Part shown: piece by piece, positions 1-64,000 of the stretch
Numbering within the stretch: position 1 is the stretch's first letter
Layout: each line of letters begins with the position of its first letter
The notes under the pieces: model-generated
Databases searched by the model: none
What the model saw: the letters and a program-made list of their open reading frames with translations, nothing else
What the model was told of the DNA's origin: nothing
DNA from: Leptospirales bacterium
Lineage (GTDB): Bacteria > Spirochaetota > Leptospiria > Leptospirales > Leptospiraceae
Length of the DNA: 64,000 nucleotides
NCBI GenBank assembly: GCA_013297885.1
Contig: JAAFIR010000030.1
Coordinates: forward strand, 1 to 64,000
Direction: 5' to 3'
Made by a program: the position numbers and the translations under genes

Positions 1-62
1 TTCGCTAGTTAGGATTTAAACCTTGAAAGGGATTTAGGCTTCTTCTACAGATTGTTCAGATC

Positions 63-97
63 ACTTTTTTACTGATAATATAAAACAGTAAAAAAGT
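63..97. terminator. inverted repeat, possible terminator
   Basis: Two perfect 12-nt arms, ACTTTTTTACTG at 63-74 and its complement at 86-97, enclose an 11-nt loop. A short CCTTTTTAT tract follows on the + strand. It could end transcription of a gene left of the window. The stem is A/T-rich, so termination strength is doubtful. Confidence 0.4.
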
Positions 98-114
98 CAC
101 CTTTTTATCTAATG

Positions 115-264
115 GAAAAGGGATTGTAGCGGAAATACTTTTGCTGGAATTAAATTGATTTTTTAATGAAGTATTTTTGCAAAAGATTTTAGCAAAAAGC
201 CCGTTTTTTTTCCTTAATTAGTAGTTGATTTTTTTGTAAATATGGATTGGAAAAAAATTCGCCC
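115..264 (-). repeat. composite palindromic intergenic element, copy 1
   Basis: Most degenerate of the nine copies of the family described under copy 3. Read on the minus strand it has the GGGCGAATTTTT-like box (about 252-264), an AAAACGGGCTTTTTGCT-like middle box (about 197-213) and an end box resembling CCGCTACAATCCCTTTTCC (about 115-135). The inter-box segments are self-complementary only in part (AAATACTT/AAGTATTT). It fills most of the leader upstream of leuA. A further scrap of similar text (TTCGCTAG, GAAAGGGATT) lies at 1-40. I see nothing else in 1-330 apart from the inverted repeat at 63-97. Confidence 0.6.
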
Positions 265-330
265 TAACTTAAAATCATAATTTGATTTACATACGAACAA
301 AGTTTAACAATCTAAATTTTAGAGGCTTTT

Positions 331-1833
331 ATGTCAGAAGATTTTGTGAGAATTTTTGATACTACCCTAAGAGATGGAGAACAATGTCCTGGGGCTGCAA
401 TGAGTGAGGATGAAAAATTAGAAATTGCTCATCATTTAGCAAAAATGAAAGTTGATATTATTGAAGCAGGTTTTCCAGTTTCTAGTCCTGTGCAATTTAA
501 AGCTGTAGAAAGAATTGCTCGTGAAGTAGATGGTCCAGTGATCTGTGGACTTGCTCGTGCATTAAAATTGGATATTGAGTCCGCAGCAAAAGCTATTAAA
601 CCAGCCAAAAAACAAAGAATCCACACATTTCTTGCTTCCTCTCCAATTCATATGAAGCACAAACTCGGAAAAACTCCTTCTGAAGTTTTAGTAATGGCTC
701 GTGAAGCTGTGAAAATGGCAAAAGATTTTGTAGATGATGTAGAATTTTCTCCAGAAGATGGAACAAGATCAGATTGGAATTTTCTTCGTGAAATTTGTGA
801 AGCAGTAATTGAAGCTGGTGCAACTACAATTAATGTTCCAGATACTGTTGGTTATACCACACCCGAACAATATGGTGAGCTATTTCATTTTTTAATTTCA
901 AATGTTCGTGGTGCTGATAAAATTATTTTTTCTGCACATTGTCATAATGATCTTGGTTTAGCAACTGCAAATTCTTTATCTGCAATTAAAAATGGAGTTC
1001 GTCAAGTAGAGTGCACAATTAATGGAATTGGAGAGAGAGCAGGAAACACTGCGATGGAAGAAGTCGTAATGGCTCTTCGCACTAGAAAAAATTTTTACGA
1101 AATCACTACAAATATTGACACTACTTTAATTTCTAAAGGTTCCTATTTAGTGAAAAATATTACAGGAATGACAGTTCAGCCAAACAAAGCAATTGTTGGT
1201 GCAAATGCATTTGCACATGAATCTGGAATTCACCAAGACGGTGTAATTAAAAATCGTGAAACTTATGAAATCATGACTCCTGAATCAATTGGTCTTGAAT
1301 CAAATCGAATGGTGCTTGGGCGACATTCTGGTAGAGCAGGATTTAAAGATAGAATTATTCGACTTGGGTTTCAACCTAAAACTGATGAGATTGAACTTGC
1401 ATATAATAAATTTTTAGAAATTGCAGATAAGAAAAAAGAAATTTTTGATGAAGATTTAATTGCACTGTTTACTGAGCAACACCGCAAAACTGGTGTTAGT
1501 CGATACTCGTTAGAATATTTTCAAGTTACAAATGGATCAAAAACAGTTCCTACTGCAACTGTAAAAATCAAAGTGGATGATGTAATCATTGAAGAATCTT
1601 CCACGGGAGATGGACCAGTTGACGCAACTTTTAAGGCGATTGAAAAAGCTGTAAAACTTGAACCAGAGCTTTCAAAATTAATGATTTCCCCTGTTACAGA
1701 AGGAAAAGACGCTCTTGCTGAAAGTTCAGTTACTTTGAATTTCCAAGGTAAAAGAGTCGTTGGAAAAGGAAGTTCAACAGACATCATTGAAGCTTCTGCA
1801 CTTTCCTTTATTGATGCACTCAATCGTTTATGA
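331..1833 (+). CDS. leuA: 2-isopropylmalate synthase
   Basis: Catalyses the first committed step of leucine biosynthesis, condensing acetyl-CoA with 2-oxoisovalerate in the cytoplasm. The N-terminal TIM barrel opens with DTTLRDGEQ (residues 10-18; R14 and D15 are the expected catalytic/metal residues) and carries the metal-binding HCHND at 203-207. The family signature NGIGERAGNTAMEE follows. The C-terminal portion (about 390-500) looks like the regulatory LeuA dimer domain, so feedback inhibition by leucine is likely. At 500 aa it has the usual length of short-form LeuA. The start is set by GAGG at 322-325, 5 nt before the ATG. It overlaps hisC by 4 nt (ATGA). leuCD lie 25 kb away and leuB is not in the window. 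A citramalate synthase (CimA) is the main alternative, but the motifs favour LeuA. Confidence 0.92.
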   Translation: MSEDFVRIFDTTLRDGEQCPGAAMSEDEKLEIAHHLAKMKVDIIEAGFPVSSPVQFKAVERIAREVDGPVICGLARALKLDIESAAKAIKPAKKQRIHTFLASSPIHMKHKLGKTPSEVLVMAREAVKMAKDFVDDVEFSPEDGTRSDWNFLREICEAVIEAGATTINVPDTVGYTTPEQYGELFHFLISNVRGADKIIFSAHCHNDLGLATANSLSAIKNGVRQVECTINGIGERAGNTAMEEVVMALRTRKNFYEITTNIDTTLISKGSYLVKNITGMTVQPNKAIVGANAFAHESGIHQDGVIKNRETYEIMTPESIGLESNRMVLGRHSGRAGFKDRIIRLGFQPKTDEIELAYNKFLEIADKKKEIFDEDLIALFTEQHRKTGVSRYSLEYFQVTNGSKTVPTATVKIKVDDVIIEESSTGDGPVDATFKAIEKAVKLEPELSKLMISPVTEGKDALAESSVTLNFQGKRVVGKGSSTDIIEASALSFIDALNRL

Positions 1834-2894
1834 AAAAATTATTTTGTGAATCTCTTTACAATTTAGAAGCTTACTCACCAGGGGATCAACCGCTTGGAAA
1901 AATAATTAAATTAAACACAAATGAGAATCCATTTTTACCAAGTCCAAAAATTTCCAAATTTTTAAAAAATTTTAATGAATTTGATAGACTAAGAAAATAC
2001 CCAAGCCCAAGCTCTGAAAAATTAAGAGAAGAAATTGCAAAACTTCATAAAATTTCTGCTGATGAAGTATTAGTGACGAATGGATCAGATGAAGCTTTAT
2101 CCATTTTGTTCAGAGCCTGTCTTTCTGAAAATTCCACTTTTTTAATGCCAAATCCAACTTATTCACTTTATCCGATTTTAAAAGATTTAGTAATGAATGG
2201 AACTAAAATCAAAGAAATTCCTGTACTCGAAAATTTTAGTTTAGATTTTGAAACTTTAAAAAAAGAAAAAGCAAATCTTTTAGCATTTGCAAATCCAAAC
2301 GCTCCAACTGGAATTTTGGCAGAAAAAAAAGAATTAATTGATTTAGTAAAAAGTCTAGATTGTGCAGTGTTATGCGATGAAGCTTATATTGATTTTGCAA
2401 AACCAAATTCTACTATGATTAACGAAATTAAAAATTTACCCAATTTATTTGTTTCAAGAACGTTTTCCAAGTCTTATTCTCTTGCTGGACTTAGGGTTGG
2501 GTACATTATTAGTAATAAAGAAAATATTTTTGAATTAAATAAAATTAGAGATTCTTATAATCTAGGATTTTTAGAACAAGAAATTGCTAAAATTGCAATT
2601 AAAGACCAAACTTATCTAAAAAAGAATGTTAAAAAAATTATTTCTTTAAGAGAAAATCTCAAAAAAGATTTAGAAAAATTAGAATTTTTTGTGATAAATT
2701 CAAACACAAATTTTTTATTTGCAAAAGTTCCAAATTTAAAAGCAAAAGAATTGTATGATTTTTTATGTAGTAAAAAAGTTTTTGTGAGATATTTTAATTA
2801 TCCAAATCTAAAAGATTATATTCGTATTACAATTGGTATTGAATCAGAGCATAAAATTTTATTAAAATGGATAAAAGAATTTTTAAATAAATGA
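1830..2894 (+). CDS. hisC: histidinol-phosphate aminotransferase-like enzyme
   Basis: PLP-dependent fold-type I aminotransferase, best matching HisC, which converts imidazole-acetol phosphate and glutamate to histidinol phosphate. Visible motifs are the N-terminal NTNENPF (29-35), RKYPSP (55-60), the phosphate-binding NGSDEA (84-89), NPNAPTG (155-161), CDEAY with the pyridine-binding D183, and SRTFSKSYSLAG with the PLP lysine K214. At 354 aa it has the family length. It is translationally coupled to leuA and to the next gene by 4-nt ATGA overlaps. No other histidine gene is nearby. Related aminotransferases acting on aromatic or branched substrates share these motifs, so the substrate is inferred. 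Confidence 0.85.
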   Translation: MKKLFCESLYNLEAYSPGDQPLGKIIKLNTNENPFLPSPKISKFLKNFNEFDRLRKYPSPSSEKLREEIAKLHKISADEVLVTNGSDEALSILFRACLSENSTFLMPNPTYSLYPILKDLVMNGTKIKEIPVLENFSLDFETLKKEKANLLAFANPNAPTGILAEKKELIDLVKSLDCAVLCDEAYIDFAKPNSTMINEIKNLPNLFVSRTFSKSYSLAGLRVGYIISNKENIFELNKIRDSYNLGFLEQEIAKIAIKDQTYLKKNVKKIISLRENLKKDLEKLEFFVINSNTNFLFAKVPNLKAKELYDFLCSKKVFVRYFNYPNLKDYIRITIGIESEHKILLKWIKEFLNK

Positions 2895-3559
2895 TAGAGC
2901 AGTTTTACGCTGAATATTTAACAGATGATGAGTTGGATTTTTATTTGAGCCTTGGTTTTCGTCATTTTGGAATTCATTTTTATCGTTATGATGTGGGAAC
3001 TTTTAGAGAAAAAAAAGTCCATGTTTTACCATTAAGAATCAATTTAAAATATTTCAAAAAATCCAAAAGTCAAAAAAAAATTTGGAACAAAAATCAACAC
3101 TTTCAAACTAGAATTGAAAAAACAAATATCACTGAAGAAATAAATATTTTATTTGATAAACATAAAAATCGTTTTAAAGAATATATTCCTGATACAATTT
3201 ATACTTTTATTAATGAAGAGAATCCTTCTGAAATTCCTTGTAATATGAATCAAGTTGTTGTGCTGGATAATGAAAAAATTATTGCAGTTAGTTTTTTGGA
3301 TGTAGGAAAAAATTCTACTTCAAGTATTTACGGAATGTTTGATCCAGACTATGAAGAATATTCTCTTGGGATTTTTACCATGCTTTTAGAAATAGAATTT
3401 TCGAACCTAAACAATAAATCATTTTATTATCCTGGTTATGCTTATGTTGAACAATCTTTTTATGATTATAAAAAACAATTTTTTGGACTGGAAAGTTTAA
3501 ATTATTATTCTGGAATTTGGTCTAGTTACGAAAGAAATTTTTCAAAGAGTGAAGAATGA
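2891..3559 (+). CDS. aminoacyl-tRNA--protein transferase (ATE/Bpt) family protein
   Basis: Resembles the arginyl/leucyl-tRNA-protein transferases that add an amino acid from aminoacyl-tRNA to protein N-termini in the N-degron pathway. Supporting text includes LGFRHFG, PLRINLKYFKKSKSQKK (the basic motif after the usual Cys cluster), SSIYGMFDPDYEEYSLG and YPGYAYVEQSFYDYKKQF, which follow the order of the ATE C-terminal GNAT-like domain. Length (222 aa) is near that of bacterial Bpt (about 240). The Cys motif normally found in the N-terminal ATE domain is absent: the equivalent stretch reads YRYDVGTFREKKVHVLPLR. Substrate specificity is therefore uncertain. It overlaps hisC and the next gene by 4 nt each. 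Confidence 0.72.
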   Translation: MIEQFYAEYLTDDELDFYLSLGFRHFGIHFYRYDVGTFREKKVHVLPLRINLKYFKKSKSQKKIWNKNQHFQTRIEKTNITEEINILFDKHKNRFKEYIPDTIYTFINEENPSEIPCNMNQVVVLDNEKIIAVSFLDVGKNSTSSIYGMFDPDYEEYSLGIFTMLLEIEFSNLNNKSFYYPGYAYVEQSFYDYKKQFFGLESLNYYSGIWSSYERNFSKSEE

Positions 3560-4221
3560 ATTTTATTGAAAAGCTTAAAGATGATGTAAAAAATCATTCT
3601 GTTTTAAAATCAGATTGGTTAATTAAACGAAAAAATTCAATGAGTAAAGAAGATTTAGTTTTATGGCTCACTCAGGAATATTTTGTATCTGTTGAATTTG
3701 TTAATTGGTTTTTAAACACAGCTTCCCTCACAACAGATATTTCAGCAAAAATTATTTTAGTGGAAAATATTTGGGAAGAGCTAGGGGAGGGAAAAAAAGA
3801 AGATGCTCATGTTTCTATTTTGATTCAATTTTTAGAAAAAATTGGAATAGAAATTAATACTATAAAAATTCTACCAGAAACAAAAATCTATTTAGACAAA
3901 ATGAAACAAATCACTTCAGAAAATTTTTACAAAGCACTTGGTTCTCTTGGTCCTGCAAATGAATATTTGTTAAAATTAGAATATTCCATTATGTATGATT
4001 CTTACAAAATTTTAAAACAAAAAGAAAATTTACCAGAATCAAAATTTTTTCAGATCAATTTAACGGCAGATGAATCTCATTCAGAAAAAATTTTTAATTT
4101 AATTGATAAACTTTCAAATTCTGAAGAGAAAAAAAAATTGGTGATCGATGGAAATTTAGAAGCATTAAATGCAAGAGAAATTTTTTATGAAGGTTTGTTA
4201 AAGTTTGAAGAAAAAATTTAA
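3556..4221 (+). CDS. haem-oxygenase-fold, iron-containing redox enzyme-like protein
   Basis: All-helical 221-aa protein with the look of the TenA/PqqC/haem-oxygenase-like superfamily, in particular the 'iron-containing redox enzyme' group. Candidate metal ligands are in VENIWEELGEG (E70, E74), H85 (EDAHVSIL), E136 (GPANEYLL) and the C-terminal ADESHSEK (D172, H175). This is an E...E...H / E / DxxH arrangement like that of diiron haem-oxygenase-like oxidases. The family includes oxidative decarboxylases, N-oxygenases and C-C lyases acting on amino-acid-like substrates; the reaction here cannot be deduced. It is the last gene of the overlapping leuA-hisC-ATE-like operon, which suggests a shared pathway, but no dedicated natural-product genes are visible. 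It is distinct from the true tenA at 10.7 kb. Confidence 0.65.
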   Translation: MNFIEKLKDDVKNHSVLKSDWLIKRKNSMSKEDLVLWLTQEYFVSVEFVNWFLNTASLTTDISAKIILVENIWEELGEGKKEDAHVSILIQFLEKIGIEINTIKILPETKIYLDKMKQITSENFYKALGSLGPANEYLLKLEYSIMYDSYKILKQKENLPESKFFQINLTADESHSEKIFNLIDKLSNSEEKKKLVIDGNLEALNAREIFYEGLLKFEEKI

Positions 4222-4268
4222 TATTCTATATTCATTTTACTCACAACGATAATTTTATTATTAATTCT

Positions 4269-5426
4269 ATGAATCAGAGTTTTCTTTTTTTACTTTTATC
4301 ACAAGCGATAATTCAAACAGGTAACATATTATTCGCTGCGACAGCAACTCTAATTGCTCTAGAATTGTCAGAAGATCAGTCTTATAGTACAATACCTATT
4401 TTTTTAAATGTATTATTTACTTTAGTTATGACTATTCCTGCCTCATTACTTTTTGAAAGATACGGAAGAAAAAAAATATTTCTGTTCGGATTCACACTAG
4501 CTTTAATTTCATTGATTTTTTTTACCACAGGAATTTATCTAAGGAATTATTTTATATATAGTATTGGAGCATCAATATTTGGAGTTTGTTCTGCAATTGC
4601 AAATTACATTCGATACTCGGCTGTCGAAATTTCTAAACCTGAATTTAAATCTAAAGCTACTTCTTTAATTCTATCAGGGGGAGTTCTTGCAGCTTTTGTA
4701 GGTCCAAACTTGTCGATTTGGGGGCTTTATTTTTATACTCAACATGAATTTCTTGGCGGCTATATCCTGATGTTTATATTATTTTTATTCGCAATGATAC
4801 TTCTTTTGAAAGTTCAATTTTTAGAAAATTCGTCTTTTGATTTAAAAAAGAAATTAGCCTTTAAAGAGTTACTTCAAAACATAGTCTTACAAAAAATTAT
4901 CGCTCTCAGCATGATCTCTTATTGGGTTATGATTTTTATTATGTCTGCAACACCCTTAGGAATGAATCATTTGGAATACTCTCGTGAGTCGATAGCAAGT
5001 GTCTTGCAATACCATGTTCTAGGGATGTTTGTTCCTTCCTTTTTTACTGGAAGCCTTATCAAAAAATTTGGCGTACGTTCTATTATGTTCCTAGGCTGCA
5101 TTCTTTGCTTAGCTTGTGTCGGAATTAATTTCATGCATCATACACATCATCATTTTATACCTTCGCTTATCTTACTTGGAATTGGTTGGAATTTTTTATT
5201 TGTAGGCTCGACATTTTTTCTCACAACAAAAATTCATGCAGAGAACCAATCGAAGTCACAAGCCTTAAATGATTTTATGGTATTTGGTTTTGTGGCAATT
5301 TCTCTCGCATTTACAGGAAAAATCCACAAGATTCTAGGATACCAAAATTTAAATCTAGTTACAATTCCTTTTATATTAATCGCTTTTTATCTAATTTTTC
5401 AATTGAGCAAAAAGGAAAATGTTTAG
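4269..5426 (+). CDS. MFS transporter
   Basis: A 385-aa integral membrane protein with about 11-12 hydrophobic segments. The cytoplasmic loop between helices 2 and 3 carries FERYGRKK (residues 63-70), the MFS loop motif, and SLIKKFGVRS in the second half repeats it. The substrate is unknown. It starts 47 nt after the previous gene, with no clear Shine-Dalgarno sequence before the ATG at 4269. Its DNA uses more GC-ending codons (CTC, GGC, ATC) than its neighbours and it is followed by a long gene-free stretch. This could reflect relatively recent acquisition. Confidence 0.8.
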   Translation: MNQSFLFLLLSQAIIQTGNILFAATATLIALELSEDQSYSTIPIFLNVLFTLVMTIPASLLFERYGRKKIFLFGFTLALISLIFFTTGIYLRNYFIYSIGASIFGVCSAIANYIRYSAVEISKPEFKSKATSLILSGGVLAAFVGPNLSIWGLYFYTQHEFLGGYILMFILFLFAMILLLKVQFLENSSFDLKKKLAFKELLQNIVLQKIIALSMISYWVMIFIMSATPLGMNHLEYSRESIASVLQYHVLGMFVPSFFTGSLIKKFGVRSIMFLGCILCLACVGINFMHHTHHHFIPSLILLGIGWNFLFVGSTFFLTTKIHAENQSKSQALNDFMVFGFVAISLAFTGKIHKILGYQNLNLVTIPFILIAFYLIFQLSKKENV

Positions 5427-5868
5427 ATAAAATCCTATCTTTATTTAAATAAATTAGAACATACTAGATTCCAAGAATAGTAAAAAAACTTTACTTTATA
5501 ATAATTTACTCTAAACTCCAAAAAATAAAATTCAAAATATATAGATAAATCTGAATCATGTTAATCTAATCTGGATAGCCTTGTTTTTTTTTATTTAGTA
5601 AAATCAAATAAAATTAGATCTAATTTCTATTTATTTTAAGGGATCAGATTTCAGATGTAATACAAAACTTTACAAATTCAAAACAGCAATAATGAAGAAT
5701 GTCAATTTGATAGAAAGTTACAGTTTCAACAAAGAATTGAAGTTGGAATGATATTTTATTATCTTAAAGTATACTATCATTTTATGATAGTATCGCAAGA
5801 CAAAAGTATTATCAATCAAATTAGCTTAAGCTTAAGGAAAATTCAAGTAAGGACTCGCCAAAGAATTT
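5427..5868. other. gene-free stretch between convergent genes
   Basis: About 440 bp of A/T-rich sequence between the MFS gene and the outer-membrane-like gene. I see no ORF with coding character. It contains a strong palindrome at 5771-5793 (listed separately). Near 5847 the text AAGTAAGGACTC also occurs at 27618-27629 in one arm of a composite repeat, so this may be an eroded copy of that family. A weak 5-bp hairpin just after the MFS stop is followed by TTATTT. Confidence 0.5.
5771..5793. promoter_or_regulatory. perfect 10-bp palindrome, role unknown
   Basis: The arms ATACTATCAT (5771-5780) and ATGATAGTAT (5784-5793) are perfectly complementary with a TTT loop. No U-run follows on either strand, so it is not a classical terminator. 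It could be an operator or a bidirectional RNA hairpin between the two convergent genes. Confidence 0.4.
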
Positions 5869-6765
5869 TTACAAACTAAATTGCAAGCTCATACCAAAAT
5901 TTAAAATCAAATTTCCAATTCTCATATCTAATCTTCGTGAAGATTGGTCTTCTTCTAATCGTTCGATAAGAAGTAATTGATAAATCTGATCTAAGTTTCC
6001 AGGAGAGTCCTGTGATATGGGGGCTTGGTTTGCTTGGTTATTTGAGAGACCGGTTATTGTTCCATTTGGATTTATGTAAATAGAGCTTTGGGAATTATTT
6101 AAGGAACCGTTAAAATATGGCACAGTATAATAATTGTAAAATAAACCAGTTTGAAATACAAAATTGTTAAAAATTTTTTTGTTAAAACTAAAATCCATTC
6201 GATAGCCCAAACCATTTCCTACAAGAAAACCTTTTTGTTCTGAGTAACCTAGAACTCTATTATAGTTGTAACCAGATGTAATCCACGAAACAGTATTTAT
6301 TCCCATACCAACACCAGCCTCTAAAAAAAAATTATTAAATGGAAAAATGAAATGATATGTTATAAATATAAAATCTGCTTTAATTCTAAAATTAAGTTCT
6401 GTTTGAGAATTTAAACTATTTTCATAAAGTTTTAATCTTTCAAAATTTGATCCACCAAATACAAAACCCATTTTGGAATTATTAAAAACTTTAACTCTTC
6501 CGAAAAATTCTTGGTGAGTTGAATTTTTAAAACTACTCAATGTCGTATAATTATAAATTGTAGAATAATCATTTCTAAAATTTTTTAGTTCGGTTTCAAA
6601 TCTATCATCTGGTTTATATCCATAACCTAATCTAAAACCAATATCAAAATTTTTTTTTCTAATTAGATCTTCTGCAATTGTGGGTTCATCTTCTTCTATT
6701 GTTACTTCTTTTTTATTCTGAGTAAGAATAGGTAATAAAAAAAAAAGAAAAAATACTATCTTCAT
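5869..6765 (-). CDS. predicted outer-membrane beta-barrel protein
   Basis: A 298-aa protein with an N-terminal signal peptide (MKIVFFLFFLLPILTQ, cleavage near residue 16-18). An acidic linker follows, then a series of short alternating hydrophobic/aromatic strands rich in Phe, Tyr, Asn and Gly. It ends with aromatic-plus-leucine residues (SLQFSL), as expected for an outer-membrane beta-barrel. A less regular, Gln/Ser/Asn-rich loop lies near residues 215-265. No family is recognised. It ends the run of minus-strand genes; the histidine-kinase gene upstream stops 39 nt before its start. Confidence 0.6.
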   Translation of the reverse strand: MKIVFFLFFLLPILTQNKKEVTIEEDEPTIAEDLIRKKNFDIGFRLGYGYKPDDRFETELKNFRNDYSTIYNYTTLSSFKNSTHQEFFGRVKVFNNSKMGFVFGGSNFERLKLYENSLNSQTELNFRIKADFIFITYHFIFPFNNFFLEAGVGMGINTVSWITSGYNYNRVLGYSEQKGFLVGNGLGYRMDFSFNKKIFNNFVFQTGLFYNYYTVPYFNGSLNNSQSSIYINPNGTITGLSNNQANQAPISQDSPGNLDQIYQLLLIERLEEDQSSRRLDMRIGNLILNFGMSLQFSL

Positions 6766-6804
6766 TTTTCTAGAATAGTATAGATAACTTTTTTGAAAAC
6801 TGTT

Positions 6805-7896
6805 TTAAAAAGTAATAGTAAAAGTTGTTCCTACTTTAAATTTCGTTTCAAAGCTAATCTGACCAGAGTGTTTTTCAATAATTTCTTTTACAATATAAAG
6901 TCCAAGTCCAGTAGATTTTTCGCCAAATGTACCTAGTCTTTTTGCTTTAGAAAATTTTTGGAATAGATATTGTTTTTGTTCGTCAGCAATTCCAATTCCA
7001 GAATCTATAACTTGTATCTTAGGCTTTTCATTTTCTAATTCAAATTTTAATTCTACCATTTTTTCTTTAGGAGAAAATTTAATAGCATTTGAGATTAAAT
7101 TAGATATTGCAAATCTAAATTTTTCTTTTTCTATCTTAAATTTGAATTCTTTAACTGAAGAATTAAAAAATAGCATTATATTTTTTTTAAAAGCGATTGG
7201 AGTATACTCCTCTAAAATTTCATTTAAAAATGATTTAAGCTCAACATCTGTTTTTTCTAGATTTGTAAAAGATTCTAATTCACTAATTTCTAATAAGTTT
7301 CCACCAACCCTCAAAACATGATCCAAAGATTTATGAATCATTTCAAAATAATTTTTATCAATTGGGTCTTGAGTTTTTTCATTTAATACATTGATTAAAT
7401 TTTTTATGGATAAAATTGGAGAAGTGATCTCATGGGAAATCATTTGCAAATAAGTATTTTGTTCTTTGAGTATTTTTTTTAAATAAGTAATTTTTTCTAA
7501 ATAATTTGCTTCTTTTTTGATTGATACTTGAAAAGGTTTAAAGATATTTTTTTTTTCTTTAAGAGAGATTAAAAAATAATCCAATTCATTAAATTTCATT
7601 AATGAAGCTTTTAATTCTAGATTTAAGATTTTATTTTCACTATTATAAACTTCTATTTCTTTAATCAAAAATTCATTTTTAATAAGTTGCTCACGAATAA
7701 AATTAACTTTTTCGGTATCAGAAGATTTAAAGTGGCTAAAAAAAGAAGCATTAGCTAAATCACTATCATTGTATTTTAAGAGATCAGAATACTTTTGATT
7801 AATTTCTAAATAACCGAATGTATTGTTTAAAATTGCAGTAGCAATTTCATTATTATTGAGAATATTAAAGTTATTAAATAAATTTTTTTCTTTCAA
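6805..7896 (-). CDS. soluble PAS histidine kinase, paralogue 1 of 3
   Basis: A cytoplasmic sensor histidine kinase of 363 aa without membrane segments. Residues about 10-110 form a PAS-like sensor region. A linker with coiled-coil character (about 125-150) is followed by the HisKA domain with H155 (SHEITSPI), the N-box SNLISNAIKFS, the G1 box DSGIGI, the F-box LFQKF and the G2 box TGLGLYIVKE, i.e. a complete HATPase_c domain. The start appears to be TTG at 7896, with AAGG about 9 nt upstream. It lies 11 nt downstream of paralogue 2. No response regulator is adjacent, so it probably phosphorylates a regulator encoded elsewhere. Confidence 0.88.
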   Translation of the reverse strand: MKEKNLFNNFNILNNNEIATAILNNTFGYLEINQKYSDLLKYNDSDLANASFFSHFKSSDTEKVNFIREQLIKNEFLIKEIEVYNSENKILNLELKASLMKFNELDYFLISLKEKKNIFKPFQVSIKKEANYLEKITYLKKILKEQNTYLQMISHEITSPILSIKNLINVLNEKTQDPIDKNYFEMIHKSLDHVLRVGGNLLEISELESFTNLEKTDVELKSFLNEILEEYTPIAFKKNIMLFFNSSVKEFKFKIEKEKFRFAISNLISNAIKFSPKEKMVELKFELENEKPKIQVIDSGIGIADEQKQYLFQKFSKAKRLGTFGEKSTGLGLYIVKEIIEKHSGQISFETKFKVGTTFTITF

Positions 7897-7907
7897 TTTT
7901 AAATACC

Positions 7908-9026
7908 TTAAAACCTCACTATAAATTTACTACCCTTAGGGAAATTTTTTTCATAACTAATAGAAGCGCCACTTTTTTCTAAAATTTCTTTTGTTATGTA
8001 AAGCCCAAGTCCTGTTGATTTTTCACCTTGAGTTCCTTCTTTTTTAGCTTTTGTAAATTTCTGAAAAAGGTAAACTTCATCTTCTTTAGAAATACCTATC
8101 CCTTCATCAATAATTTTCAGAATAAGATTAGAATTTTTTATCTCACAAACTAACTCTACTTTAGTATGCTCGTCAGAAAATTTGATAGCATTATTAAGTA
8201 AATTTGAAATTGCATATTGAAATTTATCTTTCATAACATCTAAGAAGAATTCAGTTATACTTGAAGTAAATACTAGAGAAATGTCTTTTTTATAAGCAAA
8301 AGTAGTATTTTGCTCAATTATTTCTTTTAAAAAAGATATAATTTCAACAGATTCTTTTTTTAATTCATTTTCTGAATCAAGTTTTGCAATTTCTAAAAGG
8401 TTATTTCCTGAATTTAAAACTTGATCTAAAGATTTATGAATCATTTCATAATATTTTTTTTCTGATTCATCAGTAGTTTTGTCGAGTAACACTTCAATTA
8501 AACTTGTTATTGCACCAATTGGAGAAGAAATTTCATGAGCAACTATTGAAATATAGTTTTTTTGTTCATTAAGAAAATTCTCCATTAGATTTAACTGAAT
8601 TTTTAATTTTTTTTGTTCATCTTCATTCTTATTTTTATAAAAATTATTTTTGGGAAATATTTTGGGATTAATTTCGCGAAAATTAATCATTAAAAATGAA
8701 TCAGTTTGTAATGAAAAGAATTTAAACTTAAATTCAATTTTTTTTATTTTTCCATTTTTTAAACTTAATTCAATTTGATCATAAATAAATTTATCTTTTG
8801 ATTTGTAGCTTTCAAATTGATTTTTAATCTTTTTTAAAGCTTCAAAATCTAAATGTTTAAAATGTATAAAAAAATTTTCTTCTAATAATTCTTTTTCCGT
8901 AAATTTAAAAAATTCTAAATACTTTTTATTTATATCTAAAAATTTAAAATCTTCATTTAAAAAAGCTTGTGGTTGCTCATTATCAGATAAAATTTTAAAA
9001 TAATCAATTAAATTTCGTTTATTCAT
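7908..9026 (-). CDS. soluble PAS histidine kinase, paralogue 2 of 3
   Basis: A 372-aa homologue of its two neighbours with the same layout: N-terminal PAS-like region (about 10-115), helical linker, HisKA with H164 (AHEISSPI), N-box SNLLNNAIKFS, G1 DEGIGI, LFQKF and G2 TGLGLYITKE. No transmembrane segment is present, so the signal is probably cytoplasmic or reaches it through the PAS domain. The ATG at 9026 overlaps the stop of paralogue 3 by 4 nt, which implies translational coupling. The kinase core is well conserved between the three copies while the PAS regions have diverged. That pattern suggests different inputs feeding similar outputs. Confidence 0.88.
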   Translation of the reverse strand: MNKRNLIDYFKILSDNEQPQAFLNEDFKFLDINKKYLEFFKFTEKELLEENFFIHFKHLDFEALKKIKNQFESYKSKDKFIYDQIELSLKNGKIKKIEFKFKFFSLQTDSFLMINFREINPKIFPKNNFYKNKNEDEQKKLKIQLNLMENFLNEQKNYISIVAHEISSPIGAITSLIEVLLDKTTDESEKKYYEMIHKSLDQVLNSGNNLLEIAKLDSENELKKESVEIISFLKEIIEQNTTFAYKKDISLVFTSSITEFFLDVMKDKFQYAISNLLNNAIKFSDEHTKVELVCEIKNSNLILKIIDEGIGISKEDEVYLFQKFTKAKKEGTQGEKSTGLGLYITKEILEKSGASISYEKNFPKGSKFIVRF

Positions 9027-10174
9027 ACTTTAAAGTTATTTTCAAGTTTTATAGAAAAGATACTACCTTTTCCGATTTCAGAAGTGACTGAAATTATCCC
9101 TTGGTGTTTTGTGACAATTTCTTTTACAATATAAAGCCCAAGCCCAGTAGTTTTTTCGCCTTTAGTTCCAATTCTTTTTGATTTAGAAAATTTTTGGAAT
9201 AAATAATTTTTATCTTCATCAGGGATTCCAATTCCAAAATCTATAATATTAATAATTGGGTTACCTTCAATCACTTCAAATCGAAGCTCAACAATTTGGT
9301 TTTCATGTGAAAATTTAATTGCATTTGATAATAAATTGGAAATAGCAAAATAAAATTTTTCTTTATTAATTTGATGAAAATATTCTTCTTCACTAGAATT
9401 AAATTCTAAAGTTATATTTTTCCTAAAAGCAATTGGTGTAAATAATTCCAATATTTCTTTTAAAAAAGAAACAAGCTCAATACTATTTAAATCAAAATCG
9501 GTATTTGCTTCTAAGTTAGAGATTTCAACTAGATTATTTCCGATTTGTAAAACATGATTTAATGATTGATGAATCATATTTATGTAATTTTTACTTTGTT
9601 CATCTAAATTTTTTTGTTCAATAATTTCAATTAAATTTTTTATTGCAGCAATAGGTGAAGTGATTTCATGAGCAACAATAGAGATATCATTTTTTTGGTG
9701 AAGAATAATCTCATTTAATTTAATTAATTTTAATTTTTGTATTAAACTTTCATTGTAATTAAATTCTATTGAAGAATATTTTTGGATTGGATTAAAATTG
9801 ATATCTAGTTCTTTTATGGAAATTAATGAAAAAGAATCATCTCCTAGAAGGAAAAACTTAAATTTGATCTCTACAATTTTTATCTCACGTTTAGAAGTAA
9901 TTACTTCAAATTTTTTATAAACAAATTTTTCAGTTTTTTTAAAACTATTAAATTCATCTATGATTTCTGAAATTTGTTTGGTATTAAGATGAATAAAATG
10001 AATAAAAAATTCTTGATTGATAAAATGAGATTCTTTAAATCCAAATAATTCTTCATATTTTTCATTAACTTGAAGAAATTTAAAGCTAGCGTCAAGTAAT
10101 GCAAAAGGAGTATCTTTATCTTTAAGATATTGAAAATAATCGTAAAAATTCAGATTTGTCAATTTATTACCCAA
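9023..10174 (-). CDS. soluble PAS histidine kinase, paralogue 3 of 3
   Basis: A 383-aa member of the tandem family and the first transcribed. It has a PAS-like region (about 15-120), HisKA with H169 (AHEITSPI), N-box SNLLSNAIKFS, G1 DFGIGI, LFQKF and G2 TGLGLYIVKE. All catalytic boxes are intact. The start is TTG at 10174: no in-frame ATG occurs near the N-terminus, and the PAS domain begins soon after. The Shine-Dalgarno sequence is weak. A C-terminal extension (ENNFKV) overlaps the start of paralogue 2. Confidence 0.87.
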   Translation of the reverse strand: MGNKLTNLNFYDYFQYLKDKDTPFALLDASFKFLQVNEKYEELFGFKESHFINQEFFIHFIHLNTKQISEIIDEFNSFKKTEKFVYKKFEVITSKREIKIVEIKFKFFLLGDDSFSLISIKELDINFNPIQKYSSIEFNYNESLIQKLKLIKLNEIILHQKNDISIVAHEITSPIAAIKNLIEIIEQKNLDEQSKNYINMIHQSLNHVLQIGNNLVEISNLEANTDFDLNSIELVSFLKEILELFTPIAFRKNITLEFNSSEEEYFHQINKEKFYFAISNLLSNAIKFSHENQIVELRFEVIEGNPIINIIDFGIGIPDEDKNYLFQKFSKSKRIGTKGEKTTGLGLYIVKEIVTKHQGIISVTSEIGKGSIFSIKLENNFKV

Positions 10175-10226
10175 TTCATCTTTTTATTGGTATTTATGTA
10201 GTCAATAAAGTTTAAAAAAGTAATAT

Positions 10227-10715
10227 TCATTTGTATTGCAATATGAAATTTTTAATAATTGTTCTTGCTTTTTCATTTGCGTTTAGACCTGAAATCTCTT
10301 TGTCTAAAGAATTAAATTTATTTAGACCTCTAATGATTAATTTGTCAGAAGTTTTTTTTCTATTACATGGATCATCGTCCAAAATTTTATATTCATCAAC
10401 TCTAAAAATTAAAGCGATAGGTTCGTTTTTATAGATTACCCACTCTAATTTTTTTTTGTCTGAACTTGCAATTTTTTGTTCTGGGAATTCTAATAAAGAA
10501 ATTTCATCATTATAAATAGAAATATATTCTGAACAAGCTGAATAATAAATGGATACTTTAAATTTTAGTGGTCCATTACAAATTCTTGGAATATCTGAAT
10601 CCTTATCTTTTACTTTTGGATCATTTTTGCAATCTTTAGTAAAATCAGTATATTTATATTCAAACTCATTTGAATAAATTGAAAATATACTAAATAATAA
10701 AATTATAAATTTCAT
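10227..10715 (-). CDS. small secreted protein of unknown function
   Basis: A 162-aa protein starting MKFIILLFSIFSIYS, a signal peptide with likely cleavage near residue 15. The mature part contains four cysteines (in DCKND, RICNG, YSACSE and DPCNR), so disulfides in the periplasm are plausible. I recognise no domain. I chose the ATG at 10715 rather than an in-frame ATG 12 nt further upstream because GGGAG lies 5 nt before it and it overlaps the tenA stop as ATGA. It is therefore probably co-transcribed with tenA, though a functional link is not evident. Confidence 0.6.
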   Translation of the reverse strand: MKFIILLFSIFSIYSNEFEYKYTDFTKDCKNDPKVKDKDSDIPRICNGPLKFKVSIYYSACSEYISIYNDEISLLEFPEQKIASSDKKKLEWVIYKNEPIALIFRVDEYKILDDDPCNRKKTSDKLIIRGLNKFNSLDKEISGLNANEKARTIIKNFILQYK

Positions 10716-11377
10716 AAAATCTCCCATTTTTGTTTTTTAAATCCCATATCCCAAAATAAATATTCCATTTTAGAAGTTTGAATATAATGTTTTTTTATAG
10801 CAAGTTTTTGAGACTGAGATAGATTTGAAGCAAGTTTATCCATTATAGATAAAACTTCCTCTTCAACTTTTCCAAATTCATCTCCTTCATAAGTATCAAT
10901 CCATTTTTGATAAATTGGATTTAAGGAACCTTTTTTTAAAAGTTCTTTTCCTACTTCATAATAAATTTGGTAACATGGTAAAAATGCTCCAAGAGATTCA
11001 TAATAAGGTTTTGTAGTTGCAGTTGAGATTAAATAAGATGTGTAAAGCAAACAATTTGGACTTGGCTCAGTTTTATAAACTTCATTTGAATTAAGATCCC
11101 AAGTTTTAAAAAAACTATCATGTAAAGTTCTTTCGACTAAAATTGCATTTGCTCCATGATTACAAAATGTTAAGAATTCATCATCGTCTTCAGCTCTAGT
11201 TCCAAGAATTGCTAGTCCACGTCCAAATTCTTTTAAATAAAGTGCATCTTGAATCGCATAATATCGAAATGCCGCTTCCTCTAAACTTCCATCTGTTAGA
11301 CCAATTAAAAATGGATGTGTTAAAATTTTTGTATAAATATCTGAAACGCTATTCCATAACTCTTCCGTAAATTTCAT
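10712..11377 (-). CDS. tenA: aminopyrimidine aminohydrolase (thiaminase II)
   Basis: TenA hydrolyses 4-amino-5-aminomethyl-2-methylpyrimidine to the hydroxymethyl form in thiamin salvage. At 221 aa it is close to B. subtilis TenA, and the key residues fall at the same numbers: D44 (AIQDALYL), C135 in LPCYQIYYEVG and E205 (SKMEYLFWD). GDEFGKVEEEVL also matches the family. No TPP riboswitch is visible upstream and no thi genes adjoin it. The next gene downstream overlaps by 4 nt. The upstream side is occupied by a composite palindromic element. Confidence 0.9.
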   Translation of the reverse strand: MKFTEELWNSVSDIYTKILTHPFLIGLTDGSLEEAAFRYYAIQDALYLKEFGRGLAILGTRAEDDDEFLTFCNHGANAILVERTLHDSFFKTWDLNSNEVYKTEPSPNCLLYTSYLISTATTKPYYESLGAFLPCYQIYYEVGKELLKKGSLNPIYQKWIDTYEGDEFGKVEEEVLSIMDKLASNLSQSQKLAIKKHYIQTSKMEYLFWDMGFKKQKWEIL

Positions 11378-11431
11378 AAATTTCCTTTGGTTTATGATTC
11401 AAATATAGTAATTTTCTTAAAGTGTTTTTTT

Positions 11432-11617
11432 GGGCGAATTTTCTTATTTGTAGAGATAACTTATAAGAAAGTGGGTTGCAACCCACCAAGCAGCTGGTAG
11501 CTGCTACCAGCTGTCTAAACTAAGTTCTCTACAAATAAAAAAACCGGGCTATCCGCTACTTCTGAATCCTCGTGTTAAAACACGAGGCTATTCAGAAACG
11601 CTTCTATCCCTTTCGCA
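11432..11617 (+). repeat. composite palindromic intergenic element, copy 3 (reference copy)
   Basis: Best-formed copy. Order on the + strand: box 1 GGGCGAATTTTC (11432-11443); hairpin 1 with arms TTATTTGTAGAGA (11444-11456) and complement (11526-11538); box 2 AACCGGGCTATCCGCT (11542-11557); hairpin 2 with nested arms TTCTGAAT/ATTCAGAA (11560-11567, 11590-11597) and CCTCGTG/CACGAGG (11568-11574, 11581-11587); box 3 ACGCTTCTATCCCTTTCGC (11598-11616). Hairpin 1 encloses two more perfect palindromes, GTGGGTTG/CAACCCAC (11471-11486) and CAGCTGGTAG/CTACCAGCTG (11491-11513). Boxes are shared among nine copies in the window while the arm sequences are not. It sits between the divergent tenA and kdsB genes. 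Confidence 0.8.
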
Positions 11618-11667
11618 TAGTATTGAAAAACATTTTTCAATATTGGAATCTATTTAATCTTGGTACT

Positions 11668-12399
11668 ATGAACATAATTGGAATCATTCCAGCTAGATTT
11701 GGAAGTACTCGTTTTGAAGGCAAACCACTCGCTAAAATTGGAAACAAAACTATGATTGAATGGACTTATATTCATGCAAAAAAATCAAATTTGCTTTCAG
11801 ATGTTATTGTTGCTACTGATCACCAAAAAATTTTTGATGAAGTAAAAAGTTTTGGAGGTAGGGTAGTGATGACAAAAAGCACACATGAAACTGGAACAGA
11901 TCGTTTAATTGAAGCAGTTTCTCATTTTCCAGATTCAGAAATTATTTTAAATATCCAAGGAGATGAGCCATTAATTGAAAAAGAACTAATTGATGGAGTA
12001 ATTGAAAACAAACTTAAATATAGAAATTATGAAATGTCAACAGCAATCACAATAATGCAAAAAAATGAGTACAATGACCCTAATCGAGTAAAAGTAATAT
12101 TTGATAAAAAAGAAAAAGCAATTTATTTTTCAAGGGCTTTTATTCCATCTAATTTTAAAAAAGAAAAAGAAATTTATAAACATATTGGAATTTATGCTTA
12201 TGAAAAGAATTTCTTAATGCAATACAATTCTTTACCAAAATCAGATTTAGAAGAGTCTGAATCATTAGAACAGTTAAGAGCAATAGAAAATGGATACTCA
12301 ATTGGAGTTTTTAAAGCTAGTGTCGCTGGTTTATCAGTGGATACAAAAGAAGATTTAGAAAAAGTGATTTTGGAATTTAAAAAAAGGAATTTAATATGA
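11668..12399 (+). CDS. kdsB: 3-deoxy-manno-octulosonate cytidylyltransferase
   Basis: Activates Kdo as CMP-Kdo for lipid A-core assembly in the cytoplasm. The start at 11668 gives 243 aa, the usual KdsB length. It begins MNIIGIIPARFGSTRFEGKPL, the nucleotide-binding signature, and continues with VATDH, TGTDR and NIQGDEPLI. The open frame extends 96 nt further upstream but only through repeat-element DNA, so the longer start is rejected. KdsB implies Kdo-containing LPS, which supports a leptospira-like rather than a Borrelia- or Treponema-like envelope. It overlaps the following membrane-protein gene by 4 nt. No strong Shine-Dalgarno sequence is seen. Confidence 0.92.
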   Translation: MNIIGIIPARFGSTRFEGKPLAKIGNKTMIEWTYIHAKKSNLLSDVIVATDHQKIFDEVKSFGGRVVMTKSTHETGTDRLIEAVSHFPDSEIILNIQGDEPLIEKELIDGVIENKLKYRNYEMSTAITIMQKNEYNDPNRVKVIFDKKEKAIYFSRAFIPSNFKKEKEIYKHIGIYAYEKNFLMQYNSLPKSDLEESESLEQLRAIENGYSIGVFKASVAGLSVDTKEDLEKVILEFKKRNLI

Positions 12400-12812
12400 C
12401 TGAAGTTTTAGAAAAAAAAGGAATCAAAAATGGTTTGGTGTATGCAATTATTTTGTTTTCTGTTTATATCTATTTATTTTTCTTTATAGGAATTTATTTT
12501 ATTTGGAATAAAGAAGTTCCAAATACTGGAACTGATTGGTTAGTTTTAATTGGCTCATCAATTGCCTATTTATCTTTTTCTGGATTTTTATTTTTAGTAG
12601 TAATCATAACTTCCATTTATTTAATTTTTAAAGATATAAGTTTTTTTCAAAGTATAAAAGAAAACTGGACAGTAATTTTAGCATTTTTATATCCTTTACT
12701 TCCAAATTTACCAGGACCTTGGGATGAAGGAATTTTAGGATTTGTATTACTAGTCATTCGACTTATATTATTTTGGAAAACAGGAAAAATGCCCGAGGAG
12801 AAAAAAAAATGA
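12396..12812 (+). CDS. small integral membrane protein of unknown function
   Basis: A 138-aa protein with about four hydrophobic segments (near 12-37, 48-78, 90-105 and 112-127) and a basic tail (KTGKMPEEKKK). No family is recognised. It is coupled to kdsB by an ATGA overlap and overlaps the start of the DUF1554-like lipoprotein gene by 4 nt. The Shine-Dalgarno sequence of that next gene (GAGGAG at 12795-12800) lies inside this reading frame. Confidence 0.6.
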   Translation: MTEVLEKKGIKNGLVYAIILFSVYIYLFFFIGIYFIWNKEVPNTGTDWLVLIGSSIAYLSFSGFLFLVVIITSIYLIFKDISFFQSIKENWTVILAFLYPLLPNLPGPWDEGILGFVLLVIRLILFWKTGKMPEEKKK

Positions 12813-13816
12813 AATTTTTATTCATCTTAATTTTTTGTATAGGTTGCCTTGAAGCAAAAAAAAGTATTTTCGATTTTACAAACCAATCACCAGCTTCAAC
12901 GGTAGTTCAAAATTTGATTTTGAATCCAAGAACTTCAAATACAGGAACAGGTGTTGGAACAGGGACTGGAACTGGAACAGGTGTTGGTACCGGGACTGGT
13001 TCAGCAATTCCTTTTACTCTTCCAACACAACAAGCACCAACTTCAACTGGTGATTTTAATGCATTTACAGTGAGATGGCTTGCAGCAACAGGAACCAATA
13101 TAACTTATAAACTCTACAGAAAAAAAGATTCTAATTTTGATTCAATTTCTCAAGTAGAATCTGGAAATTTAATTACTACAACAACAAACCTTGAACATAT
13201 TGTAACAGATGAATTAAGTGGAAATGGAAATTATTATAATGTAATTGCTTCAGATGGAAACAGAAGAATAGTTTATGTAAAATTTAGATTGGAAACAGCA
13301 AGTCCCTCAAGAATATTTTTGTTTGCAATTAACGGCACAACAAATGGTGCTATGGGTGGACTAGCTGGTGCAAATGCAATGTGTGAGGCAACAAGAACTG
13401 CAACTTTTGCAAATGATTTTGTTTGTTCAAGAGTGAGAGCTTTAATTTCAGTTTCTGGAGATGAATTAATCAATGCACCATCAACAAATAAATTTGTGGC
13501 AACAAGAGAAGTTTGGGGCGTACACACTTCTACAAAAGCTCAAACCAAAGTTTGTAATGACTGGGCTAGTTGTTTTCCGAATTTAATAATTTCAGTTAAT
13601 ACTCCACATACAGTTTTGGGAATTCCACAAGCAAATTTATTTACTTTTTCTAATACTTTAGGTAATGTAGGTACTAATACTTGTTCAAATGGAACAAGTT
13701 CAAATATGGTTGTAAATGGTTCAGGCGCTTATTCAGATAGCATAAATAATTGGGTAAATACTATTAATTTTATAACTTGTGATAATATTCTCAAAATCCT
13801 CTGCATTTGTTATTAA
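12809..13816 (+). CDS. DUF1554-like lipoprotein with Gly/Thr repeat linker
   Basis: A 335-aa predicted lipoprotein. MKFLFILIFCIGC gives a relaxed spirochaetal lipobox with C13 as the lipidated residue. A low-complexity linker of alternating Gly/Thr/Val (about residues 43-65) follows, encoded by hexamer-like repeats at 12944-13004. The middle region (about 75-155) resembles a fibronectin-like strand domain. The C-terminal 170 residues match the DUF1554 pattern: FLFAINGTTNGAMGGLAGAN, AMCEA, RALIS, and paired cysteines near the end. DUF1554 proteins are known mainly from Leptospira envelopes; their function is unknown. The start at 12809 is supported by GAGGAG 8 nt upstream. A strong terminator follows. 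Confidence 0.65.
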   Translation: MKFLFILIFCIGCLEAKKSIFDFTNQSPASTVVQNLILNPRTSNTGTGVGTGTGTGTGVGTGTGSAIPFTLPTQQAPTSTGDFNAFTVRWLAATGTNITYKLYRKKDSNFDSISQVESGNLITTTTNLEHIVTDELSGNGNYYNVIASDGNRRIVYVKFRLETASPSRIFLFAINGTTNGAMGGLAGANAMCEATRTATFANDFVCSRVRALISVSGDELINAPSTNKFVATREVWGVHTSTKAQTKVCNDWASCFPNLIISVNTPHTVLGIPQANLFTFSNTLGNVGTNTCSNGTSSNMVVNGSGAYSDSINNWVNTINFITCDNILKILCICY

Positions 13817-13862
13817 TTTCTTCTGTGAAATAGAATTTTTTTCACAGAAGAAATTATTTTTT
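13815..13862 (+). terminator. intrinsic terminator after the DUF1554-like gene
   Basis: Perfect 16-nt arms (13815-13830 and 13840-13855, core TTCTTCTGTGAAA) with a 9-nt loop, followed by ATTTTTT. The left arm overlaps the stop codon. It ends the kdsB transcript. Confidence 0.8.
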
Positions 13863-14024
13863 AAATCAATTTTTCATAGTTCACCTCACAAAATCTCACT
13901 GTCAAAAGTTTGTTCACTATGGCAGTCTTAATAGACAAAAATTACTACTCATAAAATAACCCTCTATAAAGTAGGTATATATTTGTATAGTTTTTATTTT
14001 TGTCAAATATAATTTATCTTAACT

Positions 14025-14225
14025 AGCGAAAAAGATCGAAGCGGGGTCAAAAAATTTCAGTTGAATAAAGTTTTTAAATTGAAGAAATTTTTTGACCTGA
14101 GCTGAGAGCTTGTTTTTTCGTAAATGAAGAATTAAAAATTGATACCAAAAATTTTTTTGACTTCCAATTTTTTTATTTTTAATTGTACATTTTTTTTTGC
14201 TTTGCAAAAAAAGAAAAATTCGCCC
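14025..14225 (-). repeat. composite palindromic intergenic element, copy 2
   Basis: Minus-orientation copy. End box AGCGAAAAAGATCGAAGC (14025-14043); hairpin 2 with outer arms GGTCAAAAAATTTC (14045-14058) and GAAATTTTTTGACC; middle box GAGCTGAGAGCTTGTTTTTTC (near 14099-14120); hairpin 1 region ending TTTGCTTTGCAAA; GAAAAATTCGCCC at 14213-14225. It occupies most of the 527-bp gap between the DUF1554-like gene and the VOC gene. The rest of that gap (13863-14024) shows no gene. Confidence 0.75.
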
Positions 14226-14343
14226 AAATCTAAATGAAAGAATTTTATCTTGGCTTTAAAATTCTTTTAAGAAAAAAGAATTTGTATAAAAAAATTTAGC
14301 TTAAAAAAAAATAGTTTAGAGAAATAATTTTTATGAAGGGAAT

Positions 14344-14802
14344 ATGAGACCATTTAAAATTTTAGGATTACAACAAATTGCAATTGGAAATGAAAGTAAA
14401 GAAAGGCTTACAAATTTTTGGGGTGAAATTTTAGGTCTCACTAAAACTGGAACTTTTAAATCTGAAAAAGAAAATGTGGACGAAGATATTTATGCAATGG
14501 GTAAAGGTGCTTTTGCTGTGGAAGTGGATTTGATGCAGCCAATTGATTTAAACAAAAGCCCAAAAGTCCATGAACCAAAATTAAATCATATTGGTCTTTG
14601 GGTGGATGATATTCAGGCTTGTGTAAAATATTTAACTGATAAAGGTGTTCGTTTTACACCAGGTGGAATCAGGAAAGGGGCAGCGGGTTATGATGTTACT
14701 TTTATTCATCCAAAAGGTAATGAAGAATTTCCACTTTGTTCAGAAGGTGTTTTAGTGGAACTAGTTCAAGCTCCAAAAGAAGTTATTAAAGCACTATCTT
14801 AA
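14344..14802 (+). CDS. VOC (glyoxalase) family protein, methylmalonyl-CoA epimerase-like
   Basis: A 152-aa vicinal-oxygen-chelate protein with two beta-alpha-beta-beta-beta modules. [25 protein letters not shown] and [10 protein letters not shown] in the second half resemble methylmalonyl-CoA epimerase, in which His and Glu of these motifs bind the metal. In the first module the usual metal-binding His is replaced: the text reads GLQQIAIG. Either Gln serves as ligand or the specificity has changed. AAGGGA lies just before the ATG. The stop overlaps the convergent lipoprotein gene by 4 nt. Lactoylglutathione lyase-like function is an alternative. Confidence 0.68.
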
Positions 14803-15128
14803 TCTTTTTTTTCACCTGGAAGTTTAAACTCAATATCAAAACATTTTCCTTTAACTTGTTTTAAAAGTAAGGCACAGTTTGGTGGGTAAGTTGTGAAAGG
14901 GCATTTTGATTGAATGATTGCAAGTGAACAATTATTGGTTTCTTTTTTTAAAGGTGCACATTCACTTTTTGAATTTATAATTGGAGTTGGAAAATATCCT
15001 GGGAAATTTCCGCATTGATTTCTTTTGAGAGAAATGCTTAAAAACAAATCTCTAAAATTTTCGTCTTCAGCTGTCTCAGGGACGTTACAATTAAATAATA
15101 AAGTTAAAATTAATAATATTTTTTTCAT
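14799..15128 (-). CDS. cysteine-rich small lipoprotein
   Basis: 109 aa. The start at 15128 is supported by a GAGAG Shine-Dalgarno sequence just upstream; the longer open frame has no such signal. [14 protein letters not shown] is a lipoprotein signal with lipidated C14. The mature region has six more cysteines in about 70 residues (NQCGN, SECAP, NNCSL, SKCPF, PNCAL, GKCFD), suggesting three disulfides in the periplasm or on the surface. No family is recognised. It starts 7 nt after the CPBP protease gene, so it is the last gene of an ABC-exporter operon. Confidence 0.6.
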
Positions 15129-15135
15129 ATATCTC

Positions 15136-16584
15136 TCAAAATGTAAAACTGTATTGGATGGGCATATAATAAACTTCTCTTGGTGATTTGTCATAACCTG
15201 AATCACCTTTGTATTGACTTAACATGGATACACCAATTATAAAATTCCACCAAAAATGAACTGCAATTCCCGGTTTTATATCAAAATTACTTTTGTAATG
15301 AATATAACCTAGATAAACTCCAGCAAGTAGTCTTGATAGTCTACCATCTCTTGCATCTGCATTTCCTTCATGAGCTAACATAAATAATAAACTAGATCCA
15401 CCAATACCTCCACCAGCACCATAGGACTGAATCAAGGAATAATTTAAGTATCCTCTAAAAAAAGCTTCTTCACCAACACCAGGAGATAAACCATTTATAA
15501 AAGCAGTAGCATAAAGTGAGCCATCACGTTTTAGACTTGGAGGAACTAAAATTGGATTTCCATTTGCACTACCAAGTCCAGCAATAGCTGCAATCAAAAG
15601 AATTGGTGTGAACACTAAAGGTCTTTTCAGATAATCAAAGTTAAACGGTGAATAAGCAAGTTGACCAATTGTTTCTGATTTTTTTTCTTCACCAAGTCCA
15701 CCTGCATCTCTAAAAGAAGAATAAACAGAATACATCATTGTTGATAAAATTGGGTTACCTAATGCATCTGCACGGTGTGAACTTCTACTTTCTCTACTAT
15801 ATGTTCCATATTTATAAAGTAAATTTTCTTCACCAAGTTTTCTTTCACGAATGAGTCTTGAATCTCTATCAAATTTTGTTTCAGAAAAAATTGGACCGTT
15901 TTCAAAATTTTTATAAATTTCATTATTTGAAAAAGCTGCTTTGTAGGGAATATCAGAATAAACAAAATTTGGATTTTGTTTTTTTATTTCCTCAGAAATA
16001 ACAACTTCCTCAAAATTAAATTTAACTAGTCTGTCTTCTTGTTTGATATAGTCAGGTTGGTTTAGATATTGACCTCTAATATCTCTAAGTCCAAGAAATA
16101 ATCCCATTTGAAAAGCAGCTGTATAATAATTGCCAATATAAGCCTGACCAACACCCGGAACAATTCCTAACAAAGCAGCTACTTTTGGATTTTTTTTGGA
16201 AGATTTATTTTCAGGATTTCTAGCAAATTCTGAATTATCTGTATTGTTTTTAAAATTTGGATCTAGATTTTCAGATTTAACAGTTTTAGAAGATTCCTCT
16301 TTTGAATCAGAAATAGTTTTGGTATTTATTTCATTTTCAGAAGAATTTTTTCCTTCATTTGGGCTTGCATCTTTAACAGTATCTTTTGTTCCTTTGGAAC
16401 TTGATTCATCTGGTTTTGAAATTGTATCTTTTGATTCATCAGTGCTTTTAACTTTATCAGAATTTTTTGAATCTTTTGTGTTAGAATTTTTTACTTCAGT
16501 TTTTGTATTTTTTTTTGGAACATTTTTTTGTGCATAAATTTGAAAACTGAAAAGTATTAAAAATATCAAAAATATTTTATTCAT
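15136..16584 (-). CDS. DUF5683-CPBP intramembrane protease fusion
   Basis: A 482-aa membrane protein. Its order is a signal peptide (1-18), a Ser/Lys/Asp-rich low-complexity linker (about 19-130), a DUF5683-like segment (KNPKVAALLGIVPGVGQAYIG, about 131-165), a soluble loop with several charged stretches, and a C-terminal CPBP (CAAX protease/bacteriocin-processing) domain. The catalytic motifs are present: EExxxR at E372-E373-R377 (VGEEAFFRG), FxxxH (FMLAH) and HxxxN (HFWWN). CPBP proteins cleave within membranes or act in bacteriocin self-immunity and protein maturation. Genes for an ABC-2 permease (1 nt away) and its ATPase lie immediately upstream, so maturation or export of an envelope substrate is a reasonable inference. 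Confidence 0.78.
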   Translation of the reverse strand: MNKIFLIFLILFSFQIYAQKNVPKKNTKTEVKNSNTKDSKNSDKVKSTDESKDTISKPDESSSKGTKDTVKDASPNEGKNSSENEINTKTISDSKEESSKTVKSENLDPNFKNNTDNSEFARNPENKSSKKNPKVAALLGIVPGVGQAYIGNYYTAAFQMGLFLGLRDIRGQYLNQPDYIKQEDRLVKFNFEEVVISEEIKKQNPNFVYSDIPYKAAFSNNEIYKNFENGPIFSETKFDRDSRLIRERKLGEENLLYKYGTYSRESRSSHRADALGNPILSTMMYSVYSSFRDAGGLGEEKKSETIGQLAYSPFNFDYLKRPLVFTPILLIAAIAGLGSANGNPILVPPSLKRDGSLYATAFINGLSPGVGEEAFFRGYLNYSLIQSYGAGGGIGGSSLLFMLAHEGNADARDGRLSRLLAGVYLGYIHYKSNFDIKPGIAVHFWWNFIIGVSMLSQYKGDSGYDKSPREVYYMPIQYSFTF

Positions 16585-16585
16585 A

Positions 16586-17614
16586 TTAATCCCATTTGTA
16601 TATTTTTAAACCAATATAAAAAAATACAAGTCCTGTCAAATTTAAAATAATTATACTTGGAAATAAGACTGATAAATTTCCTAATTCCAAAAAAATTAAT
16701 CTAAGTGAATCTGCAAGAAGAGTTAGAGGAAGAAATTGAATTATTTTAACAACAAAATCTGGAAAATTGTGATAAGAAAAGAAAACTCCTGAAACTAACA
16801 TCATCGGAAAAGTAAATGCGTTAATTACACCATTTGCAACTGAATTATTTGAAGCACGGGATGATGCAAAAATAGCTATCCCAGTAAACGCAAAGTTCCC
16901 TGATAAAAAAATGAACATAAGTGAAATTAAACTTCCTGAAATTTCAACATCAAATAAAAATTTTCCAAATAAAATCATTAAAATAAATTCAACAAAAGAT
17001 AATGTTCCCCTAGAAATAAAATGGGATAGTAAAAAAAGCCATTTTGGAAGTGGAGTTGAAATCATTCTTCTAAGAAGTTTTTTCATTCTCATATCCATTA
17101 AAGACCAACCAGTTCCCCACATACATGAGTTCATTATCCCAAATGCTAAAAGTCCAGGGATTAAAAAATCAATATACCTTTCTCCTTTGTTTTTTAAAAT
17201 TTCTGTTTTAGAATTTTTTGCTTTTGAAATTTTTTTTTCAAGTGTGAGATAATTTACTTGTGCTTCTGTATTATTTGGATCAAATGAATAAACAAACTCA
17301 TTCCCTTTTTTTTCTAAATACAGAGAAATTTTTCCTTTTTTTAAACTAGACTTCGCTTCTTCTGAAGTCATGGGAATAAAAATAAATTTTGTAAATGTAT
17401 CTTTGTCTTCTTTTAAGTTTTTTAATTCTTCAGGAATAAATTGATTTTCTGAAATCACAGCTACTTTTTTTTCCAAAGTTTCTTTTTTGGAAAATGCAAA
17501 ACCTAGAACTGTTGCTAAAATTAATGGAAATCCAAGAGACCAAAATAAAATTGCAGGATTTCTGAAATACTCTTTAAACTCAATTAAAACTAAATTGTAC
17601 ATCATTTTAAGCAT
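16586..17614 (-). CDS. ABC-2 type transporter permease
   Basis: A 342-aa permease with one N-terminal membrane helix (about 22-42), a large extracytoplasmic domain (about 45-150) and five C-terminal helices. This is the ABC-2 membrane protein layout found in DrrB/NodJ-like and Na+/drug exporters. FWSLGFPLILATVLGFAF and LLRRMISTPLP are typical of the first helix and the loop before the second. Either 17614 or the internal methionines at 17605/17602 could be the start; the first overlaps the ATPase stop by 8 nt. The substrate is unknown. Confidence 0.85.
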   Translation of the reverse strand: MLKMMYNLVLIEFKEYFRNPAILFWSLGFPLILATVLGFAFSKKETLEKKVAVISENQFIPEELKNLKEDKDTFTKFIFIPMTSEEAKSSLKKGKISLYLEKKGNEFVYSFDPNNTEAQVNYLTLEKKISKAKNSKTEILKNKGERYIDFLIPGLLAFGIMNSCMWGTGWSLMDMRMKKLLRRMISTPLPKWLFLLSHFISRGTLSFVEFILMILFGKFLFDVEISGSLISLMFIFLSGNFAFTGIAIFASSRASNNSVANGVINAFTFPMMLVSGVFFSYHNFPDFVVKIIQFLPLTLLADSLRLIFLELGNLSVLFPSIIILNLTGLVFFYIGLKIYKWD

Positions 17615-18533
17615 CTAATCTTCTCCCTGTGAGATTTAAAAATAAATCGTCTAATGTCATTTTTCTACAAATCAAATTTTCAAGTTTGATTTTTTTTGAA
17701 GATAAAAATTTTAAAAATATGGGAAGAGTTGAAACTATATCAATTACTTCTAAAAAACCTGATTTTGTTTTTTCATCATAAGAAAATTTTTTTAAACCTT
17801 TAAATGAAAATTTTTCAAATTTTAAATTTGTTTTTAAACTAAATTCAATTCTTTCTCCCATTTTATTTTTTTTAAGAAGTGAATCAAGTGTTCCTTCAGC
17901 TATAAATTTTCCTTGGTTCATAATCATAATTCTATCACAGAGATATTCTGCTTCTTCCATATAATGAGTTGTCAAAATTAAAGTTAAACCTTTTTGTTTT
18001 AAAGAAAACAATATATTCCAAATTTCACGTCTAGCAGTTGGATCAAGACCTGTTGTTGGCTCGTCCAAAATTAAAATTTCTGGTTCATGGAGTAGGGCAA
18101 TTGATAGTGCAAGTCTTTGTCTTTGTCCTCCTGATAAATTTACAGTAAAAGTATTTTTTTTGGATTCAAGATTAGTCGCTAGAAGAGCATAATTTACTTT
18201 TTCTTGTTTTTTATAAAATGATGCAAATAAATTTAGAGTTTCAAGAACTGTTATTTTATCTATAAGTTTGGTTTCTTGAAAGGAAAAACCAAGTTTTTGT
18301 TTTATTTCAGTTTCATTTTTCTTCCAATCAAGTCCAAGAATTTTAATTTCACCACTGTCTGGTTTTCCAACTCCTTCAATCATTTCAACTAAAGTAGTTT
18401 TTCCTGCTCCATTTGGTCCAAGAAGAGCAATATATTCTCCTTTAAAAATTTTTAGATCTAATTTATTAACTGCAGTTAAGTCTTTAAATTTTTTAGTAAT
18501 CGATTTTAGTTCAATAGCAATTTCATTTGACAT
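17607..18533 (-). CDS. ABC transporter ATP-binding protein
   Basis: A 308-aa ATPase of the ABC-2 exporter (DrrA/CcmA-like) class. It has Walker A GPNGAGKT, Q-loop SFQET, signature LSGGQRQRLALS, Walker B ILILDEPTTGLDP and switch His in TTHYMEEAE. A C-terminal domain of about 80 residues follows. I place the start at 18533 (MSNEIAIELKS): the open frame runs to 18605 but its extra 24 residues are unlike the family. Pairing with the next gene forms a complete exporter. The following CPBP gene suggests a common role. Confidence 0.9.
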   Translation of the reverse strand: MSNEIAIELKSITKKFKDLTAVNKLDLKIFKGEYIALLGPNGAGKTTLVEMIEGVGKPDSGEIKILGLDWKKNETEIKQKLGFSFQETKLIDKITVLETLNLFASFYKKQEKVNYALLATNLESKKNTFTVNLSGGQRQRLALSIALLHEPEILILDEPTTGLDPTARREIWNILFSLKQKGLTLILTTHYMEEAEYLCDRIMIMNQGKFIAEGTLDSLLKKNKMGERIEFSLKTNLKFEKFSFKGLKKFSYDEKTKSGFLEVIDIVSTLPIFLKFLSSKKIKLENLICRKMTLDDLFLNLTGRRLDA

Positions 18534-18781
18534 AGTTATATTATTTTGACTGATAAGTTTTTTGGGAAGTTTGTTTTTTAATGGTTTATAATATAAAAAA
18601 ATCAATAATTAATCTTATTGTGATAAAAAAGAAATTTTAAGTCAAATTTTATTTTTTTTTTCAATAAAGAATTATTTTATATTCTAATTTTTTTTAAAAA
18701 TAAATGTACAACTATTAATACTAAAATCTTATTTTTAAATGGAAAAGAATTCAAAAATTTAATCATCTTAAAGGAAATAAA

Positions 18782-19960
18782 TTGTTAAACCCGAGAATTT
18801 TAATTATTGATGATTCTTTGTTATTACAAACTATAATTTCTAGATTTTTAAAAGCTGAAGGTTTTACAAATCTCTACAAATCATTAACTGCAGAAGAAGC
18901 TGTTAAGTTTCTTGAATTAAAAAATTATGAAATAGATATAATACTTTTGGATATTGGTCTACCAGAAATGAATGGAGTTGATGCATTAAAATATTTTAAG
19001 AAAATTGAAAAATTAAAAGAGATTCCTGTAATCATGATTACCGCAAATGAATCAGAAGAATATCTCAGAGAAACTTTTAAAAATGGAGCTCATGATTATA
19101 TTGTAAAGCCATTTACAGCAGTAGATCTTGCAGCGAGAATTGGTGCTGCTTTAAGATTAAAATTTGAAACTGACCAAAGAAAGTTTAGGGAACAAGAATT
19201 ATTAAATACTATGAATTTATTAAATAAAACTACCAATGAACTTCAAAAAGAAATAAAAACTGCTAGTTTGATCCAACAAAAAATACTTCCACCAAATATT
19301 TCTGCAATTAATGGTTTAAAATGTTCCTTTAAAAATATTAGCATGGAACAAGTTGGTGGAGATTTTTACGATTATAAAATTAGAGATAATGAAATCGATC
19401 TATTAATTGCTGATGTAAGTGGACATGGTTTACCTGCAGCATTTTTAGCAACCATATCAAAACTAGCTTTTGCAAGTATTACTGATCGCTCAGACATGAT
19501 TGAAGTAATGAGAAAATTAAATAAAACAATTCTAGATTATACAGTAATGGATTATTTTGTAACAACTTTTTTTTGCACAATTAATGTTGTAACAAAAGTT
19601 TTACGTTATGCCAACTCTGGACATGAACCACAATTTATTTATAGAAAATCTTCTGGAGAATTTATAAGTATGTCTTCTACTTCTTATCCACTTGGTATCA
19701 TTGAAAAAGTTAAATCTATAGAACAAACTATCCAATTAGTTTCTGGTGATAGGATTATTCTTTATACTGATGGAATTCCTGAATGTAATAATCCAGAATA
19801 TGAGCTTTGGACAGATGAAAATTTAAAAAAATTTATTATGGAAAATACCGAAATGAATCCAGTGGACTTTACAAACCATTTAATTCGAAAAATTAAAAGA
19901 TTTTCAAAACAAGATAAATTTAATGATGATGTAACTTTAATAGTGATTGATATTCCATAA
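18782..19960 (+). CDS. response regulator with PP2C-type (RsbU/SpoIIE) phosphatase output
   Basis: A 392-aa cytoplasmic regulator. Residues 1-125 are a REC domain with acidic pocket D10/D11, phospho-acceptor D57 (LLDIGLPEMNG) and K109 (DYIVKPF). A helical linker with GLIQQKILPP-like text (SLIQQKILPP) leads to the PPM phosphatase domain: VGGDFYDY, IADVSGHGLPAA, ANSGHEP, LYTDGIPE and NDDVTLIVI. Proteins of this class dephosphorylate anti-anti-sigma factors when the receiver is phosphorylated. The start is TTG at 18782, with AGGA 6 nt upstream. It is a possible, unproven partner for the orphan kinases at 6.8-10.2 kb. Confidence 0.88.
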   Translation: MLNPRILIIDDSLLLQTIISRFLKAEGFTNLYKSLTAEEAVKFLELKNYEIDIILLDIGLPEMNGVDALKYFKKIEKLKEIPVIMITANESEEYLRETFKNGAHDYIVKPFTAVDLAARIGAALRLKFETDQRKFREQELLNTMNLLNKTTNELQKEIKTASLIQQKILPPNISAINGLKCSFKNISMEQVGGDFYDYKIRDNEIDLLIADVSGHGLPAAFLATISKLAFASITDRSDMIEVMRKLNKTILDYTVMDYFVTTFFCTINVVTKVLRYANSGHEPQFIYRKSSGEFISMSSTSYPLGIIEKVKSIEQTIQLVSGDRIILYTDGIPECNNPEYELWTDENLKKFIMENTEMNPVDFTNHLIRKIKRFSKQDKFNDDVTLIVIDIP

Positions 19961-19974
19961 AGTTATAATATAAA

Positions 19975-20979
19975 TTAAACTTTATACTTAACTAAATTTT
20001 CTTCAATTCGAACATTTACTTCTTGTTTTGCACATTCAACAACTACTCGAATAGCATTTTTTACTGCAAGTGAAGAAGAAGATCCATGACCAATTATACA
20101 AGTTCCGTTTACTCCGAGTAAAGCTGCACCACCATATTCAGCATAGTCTAATCTTTTTTTCATCGCTTTGAGTGTTGGTTTTAAAAGCAATGCACCTGTT
20201 TTTGCGATGTTTGATTCTTCAATATTATTTTTTAATAAATTAAAAATGGATTTGGATAAACCCTCAGTTGCTTTTAGCACAATGTTTCCCACAAAACCAT
20301 CACATACAACAACATCTACTTCTCGACCAGAACCATAAAGATCACGACCTTCTATGTTGCCTACAAAGTTAAGTGGAAGTTTTTTTAGTATATCAAAAGT
20401 TTTAAGAGAGAGAGAATTCCCTTTTTTGTCTTCTTCACCATTTGCTAAAATTCCAACTTTAGGGTTTTGAATTCCAAAAACTTCTTTGGCATAAACTTCG
20501 CCCATCACAGCAAACTGAGCTAAATATTCTGGTTTACAGTCAACATTCGCCCCACCGTCTAGTAATAAAAGAGGTTTGCCAGATTCTTGGGGTAGGGGAA
20601 CTGCAATTGGAGGACGTTCAACACCTTTAATTCGACCAAGATACATTAGTGCAGCAGCCATAGATGCACCTGTGTTACCAGGAGAAAATAGTCCAACACA
20701 CTCTCTTTCCGATACCAACTTAACAGATTGAACAATTGAAGATTCTACCATTGATCTCACTGCACTAGCTGGAGAATCTTGCATTCCAATTACATCTGGA
20801 GCATGAACAATTTTTATTTTTGAAGTATCAAATTCGTATTTTAAAAGTTCTTCTCCAAGAATTTCTTCTTGACCAACAAGAACTACAGAATAACCAAATT
20901 GGTTGACGGCATCAATTGATCCCTCAACAAGACCAGAGGGTCCATAATCGCCGCTCATAGCGTCAACTGCGACCCACAT
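19975..20979 (-). CDS. plsX: phosphate acyltransferase
   Basis: PlsX converts acyl-ACP to acyl-phosphate, which feeds PlsY in phospholipid synthesis at the inner membrane. Family text includes [12 protein letters not shown] at the N-terminus, [40 protein letters not shown] and the C-terminal [11 protein letters not shown]...IGHGSS. At 334 aa it has the usual length. It lies 3 nt after rpmF, the conserved rpmF-plsX arrangement. A weak A/T hairpin around 19957-19984 separates it from the convergent REC-PP2C gene. Confidence 0.95.
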
Positions 20980-20982
20980 AGA

Positions 20983-21183
20983 TTATTGTTCTGTTTTAGG
21001 CTTTTTTACTTTTGGGGCTACTACTAGTTTACCGTTGTAGTGTCCACAAGAAGGGCAGACTCTATGAGGTAATATAAATGCACCACAATTTGTACATGGA
21101 ACTAAATTTGGTTTCCCAATAGCAGAATTTGCCCTATGCATACGAACTTTTGATTTTGATTTACGTCTTTTAGGAACTGCCAT
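20983..21183 (-). CDS. rpmF: 50S ribosomal protein L32
   Basis: A 66-aa basic protein starting [17 protein letters not shown], with the zinc-ribbon cysteines CTNCG and CPSCG that bind zinc in C+ forms of L32. It is transcribed with plsX. The ATG at 21183 has GAGGGTAAG just upstream. The 260 bp to the divergent LamG gene show only A/T-rich hairpins and no further gene. Confidence 0.95.
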
Positions 21184-21444
21184 CTTACCCTCTAATAATT
21201 TTTTCTAGAATGAAATTCCATATTTTTTGAGCCTCTAGCAAAGACAAGAAATTTTCATTTTTGGATTAAAAAATGAAGAATAAAAATTTATGTGAGAAAA
21301 AAAATTACAAAAAAACGAACTTAAATGGAACTCCTTCATAATTTGGTGAGTGATTGTAATTGGATAAAATTTTCTTATTGCAGTTTATATATTTAAATAA
21401 TGAATTAAGCTTGATTAAATTCTATTATCTAAAGAATTATAAAC

Positions 21445-22443
21445 ATGAAATTCGTTTTAGTTATTTTTATTTTAATAAATTTTAATTGTAAAAATTCTGA
21501 AGATAATTCTCCTTGTTCACCAACTAGCAAAACCTTTTGGGCATTGGTATTAGCAAATATTTCTACAAAATCAAATTCTTCAGTTTGTAATATCAAATTA
21601 CCAAGCCAAAATACTGCTAGTATTACAAATAACCCTGGAACAACAGCACCTATCACCCAAATTCCAACAACTACATCTACCCCAGCTCCTATTTTAACTC
21701 CAACTCCTGTAGTAACTCCACCAGTGACCCCGCCACCAGTTGTTTTTCCAACACCAAAATACCAATGGAAATTTAATGCTGACTACACTAGCTCAACTGC
21801 GAATGTATTGACCTTGACTCCTAGTAGTACAGTTTTAGATACAGGGATTAAAAAAGAAGGTTCACATGCCTTATTCATGAATCCAGGTTCTGGAGCACAT
21901 TCAAGTGCACAGATTAGGGCTATTAGTCCAAGTGCAATTGATGTCGGAAATACTTTTTCAGTTTCAGTGTGGTTGTATCCGGTTTCTCCACATTTATCCT
22001 ATTCACAAAAACTATTAACTGTGATTGCAAATAAAACAGGCTCAAATGGTGAATCAACAGGATTTTCGGTTTTTTTAAATCAATTCAACAACGATAATCG
22101 AGAAATTCAATTAAATACAGGAAATGGTTTAACTCCACCAGCTGGAGAAAGAAATCTTCGAACAGCCCCAGGAGTATTCAATTACAATACTTGGTTTCAT
22201 TTAGTTGTCACATATGATAAGGTAAATGGAATAGGTAGAATTTATAAAGATGGTGTAGAACTTGCTGTAACTCCGAATAATACTATCCACACAGATTTCA
22301 GTTCTATAGTAGGTAATTTAAGAATTGGTGCACTTTCAACTGCAAATAATTTTTGTTATTCTGGAAATATGGATGATTTTAGATTTTATGATGTAGTTTT
22401 AACACCAGCTCAAGTTACAGCTATTTTTAATGAAGTATTATAA
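21445..22443 (+). CDS. LamG-domain lipoprotein
   Basis: A 332-aa predicted lipoprotein. MKFVLVIFILINFNC gives the lipidation site C15. A Thr/Pro-rich linker of about 45 residues (near 55-103) suggests a surface or periplasmic spacer. The C-terminal domain (about 105-330) matches the LamG/concanavalin-like (Laminin_G_3) fold: YQWKF, SHALFMNPG, FSVSVWLYPV, WFHLVVTYD, GRIYKDGVEL, LRIGAL and MDDFRFYDVVLTPAQV. Such domains bind carbohydrate or protein ligands. It stands alone, 60 nt before the SGNH hydrolase gene. Confidence 0.75.
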   Translation: MKFVLVIFILINFNCKNSEDNSPCSPTSKTFWALVLANISTKSNSSVCNIKLPSQNTASITNNPGTTAPITQIPTTTSTPAPILTPTPVVTPPVTPPPVVFPTPKYQWKFNADYTSSTANVLTLTPSSTVLDTGIKKEGSHALFMNPGSGAHSSAQIRAISPSAIDVGNTFSVSVWLYPVSPHLSYSQKLLTVIANKTGSNGESTGFSVFLNQFNNDNREIQLNTGNGLTPPAGERNLRTAPGVFNYNTWFHLVVTYDKVNGIGRIYKDGVELAVTPNNTIHTDFSSIVGNLRIGALSTANNFCYSGNMDDFRFYDVVLTPAQVTAIFNEVL

Positions 22444-22509
22444 GTTACTTTAAACTGGAAAATAAATCTTTATTAAAATTGAAATGAAATAAATTCTAAT
22501 TTAAAAAAA

Positions 22510-23958
22510 ATGTTTTACATGAAGTTATTTTTAAACTATACAAAAATTATTTTAATCAATTTTTTAGTTTTTATATTTGGATTAATTTTACTTGAAATTG
22601 TATTTATAGTTTATCTTAAATCCAGCTCTTTTCAAAATTTAATAGAGCTTCCTTCTTTTCTAAAATCCTACGTAACATTTAAAGTTGCAGATATTATTCA
22701 AAATAAAGAAGATTGTGCCAAATATGATAAAGAACTTTTTTATACTCTAAAACCGGGTAACTGTATTTTTAATCTTGCTGAAAGTTCTGAATCCTATTCA
22801 ATTAATTCTCTCGGAGTTCGGGATGATGAAAATTCTTTAATTCAACCAGAAATTATTTTTTTGGGAGATTCTTTTACAATGGGCTGGGGTGTTTCAAATG
22901 AAGAAACATATGTAAAGATTTTAGAAAATAATTCTAAAAAGAAAATTTTAAATGCTGGAATAGCTTCTTACGGAACAGCTAGAGAAATGGGTCTATTAAA
23001 AAGAATTGATACTTCAAAATTAAATTATTTAATTGTACAATATTGTCCAAATGATTTTGAAGAAAATTTGTCTTATATTCAAAATGGTTATAAATTAAAT
23101 GTATCAAGTGAAGAAAAATATAATGAATTAGTAAATCTTGAGAAAAAAAAGTCTGAATATTTTTTTGGTAAACATTTGATTCAAATTTATAAAGAGTTAA
23201 AAAGTATTTTATTTTCTAAAATTCATGAAAATAAATTGAATCAAGAATATTCAAAACTTACAAAAGATTTTGTTCCCAAAAAATTAGAAAAAGTAAATAA
23301 TCTTAAAACTTTTCCATTTGGCGAAATTGAAGTAGAATTTGATTATACAAATGATTCAAAAAATTTTTTACATTTGCATGGTTGGGCAAATGGTGAAATT
23401 TCTAATCTAAAAATTGCTTCATTTTCTTTTTTTATAAATGCTGTTGAAGTTCCAGTTAAATTTACAAAAGAAATCGAAAGATTGGATTTGGTTTCCAAAT
23501 TAAATCTTGTTAATTCTACCAAAATTGGTTGGAGTGCAGAAATTTTATTACCTAACGAAATAGATAAAGATTTAGTGTTAGATGTTGTAGTTAAAGATAC
23601 TGAAGGTAAAGAATATTTTATTCAAAATAAAAACAAAAAAAAGTTTATCTTAAAAAAAACAAAAATAAATGAAGCTGAAACTTTTTTAAAAATTCTTAGT
23701 TCTGAGAAAAAACAAATTAACGAGAATACAAAAATAATATTAATTTCTCTTTTTGATTATTTACTTAATCCTCCAGATTTTTTACAAGATGTGGAAAAAT
23801 TAAAATCTGATAAAAAATATCCAAAGTACATTAATAATTTAAAAGTTATTCCAGTACAAGAATTTCTAAATAAAGAAAATTTTTTGAGAATTGACAAACA
23901 TATTAATCCAACAGGTCATAAAATTGTTGCTGAAAAAATTTTAGAACAAATTAAATGA
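22510..23958 (+). CDS. membrane-anchored SGNH hydrolase / acyltransferase-like protein
   Basis: A 482-aa protein with one N-terminal membrane helix (about 11-36). The SGNH domain begins at IIFLGDSFTMGWG with nucleophile S121 in GDS. AGIASYG and YCPNDF supply the oxyanion Gly and Asn. RIDKHINPTGH near the end supplies the D462/H464 dyad. A beta-rich insertion (about 270-380) splits the domain, as in some polysaccharide O-acetyl esterases/transferases. An envelope glycan substrate is plausible but not shown. The ATG at 22519 is an alternative start. Confidence 0.72.
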   Translation: MFYMKLFLNYTKIILINFLVFIFGLILLEIVFIVYLKSSSFQNLIELPSFLKSYVTFKVADIIQNKEDCAKYDKELFYTLKPGNCIFNLAESSESYSINSLGVRDDENSLIQPEIIFLGDSFTMGWGVSNEETYVKILENNSKKKILNAGIASYGTAREMGLLKRIDTSKLNYLIVQYCPNDFEENLSYIQNGYKLNVSSEEKYNELVNLEKKKSEYFFGKHLIQIYKELKSILFSKIHENKLNQEYSKLTKDFVPKKLEKVNNLKTFPFGEIEVEFDYTNDSKNFLHLHGWANGEISNLKIASFSFFINAVEVPVKFTKEIERLDLVSKLNLVNSTKIGWSAEILLPNEIDKDLVLDVVVKDTEGKEYFIQNKNKKKFILKKTKINEAETFLKILSSEKKQINENTKIILISLFDYLLNPPDFLQDVEKLKSDKKYPKYINNLKVIPVQEFLNKENFLRIDKHINPTGHKIVAEKILEQIK

Positions 23959-23988
23959 TTTTTGAATTAAAAAAATTTTTTAAATACA

Positions 23989-24114
23989 AGCGATAGAGAT
24001 ACAAAAGACCGAAGGGTCTCGGAGAGACGGAACTCTTTTGTAGCTCGGTCAGTTTTAGAAGGTGTAACTATTTATTTTTATACACTAAATTTTTCTTCTA
24101 AAACTGAATCGCCC
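23989..24114 (-). repeat. composite palindromic intergenic element, copy 4
   Basis: Minus-orientation copy between two convergent genes. End box AGCGATAGAGAT (23989-24000); hairpin 2 with outer arms ACAAAAG/CTTTTGT (24001-24007, 24035-24041) and inner GTCTC/GAGAC; short middle box GCTCGGTC; hairpin 1 arms AGTTTTAGAA (24050-24059) and TTCTAAAACT; end GAATCGCCC (24106-24114). Confidence 0.75.
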
Positions 24115-24124
24115 AAACTTAAAA

Positions 24125-25078
24125 TTAAATTTTTATTTCTAAACCTTCATAAGCCATTACTATATCTAGCTGGTGATTTTTATCAAACATTTCTTTGTAA
24201 TTTAATGCACGTAAATAAACTGCATCTAATTTTTCATCGTCATAAGATGGATCATGATGAAACATTACTAATTTTTTTACACCAGCTTTGAGTGCAATGT
24301 CAGTGGCAATGGAAGCGGATGAATGTCCCCAATCAATTTTATTTAATGATTCATCAAAAGTGTATTGAGTATCAAATACTAAAACATCTGCTCCTCTGAA
24401 ATATTCAATGTACAAATCAATATTTTCCATTTCATCAATGTTAAATTCTGCATCTGAAGAAAAAATAAATATTTTTCCATTTTCAGTGAGTTTATAGGAA
24501 TAACTCCCACCTGGATGACGAACAGACTTAGATAGTATTTCAAGATTTCCAACTTTAATTGTTTCACCCTCAGCAACAAAATTAAATTTTTTAGTTGCAC
24601 TTAAAGTTTCATAAGGAACTGGAAAATGAGTATTGCGATGTTGGTATTTAATTCTATCTTCTAAATTTTCCACTGAAGAATAAAATGTAAATTCGTTTCC
24701 AGGAATATAAAACGGAACAAAAAAAGGAATACCTTGAAGATGATCCCAATGTGTGTGTGTAAAAATCCAGTTTGCTTTTCCTTTACCTTGAAGATAACCT
24801 TCTTTTAAAATTGAATTTCCAAGTTCACGAAGTCCTGTCCCGCCATCAATGATATAAAGTTGGTTGGACTCATCTCTAATTTCTAAACAAGTTGTGTTTC
24901 CACCATAAGTATGCAATGTAGAAAAATTTAATTTTGACAAAAAGTTTTGGATGCTTTCGCTTGATTGTAGATCAGATGGTTTTGCTAGGCTTAAAATTTT
25001 CTCAATTTTTGAACGAATATTTTTATTGCTAATTGGTGAGCCGATAGAACCTCTCACACCCCAAAATCTTATAATCAT
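24125..25078 (-). CDS. metallo-beta-lactamase-fold hydrolase (PhnP-like)
   Basis: A 317-aa MBL-superfamily protein starting [14 protein letters not shown], which is typical of the phosphoribosyl cyclic phosphodiesterase/PhnP-like branch. HTYGGNTTC and IIDGGTG lead to the metal-binding HxHxDH at 108-113 (H108, H110, D112, H113). Further ligands are expected in [15 protein letters not shown] and MFHHDP. A two-metal phosphodiesterase is likely; the natural substrate is not evident. Its 5' end is divergent from leuC with about 80 nt between the starts. Confidence 0.8.
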
Positions 25079-25157
25079 AGCAATAAGTTTAGGGATAGTT
25101 TTAGAATTGCAAGCAAAAATCCCTTTACTTAGGCAAATTCTTGATAAATTTGGAAAT

Positions 25158-26552
25158 ATGAAAACAATGTTTGAAAAAATTTGGGAAACACATTTAGTGA
25201 ACGAATCAGACGGTTCAGCTATAATTTATATAGATAGGCATCTAATACATGAAGTAACTAGTCCACAAGCTTTTGAGTCTCTACGACTAACAGGAAGAAA
25301 AGTGAGAAAGCCATCAGCAACTTTTGCAACTATGGATCATAATGTCTCAACTAGAAGTAGAGATATTGATTTTGCAGATCCAATTTCAGCAATTCAAATG
25401 AAAACGCTGATGAAAAATTGTAAAGAAAATAATATCACATTATTTGATATCAATCACCCCGACCAAGGTATCATTCACGTAATTGCACCAGAACTTGGAC
25501 TCACAGAGCCAGGAATGACAATAGTATGTGGAGATTCACACACTTCCACTCATGGTGCGTTTGGTGCGCTTGCTTTTGGAATTGGAACTTCAGAGGTAGA
25601 ACATGTTCTTGCAACCCAAACATTGTCCCAAAAAAAACCAAAAACAATGGAAGTTCGTGTGGAAGGAAAACTTTTACCGTTTGTAACTGCCAAAGATATA
25701 ATTTTAGCGATCATTGGAAAAATTGGAACAGACGGTGCAACAGGTTACGTAATTGAATATACTGGAGAAGCAATCAAAAATCTTTCCATGGAAGGAAGAA
25801 TGACAATTTGTAATATGTCAATTGAAGCTGGTGCAAGAGCTGGTTTTATTGCACCAGACGAAACCACTTTTGCTTACCTCAAAGACAGAGAATATTTACC
25901 AAAAGGAAAAACTTTTGATCTTTTAGAAAAAAAATGGAAAACTTATTTTACTGATGCTGGTGCAAAATTTGACAAAACAGTCTTGCTCAAAGCAGAAGAA
26001 ATTGCTCCAATGGTAACTTGGGGAACTTCACCTGGTCAAGTAATTGGTGTTAGTGATCTTGTTCCAGATCCAGAAAAAGTTTCAGAGCCTACTGTAAAAA
26101 AATCTTTGGAAGCAGCATTACAATACATGGATTTAAAACCAAACCAAAAACTAACTGATGTTACTTTAAACAAAGTTTTTATTGGTTCTTGTACAAATTC
26201 ACGAATTGAAGATTTGAGGGTTGCAGCAAAAACCATAAACGGAAAAAAAGTTTCTAATTCAGTTACAGCAATTGTTGTTCCAGGTTCAGGTAGAGTAAAA
26301 AAACAAGCTGAGTCAGAAGGACTAGATAAAATATTTGTTGAAGCAGGATTTGAATGGAGAAATCCAGGCTGCTCGATGTGTCTTGCAATGAATGATGATG
26401 TTCTTTCTCCTGGAGATCGTTGTGCTTCTACTTCCAATAGAAATTTTGAAGGAAGACAAGGAAAAGGTGGAAGAACACATTTAGTAAGTCCTGAAATGGC
26501 AGTGGCTGCTGCAATTGAAGGAAAATTTGTTGATATTAGGTATTGGAGTTAA
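25158..26552 (+). CDS. leuC: 3-isopropylmalate dehydratase large subunit
   Basis: With LeuD it isomerises 2-isopropylmalate to 3-isopropylmalate using a 4Fe-4S cluster. The chosen ATG at 25158 ([12 protein letters not shown]) gives 464 aa, the normal length; the open frame extends 69 codons upstream but is antisense to the metallohydrolase gene. Motifs include [14 protein letters not shown], the cluster cysteine in FIGSCTNSR and the pair in [11 protein letters not shown]. The leuC stop is 2 nt before the leuD ATG. Confidence 0.95.
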
Positions 26553-26554
26553 TT

Positions 26555-27187
26555 ATGAAATCATTTACAACACTAAACGGCTTAACAGCAATATTAGATA
26601 AAGCTAATATTGATACAGACCAAATTATTCCAAAACAATTTTTACGTAAAATTGAAAGATCAGGTTTTGGTGTACACTTGTTTCATGACTGGAGATTTAC
26701 AGATGATGCTGGAACAAAACTAAATCCAGATTTTATTTTAAACCAAGAAAGATACAAAGGTGCTTCTGTTCTTGTGACCAGAGAAAATTTTGGTTGTGGC
26801 TCTTCTCGTGAACATGCACCTTGGGCGTTAGAAGATTATGGTTTTCGTTCCATTATTTCACCATCATATGCAGATATTTTTTACAATAATTGTTTTAAAA
26901 ACGGAATGCTTCCTATTGTGCTTTCACCAAAAGAAGTTGATGAGATTTTTGAATACATCGAAAAAAATCCTGGAGCAAAACTTGAAATTGATTTGGAAAA
27001 ACAAATTGTAAAATCTGGAAATGGAAAAAATTATTCATTTGAAGTGGATAGTTTTAGAAAAGAATGTTTGTTAAAAGGTCTTGATGATATTGGACTGACA
27101 CTAATTCATGAATCTAAGATTACTTCTTTTGAAAAAAAAAGAAGGTCTGAATTTAGAAAATGCTTAAAGGAGCAAAAGAATGTATAA
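26555..27187 (+). CDS. leuD: 3-isopropylmalate dehydratase small subunit
   Basis: Partner of LeuC; forms the swivelling domain that closes over the substrate. At 210 aa it has the usual length, with [15 protein letters not shown] near the start, [16 protein letters not shown] and [11 protein letters not shown]. The ATG at 26555 has GGAG 6 nt upstream, inside the end of leuC; an in-frame ATG 12 nt further upstream lacks this spacing. Its last codons carry the AAAGGAG Shine-Dalgarno sequence of the FKBP gene, which it overlaps by 8 nt. Confidence 0.95.
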
Positions 27188-27560
27188 ATTAATTTTTATT
27201 TTAATGGTGACTCTTTCTGTTTTTGCACAAGAAGTTAAAGAGTTGCAAATTAAAGATGTAAAAATTGGAACTGGCAAAGAAGCAAAAGATGGTAATGCGG
27301 TTACTGTTCATTACACTGGAACTTTACAAAACGGAAAAAAATTTGATTCTTCCAAAGATCGTAACCAACCTTTCACTTTCCAACTTGGAAGAGGTGAAGT
27401 AATCAAAGGTTGGGACAGAGGTGTTAAAGGAATGAAAGTGGGTGGTGTTAGAAAATTAGTAATTCCTCCAACACTTGGTTATGGTGCAAATGGTGCTCCG
27501 CCAGTGATTCCTGCAAACGCAGTTTTAAATTTTGATGTAGAACTTTTAAAAGTAGAGTAG
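27180..27560 (+). CDS. secreted FKBP-type peptidyl-prolyl cis-trans isomerase
   Basis: 126 aa with a signal peptide ([17 protein letters not shown]) followed by one complete FKBP domain. It has [48 protein letters not shown] and [14 protein letters not shown]. The hydrophobic pocket residues of classical FKBPs (Y, F, D, W) are present, so isomerase activity in the periplasm is likely. AAAGGAG lies 7 nt before the start. It overlaps leuD by 8 nt and is presumably co-transcribed with leuCD although it is functionally unrelated. The next element downstream begins with a strong hairpin. Confidence 0.9.
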
Positions 27561-27604
27561 ACGCTTCGCTAAATTTTGAATGAAGAATTAAAAATTAAGA
27601 ATGA

Positions 27605-27724
27605 GGGCGAATTTTTAAAAGTAAGGACTCAATGAATTAAGTCCTTACTTTTAAAAACCTGCTTTCCGCTCTTGTCAAAATTTTGCAGATGCAAAATTTT
27701 GACACCGCTTCAATCAGTTTCGCT
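27605..27724 (+). repeat. composite palindromic intergenic element, copy 5
   Basis: Very clean copy. Box 1 GGGCGAATTTTT (27605-27616); hairpin 1 with perfect 18-nt arms (27612-27629 and 27640-27657, core AAAAGTAAGGACT); box 2 CCTGCTTTCCGCTCT (27658-27672); hairpin 2 with perfect 15-nt arms TGTCAAAATTTTGCA (27673-27687, 27690-27704); box 3 CCGCTTCAATCAGTTTCGCT (27705-27724). It follows the FKBP gene, where hairpin 1 could also act as its terminator. Confidence 0.85.
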
Positions 27725-27801
27725 TTGTGTCGATGGGAATTGGTTATTTTATAAAAAATCTAATTTTAAATTTACTTATTTTTTTCTTCTACGGTGAGTT
27801 A

Positions 27802-28640
27802 ATGACAACTTTCAAATATTTTTTTTATATTGTTCTAACATTCACTCTTCAAGATTGCACAATTCTATTGAATTTCTACATTCATCATGGTAACAGTGAG
27901 GAAGTTATAAGTGATAGTAAAAATAAAATTAAAGCATTATATTTATTAGAAAACGGTGAGCTTTTTATGGAATATGAAAATGAAGAATTTTTCTTTAAAC
28001 AAAAATCGCATCATATTTTTTTTGATCCTAATGAAAAGTTCGAATTAAAAAAAATTAGTTTTAAAACAGTTAAATTGCAACCAACAATATTTGTTTTTCC
28101 AGAATATAAAATATATGTAGGTACTGATGTCAGAGGTTGGTCTTATACTACAGCTATATTTTCAATTTCTACTTTAAAAAATTTAAATATAAATAAAATT
28201 CAATATGAACCAAAAATTGAAAAGTATAATTTTATAGATAAAAAAAATCGTGTATTGCAAGAAATAGAAGCAGTCAAAATCACTGAAAAAAATGGACGGC
28301 AGATTCATTTTTGTAGAAGTATTGAAGATGGATTTAAGGAATGTAATGTATTCGAAAAAATTAATTCACCTAAATTAAATATTATTAATTTACCAGAAAA
28401 TTATTTTTTTATCGAAGAAACAAATGAATTAGTATTATTCGATCAAGAAATTTTAAATACCAAAGAAGAAAAAAAGTTAAACAATTAAAGTTTATTTTAA
28501 ATTATCCTTTAAAAAGATCTATTTCCTATTCTTATCATTCAAAAAAAATCCTGTATTTACTCTTTCCAATTACAATTGGATTGGATATTCCATATTTTAT
28601 ACTTTTAATAGCAGAAAACACTTATAAGGCGATCAAATAA
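27802..28640 (+). pseudogene. frameshifted lipoprotein-like gene (paralogue of the gene at 32.1-32.9 kb)
   Basis: The first frame runs from ATG 27802 (GGTGAG just upstream) to a stop at 28486-28488. A second frame continues the homology from about 28473 to TAA at 28638-28640. Translated across a -1 shift at the A7 run 28469-28475, the tail reads ...SYHSKKILYLLFPITIG, matching FYHSKKILYLTFPLTIT at the C-terminus of the paralogue. The bodies also match (NKIKALYL versus NKIKAIYL; VKLQPTIFVFP versus VKQMKPSVLIVSP). The N-terminus resembles a lipoprotein signal (FTLQDC). It may be a pseudogene, a slippage-controlled gene or an error in the homopolymer. Function is unknown. Confidence 0.7.
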
Positions 28641-28754
28641 ATTTTTTGATTTGGTTTGATTTTGTTAATTAGATTATTTAACTTTATTGTTTAACATTAG
28701 ATATTTAGAAATTGATAAAATAGTAGAAGAAGAATATTCTAAATTTTGGATTAT

Positions 28755-29138
28755 TCATTTTAATTCTCTAATTGTTCCACTTAAGGAAATAATTTCTTTT
28801 TCTTGTTTTAAAAAAGTATTAATTTTGTTTTCTTTGAAGTTTACAACTTGTGAAACACCTAGTCCATCTTTTTCAATCCAAGATATAAAAAACAAATTCT
28901 TATCTAGTTTTTGAAAAGAATATTTTTCAATTCCATTTTTTCCTTTATCTTCACCTTGAGTACAATTCCATTCTAAACTTGAATTAGATTTAAAAACAAT
29001 TTCATAAACAAAATCACCATAATTGTATTCAAATTTTTTTCCACTCAAATTGATTTCTGGTTCAATATGGTCGGTGTTTTTACAGTTGAAGAAGCTTGTG
29101 AAAATTACAGCGATGAAAATTAAGGTTTTGTGATTCAT
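28755..29138 (-). CDS. small lipoprotein with MoaF-like domain
   Basis: 127 aa. MNHKTLIFIAVIFTSFFNC gives lipidated C19. The mature part (about 30-127) has the strand pattern of a calycin/MoaF-like domain: FEYNYGDFVYEIVF, SSLEWNC, GIEKYSFQKL, LFFISWIEKDGLG and VSQVVNF. The function of such stand-alone domains is unknown; small-ligand binding is a guess. It is a single-gene unit. A 7-bp hairpin (AAACAAC/GTTGTTT, 29153-29170) lies just upstream of its start. Confidence 0.55.
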   Translation of the reverse strand: MNHKTLIFIAVIFTSFFNCKNTDHIEPEINLSGKKFEYNYGDFVYEIVFKSNSSLEWNCTQGEDKGKNGIEKYSFQKLDKNLFFISWIEKDGLGVSQVVNFKENKINTFLKQEKEIISLSGTIRELK

Positions 29139-29470
29139 ATTAAAATGATATGAAACAACTTTTGTTGTTTTGTCAAATAAATTTTTAAATTTATAAATCC
29201 AATTTTTCTTTATTTGTGTTGTTCACATTAGATAAATTTTTTTCTTTTAACTTCTCTGCAATAAGTTTTCTAACCTGTTTTCCACTTTCCATCATCATTT
29301 CAAATTCAAATCAAAATAGAGGGGTGATACTATTCATTAATTTAAGCGAATCAATATTTCAACTAAATCAAAAATTTTTTATAAGTAAATTTATTATAAA
29401 TGATACTAAAGTAATTTACTTAAAATCAGAATTTACTTTACTTTCGCATAAGCATTGTTAAATGTGGAAT
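29139..29470. other. gene-free stretch
   Basis: About 330 bp between divergent lipoprotein and outer-membrane protein genes. An open frame of 81 codons here has no Shine-Dalgarno sequence, no signal and no recognisable domain, and I do not accept it. Apart from the small hairpin at 29153-29170 I see no structure. Confidence 0.5.
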
Positions 29471-30544
29471 ATGAAAAAACTTACTATACTAATACTTTTA
29501 TTTGTCACTATTACAATCTTTTCCGAGAATAGTGTTGATAAATTAAACCAAGAATCAAAAGAGAATCCTTCAAAAGAATCAGAAAATAAAGAAAATTTAT
29601 CCCAAAAAAAACATAAGTTTATTCTAAAAGGTCAGATTGGTTTTTTATCAAAATATCGTATTCCAGATGTTGACATTGATAAAAAAGAAATGGATATTTA
29701 TAATACATTAACTGTACTAAATGGTGGAAATATTTTTGGGGTTTATAGAACGAATAATGAAACAATTAGTCCTTTAAATACGACATTTGGATTTGAATAT
29801 CGTTTTCTAGATAGATTTAGATTTTTATCTGACCAAAGAGTTTTAGATTCTAGGTGGAGTCCAAAAGACCAAAATATAACTGGTGAAAATATTTTTCTTT
29901 TTGGAAGACGAACTTTAACCTTAAAAGGAAAATACAACTATTCTGAAAAACTTCAAAAATTTGGATTTGCATATTACCATCCTATTACAAATTTTTTAAG
30001 AATTGGAGCGATTTTACGAAACTATAAAATTGAACAAACAACTAGACAAAGTTTATCAGTGAACTACAATAATATAAATGCATTATTGCCTGCAACACCA
30101 GTGACTCAAGACATTGAATCCAAAACCATTTATCAGGGTTTGGTCCCTGGACTTGGAGTAGAAATTCCAATTGGAAAAAATATTGAGATGAGATATACTT
30201 TAGAATTAGTAAATTTAAAAGGTAATGATAACACTACAGCAATAACAAAATTTATTTTTCCTGTTGGATTTTATTCTGAAACTTCTAGTTTAACATATAA
30301 AGGAAATATTCAAAATTTTGAACTTGGATTTACAATTCCAAAAGCTGAATTTTTTATTATCAGAACAGGTTACACAAGAGAGAGACTTCAAAGAAAAGTT
30401 TCTGAAACTAGTAATTTTTCTGATTCAGGAATTCCAAGTCTAACTTCTTATATTGTGAACAATGTTTTATCCAAAGATATAATTGTTGCAAATGTAAATT
30501 TTGATAATTTGTATGCCCAATTTGAATTTGCAATCGGGTTTTAA
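29471..30544 (+). CDS. predicted outer-membrane beta-barrel protein
   Basis: 357 aa from the ATG at 29471 (an ATG 9 nt upstream is also possible). MKKLTILILLFVTITIFS is a signal peptide. A Ser/Glu/Lys/Asn-rich linker of about 30 residues is followed by repeated amphipathic strands (FGFEYRFL, RTLTLKGKYNY, FAYYHPITNFLRIGAILR, EMRYTLELVNL) and a terminal Phe (FEFAIGF). This layout suits an outer-membrane barrel. No specific family is recognised. A composite repeat begins 40 nt after the stop. Confidence 0.6.
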   Translation: MKKLTILILLFVTITIFSENSVDKLNQESKENPSKESENKENLSQKKHKFILKGQIGFLSKYRIPDVDIDKKEMDIYNTLTVLNGGNIFGVYRTNNETISPLNTTFGFEYRFLDRFRFLSDQRVLDSRWSPKDQNITGENIFLFGRRTLTLKGKYNYSEKLQKFGFAYYHPITNFLRIGAILRNYKIEQTTRQSLSVNYNNINALLPATPVTQDIESKTIYQGLVPGLGVEIPIGKNIEMRYTLELVNLKGNDNTTAITKFIFPVGFYSETSSLTYKGNIQNFELGFTIPKAEFFIIRTGYTRERLQRKVSETSNFSDSGIPSLTSYIVNNVLSKDIIVANVNFDNLYAQFEFAIGF

Positions 30545-30583
30545 TTAGAATTTCTCAACTCTAGCGAATCGGGATTATATTCG

Positions 30584-30748
30584 AGCGATAGAGAAGAATG
30601 GGCTTTTGCTCACAGAGTGAAAGCAAAAGTGAGGACGTTTCTTTGGACGTAGGGCAGTGGGTTAAAACCCCACTGTCTTCAAACTGTCCAAAGAAGTACT
30701 GGAAAGCCCGGTTTTTGCAGCTCTCTTTTTGGCTGCAAAAATTCGCCC
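30584..30748 (-). repeat. composite palindromic intergenic element, copy 6
   Basis: Minus-orientation copy. End box AGCGATAGAGAAG (30584 on); a long hairpin 2 with nested parts CTTTTGCT/AGCAAAAG, TTTCTTTGGAC/GTCCAAAGAA (30639-30649, 30686-30695) and GGGCAGTGGG/CCCACTGTC; middle box AAAGCCCGGTTTTT (30702-30715); hairpin 1 GCAGCTCTC...GGCTGC; AAAAATTCGCCC (30737-30748). A second end-box-like scrap, AGCGAATCGGGATTA, lies at 30563-30577, as if two copies had been nested. The rest of the gap to 30903 has no gene. Confidence 0.75.
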
Positions 30749-30903
30749 CAAAAAAAACTATAAAAAATTTCTTGCTAATTTAAAATAGAATTTTGATAAA
30801 ATTTAAAAAGCAAAAAAGTATGAGATTTTGTAAAAGTTTGCAAAAAACCGAACTTATTTCAACTTTTTCCTTTCTTAGCTATAGTCTAACACATCTAAAA
30901 TTT

Positions 30904-31776
30904 ATGATTGATAAACTTCCACTAACAGATAATTTTTTATTTAAAGCAATATTTTCTCAACATGAAGATTTACTTTTAGATTTGTTGAACTCTTTTCCTG
31001 AATTTCAAAATAGAAAAAAAATTATGGAACTAAAAGTTTTAAATCCAGAATTACCCAAAGTTACTGAAATAGATAAATTGTCTATTTTAGATATTCAAGC
31101 AAAAGATAGTTGTGGAAATAAATTTTTAATTGAAATGCAATCCCAAAATGATCTTGGGTTTGAAAAAAGGATTTTGTATTATTGGGCTAATACTTACACT
31201 AAATCTTTAAAACAAGGTGAAGATTATGGAATTTTACCAAAAATTTATTCAATTGCATTTTTGAATTTTGAACTAATCAATTTAAAAAAGTATCATTCTG
31301 TTTTTCAACTGAGAGAAAAAGAATATAATGAAATAGTCTTGACAGAAGATTTAGAATTTCATATAATTGAGTTAAAGAAATTAAAAGATAAATTATCAAG
31401 TTTGGATTCTGAATTTAAGACTTGGTTGTTTGCATTAAAAAATGGACATCTTTTAGAAGGAGAAGAAATGAATACCTTAGTCAAAAAAAATCCAAAACTA
31501 AAAAAAGTTTTTAAAGAATATGATGAATATACTTCTAATCCAAAAAATAAAAATTTAATCGAGGATAGAAAAAAATCGCAACTTTACTTCAATACTCAAA
31601 TTAATGCTGCAAAGCGGGAAGGTAAACTGGAAGGTAAACTGGAAGGTAAACTGGAAACGGCAGTTGAACTTTATAATTGGGGTATGCCAATTGAACAAGT
31701 TTGTAAACTAACTGGTCTTTCTGAAAAACAAATTTTAGAATTTAAAAAACAAAGACTCAGTGAAAATCATATTTAA
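30904..31776 (+). CDS. Rpn/PD-(D/E)XK nuclease family protein
   Basis: 290 aa from ATG 30904 (MIDKLPLTDNFLFKAIF), the normal start of this family; an upstream TTG extension is unlikely. Residues about 10-190 match the Rpn/transposase-like PD-(D/E)XK nuclease family, with the active-site pattern SILDIQAKDSCGNKFLIEMQSQ (D, ExQ). Rpn proteins are DNA endonucleases that promote recA-independent recombination and are often expanded and phase-variable. Near the C-terminus three tandem 12-bp repeats (31621-31656) encode EGKL units, followed by a helical GMPIEQVCKLTGLS motif often seen at the end of these proteins. It is preceded by a composite repeat and followed by a toxin-antitoxin remnant. Confidence 0.75.
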   Translation: MIDKLPLTDNFLFKAIFSQHEDLLLDLLNSFPEFQNRKKIMELKVLNPELPKVTEIDKLSILDIQAKDSCGNKFLIEMQSQNDLGFEKRILYYWANTYTKSLKQGEDYGILPKIYSIAFLNFELINLKKYHSVFQLREKEYNEIVLTEDLEFHIIELKKLKDKLSSLDSEFKTWLFALKNGHLLEGEEMNTLVKKNPKLKKVFKEYDEYTSNPKNKNLIEDRKKSQLYFNTQINAAKREGKLEGKLEGKLETAVELYNWGMPIEQVCKLTGLSEKQILEFKKQRLSENHI

Positions 31777-31793
31777 CTGGCAATCTTAATTAA

Positions 31794-31961
31794 ATGAATA
31801 AAATATCACTTAAAGATTTTGATGAGCCTTCAGATGTAGCCTTGGAAGAAATTATGAAAGAAGTTATTATTGATGTTAAGAAAAATTATTTATTATCCAA
31901 TCAAGAATTAGAAAAAAAAGTTGCAGAAGAAATTGAACTTGCAAAAAAAAGAAATTCATGA
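31794..31961 (+). CDS. 55-aa acidic ORF, probable zeta-toxin antitoxin
   Basis: A short gene starting MNKISLKDFDEPSD and ending EIELAKKRNS. It is helical and charged, with no membrane segment. It overlaps the start of the zeta-toxin-like remnant by 4 nt (ATGA), the arrangement of a toxin-antitoxin pair with the antitoxin first. It starts 18 nt after the Rpn-type gene. I do not recognise a named antitoxin family. The call rests on size, overlap and the downstream remnant. Confidence 0.5.
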   Translation: MNKISLKDFDEPSDVALEEIMKEVIIDVKKNYLLSNQELEKKVAEEIELAKKRNS

Positions 31962-32089
31962 TTAAACCAATCCTTATCCTTATTGCATGACCAAATGTTT
32001 CGGTCAAAACATCCATCACCAAAAAAATTTTACATCATGAATGGGTTGAAACTTGTTTGTATATCAATCCAGATAATATTACCAATTAA
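31958..32089 (+). pseudogene. truncated zeta-toxin-like P-loop gene
   Basis: Read from the ATG at 31958 the frame gives MIKPILILIA, a stop (TGA), then PNVSVKTSITKKILHHEWVE and CLYINPDNI. This follows the start of zeta-type UNAG kinases/AAA proteins, AGPNGSGKTS followed by INPDxI, but the Walker A Gly codons have decayed: GGA to TGA at 31988 and two GGN to GTN changes. The reading frame ends where the convergent lipoprotein gene begins. The remaining 150 or more residues of a zeta toxin are missing. It is a clear remnant of a toxin gene. Confidence 0.65.
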
Positions 32090-32915
32090 AAAATCCTCTC
32101 ATAATTTGAAAAAATCCCTGAATAAAATCTATCGTGATGGTAAGTGGAAAAGTTAAATATAAGATTTTTTTTGAATGATAAAAAAGAAAATTTTTAGGTT
32201 TATTAGGGTAAACAAATGAGTAATTTCTTTGTTTTAACACTGATTTTAATTTTTCTGGTAAGTCTTCTTCAATAAAAATAAATTGATTATCGCCATAAAT
32301 AAAAAAGAAATTTTCATTTAAGTAATTCATCTCCAAATCAAAAAACCGTTCAGTTGTTTTGACTTCACATTTAGAAATCTCGTAGCCTTGATTACAATAA
32401 AAAGTTTCTGTATTGTTTTTCAGAACTATTTTAAATATATTGACTTTTCTTTCAAAAAAACTATCCCAAGACTTCAGTTTAAACCTAGCAATTCCACCTC
32501 TAAATTGAATTTTTTTAATTTCTAATTTTTCTAAATCAATCAATAATAATAGGTTTTTATCGTTTATATAACTAGTTGGAATTTTGAGGTAAAAATTGTT
32601 TACAGGTGATACAATCAAGACAGATGGTTTCATTTGTTTTACGGAATAATTGAGCTTTTTTTTAACTAAATCCAGAGAAAAATTATTAATAGTTTCATTA
32701 TTCATGGGTACAAATTCTGAATGTAATTTACCAAATTTAGAATTTATATGCTCAATCATTAGGTTATTTTCATCTGAATTTAAATAAATTGCTTTGATCT
32801 TATTATCTTTGCCAACGTATATTTTTTCTTCTTCTTCATTTATGTACTTATAAACTTGAAAGGTAATACAATTATAAAAATGGAAAGATAAAAAAAATAA
32901 AACAGTTTTTTTCAT
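32079..32915 (-). CDS. lipoprotein of unknown function, intact paralogue of the gene at 27.8 kb
   Basis: 278 aa. MKKTVLFFLSFHFYNC gives lipidated C16. The body is rich in Lys, Phe, Asn and Ile with beta-strand periodicity; three cysteines occur later. A hydrophobic segment near the C-terminus (KILYLTFPLTITIDFIQGFF) could embed in the membrane. It shares blocks with the frameshifted gene 4 kb away (NKIKA-YL and YHSKKILYL-FP-TI), so the two form a small family. No known domain is recognised. Confidence 0.6.
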   Translation of the reverse strand: MKKTVLFFLSFHFYNCITFQVYKYINEEEEKIYVGKDNKIKAIYLNSDENNLMIEHINSKFGKLHSEFVPMNNETINNFSLDLVKKKLNYSVKQMKPSVLIVSPVNNFYLKIPTSYINDKNLLLLIDLEKLEIKKIQFRGGIARFKLKSWDSFFERKVNIFKIVLKNNTETFYCNQGYEISKCEVKTTERFFDLEMNYLNENFFFIYGDNQFIFIEEDLPEKLKSVLKQRNYSFVYPNKPKNFLFYHSKKILYLTFPLTITIDFIQGFFQIMRGFFNW

Positions 32916-33321
32916 AAATTTAGCAATTAACCTTATTCTTATTTTAGTTACAATGGAATCAATTAATTTATAGAAAATTTACAATGTTAAAATTAAGTAT
33001 TTTCAATTATATCGTTAAGATTTGAAGTGGTGTCAAAATTTTTGAATAAATAATTTTGCTACAGTTTAGATATTCTGACCTTTATGAATAAAGCAGTATA
33101 ATTATGAATTTGCTAACAATGGCTTTTATTTTTCATTTCTTAAAGGGAATATACTAACTTAAAATTAATAAAAAAACTAAAGCGAATTTTGCTAAAGATT
33201 TTTTTAAATTAAGAGAAATTAATTCAATATTACTTTAGCTAATCAAAAACATCTATAAACCTGAAAATGAATTTTAAAAAAATTTCTTGCACTTCTAGTT
33301 TAAGTATCAAACCTATTCCCA
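32916..33321. other. gene-free stretch with a possible eroded repeat copy
   Basis: About 400 bp without a supportable ORF. At 33018-33066 the text GAAGTGGTGTCAAAATTTT resembles the box 3/hairpin 2 junction of the composite elements read on the minus strand, but the other boxes are absent. It may be an eroded copy. The remainder is A/T-rich and probably carries the promoters of the two divergent flanking genes; I cannot place them. Confidence 0.4.
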
Positions 33322-33804
33322 ATGAAAAAAATTCTTTTAACACTTATCCTTATCATCCTAAATTGCAAAGAAAATTTTGATGCAAAATATTTGAATTTGG
33401 AACTTGAAAATATTTCCGCAAAAAAAGAGAAACTAAAAGATTATAGAGGCAAAATTATTTTTTTAGATTTTTGGGCATCTTGGTGTGAGCCATGTAAAAA
33501 ATCTGTTCCAAAAATTGACAAAATCCGTGAAGCAACAAAAGATATAAAAATTGAATTTTTGGGAATAAATACTGACTCAAGTAAAACCCTTGAAGAAATC
33601 AAAGAAGTTTCCAAAGAATTTCAAATTAAATATAAATCTCTTTTAGATCCAAAATTGGAATTAGTTCATGAATTAAACGTAGAAGGGCAACCAGCTTTTT
33701 TGGTATTTGATAAATATGGAAAGGAAAAATACCGGCAATACGGAATTATTTCCACTGATATTCCCAAAATTTTAAAAATTATTCGTGATTTAGAAAAAGA
33801 TTAG
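33322..33804 (+). CDS. TlpA/thioredoxin-like lipoprotein
   Basis: 160 aa. MKKILLTLILIILNC gives lipidated C15. A complete thioredoxin-like domain follows: IIFLDFWASWCEPCKKSVP carries the redox WCxxC motif (WCEPC), and VEGQPAFLVFD carries the cis-proline region. It resembles periplasmic TlpA/ResA-like reductants that keep cytochrome c or other thiols reduced. No cytochrome biogenesis genes are nearby. The stop codon lies inside a perfect 22-bp palindrome. Confidence 0.85.
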   Translation: MKKILLTLILIILNCKENFDAKYLNLELENISAKKEKLKDYRGKIIFLDFWASWCEPCKKSVPKIDKIREATKDIKIEFLGINTDSSKTLEEIKEVSKEFQIKYKSLLDPKLELVHELNVEGQPAFLVFDKYGKEKYRQYGIISTDIPKILKIIRDLEKD

Positions 33805-33820
33805 ACAAATTTGTCTAATC
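33799..33820. promoter_or_regulatory. perfect 22-bp palindrome, candidate operator
   Basis: Arms GATTAGACAAA and TTTGTCTAATC abut without a loop. No U-run follows, so a terminator is unlikely. The site lies 65 nt before the thiolase start, and a TetR regulator gene is encoded just beyond the thiolase. A related half-site TTGTCTA occurs at 36271-36277 upstream of the tetR gene. Control of the thiolase gene by this regulator is an inference. Confidence 0.4.
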
Positions 33821-33884
33821 ATAGAAAATTAGCTCATATTTAAGAATTTTTTAAATTTCTTAGGTAAAAAAATTACGAGGTTTC

Positions 33885-35240
33885 ATGATTATGAAATTTA
33901 CTACTTTTGATGGCGATAGAATTGTACTCGCTGGTGGACTAAGAACTCCAGTTGGACAAGCGGGAAAATCTTATGCAGACATAGCTTCTGCAGAACTTGG
34001 TTATAGAGTAACTGAAGAAATTTTTAAAAGAACTGGAATTAAAAAAACTGAAGTTGATGGCGTTGTAGCTGGTGAAATTTCTCAAAACATGAGAACTCCA
34101 AATGTTGCAAGAGTAATTTCTGTTAGAGCTGAAATTCCTCTCGAAGCAACTGCAATCACGGTTGCAAATAATTGTGTATCAGGTCTTGAAGCGGTTCTCG
34201 ATGCAGCAAGAAGAATTATGATTGGTGAAGGAAATTTTTACTTAGCACTTGGTCTTGAGTCTATGTCCCAAGGACCTTTTATCATCGAAGGTGCAAAAGA
34301 AAATTCTAAAACAGACACAGTTGACAAGCTCATGAAAAACTGGGGCGAAGCACAAGCTCTTGGTGTAAAAGTTTTAGATTCAATTGATGAAGGATTAAAC
34401 GATCCAATCCGCAAATTGAACATGGCAATGACTGGAGAAGTTGTAGCTCAAAAATATGGTTTGAAGAAAAAAGAATTAGATGATTATGCTTATCGTTCTT
34501 ACAAAAAAGCATTAGATGCAATAAAAGCTGGAAAATATCGTCCTTACCAAATGTCTCAAACATTAACTGATGGTTCGTTACTCGAAGATGATGAATTTAT
34601 CATGTCAAAAACTGGAATGGTAGAAAATCCTGGACGTTTTGAAAAAGCTGGTGCAATTTTTGATTCCAAATTTATGAACCTAAAAGAATTTTATGAAAAA
34701 TATGGTGAGTGGACAGGAAGAAAATATGTAGAAGGTGAAGTAGAAGCAGGTGTGTCTTTATTTAACGCATGTCCTCGTTCTGATGGAGCTGGTGCAATTT
34801 TTGTTACAACTGAAAAAGAAGCTAAACGTCTTGGTCTTCCAATTCAAGCTGTAATCAGCGGTTGGGGAATGTATGGAGTTGATCCTTCTATCATGGGAGT
34901 TGGAATGGCTTATTCAATGAACAAAGCTGTGAATGCTGCTGGTTGGAAATACACTGACATTGACAATTTTGAAATTCATGAAGCATTTGCTGCAACTGCA
35001 ATGGGCACAATGAGAGAAATCAAAAAATCTTGGGGCTTTGATTTAGAAGCTGCAGACAAAGAAGGAAAAGTAAATCCACATGGCGGAACCCTAGCTCTTG
35101 GTCATCCACTTGGAGCAACAGGAATTCGCGTGCTGTTAAATCAAATTATGGCATTTGATCTTGGTCTTGGAAAAAAATCTGTAAATTGTATTTGTGCTGG
35201 TGGTGGTGTAGCTGGTTCAATCGCATTAGAAAAACCATAG
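33885..35240 (+). CDS. acetyl-CoA acyltransferase (thiolase, FadI-like)
   Basis: A 451-aa thiolase that cleaves 3-ketoacyl-CoA with CoA, or condenses acetyl-CoA in reverse. The nucleophile is C97 (VANNCVSG); the general base H407 is in LGHPLGATG and C437 in CICAGGG. The HEAFAAT motif at H365 replaces the usual NEAFA Asn and is characteristic of trifunctional-enzyme beta/FadI-type thiolases. Its length also fits FadI better than the 390-aa biosynthetic type. GAGG lies 4 nt before the first ATG; the ATG 6 nt further on is an alternative start. No partner FadJ gene is in the window. A terminator follows. Confidence 0.88.
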   Translation: MIMKFTTFDGDRIVLAGGLRTPVGQAGKSYADIASAELGYRVTEEIFKRTGIKKTEVDGVVAGEISQNMRTPNVARVISVRAEIPLEATAITVANNCVSGLEAVLDAARRIMIGEGNFYLALGLESMSQGPFIIEGAKENSKTDTVDKLMKNWGEAQALGVKVLDSIDEGLNDPIRKLNMAMTGEVVAQKYGLKKKELDDYAYRSYKKALDAIKAGKYRPYQMSQTLTDGSLLEDDEFIMSKTGMVENPGRFEKAGAIFDSKFMNLKEFYEKYGEWTGRKYVEGEVEAGVSLFNACPRSDGAGAIFVTTEKEAKRLGLPIQAVISGWGMYGVDPSIMGVGMAYSMNKAVNAAGWKYTDIDNFEIHEAFAATAMGTMREIKKSWGFDLEAADKEGKVNPHGGTLALGHPLGATGIRVLLNQIMAFDLGLGKKSVNCICAGGGVAGSIALEKP

Positions 35241-35285
35241 AACGAACCTCACCCAATTTTTCTTAAGTTGAAAAATTAGACAATT

Positions 35286-35325
35286 AAAACCCTCTCCTTT
35301 GCTAAAGCAAAAGAGAGGGTTATAC
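35286..35325 (+). terminator. terminator-like hairpin after the thiolase gene
   Basis: The arms AACCCTCTCCTTTGC (35288-35302) and GCAAAAGAGAGGGTT (35307-35321) pair with one mismatch around a TAAA loop. The following sequence TATACTATTTCCC has only a weak U-tract. On the opposite strand the run is also weak. Confidence 0.55.
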
Positions 35326-35413
35326 TATTTCCCTTCTCTAAATTGTAAAACTTGTAGAGGGGCTTTCAAAAGTTAAATTTATCAATTCAATTCAAGTATA
35401 GTTGGGGTAAGGT

Positions 35414-35523
35414 GGGCGAGTTTCAAGAATGTTGACGTTGTCAACATTCTTGAAATCGGGCTTTCAACTCTGGTCAAAAAATTGAACAAGCAATTTTTTG
35501 ACCCCGTTTCAATCCCTCTCGCT
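35414..35523 (+). repeat. composite palindromic intergenic element, copy 7
   Basis: Clean copy between the convergent thiolase and tetR genes. Box 1 GGGCGAGT (35414-35421); hairpin 1 arms TTCAAGAATGTTGAC and its complement (35421-35449); box 2 ATCGGGCTTTCAACTC (35450-35470); hairpin 2 with outer arms GGTCAAAAAATTG/CAATTTTTTGACC (35472-35484, 35501-35513); box 3 CCCGTTTCAATCCCTCTCGC (to 35522). Confidence 0.85.
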
Positions 35524-35534
35524 TGATTAATAAA

Positions 35535-36161
35535 CTACTCGTTATCAATTAACCTTTTAAAAAAATTCATTCCATCTTCAATAGGTTTGTAAGTTGCAGA
35601 TCCTTTTGTTAAAACTCCAGCCATATTTAAAACTAACAAACCATACATCCATGACCAAACTGTTCTTGCTAAGGAATTATAATCTTTTGGTTTAATTTTT
35701 TTACTTTTTTGTTTTTTGGTATAAGAGTATATACTTTTTAAAAATATTCGATAAGAATTTGGTTGTGTAAATAATTTTTTATGTTGTCCTCCACCTACAC
35801 TAAACATCAACTTATGTAATTCAATGTTTTCAATAGCAAAATTCCAATAAGCATATGCAATCAAAACTAACTCATTTTCAGAATCTTTTGCTTTTTTTTT
35901 GGCTATTAAAACATCTTGGTATAATTTCTGTTCACCACGAAATAATAGTTCTTGGATTATTTTTTCTCTTGTTTCAAAGTAATTGTAAGCACTTCCTACA
36001 CTTGAATTTAATTCTTTAGCGATGCTCCTCATGCTAAGTTTTTCGATTCCATTTTCTTTAATAATTTTTAAAGAAGTTTTTAAAATTTCTTCGACATTAA
36101 TAGTGTTTCTTTTTTTTCTATTTCTAATAGAAGTTGAGATGGTTTCAATTTTTTTTTTCAT
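35535..36161 (-). CDS. TetR-family transcriptional regulator
   Basis: 208 aa. The N-terminal helix-turn-helix domain (about 22-70) reads NVEEILKTSLKIIKENGIEKLSMRSIAKELNSS with GSAYNYFETREKII, a typical TetR DNA-binding region preceded by a basic arm (RNRKKRN). The C-terminal ligand domain has WSWMYGLLVLNMAG, reminiscent of the WHG-type TetR C-domain with the His replaced by Tyr. The ligand is unknown; acyl-CoA is plausible given the neighbouring thiolase. A palindrome upstream of the thiolase and a half-site upstream of this gene are candidate operators. Confidence 0.82.
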   Translation of the reverse strand: MKKKIETISTSIRNRKKRNTINVEEILKTSLKIIKENGIEKLSMRSIAKELNSSVGSAYNYFETREKIIQELLFRGEQKLYQDVLIAKKKAKDSENELVLIAYAYWNFAIENIELHKLMFSVGGGQHKKLFTQPNSYRIFLKSIYSYTKKQKSKKIKPKDYNSLARTVWSWMYGLLVLNMAGVLTKGSATYKPIEDGMNFFKRLIDNE

Positions 36162-36344
36162 AAATTTAGTAAATTAGTTTCCAGAATTAGTTTGATAAAT
36201 TGATTTAAGTTGAATACTACTTTTCGATTCCATAAATTATTTAATATTCAATTTTTATAAAAAATAAACATTGTCTAGTAAATTAGAAAAAAAAATTAAA
36301 ATAAAAAAATTAAAAAGAAGAATTCTTCAAAAAAAATAAATCTT

Positions 36345-37643
36345 TTATGGTTGAAATTCAGAATTTAAAATAATCCAATCATCAGAATTTCGATTGTACC
36401 AATATTTTTCTTCATAATAAATTCCAGCAATAAATTCGATAATTTTTTTCATATAAGGCTCACCTGGATCAAAATCTTTTCCTACTAATGCAACTGAGCC
36501 ACCAAATCTTTTTTTGGCTTGAGTGTGTGAATAAATTCCGCTAAGGGATTCAATATTAAAATTATTTTTTGAGATATTATATTTTTTACAAATTGAATTT
36601 GTTATAGAAGCAACTTTTAAAAATTGAATTTCATTATTCATCAACTCTTCAGTATTCTTGCCAACAATTTCTATTTGAATACAATGCTCATTTGTACCAG
36701 AAGCAGCTTGTGCTAAATGTTTTAAATTATCTAAAAGTTGATATGCTTTTCCATCTTTATCAACCATAATACTTGCTGATAATTTTCTTCTTTCTAGGGT
36801 ATCTTGTGAAATTTTAAAACTTGAAATTGCTGTAAAATGTAAAACTATACATGATGGATTAATCAACTTTTTAAAAACATATTTTAATCTATAATTTTCA
36901 GGAGTAAATCCAAAATCATCTTTTTCGAGTTCTTCTAATTCTAATTTATCTTGTCTAGTTAATTCTCTTCCATTTGTAAAAGGTATTTCTGGACTTTGTA
37001 TTTTTTTTTCTTTTCTAACAATCCAATTTTTTTCATAACGATTTATCCAATTTTCTTCAGCTGTATAATCTTTTTTTAACTCGATAAATATTTTTTTTAA
37101 AATACTTTCTATTCCATTATCATTTAAATCAACAAAGTTACCAAATTTTTTCTTAACTTGTAAATTTGTAAAAATTCCTTTTTTTGATTCGATGTCTGAA
37201 TTTGAAATTGGAATTAAAAAATTTTCAGATAAAAATAAAATTATCTGTTTACATAAATCAATTTGTTTTTCATTGTTTAAAATTTCTTCTTCAGTTCCTT
37301 CAAGTGAAAGATGAATTGTATCTATATCTAATTTTGGTGTGGCTCGAGATAAAATTTGATGTGGGTTTTTAAATCCATAAATTTCACCTGATTTCGAAAT
37401 AATTAATTGAACTAAAAAATCTGATTGAATAGATTTTTCTATATATTCTTTTGAAGTCATACCTTTTGTATAATGGATGGTAATTGAATTAATTTGATTA
37501 TCTCTTAGTAAAATTTTTTTATTTTTATAATCAATATTGTTTATTAATTTTTCAAAACTGATTACTTCAAAAGGGAAAAATTCTAAATTTTCTTTAATTT
37601 GGACCCTACAAAAAAGTAATATTAAAATTAAAATATATTTCAT
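36345..37643 (-). CDS. double amidase_2-like lipoprotein
   Basis: 432 aa. The N-terminal MKYILILILLFC is a likely lipoprotein signal with C12. Two N-acetylmuramoyl-L-alanine amidase/PGRP-like modules follow. Module 1 (about 45-190) has NSITIHYTKG and GFKNPHQILSRA but lacks the C-terminal His and DPG of the zinc site (reads IFTNLQVKKKFG). Module 2 (about 255-410) has CIVLHFTAI, QAASGTNEHCIQIEIVG, YSHTQAKKRFGG and DFDPGEPY, so its zinc ligands could be complete. Peptidoglycan binding or cleavage in the periplasm is likely. It is the last gene of the four-gene operon, 1 nt after the DUF4956 gene. Confidence 0.7.
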   Translation of the reverse strand: MKYILILILLFCRVQIKENLEFFPFEVISFEKLINNIDYKNKKILLRDNQINSITIHYTKGMTSKEYIEKSIQSDFLVQLIISKSGEIYGFKNPHQILSRATPKLDIDTIHLSLEGTEEEILNNEKQIDLCKQIILFLSENFLIPISNSDIESKKGIFTNLQVKKKFGNFVDLNDNGIESILKKIFIELKKDYTAEENWINRYEKNWIVRKEKKIQSPEIPFTNGRELTRQDKLELEELEKDDFGFTPENYRLKYVFKKLINPSCIVLHFTAISSFKISQDTLERRKLSASIMVDKDGKAYQLLDNLKHLAQAASGTNEHCIQIEIVGKNTEELMNNEIQFLKVASITNSICKKYNISKNNFNIESLSGIYSHTQAKKRFGGSVALVGKDFDPGEPYMKKIIEFIAGIYYEEKYWYNRNSDDWIILNSEFQP

Positions 37644-37644
37644 C

Positions 37645-38298
37645 TTATTCCTTTTTAAATTTTAATGAATAAATATTGTTCAAAAAATCTATTAAAATAT
37701 CTTCATAAATTGTATTAACTTTATTAATTGAAATTAATATCTCATATTCAAAATACAATTTAATTTCATCAATATAATTAATTTTGATTTGAAATTTATT
37801 TTTTGAGAGAAATTTTTCGAATTCAATTCTATGTTGTTTTGTTTTAAATTCAATATAAATTATATATTTTTCAGTTTCATTTAACTTCATTTTTAAGAGA
37901 ATAAATTGGCTTAAGGAAACTAAAAAAAAACTGAATATTGTTAGTAAATAATATCCAGAACCAGCTGAAACCCCCATGATGATTGAATAAAAAAATAAAG
38001 TAGTGTCTTTTGGATCTCTCATAGTCGTTCTAAACTGTATAAAACTTAATGAACCAAAAATACCAATTGCTAAAGCAAGATTTTTTCCTAAAACATTTAT
38101 CATTATGGCAAAAATGATTGTTCCAAGTATATGAGAATGAATTTGAGATTTTTGAATTTTAGTGTGTGTTGTTAAAACAGTTATGAAGGATATAGAAAAA
38201 GCAATGATAAAAGAAAAAGAAATTCTTAACATAAACTGAACTAAATTAAAATTTTCTTTTTCAATAAAAAAATCTTTAAATAAATTTTCTATTTCCAT
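37645..38298 (-). CDS. DUF4956 membrane protein
   Basis: 217 aa. Four hydrophobic segments (about 20-43, 53-70, 72-90 and 103-133) are followed by a cytoplasmic domain (about 140-217) with alternating strands and helices. The signature GSLSFIQFRTTMRDPKDTTLFFYSIIMGVSAG matches DUF4956, whose members often occur near polyphosphate-polymerase (VTC) or CotH genes; none is here. Its ATG shares one base with the stop codon of the giant gene (TAATG), so translation is coupled. Function is unknown. Confidence 0.75.
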   Translation of the reverse strand: MEIENLFKDFFIEKENFNLVQFMLRISFSFIIAFSISFITVLTTHTKIQKSQIHSHILGTIIFAIMINVLGKNLALAIGIFGSLSFIQFRTTMRDPKDTTLFFYSIIMGVSAGSGYYLLTIFSFFLVSLSQFILLKMKLNETEKYIIYIEFKTKQHRIEFEKFLSKNKFQIKINYIDEIKLYFEYEILISINKVNTIYEDILIDFLNNIYSLKFKKE

Positions 38299-41200
38299 TA
38301 TTTTATAAATACATTAGTATAAGGTTTATATCCATTCCAAAACCTGTCTTCTTTTAAATCAGATTGTAAATTAGAAATTGCATCTAAATATCTTTCTTCG
38401 TAGGGAAGTCTATAATCCAAATTTTTAAAAAAAGTTTTTATAAAATAAGCATCATTAATATCGATCTGATGACCTGAACTAAGAACTGAAGGACCAATAT
38501 GAATTTTATCTAAGTAAAAGATTGAATGTACAAAATCATCATTATGGAGTGAAGTTTGTTCAAGTCTTGAATTTGATAGAAACCAAAAACCTTCTCTTTT
38601 TATTTTTGAATCTAATTTTAATAAATTAATATTTGAAAATAAAATTTCTTTTCCCTTTTCTAATTTTAATTCATCTTGAATAATATTCTTAGTTCTACCA
38701 ATTCCTTTTCCGGATAAGAATTTAGTTTCAAGTTTTTCTAATTTAATTTCGGGTGAAATTTTTTCTTGATAACTTAAATGATTAATTTTAAAACTTGGTA
38801 AAAAATCTTTTGATGAATCATAAACATTTCTATCTACCATCAATTCTGGACTTAAAACATAATAAAAATTATCTTGCTCAACAGGAACTATACAAACTTT
38901 AAAATGATAAGAAGGTAAATAGATATAATCAATTTTATTTTTAGTAAATTTTAAAACAGATTTATATCTTTCTTCTAAAAATTCTTTTTTTGAAACTTCT
39001 AACCCACCATTTTTAACAGAATACAAATAATCATAAACTTGAAATTTTATATTACGGTTATCAGAAAAAGCTTCTTCAAGTAAAATTGTTTTATCTTTAA
39101 TCTTAACCAAATGTGTTTTGATACCAAAATCAATTAATGAGGAAAATACTTGCCCTTCTGGAAGTTTAGATTCAATTTTTTTTGCAATTTCATTTAGTTT
39201 TGGTAAATCAGAAAAATAAACTTTTCTTCCTAAAACTTTATCATTAACTGAATGAATTTTTTCACGTGCAAAACCAATATCTAAATACAAATAATAGTTT
39301 TTATTTTCTATAGCTTTTTTCTGTAAAATATTGATAAAATCATCTAACTCCCTTGAATAAAAAACATCTAATTTTTCTTTTTTTAAAGAAAGAATTAATT
39401 CATTTAATAAATTTAAATTTGGATTAGTTTCAATTTTTTCATAAAAAGAATAAAACTGATTTAATTCTGATTTAACTTTTTCTCTATCAGATTCAGTAAA
39501 ATTTACATCTGGAAAAAATTTTGATAATTTATATTTTAAATTATAATACATTGATGCTAAATTTTTTTCAGGATAATAATCGTTGAATTTATCATCAAAT
39601 TCTAAAAAATATTTCTTTGAACTTTCTAAATCTCCTCTGCTTTTTAAAGCCGATGCCCAAACAATTTGAAACCACAAAGCTCTATTTTTATTGTTTAAAC
39701 TTCTTTCAGTTTCGAGTAAAATATCAAATTGATTATTTAATTCTGTACCAACTTGGTAGTTAATTGATTTGACTAATAAATAAAATAAAAAATCTCTTTC
39801 AGAATCTTTTAATAAAAATAACGCTGATCTTCCATCTTTTAAAAATAAAGGACCAAGAGTAGTTGGTTCAAACTCAAAATTATTTTCTAATGAATCATAA
39901 GCATCGAGTAATCTTTCAGAATAAGATTTTTTATTTGTATTCGCTTCATAAATTGAAATTTCTTTTGATTTTTTTCTATATTCATCCCAAATTCTATTAT
40001 CAGCTAAATAAAAAATTTTTTCTTTTGATACAGAATCTGGGTTTTTTCCTTTTACAAAAAATATCTCATATTCTAGATCAGAAATTTTATTTTCTACAAT
40101 AAATTTTTCAGTTGGATTTTCAGCTAATTTTAAAGCTTCATTTAAATGAATTCTAGCTTTATCCCAGATAAAACCTTTTGCAAAAAGAAAAGCTAATCGA
40201 TTATTAAATAAAAATTTATCTTCTGCATTTTCTAATAAAATAAATTTTTGGTATTCTGAATCAACAAATTTTAAATTGCCTTCTCGAAGATTCTTATAAT
40301 ATTCAATTATAAATTTTTTATCTTGAGTAGCATTTTCATTTGATTGATATTTGGAATAATATTTTCTACAATCAACTTCAATCGGGGCTTCATAACAGCT
40401 TACCAATAAATTATACAGGATTGTTTCTTCTTCTTCTTTGGTGATATTAATTTTTTCCAAAAGTGTTTCATAATAATTTAAATATTTATTTCTATTTGGA
40501 TAAGCTTTTGTTTTTAGTTTTGCTAAATTTGATTCAGATTCAATTTGAAGTTTTTCATTACTACTTGGAATGACTGAATTCGCAAGCATCAAATTTTTCA
40601 TAGCTTCTGAGTAATTTCTTTTTCTTTCAAATTTTGTTGAAAGTCCATAATACTTTTTAAACTCATTTTCATAAATTTTTTCACTTTCAGGATAAGGATT
40701 AAGGTATTCACCAATTAAAAATAAATTCTTCTCTTTAATAATTGTAGATGCATCTTTCATATTTGAAAGAATTTGATCTCTAGTTTTTTGATTTTCTTCA
40801 TTAGATTCTAATAATAAAATACTTTGGACTCCAGCAAATTGAAGTATATCATATAAAAAAGCAACCTTAATGAAATTATCTTGGTTTTTATTAAAATTAC
40901 TAAGAATAAAAAAAGGTATAGTCCATTCTTCATCCAATAATTCTTTAATATGAATATGACCTGGTTTTTTTTCTCCAATATAATGTTTTCTATTTGAGAA
41001 ATCTGTTATACCTTCTAAAACATCTGTATCTGTTAAATAGTTTTTTAGTTCATTCGATTGTATAATTCTTAAATTCAAATCCTTTGCGTTTTGTTTTAAA
41101 CTAGGTTTTTCAAAAACAAATTGAATCGGATTTAAACTAAAACTTTCTTCTTCAAGTTTCGGAATTTCGGGGATAATAGCTGTTAAACGTTTTAATCTTG

Positions 41201-44200
41201 AAAACTCAGTTGTTGATTCACGTTTTAACTGTGATACTCTAAATAGATGTCTTACCGAATAAAAATCAGAAAGTTTTTTTGAATTAAAATTAACATTAGC
41301 AAAATTATATCTATAAAAAAATGGAGAAGGAATAAAAAGAAGTTTTTTAACTTTTGGATATGATAATAATCTTAAGTTTAATTCTTCAGATATTTTTTCT
41401 AAAAGACTTTTAGTTTTAATATAAGTTTTTGAAGAACGTTTGCCTTCATAATTGATTATTTCAAATATTTCTTTTCCATCAGAAAAATACTCTATTAATA
41501 ATTCATCTGAATTTAATTTAGGGATAAAATCTTCTAATTTATCATTCCACCAACTAGAGCAATCCATGCCTTTGGGTAAACTTGAATTAAATTTATAAAA
41601 TATAGTTTTAATTAATTCAGAATTAATAGATTTTTCTTTTTGAAATTTACTTGAATCTAATTTGTTTAAATTATATTCTTCAATTTTTAATTCTAATTCT
41701 TTATCTTTCCACATCAAATTTTGAACTCTGTTCAAACTATTAAATAATTCTTTATTTGGAAAATTTATTTCATTTACTAATAATTGTCTAAAAAAGATTA
41801 TTGAATAAAATTTTTCTCTATTCTTCTCAATTTCGATTAGATTTTTTTCTTTTATCAAATTATTTGTTTTAATTGAGTAAATATATTGTAAAAAAACTTC
41901 ATCTATTTCGTATAAAATACCTGGATTTTCTTTAATTATTTTTTCTGATAAAGAAAAATAATCAGTGGATTTTTTGAAGTCATTTTGTTTGTAATAAAAT
42001 TCAGAATTTAAAGTATAAATTGAAAGTAACTCTTTAATAAGTTGATATTCCTGAGCAACAAAATAAGCTTCTTTTAAAATTCTAACAAATTCATTTTTAT
42101 TACCTAATCTTGCTTCTACTATTGCTGACATTACTTTAAGTTTAACTCTTTCTCTTGGAGAAAATTTATCTATATCAGTTCCAATTTCTTCAGAAGAAAT
42201 TCCTCCAGCTTCTTTAAATAAATTTTTTGCGATTCCATAATCATTAAAAGCTAAGTCAAAATCAGAATCAGTTCTATAAATTTCACCTAAATAAAAATAA
42301 TTATAACCAAGAAATACATCAAAATTGTAATAATCAGAATTGAATTTCTGATTGCAATATTCATTTTTTTCACCATCGATTTCTATTTTTTCTTTTAAAC
42401 AATTTTGTAATTCTTCCAATTTAAACTTATTTAAAAATTTAATATTATTTTTTAATTCATTCAAAATTTTTTCTTTTGAATCTGAGTTTTGTTCAATATG
42501 TGAATATAATGAAATATCAGATTGAACATAAGATTGAAATGCTTCTTTAGTTTTATTTTTCTTTTTTAAATCTTCATATTCTTTTGTGTAAAGTCTTGCT
42601 GCTTCAAAATAATTTCCTCTTAAAAATTCATTATAAGCTAGTTCAGAAAATTTATTATTTAAAATTACTTCTCCTAGAAAAGTATTTTCTAATTTATTTT
42701 CTTTAATAAATTTTTCTCTAGATAGAATTTCTTTATTTGATTCTGTAAATTCGTTTTTTTCAGAATAGTTCATGATTTTAATTCCACGTGTTACAAGGTT
42801 TTCAAAATCAAGTGGCATTTTTCCCGGAAAACGATTTTTTCCATTTACTCTGATTTTTTCTGGTAAAGCAATATTACTAATTAGATTACTGAAGCTAAAT
42901 TTTTCTAACCTTTCACCTATTGATTTTTTAAATTTATATTTTTTCTCAGCATTTTTTAAATATAACTCAGATTTTTTATAATCCCCAGTTTCTTGGTAAC
43001 AAATTGCTAATGAATTATATAAACTTATATCATTAATATAATCTGATTTACCATTCATTGATAATGAAGTTGTTAAAGGAGGAATGGCTTCTTTAAAATT
43101 TTTTTGTTCCATTTCAACTAATCCGAGAATTGCAGAAAGTAGTGCAATTTTTTTCTTAGAATTATCAATTTTTAAGTTTAAATACTTATTTGAATCATTT
43201 GTTCCTATCGAAGATAATAATGGAAAATATTCTTGTTTATAATAAATATCTAGAGCTTTTTTTAAAAAAGGTTTTGCTTCATTTAGTTTTTCTAAATACA
43301 AATTAACTCTTGAATAATTATAATAGAAAAGAGCTTTTTGTTGATAAGTTTCAAATTGTGCTTTGTCTAAAATATTTTTAGATAAATTTTCTACTTTTTC
43401 ATATTGAAGAATTGACTTTTCATCTTTACCAAGTAAAAAATAAATATTACCTAAATTCAAATGTAAATCTGAAAGAGCTTTTTTATTTTTATAATTTTTT
43501 CCTGTATACTGAATAATTTGATTAAATAACTCTTCAGCTTCTTCTAAATATTTTAATGGAAAAAATTGGTTATACAAACTTCTAAACACCACTCCATCAA
43601 ACTCAGCTTCAGGAAAAACTTGTTCAGATTTTCGAACATCAATGTATTGGTACATCCAACCAAGTAAAAGATATGCATCTGTATAATTTGGATTTGCATA
43701 TAATATCCAAAGTAGTTCACTTTCTGCTTTTTTCAAAGTAGTTAAAATGTTTTTTTTTCTTCGAAAAGTTAGTGCATTTTCATCAATATAAAAGGATTCT
43801 TCTTTAGCTGCCTGTGTTACTAAAAAATAAGCATAACCAAATATTGTTGCATATTCTAAATTTTCTCTAGCTGATTTACTTCTTTCATCAAAATATTCTT
43901 CTATTTTTTTAAACGAGGATTCATCAGTAGGAGTTAAGTTTTGTAAATCTCTAAAATCCCCAAAATACCTAAAACCTGACCAAGAAAAAGCTAGAGCTAA
44001 ATTTTCAGTAAAATTTCCAAGTAAATCTAATCTATTTTTACCTAATAAGTTCAGTTTATTAAATAAATTTTTATTTGAAGCTTCTGTTTTAAATTGATCA
44101 AATTCAAAACTAGTTTCTATCATTGCTTTTTGGTAATAGGAAGAATAGTTTTCGTAAATTTTATCTATCGGTAATTTTTTTTCTTTTGAAAAAGATAAAA

Positions 44201-46289
44201 TTAAATTATTATTTCTAAAATTTGAAATTGATTCATTAAATTTTTCATTTCTTTTGTATTCTCTTGCTTTACTTTCAAAATAAAAAAAAGCATTTTCAAA
44301 TTCCTTAGTTTTTATAGGAACCTCAGTTCTATAATCATAATCTTTTATAAATGAAATTAGTTCATCATTAGATTTAGACTCGTCTTTTAAATCTCTAAAA
44401 TTATCTATTTTTAATAATTTAGTTTTTAAATATATAAAAGAACTTTTTTCTAATTTTGGTAGGTATGAATCAGCCAAAGAATTACTTTCTTCAAATTTAT
44501 CCTTTTCATTAAGGATAATTGCATTTGAGTATTGAATTGCTGCAAATGCTTCAGGACAGTTTTTTTCTAAGTCGTAATTTTTTTGATATAATATAGCAAG
44601 TTCATTTTTTTCTTTGAAATTACCTTCATTAGAAAAATTTTTTAAAATTGACTCAAGAATGACACGTTTGTCTTCTGGATGAGATTTTTTATCGTTTAAT
44701 ACTTTTATAAATTCATTTGGAATTTTTGTTTTATCTAATCTATATTCAAGAACAGCTTCTTTTCTTTTAATTTCATTTAAGCGATGAAAATTTGGATACT
44801 CTTCTCTAATTTTTTGATAAAATTTTTCAGCTAGTTTAATATCTAAAATAGAATAAAAGTCAGCTAGAAACATTAAAATTGTTGGTGGAATATCTTGATG
44901 CACTTCAGAGTGTTTCATTTTTTCATAATAAGATAAAAGTTCATTAGAAGGATTTAAAGAATTAAATAAATTCTTTTGATAAATCGCCATTGCATATGAT
45001 AAGCCTTTTTGTTTATCGTATTTAGTAGAAATCATTTTAGAATAGATTTTTTCTGCATTTTTAACATCACCTTCTTCAACAAAATCTATATATAGCTGTC
45101 TGTCTGCACGAGATCTGTATAGAGGATATAAATAATCATCTTTAAAATATTCATATAAGGATTCATAAGCTAATTTATAAAATTCAGATGAATTTCTTCT
45201 AAACTGTTTTGCATATTCATATTGTTCATTAATATCTGAAAGTTTTGGAATTGCACCGGAAACAGGAATAAAATAAATATTTAATGCGTTATTGATCGAA
45301 GCAGAAAATAAAATGGAACCACCATTAAAATTGGAATACTTAGTATCGAATAACGATAGTAGTCCCGTACTTAATTCTCTTTCTTCACCTGTTTGTAAAT
45401 TTTTTCTAATTATAAAAGCATTATCTCTTTCATCTAATTTTTTATTTCCATTTGTATCTTCTCTAATTGAAGTATAATATAAAAATTTTTGATCATCAGA
45501 AACTGAAGGATTAAAGTCCATAAATTTATCAGAAGTAATTCTTTTTTCTTCTTTTGAATTTAAATCAATAGAATAAATCTCGCCGAGTTTTTCATCTTGA
45601 TAAGATAAAAAATAAACTTTTTTTCCATCTGCAGAAAAGCTAGGACTTGTTCCCCCTTTTGAACTTAACTTAGTGATCTTAAAATTATCTTTAGTATCAA
45701 TTAAAGCTAAATTTGGAATTTCTGAACTAAATTTTTTTGTGCTAAAAACAATATATCTTCCATCGGGAGACCAAGAAGGATCTGAATCAAATTCTCGTTT
45801 TATTTTTTCAGGACTTGTAGTATCTGGATTTGTTAAAAAATTAAAACCTTTATCGATAATTTTCCAATCACCTTTTAAATATTTTTTTACAGCATCCTCA
45901 ATTTCTAAATTTACAATTACAATATCACCTTCTGAATCATATCTTTCCGAAACAAATGCTAAAGTTTTTCCATCAGGACTAATACTTGGTTTAAATTGTG
46001 GAGCTGGGTGTTCAGTAATTGGAACAACAGTAGAACTTTTTAAATCTCTCATATATATATCAAAATTGCCTTTTGTATCTGAAGAAAAAAATAAATATCT
46101 TCCATCTTTAGTTGTAGAATTATAAATATTATTTCCCCTTCTAACTGTTAAAGGAAATGGTTTTTCATTTTGATAAGTAAAATATGTTTTCTCTATTGTT
46201 TCATAATTAAATTCAGAAGGAGAATATTTTTTAGTAAATAAATTTAAAACAGAACAATTAACAAAAAAAAGTAAGATTAAAAATTTCAT
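38298..46289 (-). CDS. giant TolB-propeller / TPR / degenerate-CHAT lipoprotein
   Basis: 2663 aa, by far the largest gene in the window. MKFLILLFFVNC predicts lipidation at C12, hence an envelope location. Residues about 50-350 are PD40/TolB-like propeller blades (SPDGKTLAFVSER, WSPDGRYIVFSTKK, SADGKKVYFLS, SDDQKFLYYTSIREDTNGN). From about 370 to 1520 there are many TPR-like helices (e.g. LGNIYFLLGKDEKSILQYEK; NSLAICYQETGDYKKSELYL). A CHAT-like region lies about 1560-1860: IIEYFSDGKEIFEII-type start, KLLFIPSPFFYRYNF, IPFFILSNFN and AGVQSILLLE. The catalytic His (HG) and Cys (LSAC, here LSNF) are not present. More TPRs follow, then a second CHAT-like end (about 2330-2663: IDYIYLPSYHFKVCIVP, GPSVLSSGHQID, RFWNGYKPY). 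Probably a scaffold rather than a protease. Confidence 0.75.
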   Translation of the reverse strand: MKFLILLFFVNCSVLNLFTKKYSPSEFNYETIEKTYFTYQNEKPFPLTVRRGNNIYNSTTKDGRYLFFSSDTKGNFDIYMRDLKSSTVVPITEHPAPQFKPSISPDGKTLAFVSERYDSEGDIVIVNLEIEDAVKKYLKGDWKIIDKGFNFLTNPDTTSPEKIKREFDSDPSWSPDGRYIVFSTKKFSSEIPNLALIDTKDNFKITKLSSKGGTSPSFSADGKKVYFLSYQDEKLGEIYSIDLNSKEEKRITSDKFMDFNPSVSDDQKFLYYTSIREDTNGNKKLDERDNAFIIRKNLQTGEERELSTGLLSLFDTKYSNFNGGSILFSASINNALNIYFIPVSGAIPKLSDINEQYEYAKQFRRNSSEFYKLAYESLYEYFKDDYLYPLYRSRADRQLYIDFVEEGDVKNAEKIYSKMISTKYDKQKGLSYAMAIYQKNLFNSLNPSNELLSYYEKMKHSEVHQDIPPTILMFLADFYSILDIKLAEKFYQKIREEYPNFHRLNEIKRKEAVLEYRLDKTKIPNEFIKVLNDKKSHPEDKRVILESILKNFSNEGNFKEKNELAILYQKNYDLEKNCPEAFAAIQYSNAIILNEKDKFEESNSLADSYLPKLEKSSFIYLKTKLLKIDNFRDLKDESKSNDELISFIKDYDYRTEVPIKTKEFENAFFYFESKAREYKRNEKFNESISNFRNNNLILSFSKEKKLPIDKIYENYSSYYQKAMIETSFEFDQFKTEASNKNLFNKLNLLGKNRLDLLGNFTENLALAFSWSGFRYFGDFRDLQNLTPTDESSFKKIEEYFDERSKSARENLEYATIFGYAYFLVTQAAKEESFYIDENALTFRRKKNILTTLKKAESELLWILYANPNYTDAYLLLGWMYQYIDVRKSEQVFPEAEFDGVVFRSLYNQFFPLKYLEEAEELFNQIIQYTGKNYKNKKALSDLHLNLGNIYFLLGKDEKSILQYEKVENLSKNILDKAQFETYQQKALFYYNYSRVNLYLEKLNEAKPFLKKALDIYYKQEYFPLLSSIGTNDSNKYLNLKIDNSKKKIALLSAILGLVEMEQKNFKEAIPPLTTSLSMNGKSDYINDISLYNSLAICYQETGDYKKSELYLKNAEKKYKFKKSIGERLEKFSFSNLISNIALPEKIRVNGKNRFPGKMPLDFENLVTRGIKIMNYSEKNEFTESNKEILSREKFIKENKLENTFLGEVILNNKFSELAYNEFLRGNYFEAARLYTKEYEDLKKKNKTKEAFQSYVQSDISLYSHIEQNSDSKEKILNELKNNIKFLNKFKLEELQNCLKEKIEIDGEKNEYCNQKFNSDYYNFDVFLGYNYFYLGEIYRTDSDFDLAFNDYGIAKNLFKEAGGISSEEIGTDIDKFSPRERVKLKVMSAIVEARLGNKNEFVRILKEAYFVAQEYQLIKELLSIYTLNSEFYYKQNDFKKSTDYFSLSEKIIKENPGILYEIDEVFLQYIYSIKTNNLIKEKNLIEIEKNREKFYSIIFFRQLLVNEINFPNKELFNSLNRVQNLMWKDKELELKIEEYNLNKLDSSKFQKEKSINSELIKTIFYKFNSSLPKGMDCSSWWNDKLEDFIPKLNSDELLIEYFSDGKEIFEIINYEGKRSSKTYIKTKSLLEKISEELNLRLLSYPKVKKLLFIPSPFFYRYNFANVNFNSKKLSDFYSVRHLFRVSQLKRESTTEFSRLKRLTAIIPEIPKLEEESFSLNPIQFVFEKPSLKQNAKDLNLRIIQSNELKNYLTDTDVLEGITDFSNRKHYIGEKKPGHIHIKELLDEEWTIPFFILSNFNKNQDNFIKVAFLYDILQFAGVQSILLLESNEENQKTRDQILSNMKDASTIIKEKNLFLIGEYLNPYPESEKIYENEFKKYYGLSTKFERKRNYSEAMKNLMLANSVIPSSNEKLQIESESNLAKLKTKAYPNRNKYLNYYETLLEKINITKEEEETILYNLLVSCYEAPIEVDCRKYYSKYQSNENATQDKKFIIEYYKNLREGNLKFVDSEYQKFILLENAEDKFLFNNRLAFLFAKGFIWDKARIHLNEALKLAENPTEKFIVENKISDLEYEIFFVKGKNPDSVSKEKIFYLADNRIWDEYRKKSKEISIYEANTNKKSYSERLLDAYDSLENNFEFEPTTLGPLFLKDGRSALFLLKDSERDFLFYLLVKSINYQVGTELNNQFDILLETERSLNNKNRALWFQIVWASALKSRGDLESSKKYFLEFDDKFNDYYPEKNLASMYYNLKYKLSKFFPDVNFTESDREKVKSELNQFYSFYEKIETNPNLNLLNELILSLKKEKLDVFYSRELDDFINILQKKAIENKNYYLYLDIGFAREKIHSVNDKVLGRKVYFSDLPKLNEIAKKIESKLPEGQVFSSLIDFGIKTHLVKIKDKTILLEEAFSDNRNIKFQVYDYLYSVKNGGLEVSKKEFLEERYKSVLKFTKNKIDYIYLPSYHFKVCIVPVEQDNFYYVLSPELMVDRNVYDSSKDFLPSFKINHLSYQEKISPEIKLEKLETKFLSGKGIGRTKNIIQDELKLEKGKEILFSNINLLKLDSKIKREGFWFLSNSRLEQTSLHNDDFVHSIFYLDKIHIGPSVLSSGHQIDINDAYFIKTFFKNLDYRLPYEERYLDAISNLQSDLKEDRFWNGYKPYTNVFIK

Positions 46290-46879
46290 TCTTTTCTAGA
46301 CCATTTATTTTTTTTAATTTCAAAAAATTCTCCATCTTCTACTTGGTAGAAATATAATAATGGAATCAAATTTTTTCTTTTGAGTTTTTCTTCATCTTTT
46401 AATTCTTTAGTTTCTAAAAGTTCCAATTTTTTTAAATACAAAATTTTTCTTGATTCGTTCAATAACTTAAGAACTTCCTCAACTCTAATTTTGTATTTTG
46501 GAAATTCTTTAAAATTTGTTGTATCTTTAATATTTGGTAAAATTTTTGCTTCACCATTTTGAGCTTCACCAACAAATTCTTTTTTTTTGAACTGTCTTAA
46601 TTCTGGGGCTAGATAAGAAATATTTTTTAAAGATAAATATGTTGTTTCATCCAAAAAATCTTTTGGAATATCTTCATCTAAAATTTCTTTTTCCCAAATG
46701 CTTGAACCAGTAGCAGAAGTCCTCATTGAAGAAACGAGCCAACCTTCTTTTTCTAAATTTTTAGAATCCCCAACCATCTGTCTTTCATTTGCAGTTGGAC
46801 TTGCTGTAAAAGTAACATTTTTCAAATTCAAATTAATGAGACCACAATTTAAAAAAAGCAAAACAAAAATATATTTCAT
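46286..46879 (-). CDS. DUF1318-like lipoprotein
   Basis: 197 aa from ATG 46879: MKYIFVLLFLNC gives lipidated C12. The following SPTANERQMVGDSKNLEKEGWLVSSMRT resembles the TAxExQxxGxxxxLE motif of DUF1318-like lipoproteins; this match is from memory and moderate. The remainder is charged and helical (KYKIRVEEVLKLLNESRKILYLKKLELLETKE). The frame extends 11 codons upstream but without a signal peptide. It overlaps the giant lipoprotein gene by 4 nt and is the first gene of the operon. Confidence 0.6.
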   Translation of the reverse strand: MKYIFVLLFLNCGLINLNLKNVTFTASPTANERQMVGDSKNLEKEGWLVSSMRTSATGSSIWEKEILDEDIPKDFLDETTYLSLKNISYLAPELRQFKKKEFVGEAQNGEAKILPNIKDTTNFKEFPKYKIRVEEVLKLLNESRKILYLKKLELLETKELKDEEKLKRKNLIPLLYFYQVEDGEFFEIKKNKWSRKE

Positions 46880-46989
46880 AAAAAAACCAAACCGTAAAAG
46901 CTTAGACCTCAAAGTAAAGTCTTAAAAAATGTTTATGAAATCAAGTGTTTTACTTTCACTAACTGAAAGAATATTATATAAAAAAAGTT

Positions 46990-47126
46990 GGGCAATTTTT
47001 TTTATGGAAAAAATCAAATAAAAGAGAAATAAATTCATAATATTTTTCCATAAAAAAATCAGGCTTTCAACTCTCGTAAAAAAATTTTATACAAAATTTT
47101 TTTACGCCGTTTCAATCCTTATTGCA
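46990..47126 (+). repeat. composite palindromic intergenic element, copy 8
   Basis: Box 1 GGGCAATTTTT (46990 on); hairpin 1 outer arms TTTTTTTATGGAAAAA/TTTTTCCATAAAAAAA; box 2 TCAGGCTTTCAACTCT (47059-47074); hairpin 2 arms CGTAAAAAAATTTTA (47075 on) and complement ending 47106; box 3 CCGTTTCAATCCTTATTGCATAG (47107-47129). Box 3 runs into the 3' end of the patatin gene, whose stop codon is at 47119-47121. Confidence 0.8.
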
Positions 47127-48858
47127 TAGTATTAAAAAATAATTTTTTAATTTCAGAAATATTTTTTTTTGCTTCCTCTTCTCCTTTTTTTATAATCGCT
47201 TTATAAGACCTAAAATCAAATAGCTGAAATTCTTCCATATGAAAATGAACAAATAAATCCATTTCAGTTTTTTTTAACTTCGTAATTTCTCTTCCTTCTA
47301 ATGTTATTGTTCTAGTCATAATTTGTAAAATGGGAGGATATTTTATTTGTTCCCAAAGATATCTAAAAAATGATTTATCAGAGTTTGCTCTATCATCAAA
47401 TAATTTTACTGGAACAATTTCATACATTGGAGAAACATTTACACCTAATATTATATCAGCACCTTTTTCACGAATTAAATTTTCAGGAACATTATTGATG
47501 ATCCCTCCATCAACTAAAATTTTTTCGCCAAGCCTATAAGGTGGAAATGCTCCAGGCAAACTCATTGCTGAAGTAAGTGCTTCTGTAATTGGACCTTTAT
47601 CAAAAATATGTTCTTTACCTGTTTGTAAATCTATAGCTGATGTAACAAATGGAATATTTAGTTCTTCAATTCTTTTATCTCCAAAAGCATTTTTTAACAT
47701 TTGTTTCATATTCTTACCTTTAAAAAAAGAAACAAAAGGAAGAGTGGGGTCAAATGCAGATTCAATTCCTCCAAAAAATTTTTCAACTTTAATTTCAATT
47801 TCAGCTACACTTAAACCATTTGCATATAATGCTCCAATTACAGCTCCGAAAGAAGCACCTGAAATATAATCAAATTTAATTTTTTCTTTTTCTAAAACTT
47901 TTAATAATCCAACATGAGACAATGCTCTTGCACCACCTCCACCTAAACTTAGTCCTCTTGTTTTTGAAATTAAAGTTCTAGCTAAACTATCTTTATTTTT
48001 AAAAGTTTTAATGTTCATTTTTTCTTCATAATTTTTTTTTGATTCAGTAAAATAAATACTTCTACCAAAAAAATTTCTTATACGAGGAAGAAAAAATTCC
48101 ACTTTCGAGTTTTTATCTTGAACTAGTGTTTCAGGATTTGGATCATGAAATATTATAAAATCAGATTGTATGATAAGTGAGATAAAACTTTTTGCTTCTT
48201 CAAAATTATCAACATAAATTGATACTAAATTATATTTAGTTCTAATTTTTGTTAGTTCTTCACTAAGTCTATAAACATCTAAGTTTAAAAATTTTTTAGC
48301 TTCAAATAGAATACTAAATTCTTTTTCAGATTCAAAATTTTTATGAATTTCTAAAATTTCTTTTTTAAATTCAGAGTTAATTTCTAAAGGTATATGAAAA
48401 AATAATCTTTTTGTGATTTTTTTCTTAAAAGATTTATCTTCCATATGAAATCTCATTCTATTTGCCATAAGTTTAATTATGTTCTTGGAAAAGTTTTTTT
48501 CACTTGATGCCAATTGTAAAAATAATTTTCCAGGAATTTGATAAACTAAGCTATCTATAATAGCAATCGCAGAACTAGAGTGGTTGTTTTCACTAATTAA
48601 AGAGTTTTCTCCAATTAAATCTTTTGCAGTAAGAAAAATGGTTCCAGATTCATTTTCAATATTAATTTCTCCATATCGAATAATAAAGATATTTTCAGAT
48701 CTTTCACCTTTTAAATATAAAATTTCTTTACTGCGAATTAATTTTTCTGTGATTTGATTAGCAATTTTTTGAAGTGAAGCTTTTTGAATTGCTTCAAAAA
48801 TTGGGATGGTCTTCAGGAATTTAAGGATATACTCAATTTCTTTAGAACTCTTTTTCAT
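47119..48858 (-). CDS. cyclic-nucleotide-binding patatin-like phospholipase
   Basis: A 579-aa NTE/RssA-like enzyme. Residues about 15-135 form a cNMP-binding (CAP_ED) domain (IPIFEAIQKASLQKIA, GEINIENESGTIFLTAKDLIGENSLI). A linker domain follows (about 140-300). The patatin domain starts at GLSLGGGGARALSHVG (oxyanion hole), has the nucleophile elbow GASFG with S336, and the catalytic D450 in VDGGIINNVPE. It hydrolyses (lyso)phospholipids, probably under cyclic-nucleotide control, at the inner membrane. The start has AGGT about 7 nt upstream. The last residues overlap a composite repeat. Confidence 0.88.
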   Translation of the reverse strand: MKKSSKEIEYILKFLKTIPIFEAIQKASLQKIANQITEKLIRSKEILYLKGERSENIFIIRYGEINIENESGTIFLTAKDLIGENSLISENNHSSSAIAIIDSLVYQIPGKLFLQLASSEKNFSKNIIKLMANRMRFHMEDKSFKKKITKRLFFHIPLEINSEFKKEILEIHKNFESEKEFSILFEAKKFLNLDVYRLSEELTKIRTKYNLVSIYVDNFEEAKSFISLIIQSDFIIFHDPNPETLVQDKNSKVEFFLPRIRNFFGRSIYFTESKKNYEEKMNIKTFKNKDSLARTLISKTRGLSLGGGGARALSHVGLLKVLEKEKIKFDYISGASFGAVIGALYANGLSVAEIEIKVEKFFGGIESAFDPTLPFVSFFKGKNMKQMLKNAFGDKRIEELNIPFVTSAIDLQTGKEHIFDKGPITEALTSAMSLPGAFPPYRLGEKILVDGGIINNVPENLIREKGADIILGVNVSPMYEIVPVKLFDDRANSDKSFFRYLWEQIKYPPILQIMTRTITLEGREITKLKKTEMDLFVHFHMEEFQLFDFRSYKAIIKKGEEEAKKNISEIKKLFFNTMQ

Positions 48859-48975
48859 AAAATAACCTCTATGTTAGACTAATTATCGGTTAATTAAATT
48901 ATGATTGATGTTATTCTTTGAATTACTAGAAACAAATTAGAATTTACTTTCTTTAATAAGATTCAAATTTGTATT

Positions 48976-50586
48976 ATGATAAAAAAAATCACAACCTATT
49001 TAGAAAACTTTTATCAATCAAAATACAGTTTTTTATACTTAATTATTTTTCAGTTTCTTTTTCGATTACCTTATTTTTTTAATTCTGAAAAAAGGATGCA
49101 CGGTGATGAAGCTTTTCATTGGTTAGTACATGAAACAATTTTAAATGAAAAATTCATTTTAAGACCATTTGATCATAATTATATTGGTGTTTCAGATTTT
49201 TTATTTGTTCTACCATTTATTCCTTTTTTTGGAAATACTGGTTTATCCAATCAATTGGGTTTGCTAATTATATATTTATTATTTGCTTATTTTTCAATTC
49301 AAATAACAAAATTAATCTTTAATGAATTAGTTGCAAAAATTACTTATTATTATTTTTTAATCCCTTCTTCCTTTCTTATGATAATGTCAGCAACCTATCA
49401 AGGGGGACATTTTGGTTCAGCATTATTATTTCTGATAGGATTATTTTTTAATTTAAAGTTTGTATTTGAAAATAAGTTAAGTCAACTATTTTTATCAGGA
49501 ATATTTTTTGGATTAACTTATTATAATTCTCATCTTAATTTAATTGTTTTAGCTAATTATTTATTTTTCAGTAATTTATATTTATTAACTCAATTTAGGT
49601 TAAATTATTTAAAACCATTTATTTTTTATTTAGTTGGTTTTTTAATTGGTCTTATTCCAGAATTTATTGGTTCTTATTTTGCTATTGGGGACTTTATTTA
49701 TAATTCAGTTTTATGGCATAAACCGTTTTTTTATCTTAAAACAAATTTATTCGTTCTTAAAAATTATGGATTAGATACTGTACTCGGTTTATTAGCACAC
49801 CCTTTTATGAGATATTATGGCTTTTTTTATGGAGAGTTGCAATTAAAATTAATTCATTTAATCAATATTTTTCTTTTTATTTTTTTTATTTTTTTAGTTT
49901 TAAAAGAATTAAATCCATTTAAAGAATTAAAAATAAAATTAAATGATATCCGTTTTTATTTTATTCTCACATTTTTATCTACTTTAATCTTAAACTTTAT
50001 TCTGATTTTGTATATTAATAGAGAATTAGATGATTTTGGAATTCGTTATTTAATGCCGACTGTTAGCATTTCAACTTTAATTTTATTTTATTTTATGAGT
50101 AGAAATAAAATAATTTTAGTTCCATTTTTGATTTATTTTTTTGGTGTAAATATTTTTGCATACCTTCAAGGTTATACAAGAAAAGGCTTTTATGATTTTA
50201 ATGGATGTCCAGGTAGTGTTGAGATAAATCAATACTTCAAAGAAAAGAAAATTTTAATAAGTTTTGCGAATCATTGGGTTTCATATAACTTAATGAAAAA
50301 TTCAAAAAGAGAACATCTTTCTAGTCCATTTTATGGGGAAAATATTCATTATTTAAAGTTACATGATGAAATCTTTGAAAGGTCTAAAAAAGAAAAAATC
50401 GCCCTTGTTCAAGTTGATTTAGTATATGATTGGCATAATAGGCATAAATTTCAAAAAGGTTCTGAAAAATTTTTAAAACTTTTTTCAGAGGATAATCCAA
50501 ATTTATCTGAAGGTGATTATAAAATATTAGAGGAAACAAAAATAGATCGTTGGAGAGTTTATATTTTAGAAAGAGTGAATTTATAA
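48976..50586 (+). CDS. GT-C-type polytopic membrane glycosyltransferase-like protein
   Basis: 536 aa with about 11 hydrophobic segments. The first extracytoplasmic loop carries MHGDEAFHW (residues 41-49), the acidic D-E motif typical of GT-C glycosyltransferases (ArnT/PMT/GT39-like) that use polyprenyl-linked donors. A soluble C-terminal tail of about 130 residues follows the last helix. It is divergent from the patatin gene and convergent with the hydrolase gene, whose stop is only 2 nt away. The acceptor is unknown. Confidence in the superfamily is moderate. Confidence 0.62.
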   Translation: MIKKITTYLENFYQSKYSFLYLIIFQFLFRLPYFFNSEKRMHGDEAFHWLVHETILNEKFILRPFDHNYIGVSDFLFVLPFIPFFGNTGLSNQLGLLIIYLLFAYFSIQITKLIFNELVAKITYYYFLIPSSFLMIMSATYQGGHFGSALLFLIGLFFNLKFVFENKLSQLFLSGIFFGLTYYNSHLNLIVLANYLFFSNLYLLTQFRLNYLKPFIFYLVGFLIGLIPEFIGSYFAIGDFIYNSVLWHKPFFYLKTNLFVLKNYGLDTVLGLLAHPFMRYYGFFYGELQLKLIHLINIFLFIFFIFLVLKELNPFKELKIKLNDIRFYFILTFLSTLILNFILILYINRELDDFGIRYLMPTVSISTLILFYFMSRNKIILVPFLIYFFGVNIFAYLQGYTRKGFYDFNGCPGSVEINQYFKEKKILISFANHWVSYNLMKNSKREHLSSPFYGENIHYLKLHDEIFERSKKEKIALVQVDLVYDWHNRHKFQKGSEKFLKLFSEDNPNLSEGDYKILEETKIDRWRVYILERVNL

Positions 50587-50588
50587 AC

Positions 50589-51563
50589 TCAAAATAAAGA
50601 TATTTGAATAATTAATTCATCTAAAATTATTTTATGATAAAATGTTTCATATTTCAAATTTTGAATAAATCCATTATGCCCTCCATATTTGGTGATAATT
50701 AATTTTAAAAAAGAATTTTCTTTTAAATTATAAAAATCTTCTACAGGACACACAGGGTCATCTTCAGAAGTTAAAATTAATAATGGAATTTTTAAATTTT
50801 TTGTAAAATCTGATTTTATTCCATAAGCATCAAAATATTCTTTTGCAGAATTAAAATTTGAATATTCGGTAATTATTTGCTCAGTTAATTCATAAACTGT
50901 TTTTGAATTGTAATATTTTTTGAAATTATATTTATAAGGGAAAAACTTTTCTTTTAGTTCAAGAGAATTTCTCCATGCTTTAAGAAAATAATTTCTTAAA
51001 AGAAAGTTTTTATCCATCTTTAAAGTTGCTTTTCCAGGATTTATACTCGGGCTAATTGAAAAAAAATGGTTTATAGATTTGTGTTTTTCTTTTGAAAATT
51101 TTAGTGCAAGTCTTATTGTGTAATTCCCCCCAATTGAAAAACCAATTAGGTAATTTTTTCTTTCTTTAAAATTTTCTAAAATTTTTTTCATTGCCAAAAA
51201 ATTTTCTTCAATTAAGTTTCCATGGAATAACTCTTCATTTAAGTGATGAGTTTCAGCATGATCTCTAAAATTAAATCTAAAAATAGAAAATCCTTTTTGG
51301 TAAAAGTAATTTGCAGAATTTAGGATATAACCTGAATGTGATGAACCTTCCCAACCATGTAGTAAGATAATTAAACCTTTAGAGTTTGGATGTTTTGTAT
51401 AATGAGATAAAAATTTTGTTTTATTCTTTAATTGAAGCAAAATTAGTTTTTGTTTTAATACAACTTCAGTTTTAAAAAATTTTTTAGGTTTTCTACTTGC
51501 TAATATACTTTGTATAAATTTTGATTTTAGATAAAAGGGTAGGGGATAAGAAATTTTTTCCAT
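50589..51563 (-). CDS. YheT-like alpha/beta hydrolase
   Basis: 324 aa from ATG 51563 (MEKISYPLPFYLKSKFIQS), which has GAGGT 5 nt upstream; the frame's further 33 codons upstream are repeat-element DNA. LILLHGWEGSSHSGYI, FRFNFRDHAETH and the nucleophile elbow GFSIGGNYT, with ILTSEDDPVCP (Asp) and YGGHNGF (His), form a complete catalytic triad. The layout matches the COG0429/YheT family of hydrolases, which act on esters or thioesters with unknown physiological substrates. Confidence 0.85.
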   Translation of the reverse strand: MEKISYPLPFYLKSKFIQSILASRKPKKFFKTEVVLKQKLILLQLKNKTKFLSHYTKHPNSKGLIILLHGWEGSSHSGYILNSANYFYQKGFSIFRFNFRDHAETHHLNEELFHGNLIEENFLAMKKILENFKERKNYLIGFSIGGNYTIRLALKFSKEKHKSINHFFSISPSINPGKATLKMDKNFLLRNYFLKAWRNSLELKEKFFPYKYNFKKYYNSKTVYELTEQIITEYSNFNSAKEYFDAYGIKSDFTKNLKIPLLILTSEDDPVCPVEDFYNLKENSFLKLIITKYGGHNGFIQNLKYETFYHKIILDELIIQISLF

Positions 51564-51594
51564 TTGTACCTCATTTGATCCTTTTTTAACTAAC

Positions 51595-51704
51595 ACGCGA
51601 AAGTGATTGAAGCAGAGGTCAAAAAATTTTGTATAAAATTTTTTTGACCGAACTGAAAGCACGTTTTTTCATTTTTTGTGAAACAAAAAAAGAAAAATTC
51701 GCCC
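51595..51704 (-). repeat. composite palindromic intergenic element, copy 9
   Basis: Minus-orientation copy. End box GCGAAAGTGATTGAAGCAG (51597-51615); hairpin 2 with arms GGTCAAAAAATTTT and complement (51617-51649); middle box GAACTGAAAGCACGTTTTTT (51650-51669); hairpin 1 CATTTTTTGTG...AAAAAAAG; GAAAAATTCGCCC (51692-51704). It lies between the rpsG terminator and the hydrolase gene. Confidence 0.85.
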
Positions 51705-51718
51705 AATCAATCGTACAT

Positions 51719-51769
51719 AAAAAAACCCTCAACTATTAGTTGGTTGAAACCAACTGTTTGAGGGTTTTA
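51719..51769 (-). terminator. intrinsic terminator after rpsG
   Basis: On the minus strand, AAAACCCTCAA pairs with TTGAGGGTTTT (51758-51768 with 51721-51732), with an inner stem AGTTGGTT/AACCAACT, followed by a TTTTTTT run. It is a strong rho-independent terminator closing the rpoBC-rpsLG cluster. fusA and tuf, which often follow rpsG, are absent here. Confidence 0.88.
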
Positions 51770-51777
51770 TGAAATTT

Positions 51778-52251
51778 CTACCAGCGGTAATGACTAAATG
51801 CTTTGTTTGCTTCTGCCATTTTTCTAATATCTTCTTTCTTTTTAATTGAAGCACCAGTGCCTTTATGTGCATCCATGATCTCTGCTGCTAATTTAGAACT
51901 CATAGATTTTTCGTTTCTATCTCTAGAATAACGAATGATCCATTTAATACCTAATGAAAGTCTTCTTTCAGGTCTAACTTCAATTGGAACTTGGTAGGTA
52001 ACACCACCAACTCTTCTTGATTTTACTTCGACTTCAGGTTTAACGTTATCTAAAGCTTCTTGAAAAACTTTGAATGCGTCAGTGTTCAGTTTAGTTTGAA
52101 TAGTATCTAATGCTTCATAAAAAATAGTTTGTGCTGTTTGTTTTTTTCCATCATACATTAGACAATTAATAAATTTTCCAACTACTACATCTTTAAATTT
52201 AAAATCAGGTTCGATTACTTTTTGATCAGCTTTTGTTCTTCTTCTAGACAT
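51778..52251 (-). CDS. rpsG: 30S ribosomal protein S7
   Basis: 157 aa, the usual length. It begins MSRRRTKADQKVIEPDFKF, and contains VGKFINCLMYDGKK, VGGVTYQVPIEV, RRLSLGIKWI and the C-terminal KKEDIRKMAEANKAFSHYRW. S7 organises the 3' domain of 16S rRNA and lines the E site. It starts 13 nt after rpsL. In many bacteria S7 is the translational regulator of this operon, which cannot be judged here. Confidence 0.97.
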   Translation of the reverse strand: MSRRRTKADQKVIEPDFKFKDVVVGKFINCLMYDGKKQTAQTIFYEALDTIQTKLNTDAFKVFQEALDNVKPEVEVKSRRVGGVTYQVPIEVRPERRLSLGIKWIIRYSRDRNEKSMSSKLAAEIMDAHKGTGASIKKKEDIRKMAEANKAFSHYRW

Positions 52252-52264
52252 ATTTAATCCTTAA

Positions 52265-52639
52265 TTAAGCTTTTGGTTTTTTTGCACCATATTTGGAGCG
52301 AGCTTTTCTTCTTTTGTCAACACCAAGAGTATCAATTGTTCCTCTAACTATATGGTATCTAACTCCAGGTAAGTCTTTTACTCTTCCACCACGTATTAAA
52401 ACTACGTTATGTTCTTGTAAATTATGACCTTCACCAGGAATGTATGCAGTAACTTCAATTTGAGTAGTAAGCCTAACTCTTGCAACTTTTCTTAAAGCAG
52501 AGTTTGGTTTTTTTGGAGTAAAAGTCATTACTCTAGTGCAAACTCCTCTTCTTTGAGGACATGCTTTAAGTGCGGGTGACTTAGTTTTTCTTTTTTGCTT
52601 ATTTCTTCCGTGTCTAATTAATTGATTTATAGTTGGCAT
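52265..52639 (-). CDS. rpsL: 30S ribosomal protein S12
   Basis: 124 aa. It begins [30 protein letters not shown] contains the lysine equivalent to E. coli K42/K43, and [14 protein letters not shown] contains the equivalent of K87/K88. Both are the wild-type, streptomycin-sensitive residues. It follows rpoC after 75 nt and has AGGGGAAGTA upstream of the ATG. Confidence 0.97.
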
Positions 52640-52714
52640 TACTTCCCCTGTTCTTTTTTCAAAAGCCTATTGTCATGTTTTTCGCATATCATTTCTAGTA
52701 AAGAAAAATTAGAT

Positions 52715-55700
52715 TTAATCATCTTCATAATCTTCATCATCTTCATCTGTGGAAGGTAAGACAGCAATTGAATTTGTGTGCATTTCAATTTTTTCGTCTT
52801 CATCATCCATTCTGTCCAAATCACCATAGATGTCTTTGTAAACATCTATGTCTTGGTATTTTTTCATACCTGTTCCAGCAGGAATCATATGACCAATTAT
52901 TACATTTTCTTTTAATCCAATTAATTGATCTGTTTTCCCTTTGATTGCTGCATCTGTTAAAACTTTTGTAGTCTCTTGGAATGAAGCTGCTGAGAAAAAT
53001 GATTCAGTGTTAAGTGAAGCTTTTGTGAGTCCAAGTAAAACAGGTTGAGCAATTGCAGGTGAACCACCCTCAGCTTCAACTCTAGTGTTTTCTTCTTTAA
53101 AAGAAAATCTATCAACTTGTTGTTGGGTAACAAATGCTGTATCTCCAGAGTCAGTGATAATTACTTTTCTTAACATTTGACGAACAACAACTTCAATATG
53201 TTTATCATTGATATGAACACCTTGAAGTCTGTAAACTTCTTGGACTTCTTTTACGAGAAATGCATGTAATTCTTCTGAACCTTTAACTCTTAAAATATCA
53301 TGTGGATCTAAATTTCCATCATCTAATTGTTCACCTTGTTTTACAAAATCTCCATTTTGAACTCTAAGCTGTTTTTCTAAAGGAATTGTAACTTTTACTC
53401 TTTCTAAATCTTGATTATCAGGAATTATGTAGAATACTCTTTTTTCTTTTACAATATCACCTTTATCTTCAATTCTTCCACTAGTTTCAGCAAGTGTTGC
53501 TGCATCTTTTGGTCTTCTTGCTTCAAATAATTCATCAACTCTTGGTAATCCACCAACAATATCTCTTGTCTTTTCAGCTACTGAAGGAATTTTAAATAAA
53601 CTATCACCTGCTTTTACTTTGTCTTCTTTTTTTGCAGAAATAATTGCATCAACAGGAACAAAATATTCTTCAGTAGATTTTCCAGAAGTAACAATAATTC
53701 TTGGATTTAATTTTTCACGTTTATATTCAATAACTTTGAAAATTACGTTAGAAGTTTTTGAATCTTCATCTCTTCTAATATTTTTACCAACTTCTAAATC
53801 GACCCAAGTAACAGTTCCTTCGATATCTGAAATAGCTAAGTCATTAAATGGATCGAACTCTGCAATTGCAGTACTTACTGGTACAATGTCATTTTCAGAA
53901 ACCTTAATGATCGTTCCAATTTTACATGGGATAACTAAATCATCTCCAACAATTCTTAAACGATCTTTTAATATTAATGCTTTACCTGGAGCTTCAGCAT
54001 GAATTTGTTCATTTTTTGAATTAATTGCGATTAATTCACCTTTTAAAACAATTTGTTCATCAGCAACTTTTACATTCATTAAATCAGTAAGTTTATAGTC
54101 TTGAATTAAATGTTGAACCAAAATAGAACCAGCTTTACTGAATAGAGTTTGGCCTTTTTCATTTTTAGTGGTTCTACCTGAAATTGCTTTAATAATTGCT
54201 TGATAAGCAACTTTATGTTCTTTTTCCTTAATTTTTGCAGATGCAACCCCACCCACATGGAAAGTTCTCATTGTGAGCTGTGTTCCAGGCTGTCCAATTG
54301 ATTGTGCTGCAATTGTTCCAACTGCTTCACCAATCTCAACAGGAATTAATCTTGCTAAGTCCATACCATAACATTTGATACATATTCCTTGTTTAGTTTC
54401 ACAAGTTAATGCAGAGCGAAGTTTTAATTTTTGAAGACCTAAGTTTTCAATTTTATGACCAACTGATTTAGTAACAAGTGTGTTTTTTGGAAAAATTACA
54501 TTTCCTGTTATTGGATCAATAATTTCTTCAGCTGTATATCTTCCAAAAACTCTATCAGCAAGAGAAACAATAATTTTTTCCCCTTCTTTAACAGTTGAAA
54601 GTTCTACAAAATCTTTTGTTCCACAGTCTATTTCATTGATAATCACATCTTGAGAAATATCTACTAATCTTCTAGTTAAATAACCAGCATCTGCTGTTTT
54701 TAATGCAGTATCAGAAAGACCTTTTCTAGCTCCATGTGTTGAAATGAAGAATTCTAATACACCAAGGCCTTCACGGAAATTTGCTTTAATTGCAAGTTCT
54801 ATGATATCACCATTTGGTCTTGCCATTAAACCCCTCATACCAGCTAATTGAAGAATTTGTTTTTTAGAACCTCTTGCACCAGATTCAGCCATGACATAAA
54901 TTGGGTTAAAACCATTTTTTTCTTTTTTTAACTCTTCCATCATGATTTCACCAATTTTATCTGAAGTTTTCGTCCAGATTTCGATGATTTTTTTCTTACG
55001 TTCATCATTTGTAATGATACCGTTTCGATATTCTTTGTCTGCTTTTTCAACTTCTTTATTTGCTTCAGCAACTAATATAGATTTTTGTGGAGGTATAATG
55101 ATGTCTTCAATAGATACTGTTGGAGAAAATCTAGTAGCGTATTTATATCCGAGACGTTTAATTTCATCTAACATTTGAACAGTTGCTGCGGGACCAATAT
55201 TTTCGTAAACATCTGCAATAATTTTATTTGTAGCTTTATCACCTAATGTTTTATTTACATATTCATAACCTTCAGGTAGTGCAGTATTAAAAATTAATCT
55301 TCCAGGTGTTGTTTCAATCAATCTGTCTTTGTAAAGAACAGAAATTTTTGATCTTAAATCTAACCAACCACCATCTAGGGCATAATATATTTCTTCTAAG
55401 CTAGTGAAGAATTTTCCTTCGCCTTTACCATTACTAATTTCAGAAGTTAAGTAGTAAATACCAAGAACTATATCTTGAGTTGGTCCACAAATAGGGTGTC
55501 CGTTTGCAGGATTCAAAATATTATGAGGTGAAAGCATTAACATCCAAACTTCTAATTGTGCTTTAGGTGATAATGGAACATGAATTGCCATTTGGTCACC
55601 GTCAAAGTCAGCATTAAAAGCATGACATACCAGTGGATGAAGTTTAATTGCTTTACCTTCTACAAGAATAGGTAGAAATGCTTGGATACCAAGCCTGTGA

Positions 55701-56950
55701 AGAGTAGGTGCTCTATTTAGTAATACTGGATGTTCACGGACTACAGTTTCTAATGCTTCAAATACATCTTTATCTTCAGCTTCAACTTTTTTCTTTGCAG
55801 ATTTGATGTTTGGAGCAAGTTCAAGGTCAACTAATCTTTTCATGATAAATGGTTTGAATAATTCAAGAGCCATTTTCTTTGGTAAACCCATTTGGTGAAA
55901 TTTTAATTCAGGGCCTACGACAATAACAGATCTACCAGAATAATCGACCCTCTTACCAAGTAAGTTTTGTCTAAATCTACCTTGTTTTCCTTTTAACATA
56001 TCAGAAATAGATTTTAGAGGTCTATTTCCTTTTCCTTTAACAGTTCTTTTTCTTCGAGAGTTATCAAATAACGCATCAACAGCTTCTTGAAGCATTCTTT
56101 TTTCATTACGCACAATAATCTCAGGTGCTTTTAAAGTTAATAATCTTTTTAAACGATTGTTTCTATTGATCACTCTTCTATATAAATCATTTAAATCAGA
56201 AGTTGCAAATCTTCCACCATCTAGTTGAACCATTGGTCTAAGTTCGGGGGGAATTACTGGAACGTTATCTAACACCATCCATTCAGGTCTGTTCCCAGAG
56301 TCTCTAAATGCTTCAAGAACTTCTAATCTTTTTACTAAACGCTTGTCTGTTGATTTTTTGTCTTGTATTTTTTGACGAATATTTCTAGCTTCAGATTCAA
56401 TATCGATTCTTGCTAGTAATTCTTTTACAGCGTCTCCACCAATACCAGCTAAAAATTTATCACCATACTCATCTAAATAGTTATGGTATTCTTCTTCATC
56501 AAGTAATTCACCTTTGCTTCTTCCTGAATCAGCAGGATCAATGATAACATATTTTTCAAAGTATAAAATACTTTTTAATTGGTTCATTGTGAGATCAAGT
56601 AGTAGTCCCATTCTAGTCGGAACTGAGCGATAATACCAAATATGAGAAACAGGAGCAGCGAGTTCAATATGACCCATTCTTTCTCTTCTAACTTTTGAAT
56701 GAGTTACTTCAACACCACATTTGTCACAAATTACACCTTTATAACGAATGGATTTGAATTTACCACAATAACATTCCCAGTCTTTTGTTGTTCCAAAAAT
56801 TTTTTCACAAAACAAACCTTCTCTTTCTGGTTTAAGTGTTCTATAGTTGATGGTTTCTGGTTTTTTTACTTCTCCATATGACCATTCTTTTATTCTTTCA
56901 GGTGAGGCAATTTTAATAGTGATGGAATCAAATCTTGCGTAATTTTTCAT
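52715..56950 (-). CDS. rpoC: DNA-directed RNA polymerase subunit beta'
   Basis: 1411 aa. The N-terminal zinc site ([20 protein letters not shown]) and the second zinc cluster ([10 protein letters not shown] and upstream cysteines) are intact. The catalytic [12 protein letters not shown] places the Mg-binding Asp triad at D448, D450 and D452. The trigger-loop and bridge-helix regions are recognisable ([19 protein letters not shown]). An acidic tail ([12 protein letters not shown]) ends the protein; it lies beyond the conserved core. AGGA lies 6 nt before the ATG, and the start is 9 nt after the rpoB stop. Confidence 0.98.
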
Positions 56951-56959
56951 GTTTTCTTC

Positions 56960-60634
<3,675 letters not shown>

Positions 60635-60672
60635 TGAAACTCCCTAGGTATGCTCAGAATTATAATATCTGT

Positions 60673-60741
60673 AATAAAAAAACTTAGGACAGAAAAGACA
60701 TAACATTTACCAATAAATGCAATTATCTTTTTCTGTCCTTA
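60673..60741 (-). terminator. attenuator-like hairpin between rplL and rpoB
   Basis: On the minus strand the RNA would form a long stem: AGGACAGAAAAAGA (60726-60739) with TCTTTTCTGTCCT (60686-60698), extended by GCATTTA/TAAATGT around TTGG. It is followed by AAGTTTTTTTATTAC. This has the form of an intrinsic terminator placed inside the operon. By analogy with the partial attenuator and RNase III site between E. coli rplL and rpoB, it could set the ratio of ribosomal protein to polymerase mRNA. Confidence 0.75.
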
Positions 60742-60767
60742 ATTTAATCGAAATAAGCAAAAAGAAA

Positions 60768-61142
60768 TTATTTAATTTCTATTTGTGCTCCAACTTCTTC
60801 TAATTTTTTCTTGATTGTGTTAGCTTCGTCTTTTGAAATTCCTTCTTTTACAGGTTTTCCACCAGCTTCAACTAAGTCTTTTGCTTCTTTTAAGCCAAGA
60901 CCAGTAATCTCACGTACTACTTTAATCACATCGATTTTTTTATCTCCATGTGCTTTTAAAATAACACTTACTTCAGCAGGTTCTTCAGCAGCCGCAGCTC
61001 CTCCCCCTCCTGCACCACCAACTGCAACTGCAACCGGTGCTGCAGCAGAGATCCCAAACTTGGCTTCCATAGCCTTTACTAATTCAGCTGCCTGAACTAA
61101 AGTAAGATTTCCAATCTGCTCTAATAAACTTTCTGTTGACAT
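60768..61142 (-). CDS. rplL: 50S ribosomal protein L7/L12
   Basis: 124 aa. N-terminal dimerisation domain ([30 protein letters not shown]), an Ala/Gly/Pro hinge (about 34-55), and the C-terminal factor-binding domain with [28 protein letters not shown] lies upstream of the ATG. It is present in several copies on the ribosome stalk with L10. Confidence 0.97.
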
Positions 61143-61180
61143 GCTTTCTCCTTATGTCCTTTTAATACTGATATAAAGTA

Positions 61181-61714
61181 TTACTTATTGTTTTTTTCTG
61201 CTACTGCCTGAATCCCACGAGCAAGACTAGACATGATTTGGTTCATACCACTAGCAATTTGAATTGTTGGAGTGTTTAACCCTCTAGCAATCACAGTGAG
61301 TAGCTCTTCTTTTGAAGGAAGACCAGCTATTCCAACAACACCTTTTGGATCAAGAACTTCACCATCAAAATAACCTGCTCTGAAACTTAAATTTTCATTA
61401 GTTTTAGCAAAATCTTTACATAGTTTTGCAATAGTAGGCAAATTTTCGTTAGAAAAAATTGCCGCTAAAGGACCTTTGTAATGTTCACCAAAATCAATTG
61501 TTTTTCCAGAGTGATTTTTTGATTCTTTTAAAGCTCTTAAAAATAAATTATTTTTAAGAACTTTCATTTCTGAACCTTCTTTTCTAAGAGTAGCTCTGAG
61601 ATCAGACATATGTTTTACTGTTAAACCAGAATAAGAAGCCAAAATAAAATTTGGGTGTTCTTCTAATTTAGCTTTTAATTCTGCTACTGCTTCAATTTTT
61701 TCTTTATTCGCCAT
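61181..61714 (-). CDS. rplJ: 50S ribosomal protein L10
   Basis: 177 aa. [20 protein letters not shown] and [12 protein letters not shown] mark the rRNA-binding domain; [21 protein letters not shown] and the C-terminal helix carry the L7/L12 binding part. It lies 9 nt after rplA and 38 nt before rplL. In E. coli the L10-L7/L12 complex represses its own leader; here no long leader precedes rplJ. Confidence 0.96.
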
Positions 61715-61723
61715 ATTCTACTC

Positions 61724-62416
61724 TTAATTTATTGAATTTACTATTTCTTTGGAATCGATTTTTACACCAACACCCATTGTTGCACTTACACTTAAATTTT
61801 TGATGTAATCACCTTTAGCATCTGATGGTCTATCTTTTATTAAAGTTGAAATTACAGCTGTAATATTTTCTTCTATTTTTTTACTATCAAAAGAAACTTT
61901 ACCAATTCCTAAATGAATTACTCCACCTTTATCAGGTCTGTATTCTACTTTACCACTTTTTAATTCTGTGATTGCTTTAGTTACATCATTAGTTACTGTT
62001 CCTGCTTTTGGCTTTGGCATTAAACCTTTTCTACCAAGCACAGGTCCTAGTTTACCTACTTCTTTCATCATGTCTGGAGTTGCCACGCAGGCATCAAAGT
62101 CGGTCCAACCTTTTGAAACTTTTTCGATTAAGTCCATATCACCAACAAATTCTGCACCTGCAGATTTTGCCTCGTTTTGTTTATCACCTTTACAAAAAAC
62201 AAGTACTCTAACTTTTTTTCCATTACCATTTGGTAAAGAAACTGTTCCACGCACGTTTTGTAAACTTTTGTAATTTACTTGAGTTGCAATTTCTATTGTA
62301 CCATCAAATTTTGTATAAGAAGTTTCTTTTGCTAATGCAATAGCATCATTCAGAGTATAAAGCTTTTCTCTATCAACTTTTTCTTTAAGTGCTTTGTATT
62401 TTTTTCCGTGTTTCAT
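61724..62416 (-). CDS. rplA: 50S ribosomal protein L1
   Basis: 230 aa, the usual length. MKHGKKYKALKEKVDREKLY opens it, with FDGTIEIATQVNYKSLQNVRG, VATPDMMKEVGKLGPVLGRKGLMPKPK and a conserved C-terminal ASATMGVGVKID-like end (SVSATMGVGVKIDSKE). It forms the L1 stalk of the 50S subunit. It lies 3 nt after rplK. Confidence 0.97.
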   Translation of the reverse strand: MKHGKKYKALKEKVDREKLYTLNDAIALAKETSYTKFDGTIEIATQVNYKSLQNVRGTVSLPNGNGKKVRVLVFCKGDKQNEAKSAGAEFVGDMDLIEKVSKGWTDFDACVATPDMMKEVGKLGPVLGRKGLMPKPKAGTVTNDVTKAITELKSGKVEYRPDKGGVIHLGIGKVSFDSKKIEENITAVISTLIKDRPSDAKGDYIKNLSVSATMGVGVKIDSKEIVNSIN

Positions 62417-62419
62417 AAA

Positions 62420-62848
62420 TTACCCCGCTACAGTTACGCCCATAGAACGACATGTTCCGGCGATAATGTTTACAGCTGCATCTAAATCATTTGCATTTAA
62501 GTCAGCCATTTTTGTTGTTGCTATTTCTTCTAGTTGTTTTCTAGTAATTGTTCCGACTTTGGTTACATGTGGTGTACCAGATCCAGATTCAATTCCAATT
62601 GCTTTTTTAACGAGTAGGGCTGCTGGAGGAGATTTAGTTACAAAAGTAAAACTTTTATCACTAAAAACAGAAATCACAACAGGAAGTTTTAATCCAATTT
62701 GTCCTTTTGTTTTTTCATTGAATTGTTTACAGAATTCCATGATATTGAGTCCTGCTTGACCTAGTGCAGGACCTACCGGTGGAGCTGGATTTGCTTTCCC
62801 AGCTTCTACTTGTAATTTTATTTGTTTAACAAATTTTTTTGCAGCCAT
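62420..62848 (-). CDS. rplK: 50S ribosomal protein L11
   Basis: 142 aa. [37 protein letters not shown] contains the prolines of the thiostrepton-binding N-domain, and [22 protein letters not shown] with [11 protein letters not shown] forms the RNA-binding C-domain. It lies 14 nt after nusG and 3 nt before rplA. Confidence 0.97.
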
Positions 62849-62862
62849 TTTTATACCTTATC

Positions 62863-63396
62863 TTATGTTTTTGCAACTTGTAAATAATCTAAATCAACTC
62901 TGGTAGGTTGACCAAAAATTTCAACTTTCACTTTTAAACGACCTTTATCTGGAAATATTTCATCCACGATTCCGTTAAAATTAGCAAAAGGTCCATCTAT
63001 AATTTTTAATGTTTCACCAATATTGAATAATAAACGAGGCTTCTTAGGTTCTTCTGATTTTATATCACCCATTTCACTGAATAAATTTTTAATTTCATCA
63101 ACTGTTAAAGGTTCTGGGGTCTTTCTGCCTACAAATGTTGATACAGATGGTAAAGAAGTAATTTTAAATTGTAAATCAGGATCTAAGATCATTTCAAGAA
63201 GTAAGTAACCAGGCATGAGCTTTTTCTTTGTGATTGTTTTTTTACCCTTTTTAATTTCTGGTTCTTCATATGTAGGGATTTTAACTTGTAAAATTTTATC
63301 TTCAAGTGCGTGTTGTGAAATTAATTTTTCTAAATTTGCTTTCACTTTACTTTCATGACCTGAATAAACTTGAAGTGCGTACCATTTTACTGACAT
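62863..63396 (-). CDS. nusG: transcription termination/antitermination protein NusG
   Basis: 177 aa. NGN domain at the N-terminus (VKWYALQVYSGHESKVKANLEKL, TKKKLMPGYLLLEMIL, FVGRKTPEPLT). The C-terminal KOW domain reads GETLKIIDGPFANFNGIVDEI and KVKVEIFGQPTRVDLDYLQV. It links RNA polymerase to Rho or ribosomes. It starts 6 nt after the secE stop. Confidence 0.97.
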   Translation of the reverse strand: MSVKWYALQVYSGHESKVKANLEKLISQHALEDKILQVKIPTYEEPEIKKGKKTITKKKLMPGYLLLEMILDPDLQFKITSLPSVSTFVGRKTPEPLTVDEIKNLFSEMGDIKSEEPKKPRLLFNIGETLKIIDGPFANFNGIVDEIFPDKGRLKVKVEIFGQPTRVDLDYLQVAKT

Positions 63397-63402
63397 AAAT
63401 TT

Positions 63403-63591
63403 TTAAGCCACCAAATTCCATAGCCATCTTAAGGCTTTAAAAAATATACCATCAGCAATAAATAAAAATAAAGAGAACACAACTACATTTACTAATACTA
63501 TGATTGTAGAATTAACTACTTCTTCTCTTCCAGGCCATTGAACTTTTTGAAGTTCGGCTTTACATTCTTGTAAAAAACTTGTTGCTTTCAT
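63403..63591 (-). CDS. secE: preprotein translocase subunit SecE
   Basis: 62 aa from ATG 63591: [29 protein letters not shown] matches the conserved amphipathic helix (KVQWP), followed by a single membrane helix ([22 protein letters not shown]). This is the short single-helix form of SecE. The frame extends 25 codons upstream but only through the tRNA-Trp gene. GAGAAAG lies just before the chosen ATG. An rpmG (L33) gene, often found here, is missing. Confidence 0.95.
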
Positions 63592-63606
63592 CACTTTCTC
63601 TTTTTT

Positions 63607-63680
63607 TGGCAGCCCCGGAGAGAATCGAACTCCCACCAAAGACTTTGGAGATCCTTGTTCTACCATTAAACTACAGGGCT
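63607..63680 (-). tRNA. tRNA-Trp (anticodon CCA)
   Basis: On the minus strand, the 7-bp acceptor stem AGCCCTG/CGGGGCT (one G-U), a D arm with AATGGTAG, the anticodon loop CTCCAAA and the T arm GTTCGATTC are all present. The 3' CCA is encoded (63607-63609). It lies 16 nt upstream of the secE start and is probably in the same transcript. Confidence 0.93.
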
Positions 63681-63686
63681 AGTTCC

Positions 63687-63760
<74 letters not shown>

Positions 63761-63791
63761 CAGTATGCTAGCCAAAAACTACCATAAAATA

Positions 63792-63820
63792 CATAATTTT
63801 AAGACTATCCCAACTGTCAA
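63792..63820 (-). promoter_or_regulatory. possible promoter of the tRNA-secE-rpoBC cluster
   Basis: A consensus -35 hexamer TTGACA reads on the minus strand at 63820-63815, about 60 nt upstream of tRNA-Thr. At the best spacing (17 nt) the -10 candidate is ATTATG, a poor match. The call is weak. Confidence 0.25.
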
Positions 63821-63902
63821 ATTGAATCTACCTAAATTTAATAAAAGTACTTGTTTTTTTCTAGAATTAGAAATAAATATCTAATTTAAGCTACAAAATT
63901 CG

Positions 63903-64000
63903 ATGAAAAAAATTAAATTAGAAAAAATTAAAATTGGAACTCTACTTGATGGAAAAATTTCCACAAACAAAGGGAGTATACTTTATCCAAATAAAACCTT
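63903..64000 (+). CDS. partial gene, cut by the window end
   Basis: An open frame from the ATG at 63903 runs to the window end without a stop (32 complete codons). It reads MKKIKLEKIKIGTLLDGKIS, then a short stretch and SILYPNKT. The KIGTLLDGKI...GSILYP pattern is reminiscent of the N-terminus of HD-GYP-type proteins, but the fragment is too short to be sure. It is divergent from the tRNA/secE cluster. Confidence 0.4.
   Translation, partial: MKKIKLEKIKIGTLLDGKISTNKGSILYPNKT

Follow-up and report, generated by a model that had tools for sequence, protein, structure and literature searches.

A giant spirochaete lipoprotein with two CHAT-like folds that lack the His-Cys dyad motif, and its possible role in AsmA-type lipid transfer

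The window analysed here, a 64,000-nucleotide stretch of contig JAAFIR010000030.1 from a Leptospirales bacterium, encodes a giant lipoprotein with a module resembling the CHAT proteases, and raises the question of whether such a lipid-anchored protein is a protease at all and, if not, what it does. The gene lies on the minus strand (38298..46289) and encodes 2663 amino acids in one frame, with full-length relatives elsewhere; the architecture is common to much of the phylum and is no one-off. An apparent open frame of 11,060 amino acids in one relative was discarded, since a stretch of N had produced it. A signal peptide and lipobox occupy residues 1-12 (46254..46289, minus), and the lipobox Cys12 is invariant in all 25 rows of the order's alignment and a Cys in 56 of 61 rows across the phylum, the others being two gaps and three other residues. 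With a Cys in place after the signal peptide, the protein carries the hallmark of a bacterial lipoprotein and is predicted to be lipidated, as the first-pass annotation had proposed. Beyond the anchor follows a PD40/TolB-like beta-propeller at about residues 46-356 (45222..46154, minus; Pfam PD40 3.2e-29 over five stretches), to which the NCBIfam TolB model TIGR02800 aligns at 90 bits (E 1.5e-25), below its curated cut-off of 343. Recognised TPR repeats span residues 941-1114 (42948..43469, minus; TPR_12 1.6e-15, TPR_2 7.4e-7).

The first CHAT-like module, A, comprises residues 1490-1875 including a helical lead-in (40665..41822, minus), and its structure was predicted with pLDDT 82.1 and pTM 0.80. 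The first-pass annotation had read a CHAT-like order of motifs at 40700-41620; this interval corresponds to residues 1557-1863, and the strings it had quoted are indeed located there. The model places strands at KLLFI (1649-1653), VLEG (1757-1760), FFIL (1793-1796) and SILL (1823-1826), and a helix (1803-1819) separates FFIL from SILL. In the model, this order is the one expected for the IPxG, HxATHG, LSAC and AGxxSV strands, VLEG presumably standing for the HG strand. The best structural match is Csx29/TPR-CHAT (Z 15.3 over 287 residues, rmsd 4.8), and the first match outside a group made up of Csx29, separase, central-pair proteins and DdvA reaches only Z 8.3. Given this difference and a Foldseek E of 1.4e-8, the likeness of module A to CHAT is above chance, and the module is modelled as a CHAT/separase fold; the earlier suspicion of such a fold has thus held up, and the alternative that no CHAT similarity would be found did not materialise.

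The single-module picture was, however, incomplete. A second CHAT-like module, B, occupies the C-terminus (residues 2280-2663; 38301..39452, minus), and in its predicted structure (pLDDT 89.4, pTM 0.90) it fits CHAT better than module A does, with Csx29 again the best match at Z 22.2. Direct sequence evidence in the window protein itself is weak, and as such the case for CHAT rests on structure and on relatives. Pfam CHAT (PF12770) gives no match to the window giant at E<=1, and yet is found in all three distant full-length relatives scanned (1.8e-8, 3e-6 and 5.2e-14), module B being a stretch at which relatives match this family. Profile comparison by hhalign of the order's module A alignment with the CHAT seeds yields E 0.002 over 66 columns, while module B against the same seeds gives a weak E of 0.016 and module A against module B 0.059, the controls lying at 0.15-0.16.

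Both CHAT folds have lost the His-Cys dyad motif. In module A the position of LSAC reads LSNF (1796-1799), as had been noted from the outset, and residues 1590-1880 contain no Cys and four His (1681, 1769, 1778 and 1780); module B has a single Cys, Cys2466, on the strand after IPxG rather than on the strand expected for the nucleophile. In 61 giants sampled across the phylum the strict motif is present in none of the module A and none of the module B sequences, 28 and 25 of which, respectively, are devoid of any Cys, and it is present in 21 of 21 CHAT seeds, a set preselected by its S-A-C motif. One might nevertheless imagine a CHAT protease that is active through an atypical or displaced dyad, given that both modules are predicted to retain the entire fold and that a loose dyad pattern occurs in one of 61 module A and four of 61 module B sequences. 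The same loose pattern arises in 3 of 183 background windows, however, and the misplaced Cys2466 of module B and the Cys-free module A of the window protein speak against it. We consider an active protease hardly credible and have rejected it on the dyad motif counts; for module A it is close to refuted, since a dyad at shifted positions is impossible in a module that holds no Cys.

The chief addition to the first-pass annotation is the set of gene neighbours, which it had missed. Across relatives the usual order is an AsmA-like gene of the LIC_11026 family, a DUF1318 lipoprotein gene and the giant third. In 55 of the 89 genomes entered, the AsmA-like gene stands 573-895 bp upstream of the giant and shares its strand. 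All 55 fall among the 62 genomes that belong to the order or to families f12, f23, f31, f35, f39, f41 and f46; the triad is seen in 0 of the 27 entered from families f3-f6, f14, f17 and f26, in 18 of which the giant and the AsmA match lie on different contigs, so that not all may be decidable. A small lipoprotein precedes the giant in 13 of 17 named loci, the remaining four being second giant copies without one. Above their cut-offs, DUF1318 was recognised in five of seven small lipoproteins scanned, Pfam AsmA in five of nine upstream proteins and the LIC_11026 family in both of two. When 392 genomes were surveyed for strong matches, giant and AsmA-like protein occurred together in 102, the giant alone in one, the AsmA-like protein alone in 13 and neither in 276, counts that ignore phylogeny and from which 28 weak giant matches were dropped.

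The window itself departs from this order. Its small lipoprotein gene (46286..46879, minus; 197 amino acids), a putative relative of DUF1318 (the YdbL family), has a stop that overlaps the giant's start (ATGA); Pfam, DUF1318 included, gives no match to the product, which aligns with its relatives and keeps the shared Thr, Glu, Gly, Trp and Asn. Directly upstream of it, a gene for a cNMP-binding and patatin phospholipase protein (47119..48858, minus) occupies the site where many relatives carry the AsmA-like gene. The triad is split in this genome, which encodes the putative AsmA-superfamily bridge protein twice, both copies scoring above the LIC_11026 family cut-off and neither adjacent to the giant: one is on contig C38, the other on C62 with a DUF1318 lipoprotein of its own. 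On the other side of the giant, the start of a DUF4956 membrane protein gene (37645..38298, minus) overlaps the giant's stop (TAATG), and a gene for an Amidase_2 protein with two matched stretches (36345..37643, minus) follows in the same direction.

This peptidoglycan amidase, with its coupled starts, lends some color to a view of the giant as a general scaffold in the periplasm that serves some other machine spanning the envelope, be it for secretion, motility or a TolB/Pal-like coupling to the cell wall, with the AsmA-like neighbor a mere co-regulated housekeeping gene, and the TolB-like propeller and TPRs would suit such a role. We regard this as unlikely, if deserving of some weight. In the 27 loci searched, neither the amidase nor the DUF4956 gene was found next to the giant, and a general link to them was rejected on that account, whereas the AsmA-like and DUF1318 genes keep their order with it in many families. 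Less probable still is an envelope sensor or regulator, in which propeller and CHAT folds would monitor the envelope and pass signals to partners, much as DdvA might through its extracytoplasmic domain, with the triad neighbors as output. DdvA structures do match both modules, and in some families genes for a FecR-domain protein and a response-regulator/SpoIIE phosphatase protein lie 3' of the giant; such neighbors are nevertheless found in only part of the 16 neighborhoods read and not beside the window giant, and the AsmA-like and DUF1318 genes accompany the giant with much greater regularity.

The giant lacks the residues needed for cleavage, and its gene goes together with that of a putative lipid bridge between the two membranes; it is therefore probably no enzyme but a scaffold of the envelope. 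Of the earlier suggestion of a scaffolding pseudo-protease, the non-catalytic part has stood, and the scaffold role is what we infer. The tie to the DUF1318 lipoprotein and the AsmA-like protein indicates intermembrane lipid transport, and we give about even weight to the giant being a lipid-anchored scaffold without catalytic activity, part of a spirochaete system for AsmA-type lipid transfer between the membranes. In such a system the propeller, TPR solenoids and two dyad-less CHAT folds would face the periplasm from a lipid anchor, the CHAT folds being retained as structural or binding modules that may engage partners. Together with the DUF1318 lipoprotein and the AsmA-like membrane protein, the giant would form the counterpart of the YdbH-YnbE-YdbL phospholipid bridge of E. 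coli, probably standing in for the outer-membrane partner YnbE, which is missing; its part would be to grip or close the distal end of the AsmA groove and to act as a gate on assembly of the bridge. Physical contact of the giant with the AsmA-like protein, which membrane carries the anchor, the transport of lipid and the binding of partners by the CHAT folds are all inferred. Counting against this reading are the split triad of the window's own genome, with a patatin gene at the site of the AsmA-like gene, the families in which the triad is not seen, the second giant copies that have no small lipoprotein, the failure of Pfam to match the window's small lipoprotein and that of the YdbH model to match the own genome. 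More tentatively, an ancient pseudo-protease may have been recruited into membrane lipid transport: spirochaetes would build or regulate the AsmA-type bridge with a giant lipoprotein of the outer membrane, which would take over from YnbE and dock the bridge through two fossil caspase-fold domains.

In the open-licence PMC literature we found no paper pairing the CHAT domain with a spirochete or with a pseudoprotease, none on LIC11026, LIC11027 or LIC11028 and none pairing DdvA with an anti-sigma factor; among the matches listed there for DUF1318/YdbL, no title has a spirochaete topic. The conserved triad is a directly testable candidate. The CHAT family, best known for its active proteases, also gains a lipid-anchored pair of folds that lack the dyad and have long been retained.

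Parts of this architecture recur in other known systems. A PD40 propeller is shared with TolB, which has none of the giant's remaining domains and is not known to be a lipoprotein. Separase and the axonemal C1 central-pair proteins (7n6g_1N, 9ijj_B; Z up to 18.8 and 15.3 against module B) likewise place a CHAT/separase-type fold after helical repeats, but are eukaryotic, and separase, unlike the giant's modules, is active. DdvA (8rw5, 8rot; Z 14.3 and 13.8 with module B, 10.2 and 10.0 with module A) is a transmembrane anti-sigma factor and, unlike the giant, no lipoprotein of such architecture. Csx29/TPR-CHAT of Craspase (type III-E CRISPR), the top structural match of both modules, also has TPRs followed by a CHAT fold; the abstracts of PMC10028731 and PMC9729208 describe a cytoplasmic, active CRISPR-linked protease, whereas the giant is a lipoprotein with two dyad-less modules, and no CRISPR effector was seen in the stretches read. 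By gene content the triad resembles E. coli YdbH-YnbE-YdbL, in which YdbL belongs to the DUF1318 family. The YnbE family (PF13617) is detected in 0 of 30 genomes of the order and YdbH (PF11739) nowhere in the window's own genome, the E. coli controls being found in both searches, and one relative scores 14.2 bits with PF11739, below cut-off; because that model finds nothing in the own genome, the AsmA-like protein, which matches the LIC_11026 family instead, is not a proven YdbH. The spirochaete DUF1318 protein, unlike its E. coli counterpart, is itself a lipoprotein, and the third gene encodes a lipoprotein of 2300-2800 amino acids where YnbE is not found. In both lineages, nonetheless, an AsmA-superfamily protein, a DUF1318 protein and an outer-membrane lipoprotein, presumed such for the giant, are encoded together; the E. 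coli locus is named in part of PMC8593681, and what AsmA proteins do, and what YnbE does together with YdbH, is treated in parts of PMC11784454, PMC12977461 and PMC8593681.

The giant lipoprotein gene of the window (38298-46289, minus strand) encodes 2663 residues in which a Pfam scan recognizes a PD40 propeller and TPRs, and in which CHAT is not matched by Pfam at a threshold as loose as E≤1. The first-pass annotation had described positions 40700-41620 (residues 1557-1863) as a CHAT-like module without the catalytic His and Cys, and this description is borne out: in an AlphaFold2 model of residues 1490-1875 (module A; input alignment of 26 Leptospirales members, pLDDT 82.1, pTM 0.80) the predicted strands KLLFI, VLEG, FFIL and SILL follow one another in the CHAT order, the LSAC position is occupied by LSNF, and the dyad is missing, residues 1590-1880 being devoid of Cys. 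Foldseek returned 11 matches with E≤0.001, every one Craspase TPR-CHAT/Csx29 (best E 1.4e-8), and a second structural comparison with Csx29 gave Z 15.3 over 287 residues (rmsd 4.8), followed by separase and DdvA, with the first unrelated row at Z 8.3. The C-terminus (residues 2280-2663, module B), modeled from a 27-row alignment with pLDDT 89.4 and pTM 0.90, likewise matched a Csx29-type chain in Foldseek (2.4e-6) and Csx29 at Z 22.2 (336 residues, rmsd 4.3), the next structures being separase (18.8), a central-pair chain (15.3), DdvA (14.3), gingipain (10.5) and caspases (about 6). The sole Cys of module B, Cys2466, is placed by sequence and predicted model just past the strand corresponding to IPxG.

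Across a phylum alignment of 61 giants (22 from Leptospirales and 39 from outside), a strict dyad pattern (His-Gly/Ala/Ser plus S-x-C) was found in 0/61 modules A and 0/61 modules B. A loose pattern was present in 1/61 and 4/61, respectively, against a background of 3/183 TPR windows. Alignment of the modules over such distances is uncertain; what is certain is the lack of any Cys in 28/61 modules A and 25/61 modules B. The strict pattern occurred in 21/21 CHAT seeds, all of which were picked for their S-A-C motif, so this control demonstrates only that the canonical form is recognized. Elsewhere in the same genome (GCA_013297885.1) one protein exceeds the CHAT cut-off and carries HYAGH and NSC at the expected dyad positions. 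This 597-residue protein on contig C17 is the genome's only PF12770 match, and comparable matches of 600-670 residues recur across Leptospiria. Two spirochaete CHAT proteins of about 980-1000 residues (loci L138 and L139) match PF12770 but lack the S-A/G-C motif, the former reading HFSSG and HIADLHI, and are perhaps another dyad-less CHAT group. The predicted fold of the giant's two modules and their lost dyad are firm: the modules are CHAT-like by fold and are not CHAT proteases. We infer that catalysis was lost prior to the split of the families.

With the whole giant as query, some match was found in 29/30 Leptospirales genomes, in a few perhaps to the propeller only. The module B profile matched 25/48 Leptospiria genomes, all within Leptospirales, and 28/392 Spirochaetota genomes; the three that fall outside Leptospiria come from frames 2254-2572 residues long with propeller and TPR, in which Pfam CHAT is over cut-off (1.8e-8, 3e-6 and 5.2e-14). 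One such relative, used as query, matched 129/392 phylum genomes, weak matches counted. The lipobox position, Cys12, is Cys in 56/61 alignment rows, a gap in two and another residue in three.

In the window, the end of a 197-residue lipoprotein gene overlaps the start of the giant at ATGA. Of 17 named loci (MAGs of Leptospiraceae, Leptospirales, Spirochaetaceae or Spirochaetia), 13 have a small lipoprotein 5' of the giant; the giants of the remaining four are more distant second copies. DUF1318 is over the Pfam cut-off in 5/7 small lipoproteins scanned and below it in one relative; the window protein has no DUF1318 match in the Pfam scan but carries those residues that are invariant in an alignment of 26 rows. 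Relatives encode, 5' of the small lipoprotein, an AsmA/DUF748 protein of 900-1050 residues (AsmA over cut-off in 5/9 upstream proteins scanned, NCBIfam LIC_11026 in 2/2). For this triad, 102 genomes encode both proteins and 89 were entered; the 13 omitted all belong to family f14. In 55/89 the giant match is preceded on the same strand, at a distance of 573-895 bp, by the AsmA-like gene (families f1, 5/8; f2, 17/18; f12, f23, f31, f35, f39, f41 and f46 together, 33/36); this spacing was not found in f3-f6 (0/16), f14 (0/8) or f17/f26 (0/3), whose 27 entered genomes have the hits on different contigs (20) or apart on one contig (7). Among all 34 genomes without the spacing, 8 have the hits apart on one contig and 26 on different contigs, and some of the latter may therefore be undecided.

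Over 392 genomes, 102 have both proteins, 1 (78% complete) only the giant, 13 only the AsmA-like protein and 276 neither (Fisher p 2.7e-78, uncorrected for phylogeny). The giants here were taken from the phylum search with the distant relative as query, at E values no higher than about 2e-10, and six more from the order, class and phylum searches were accepted on module B or on frame length; another 28 matches that were weaker, 0/28 with an AsmA-family match, were left out, and counting all of them as giants gives 102, 29, 13 and 248. The gene association is also firm.

The window's own genome has every part of the triad in pairs, yet the triad is split: AsmA-like genes are on contigs C38 and C62, DUF1318 lipoproteins in the window and on C62 (the latter directly after the AsmA-like gene), and giants in the window and on C65 (the latter another of the more distant second copies, 31% identical). 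In four of eight further stretches a small lipoprotein bearing the motif comes after an AsmA-like gene, and no giant adjoins; two are in genomes with a giant elsewhere, one is in this genome, and the fourth is in a triad-bearing genome, at its second AsmA-like copy. A fifth is similar, judged by eye only. Upstream of the window's small lipoprotein, at the AsmA-like position of relatives, is a cNMP-binding and patatin phospholipase gene (47119-48858, minus strand); a patatin gene is also near the giant in L211, and so is a gene of similar sequence in L212. A DUF4956 gene and a two-stretch Amidase_2 gene (36345-38298, minus strand) lie 3' of the giant with a TAATG overlap, and neither was found beside the giant in 27 loci searched. 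Five loci (L210, L211, L212, L214 and L221) encode a protein of about 350-400 residues with FecR-like sequence just after or near the giant, that of L210 matching Pfam FecR, and in one relative (L217, 4456-5945) the genes directly 3' of the giant have pseudopilin-like N-termini.

PMC11784454 and PMC12977461 describe YdbH of E. coli as acting together with the outer-membrane lipoprotein YnbE in phospholipid delivery, and PMC8593681 gives the locus order ydbH-ynbE-ydbL. On the spirochaete side, a YnbE model had no match among 30 Leptospirales genomes and a YdbH model none in the window's own genome, the E. coli controls being positive; as these models are unmatched, the giant system is not a member of YdbH-YnbE-YdbL as defined. 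The giant may be the lipoprotein that partners an AsmA-type bridge in spirochaetes, its contact with the AsmA-like protein, its membrane of anchorage and its part in transport being presumed and its CHAT folds putatively serving docking or gating. The system perhaps works like YdbH-YnbE-YdbL.
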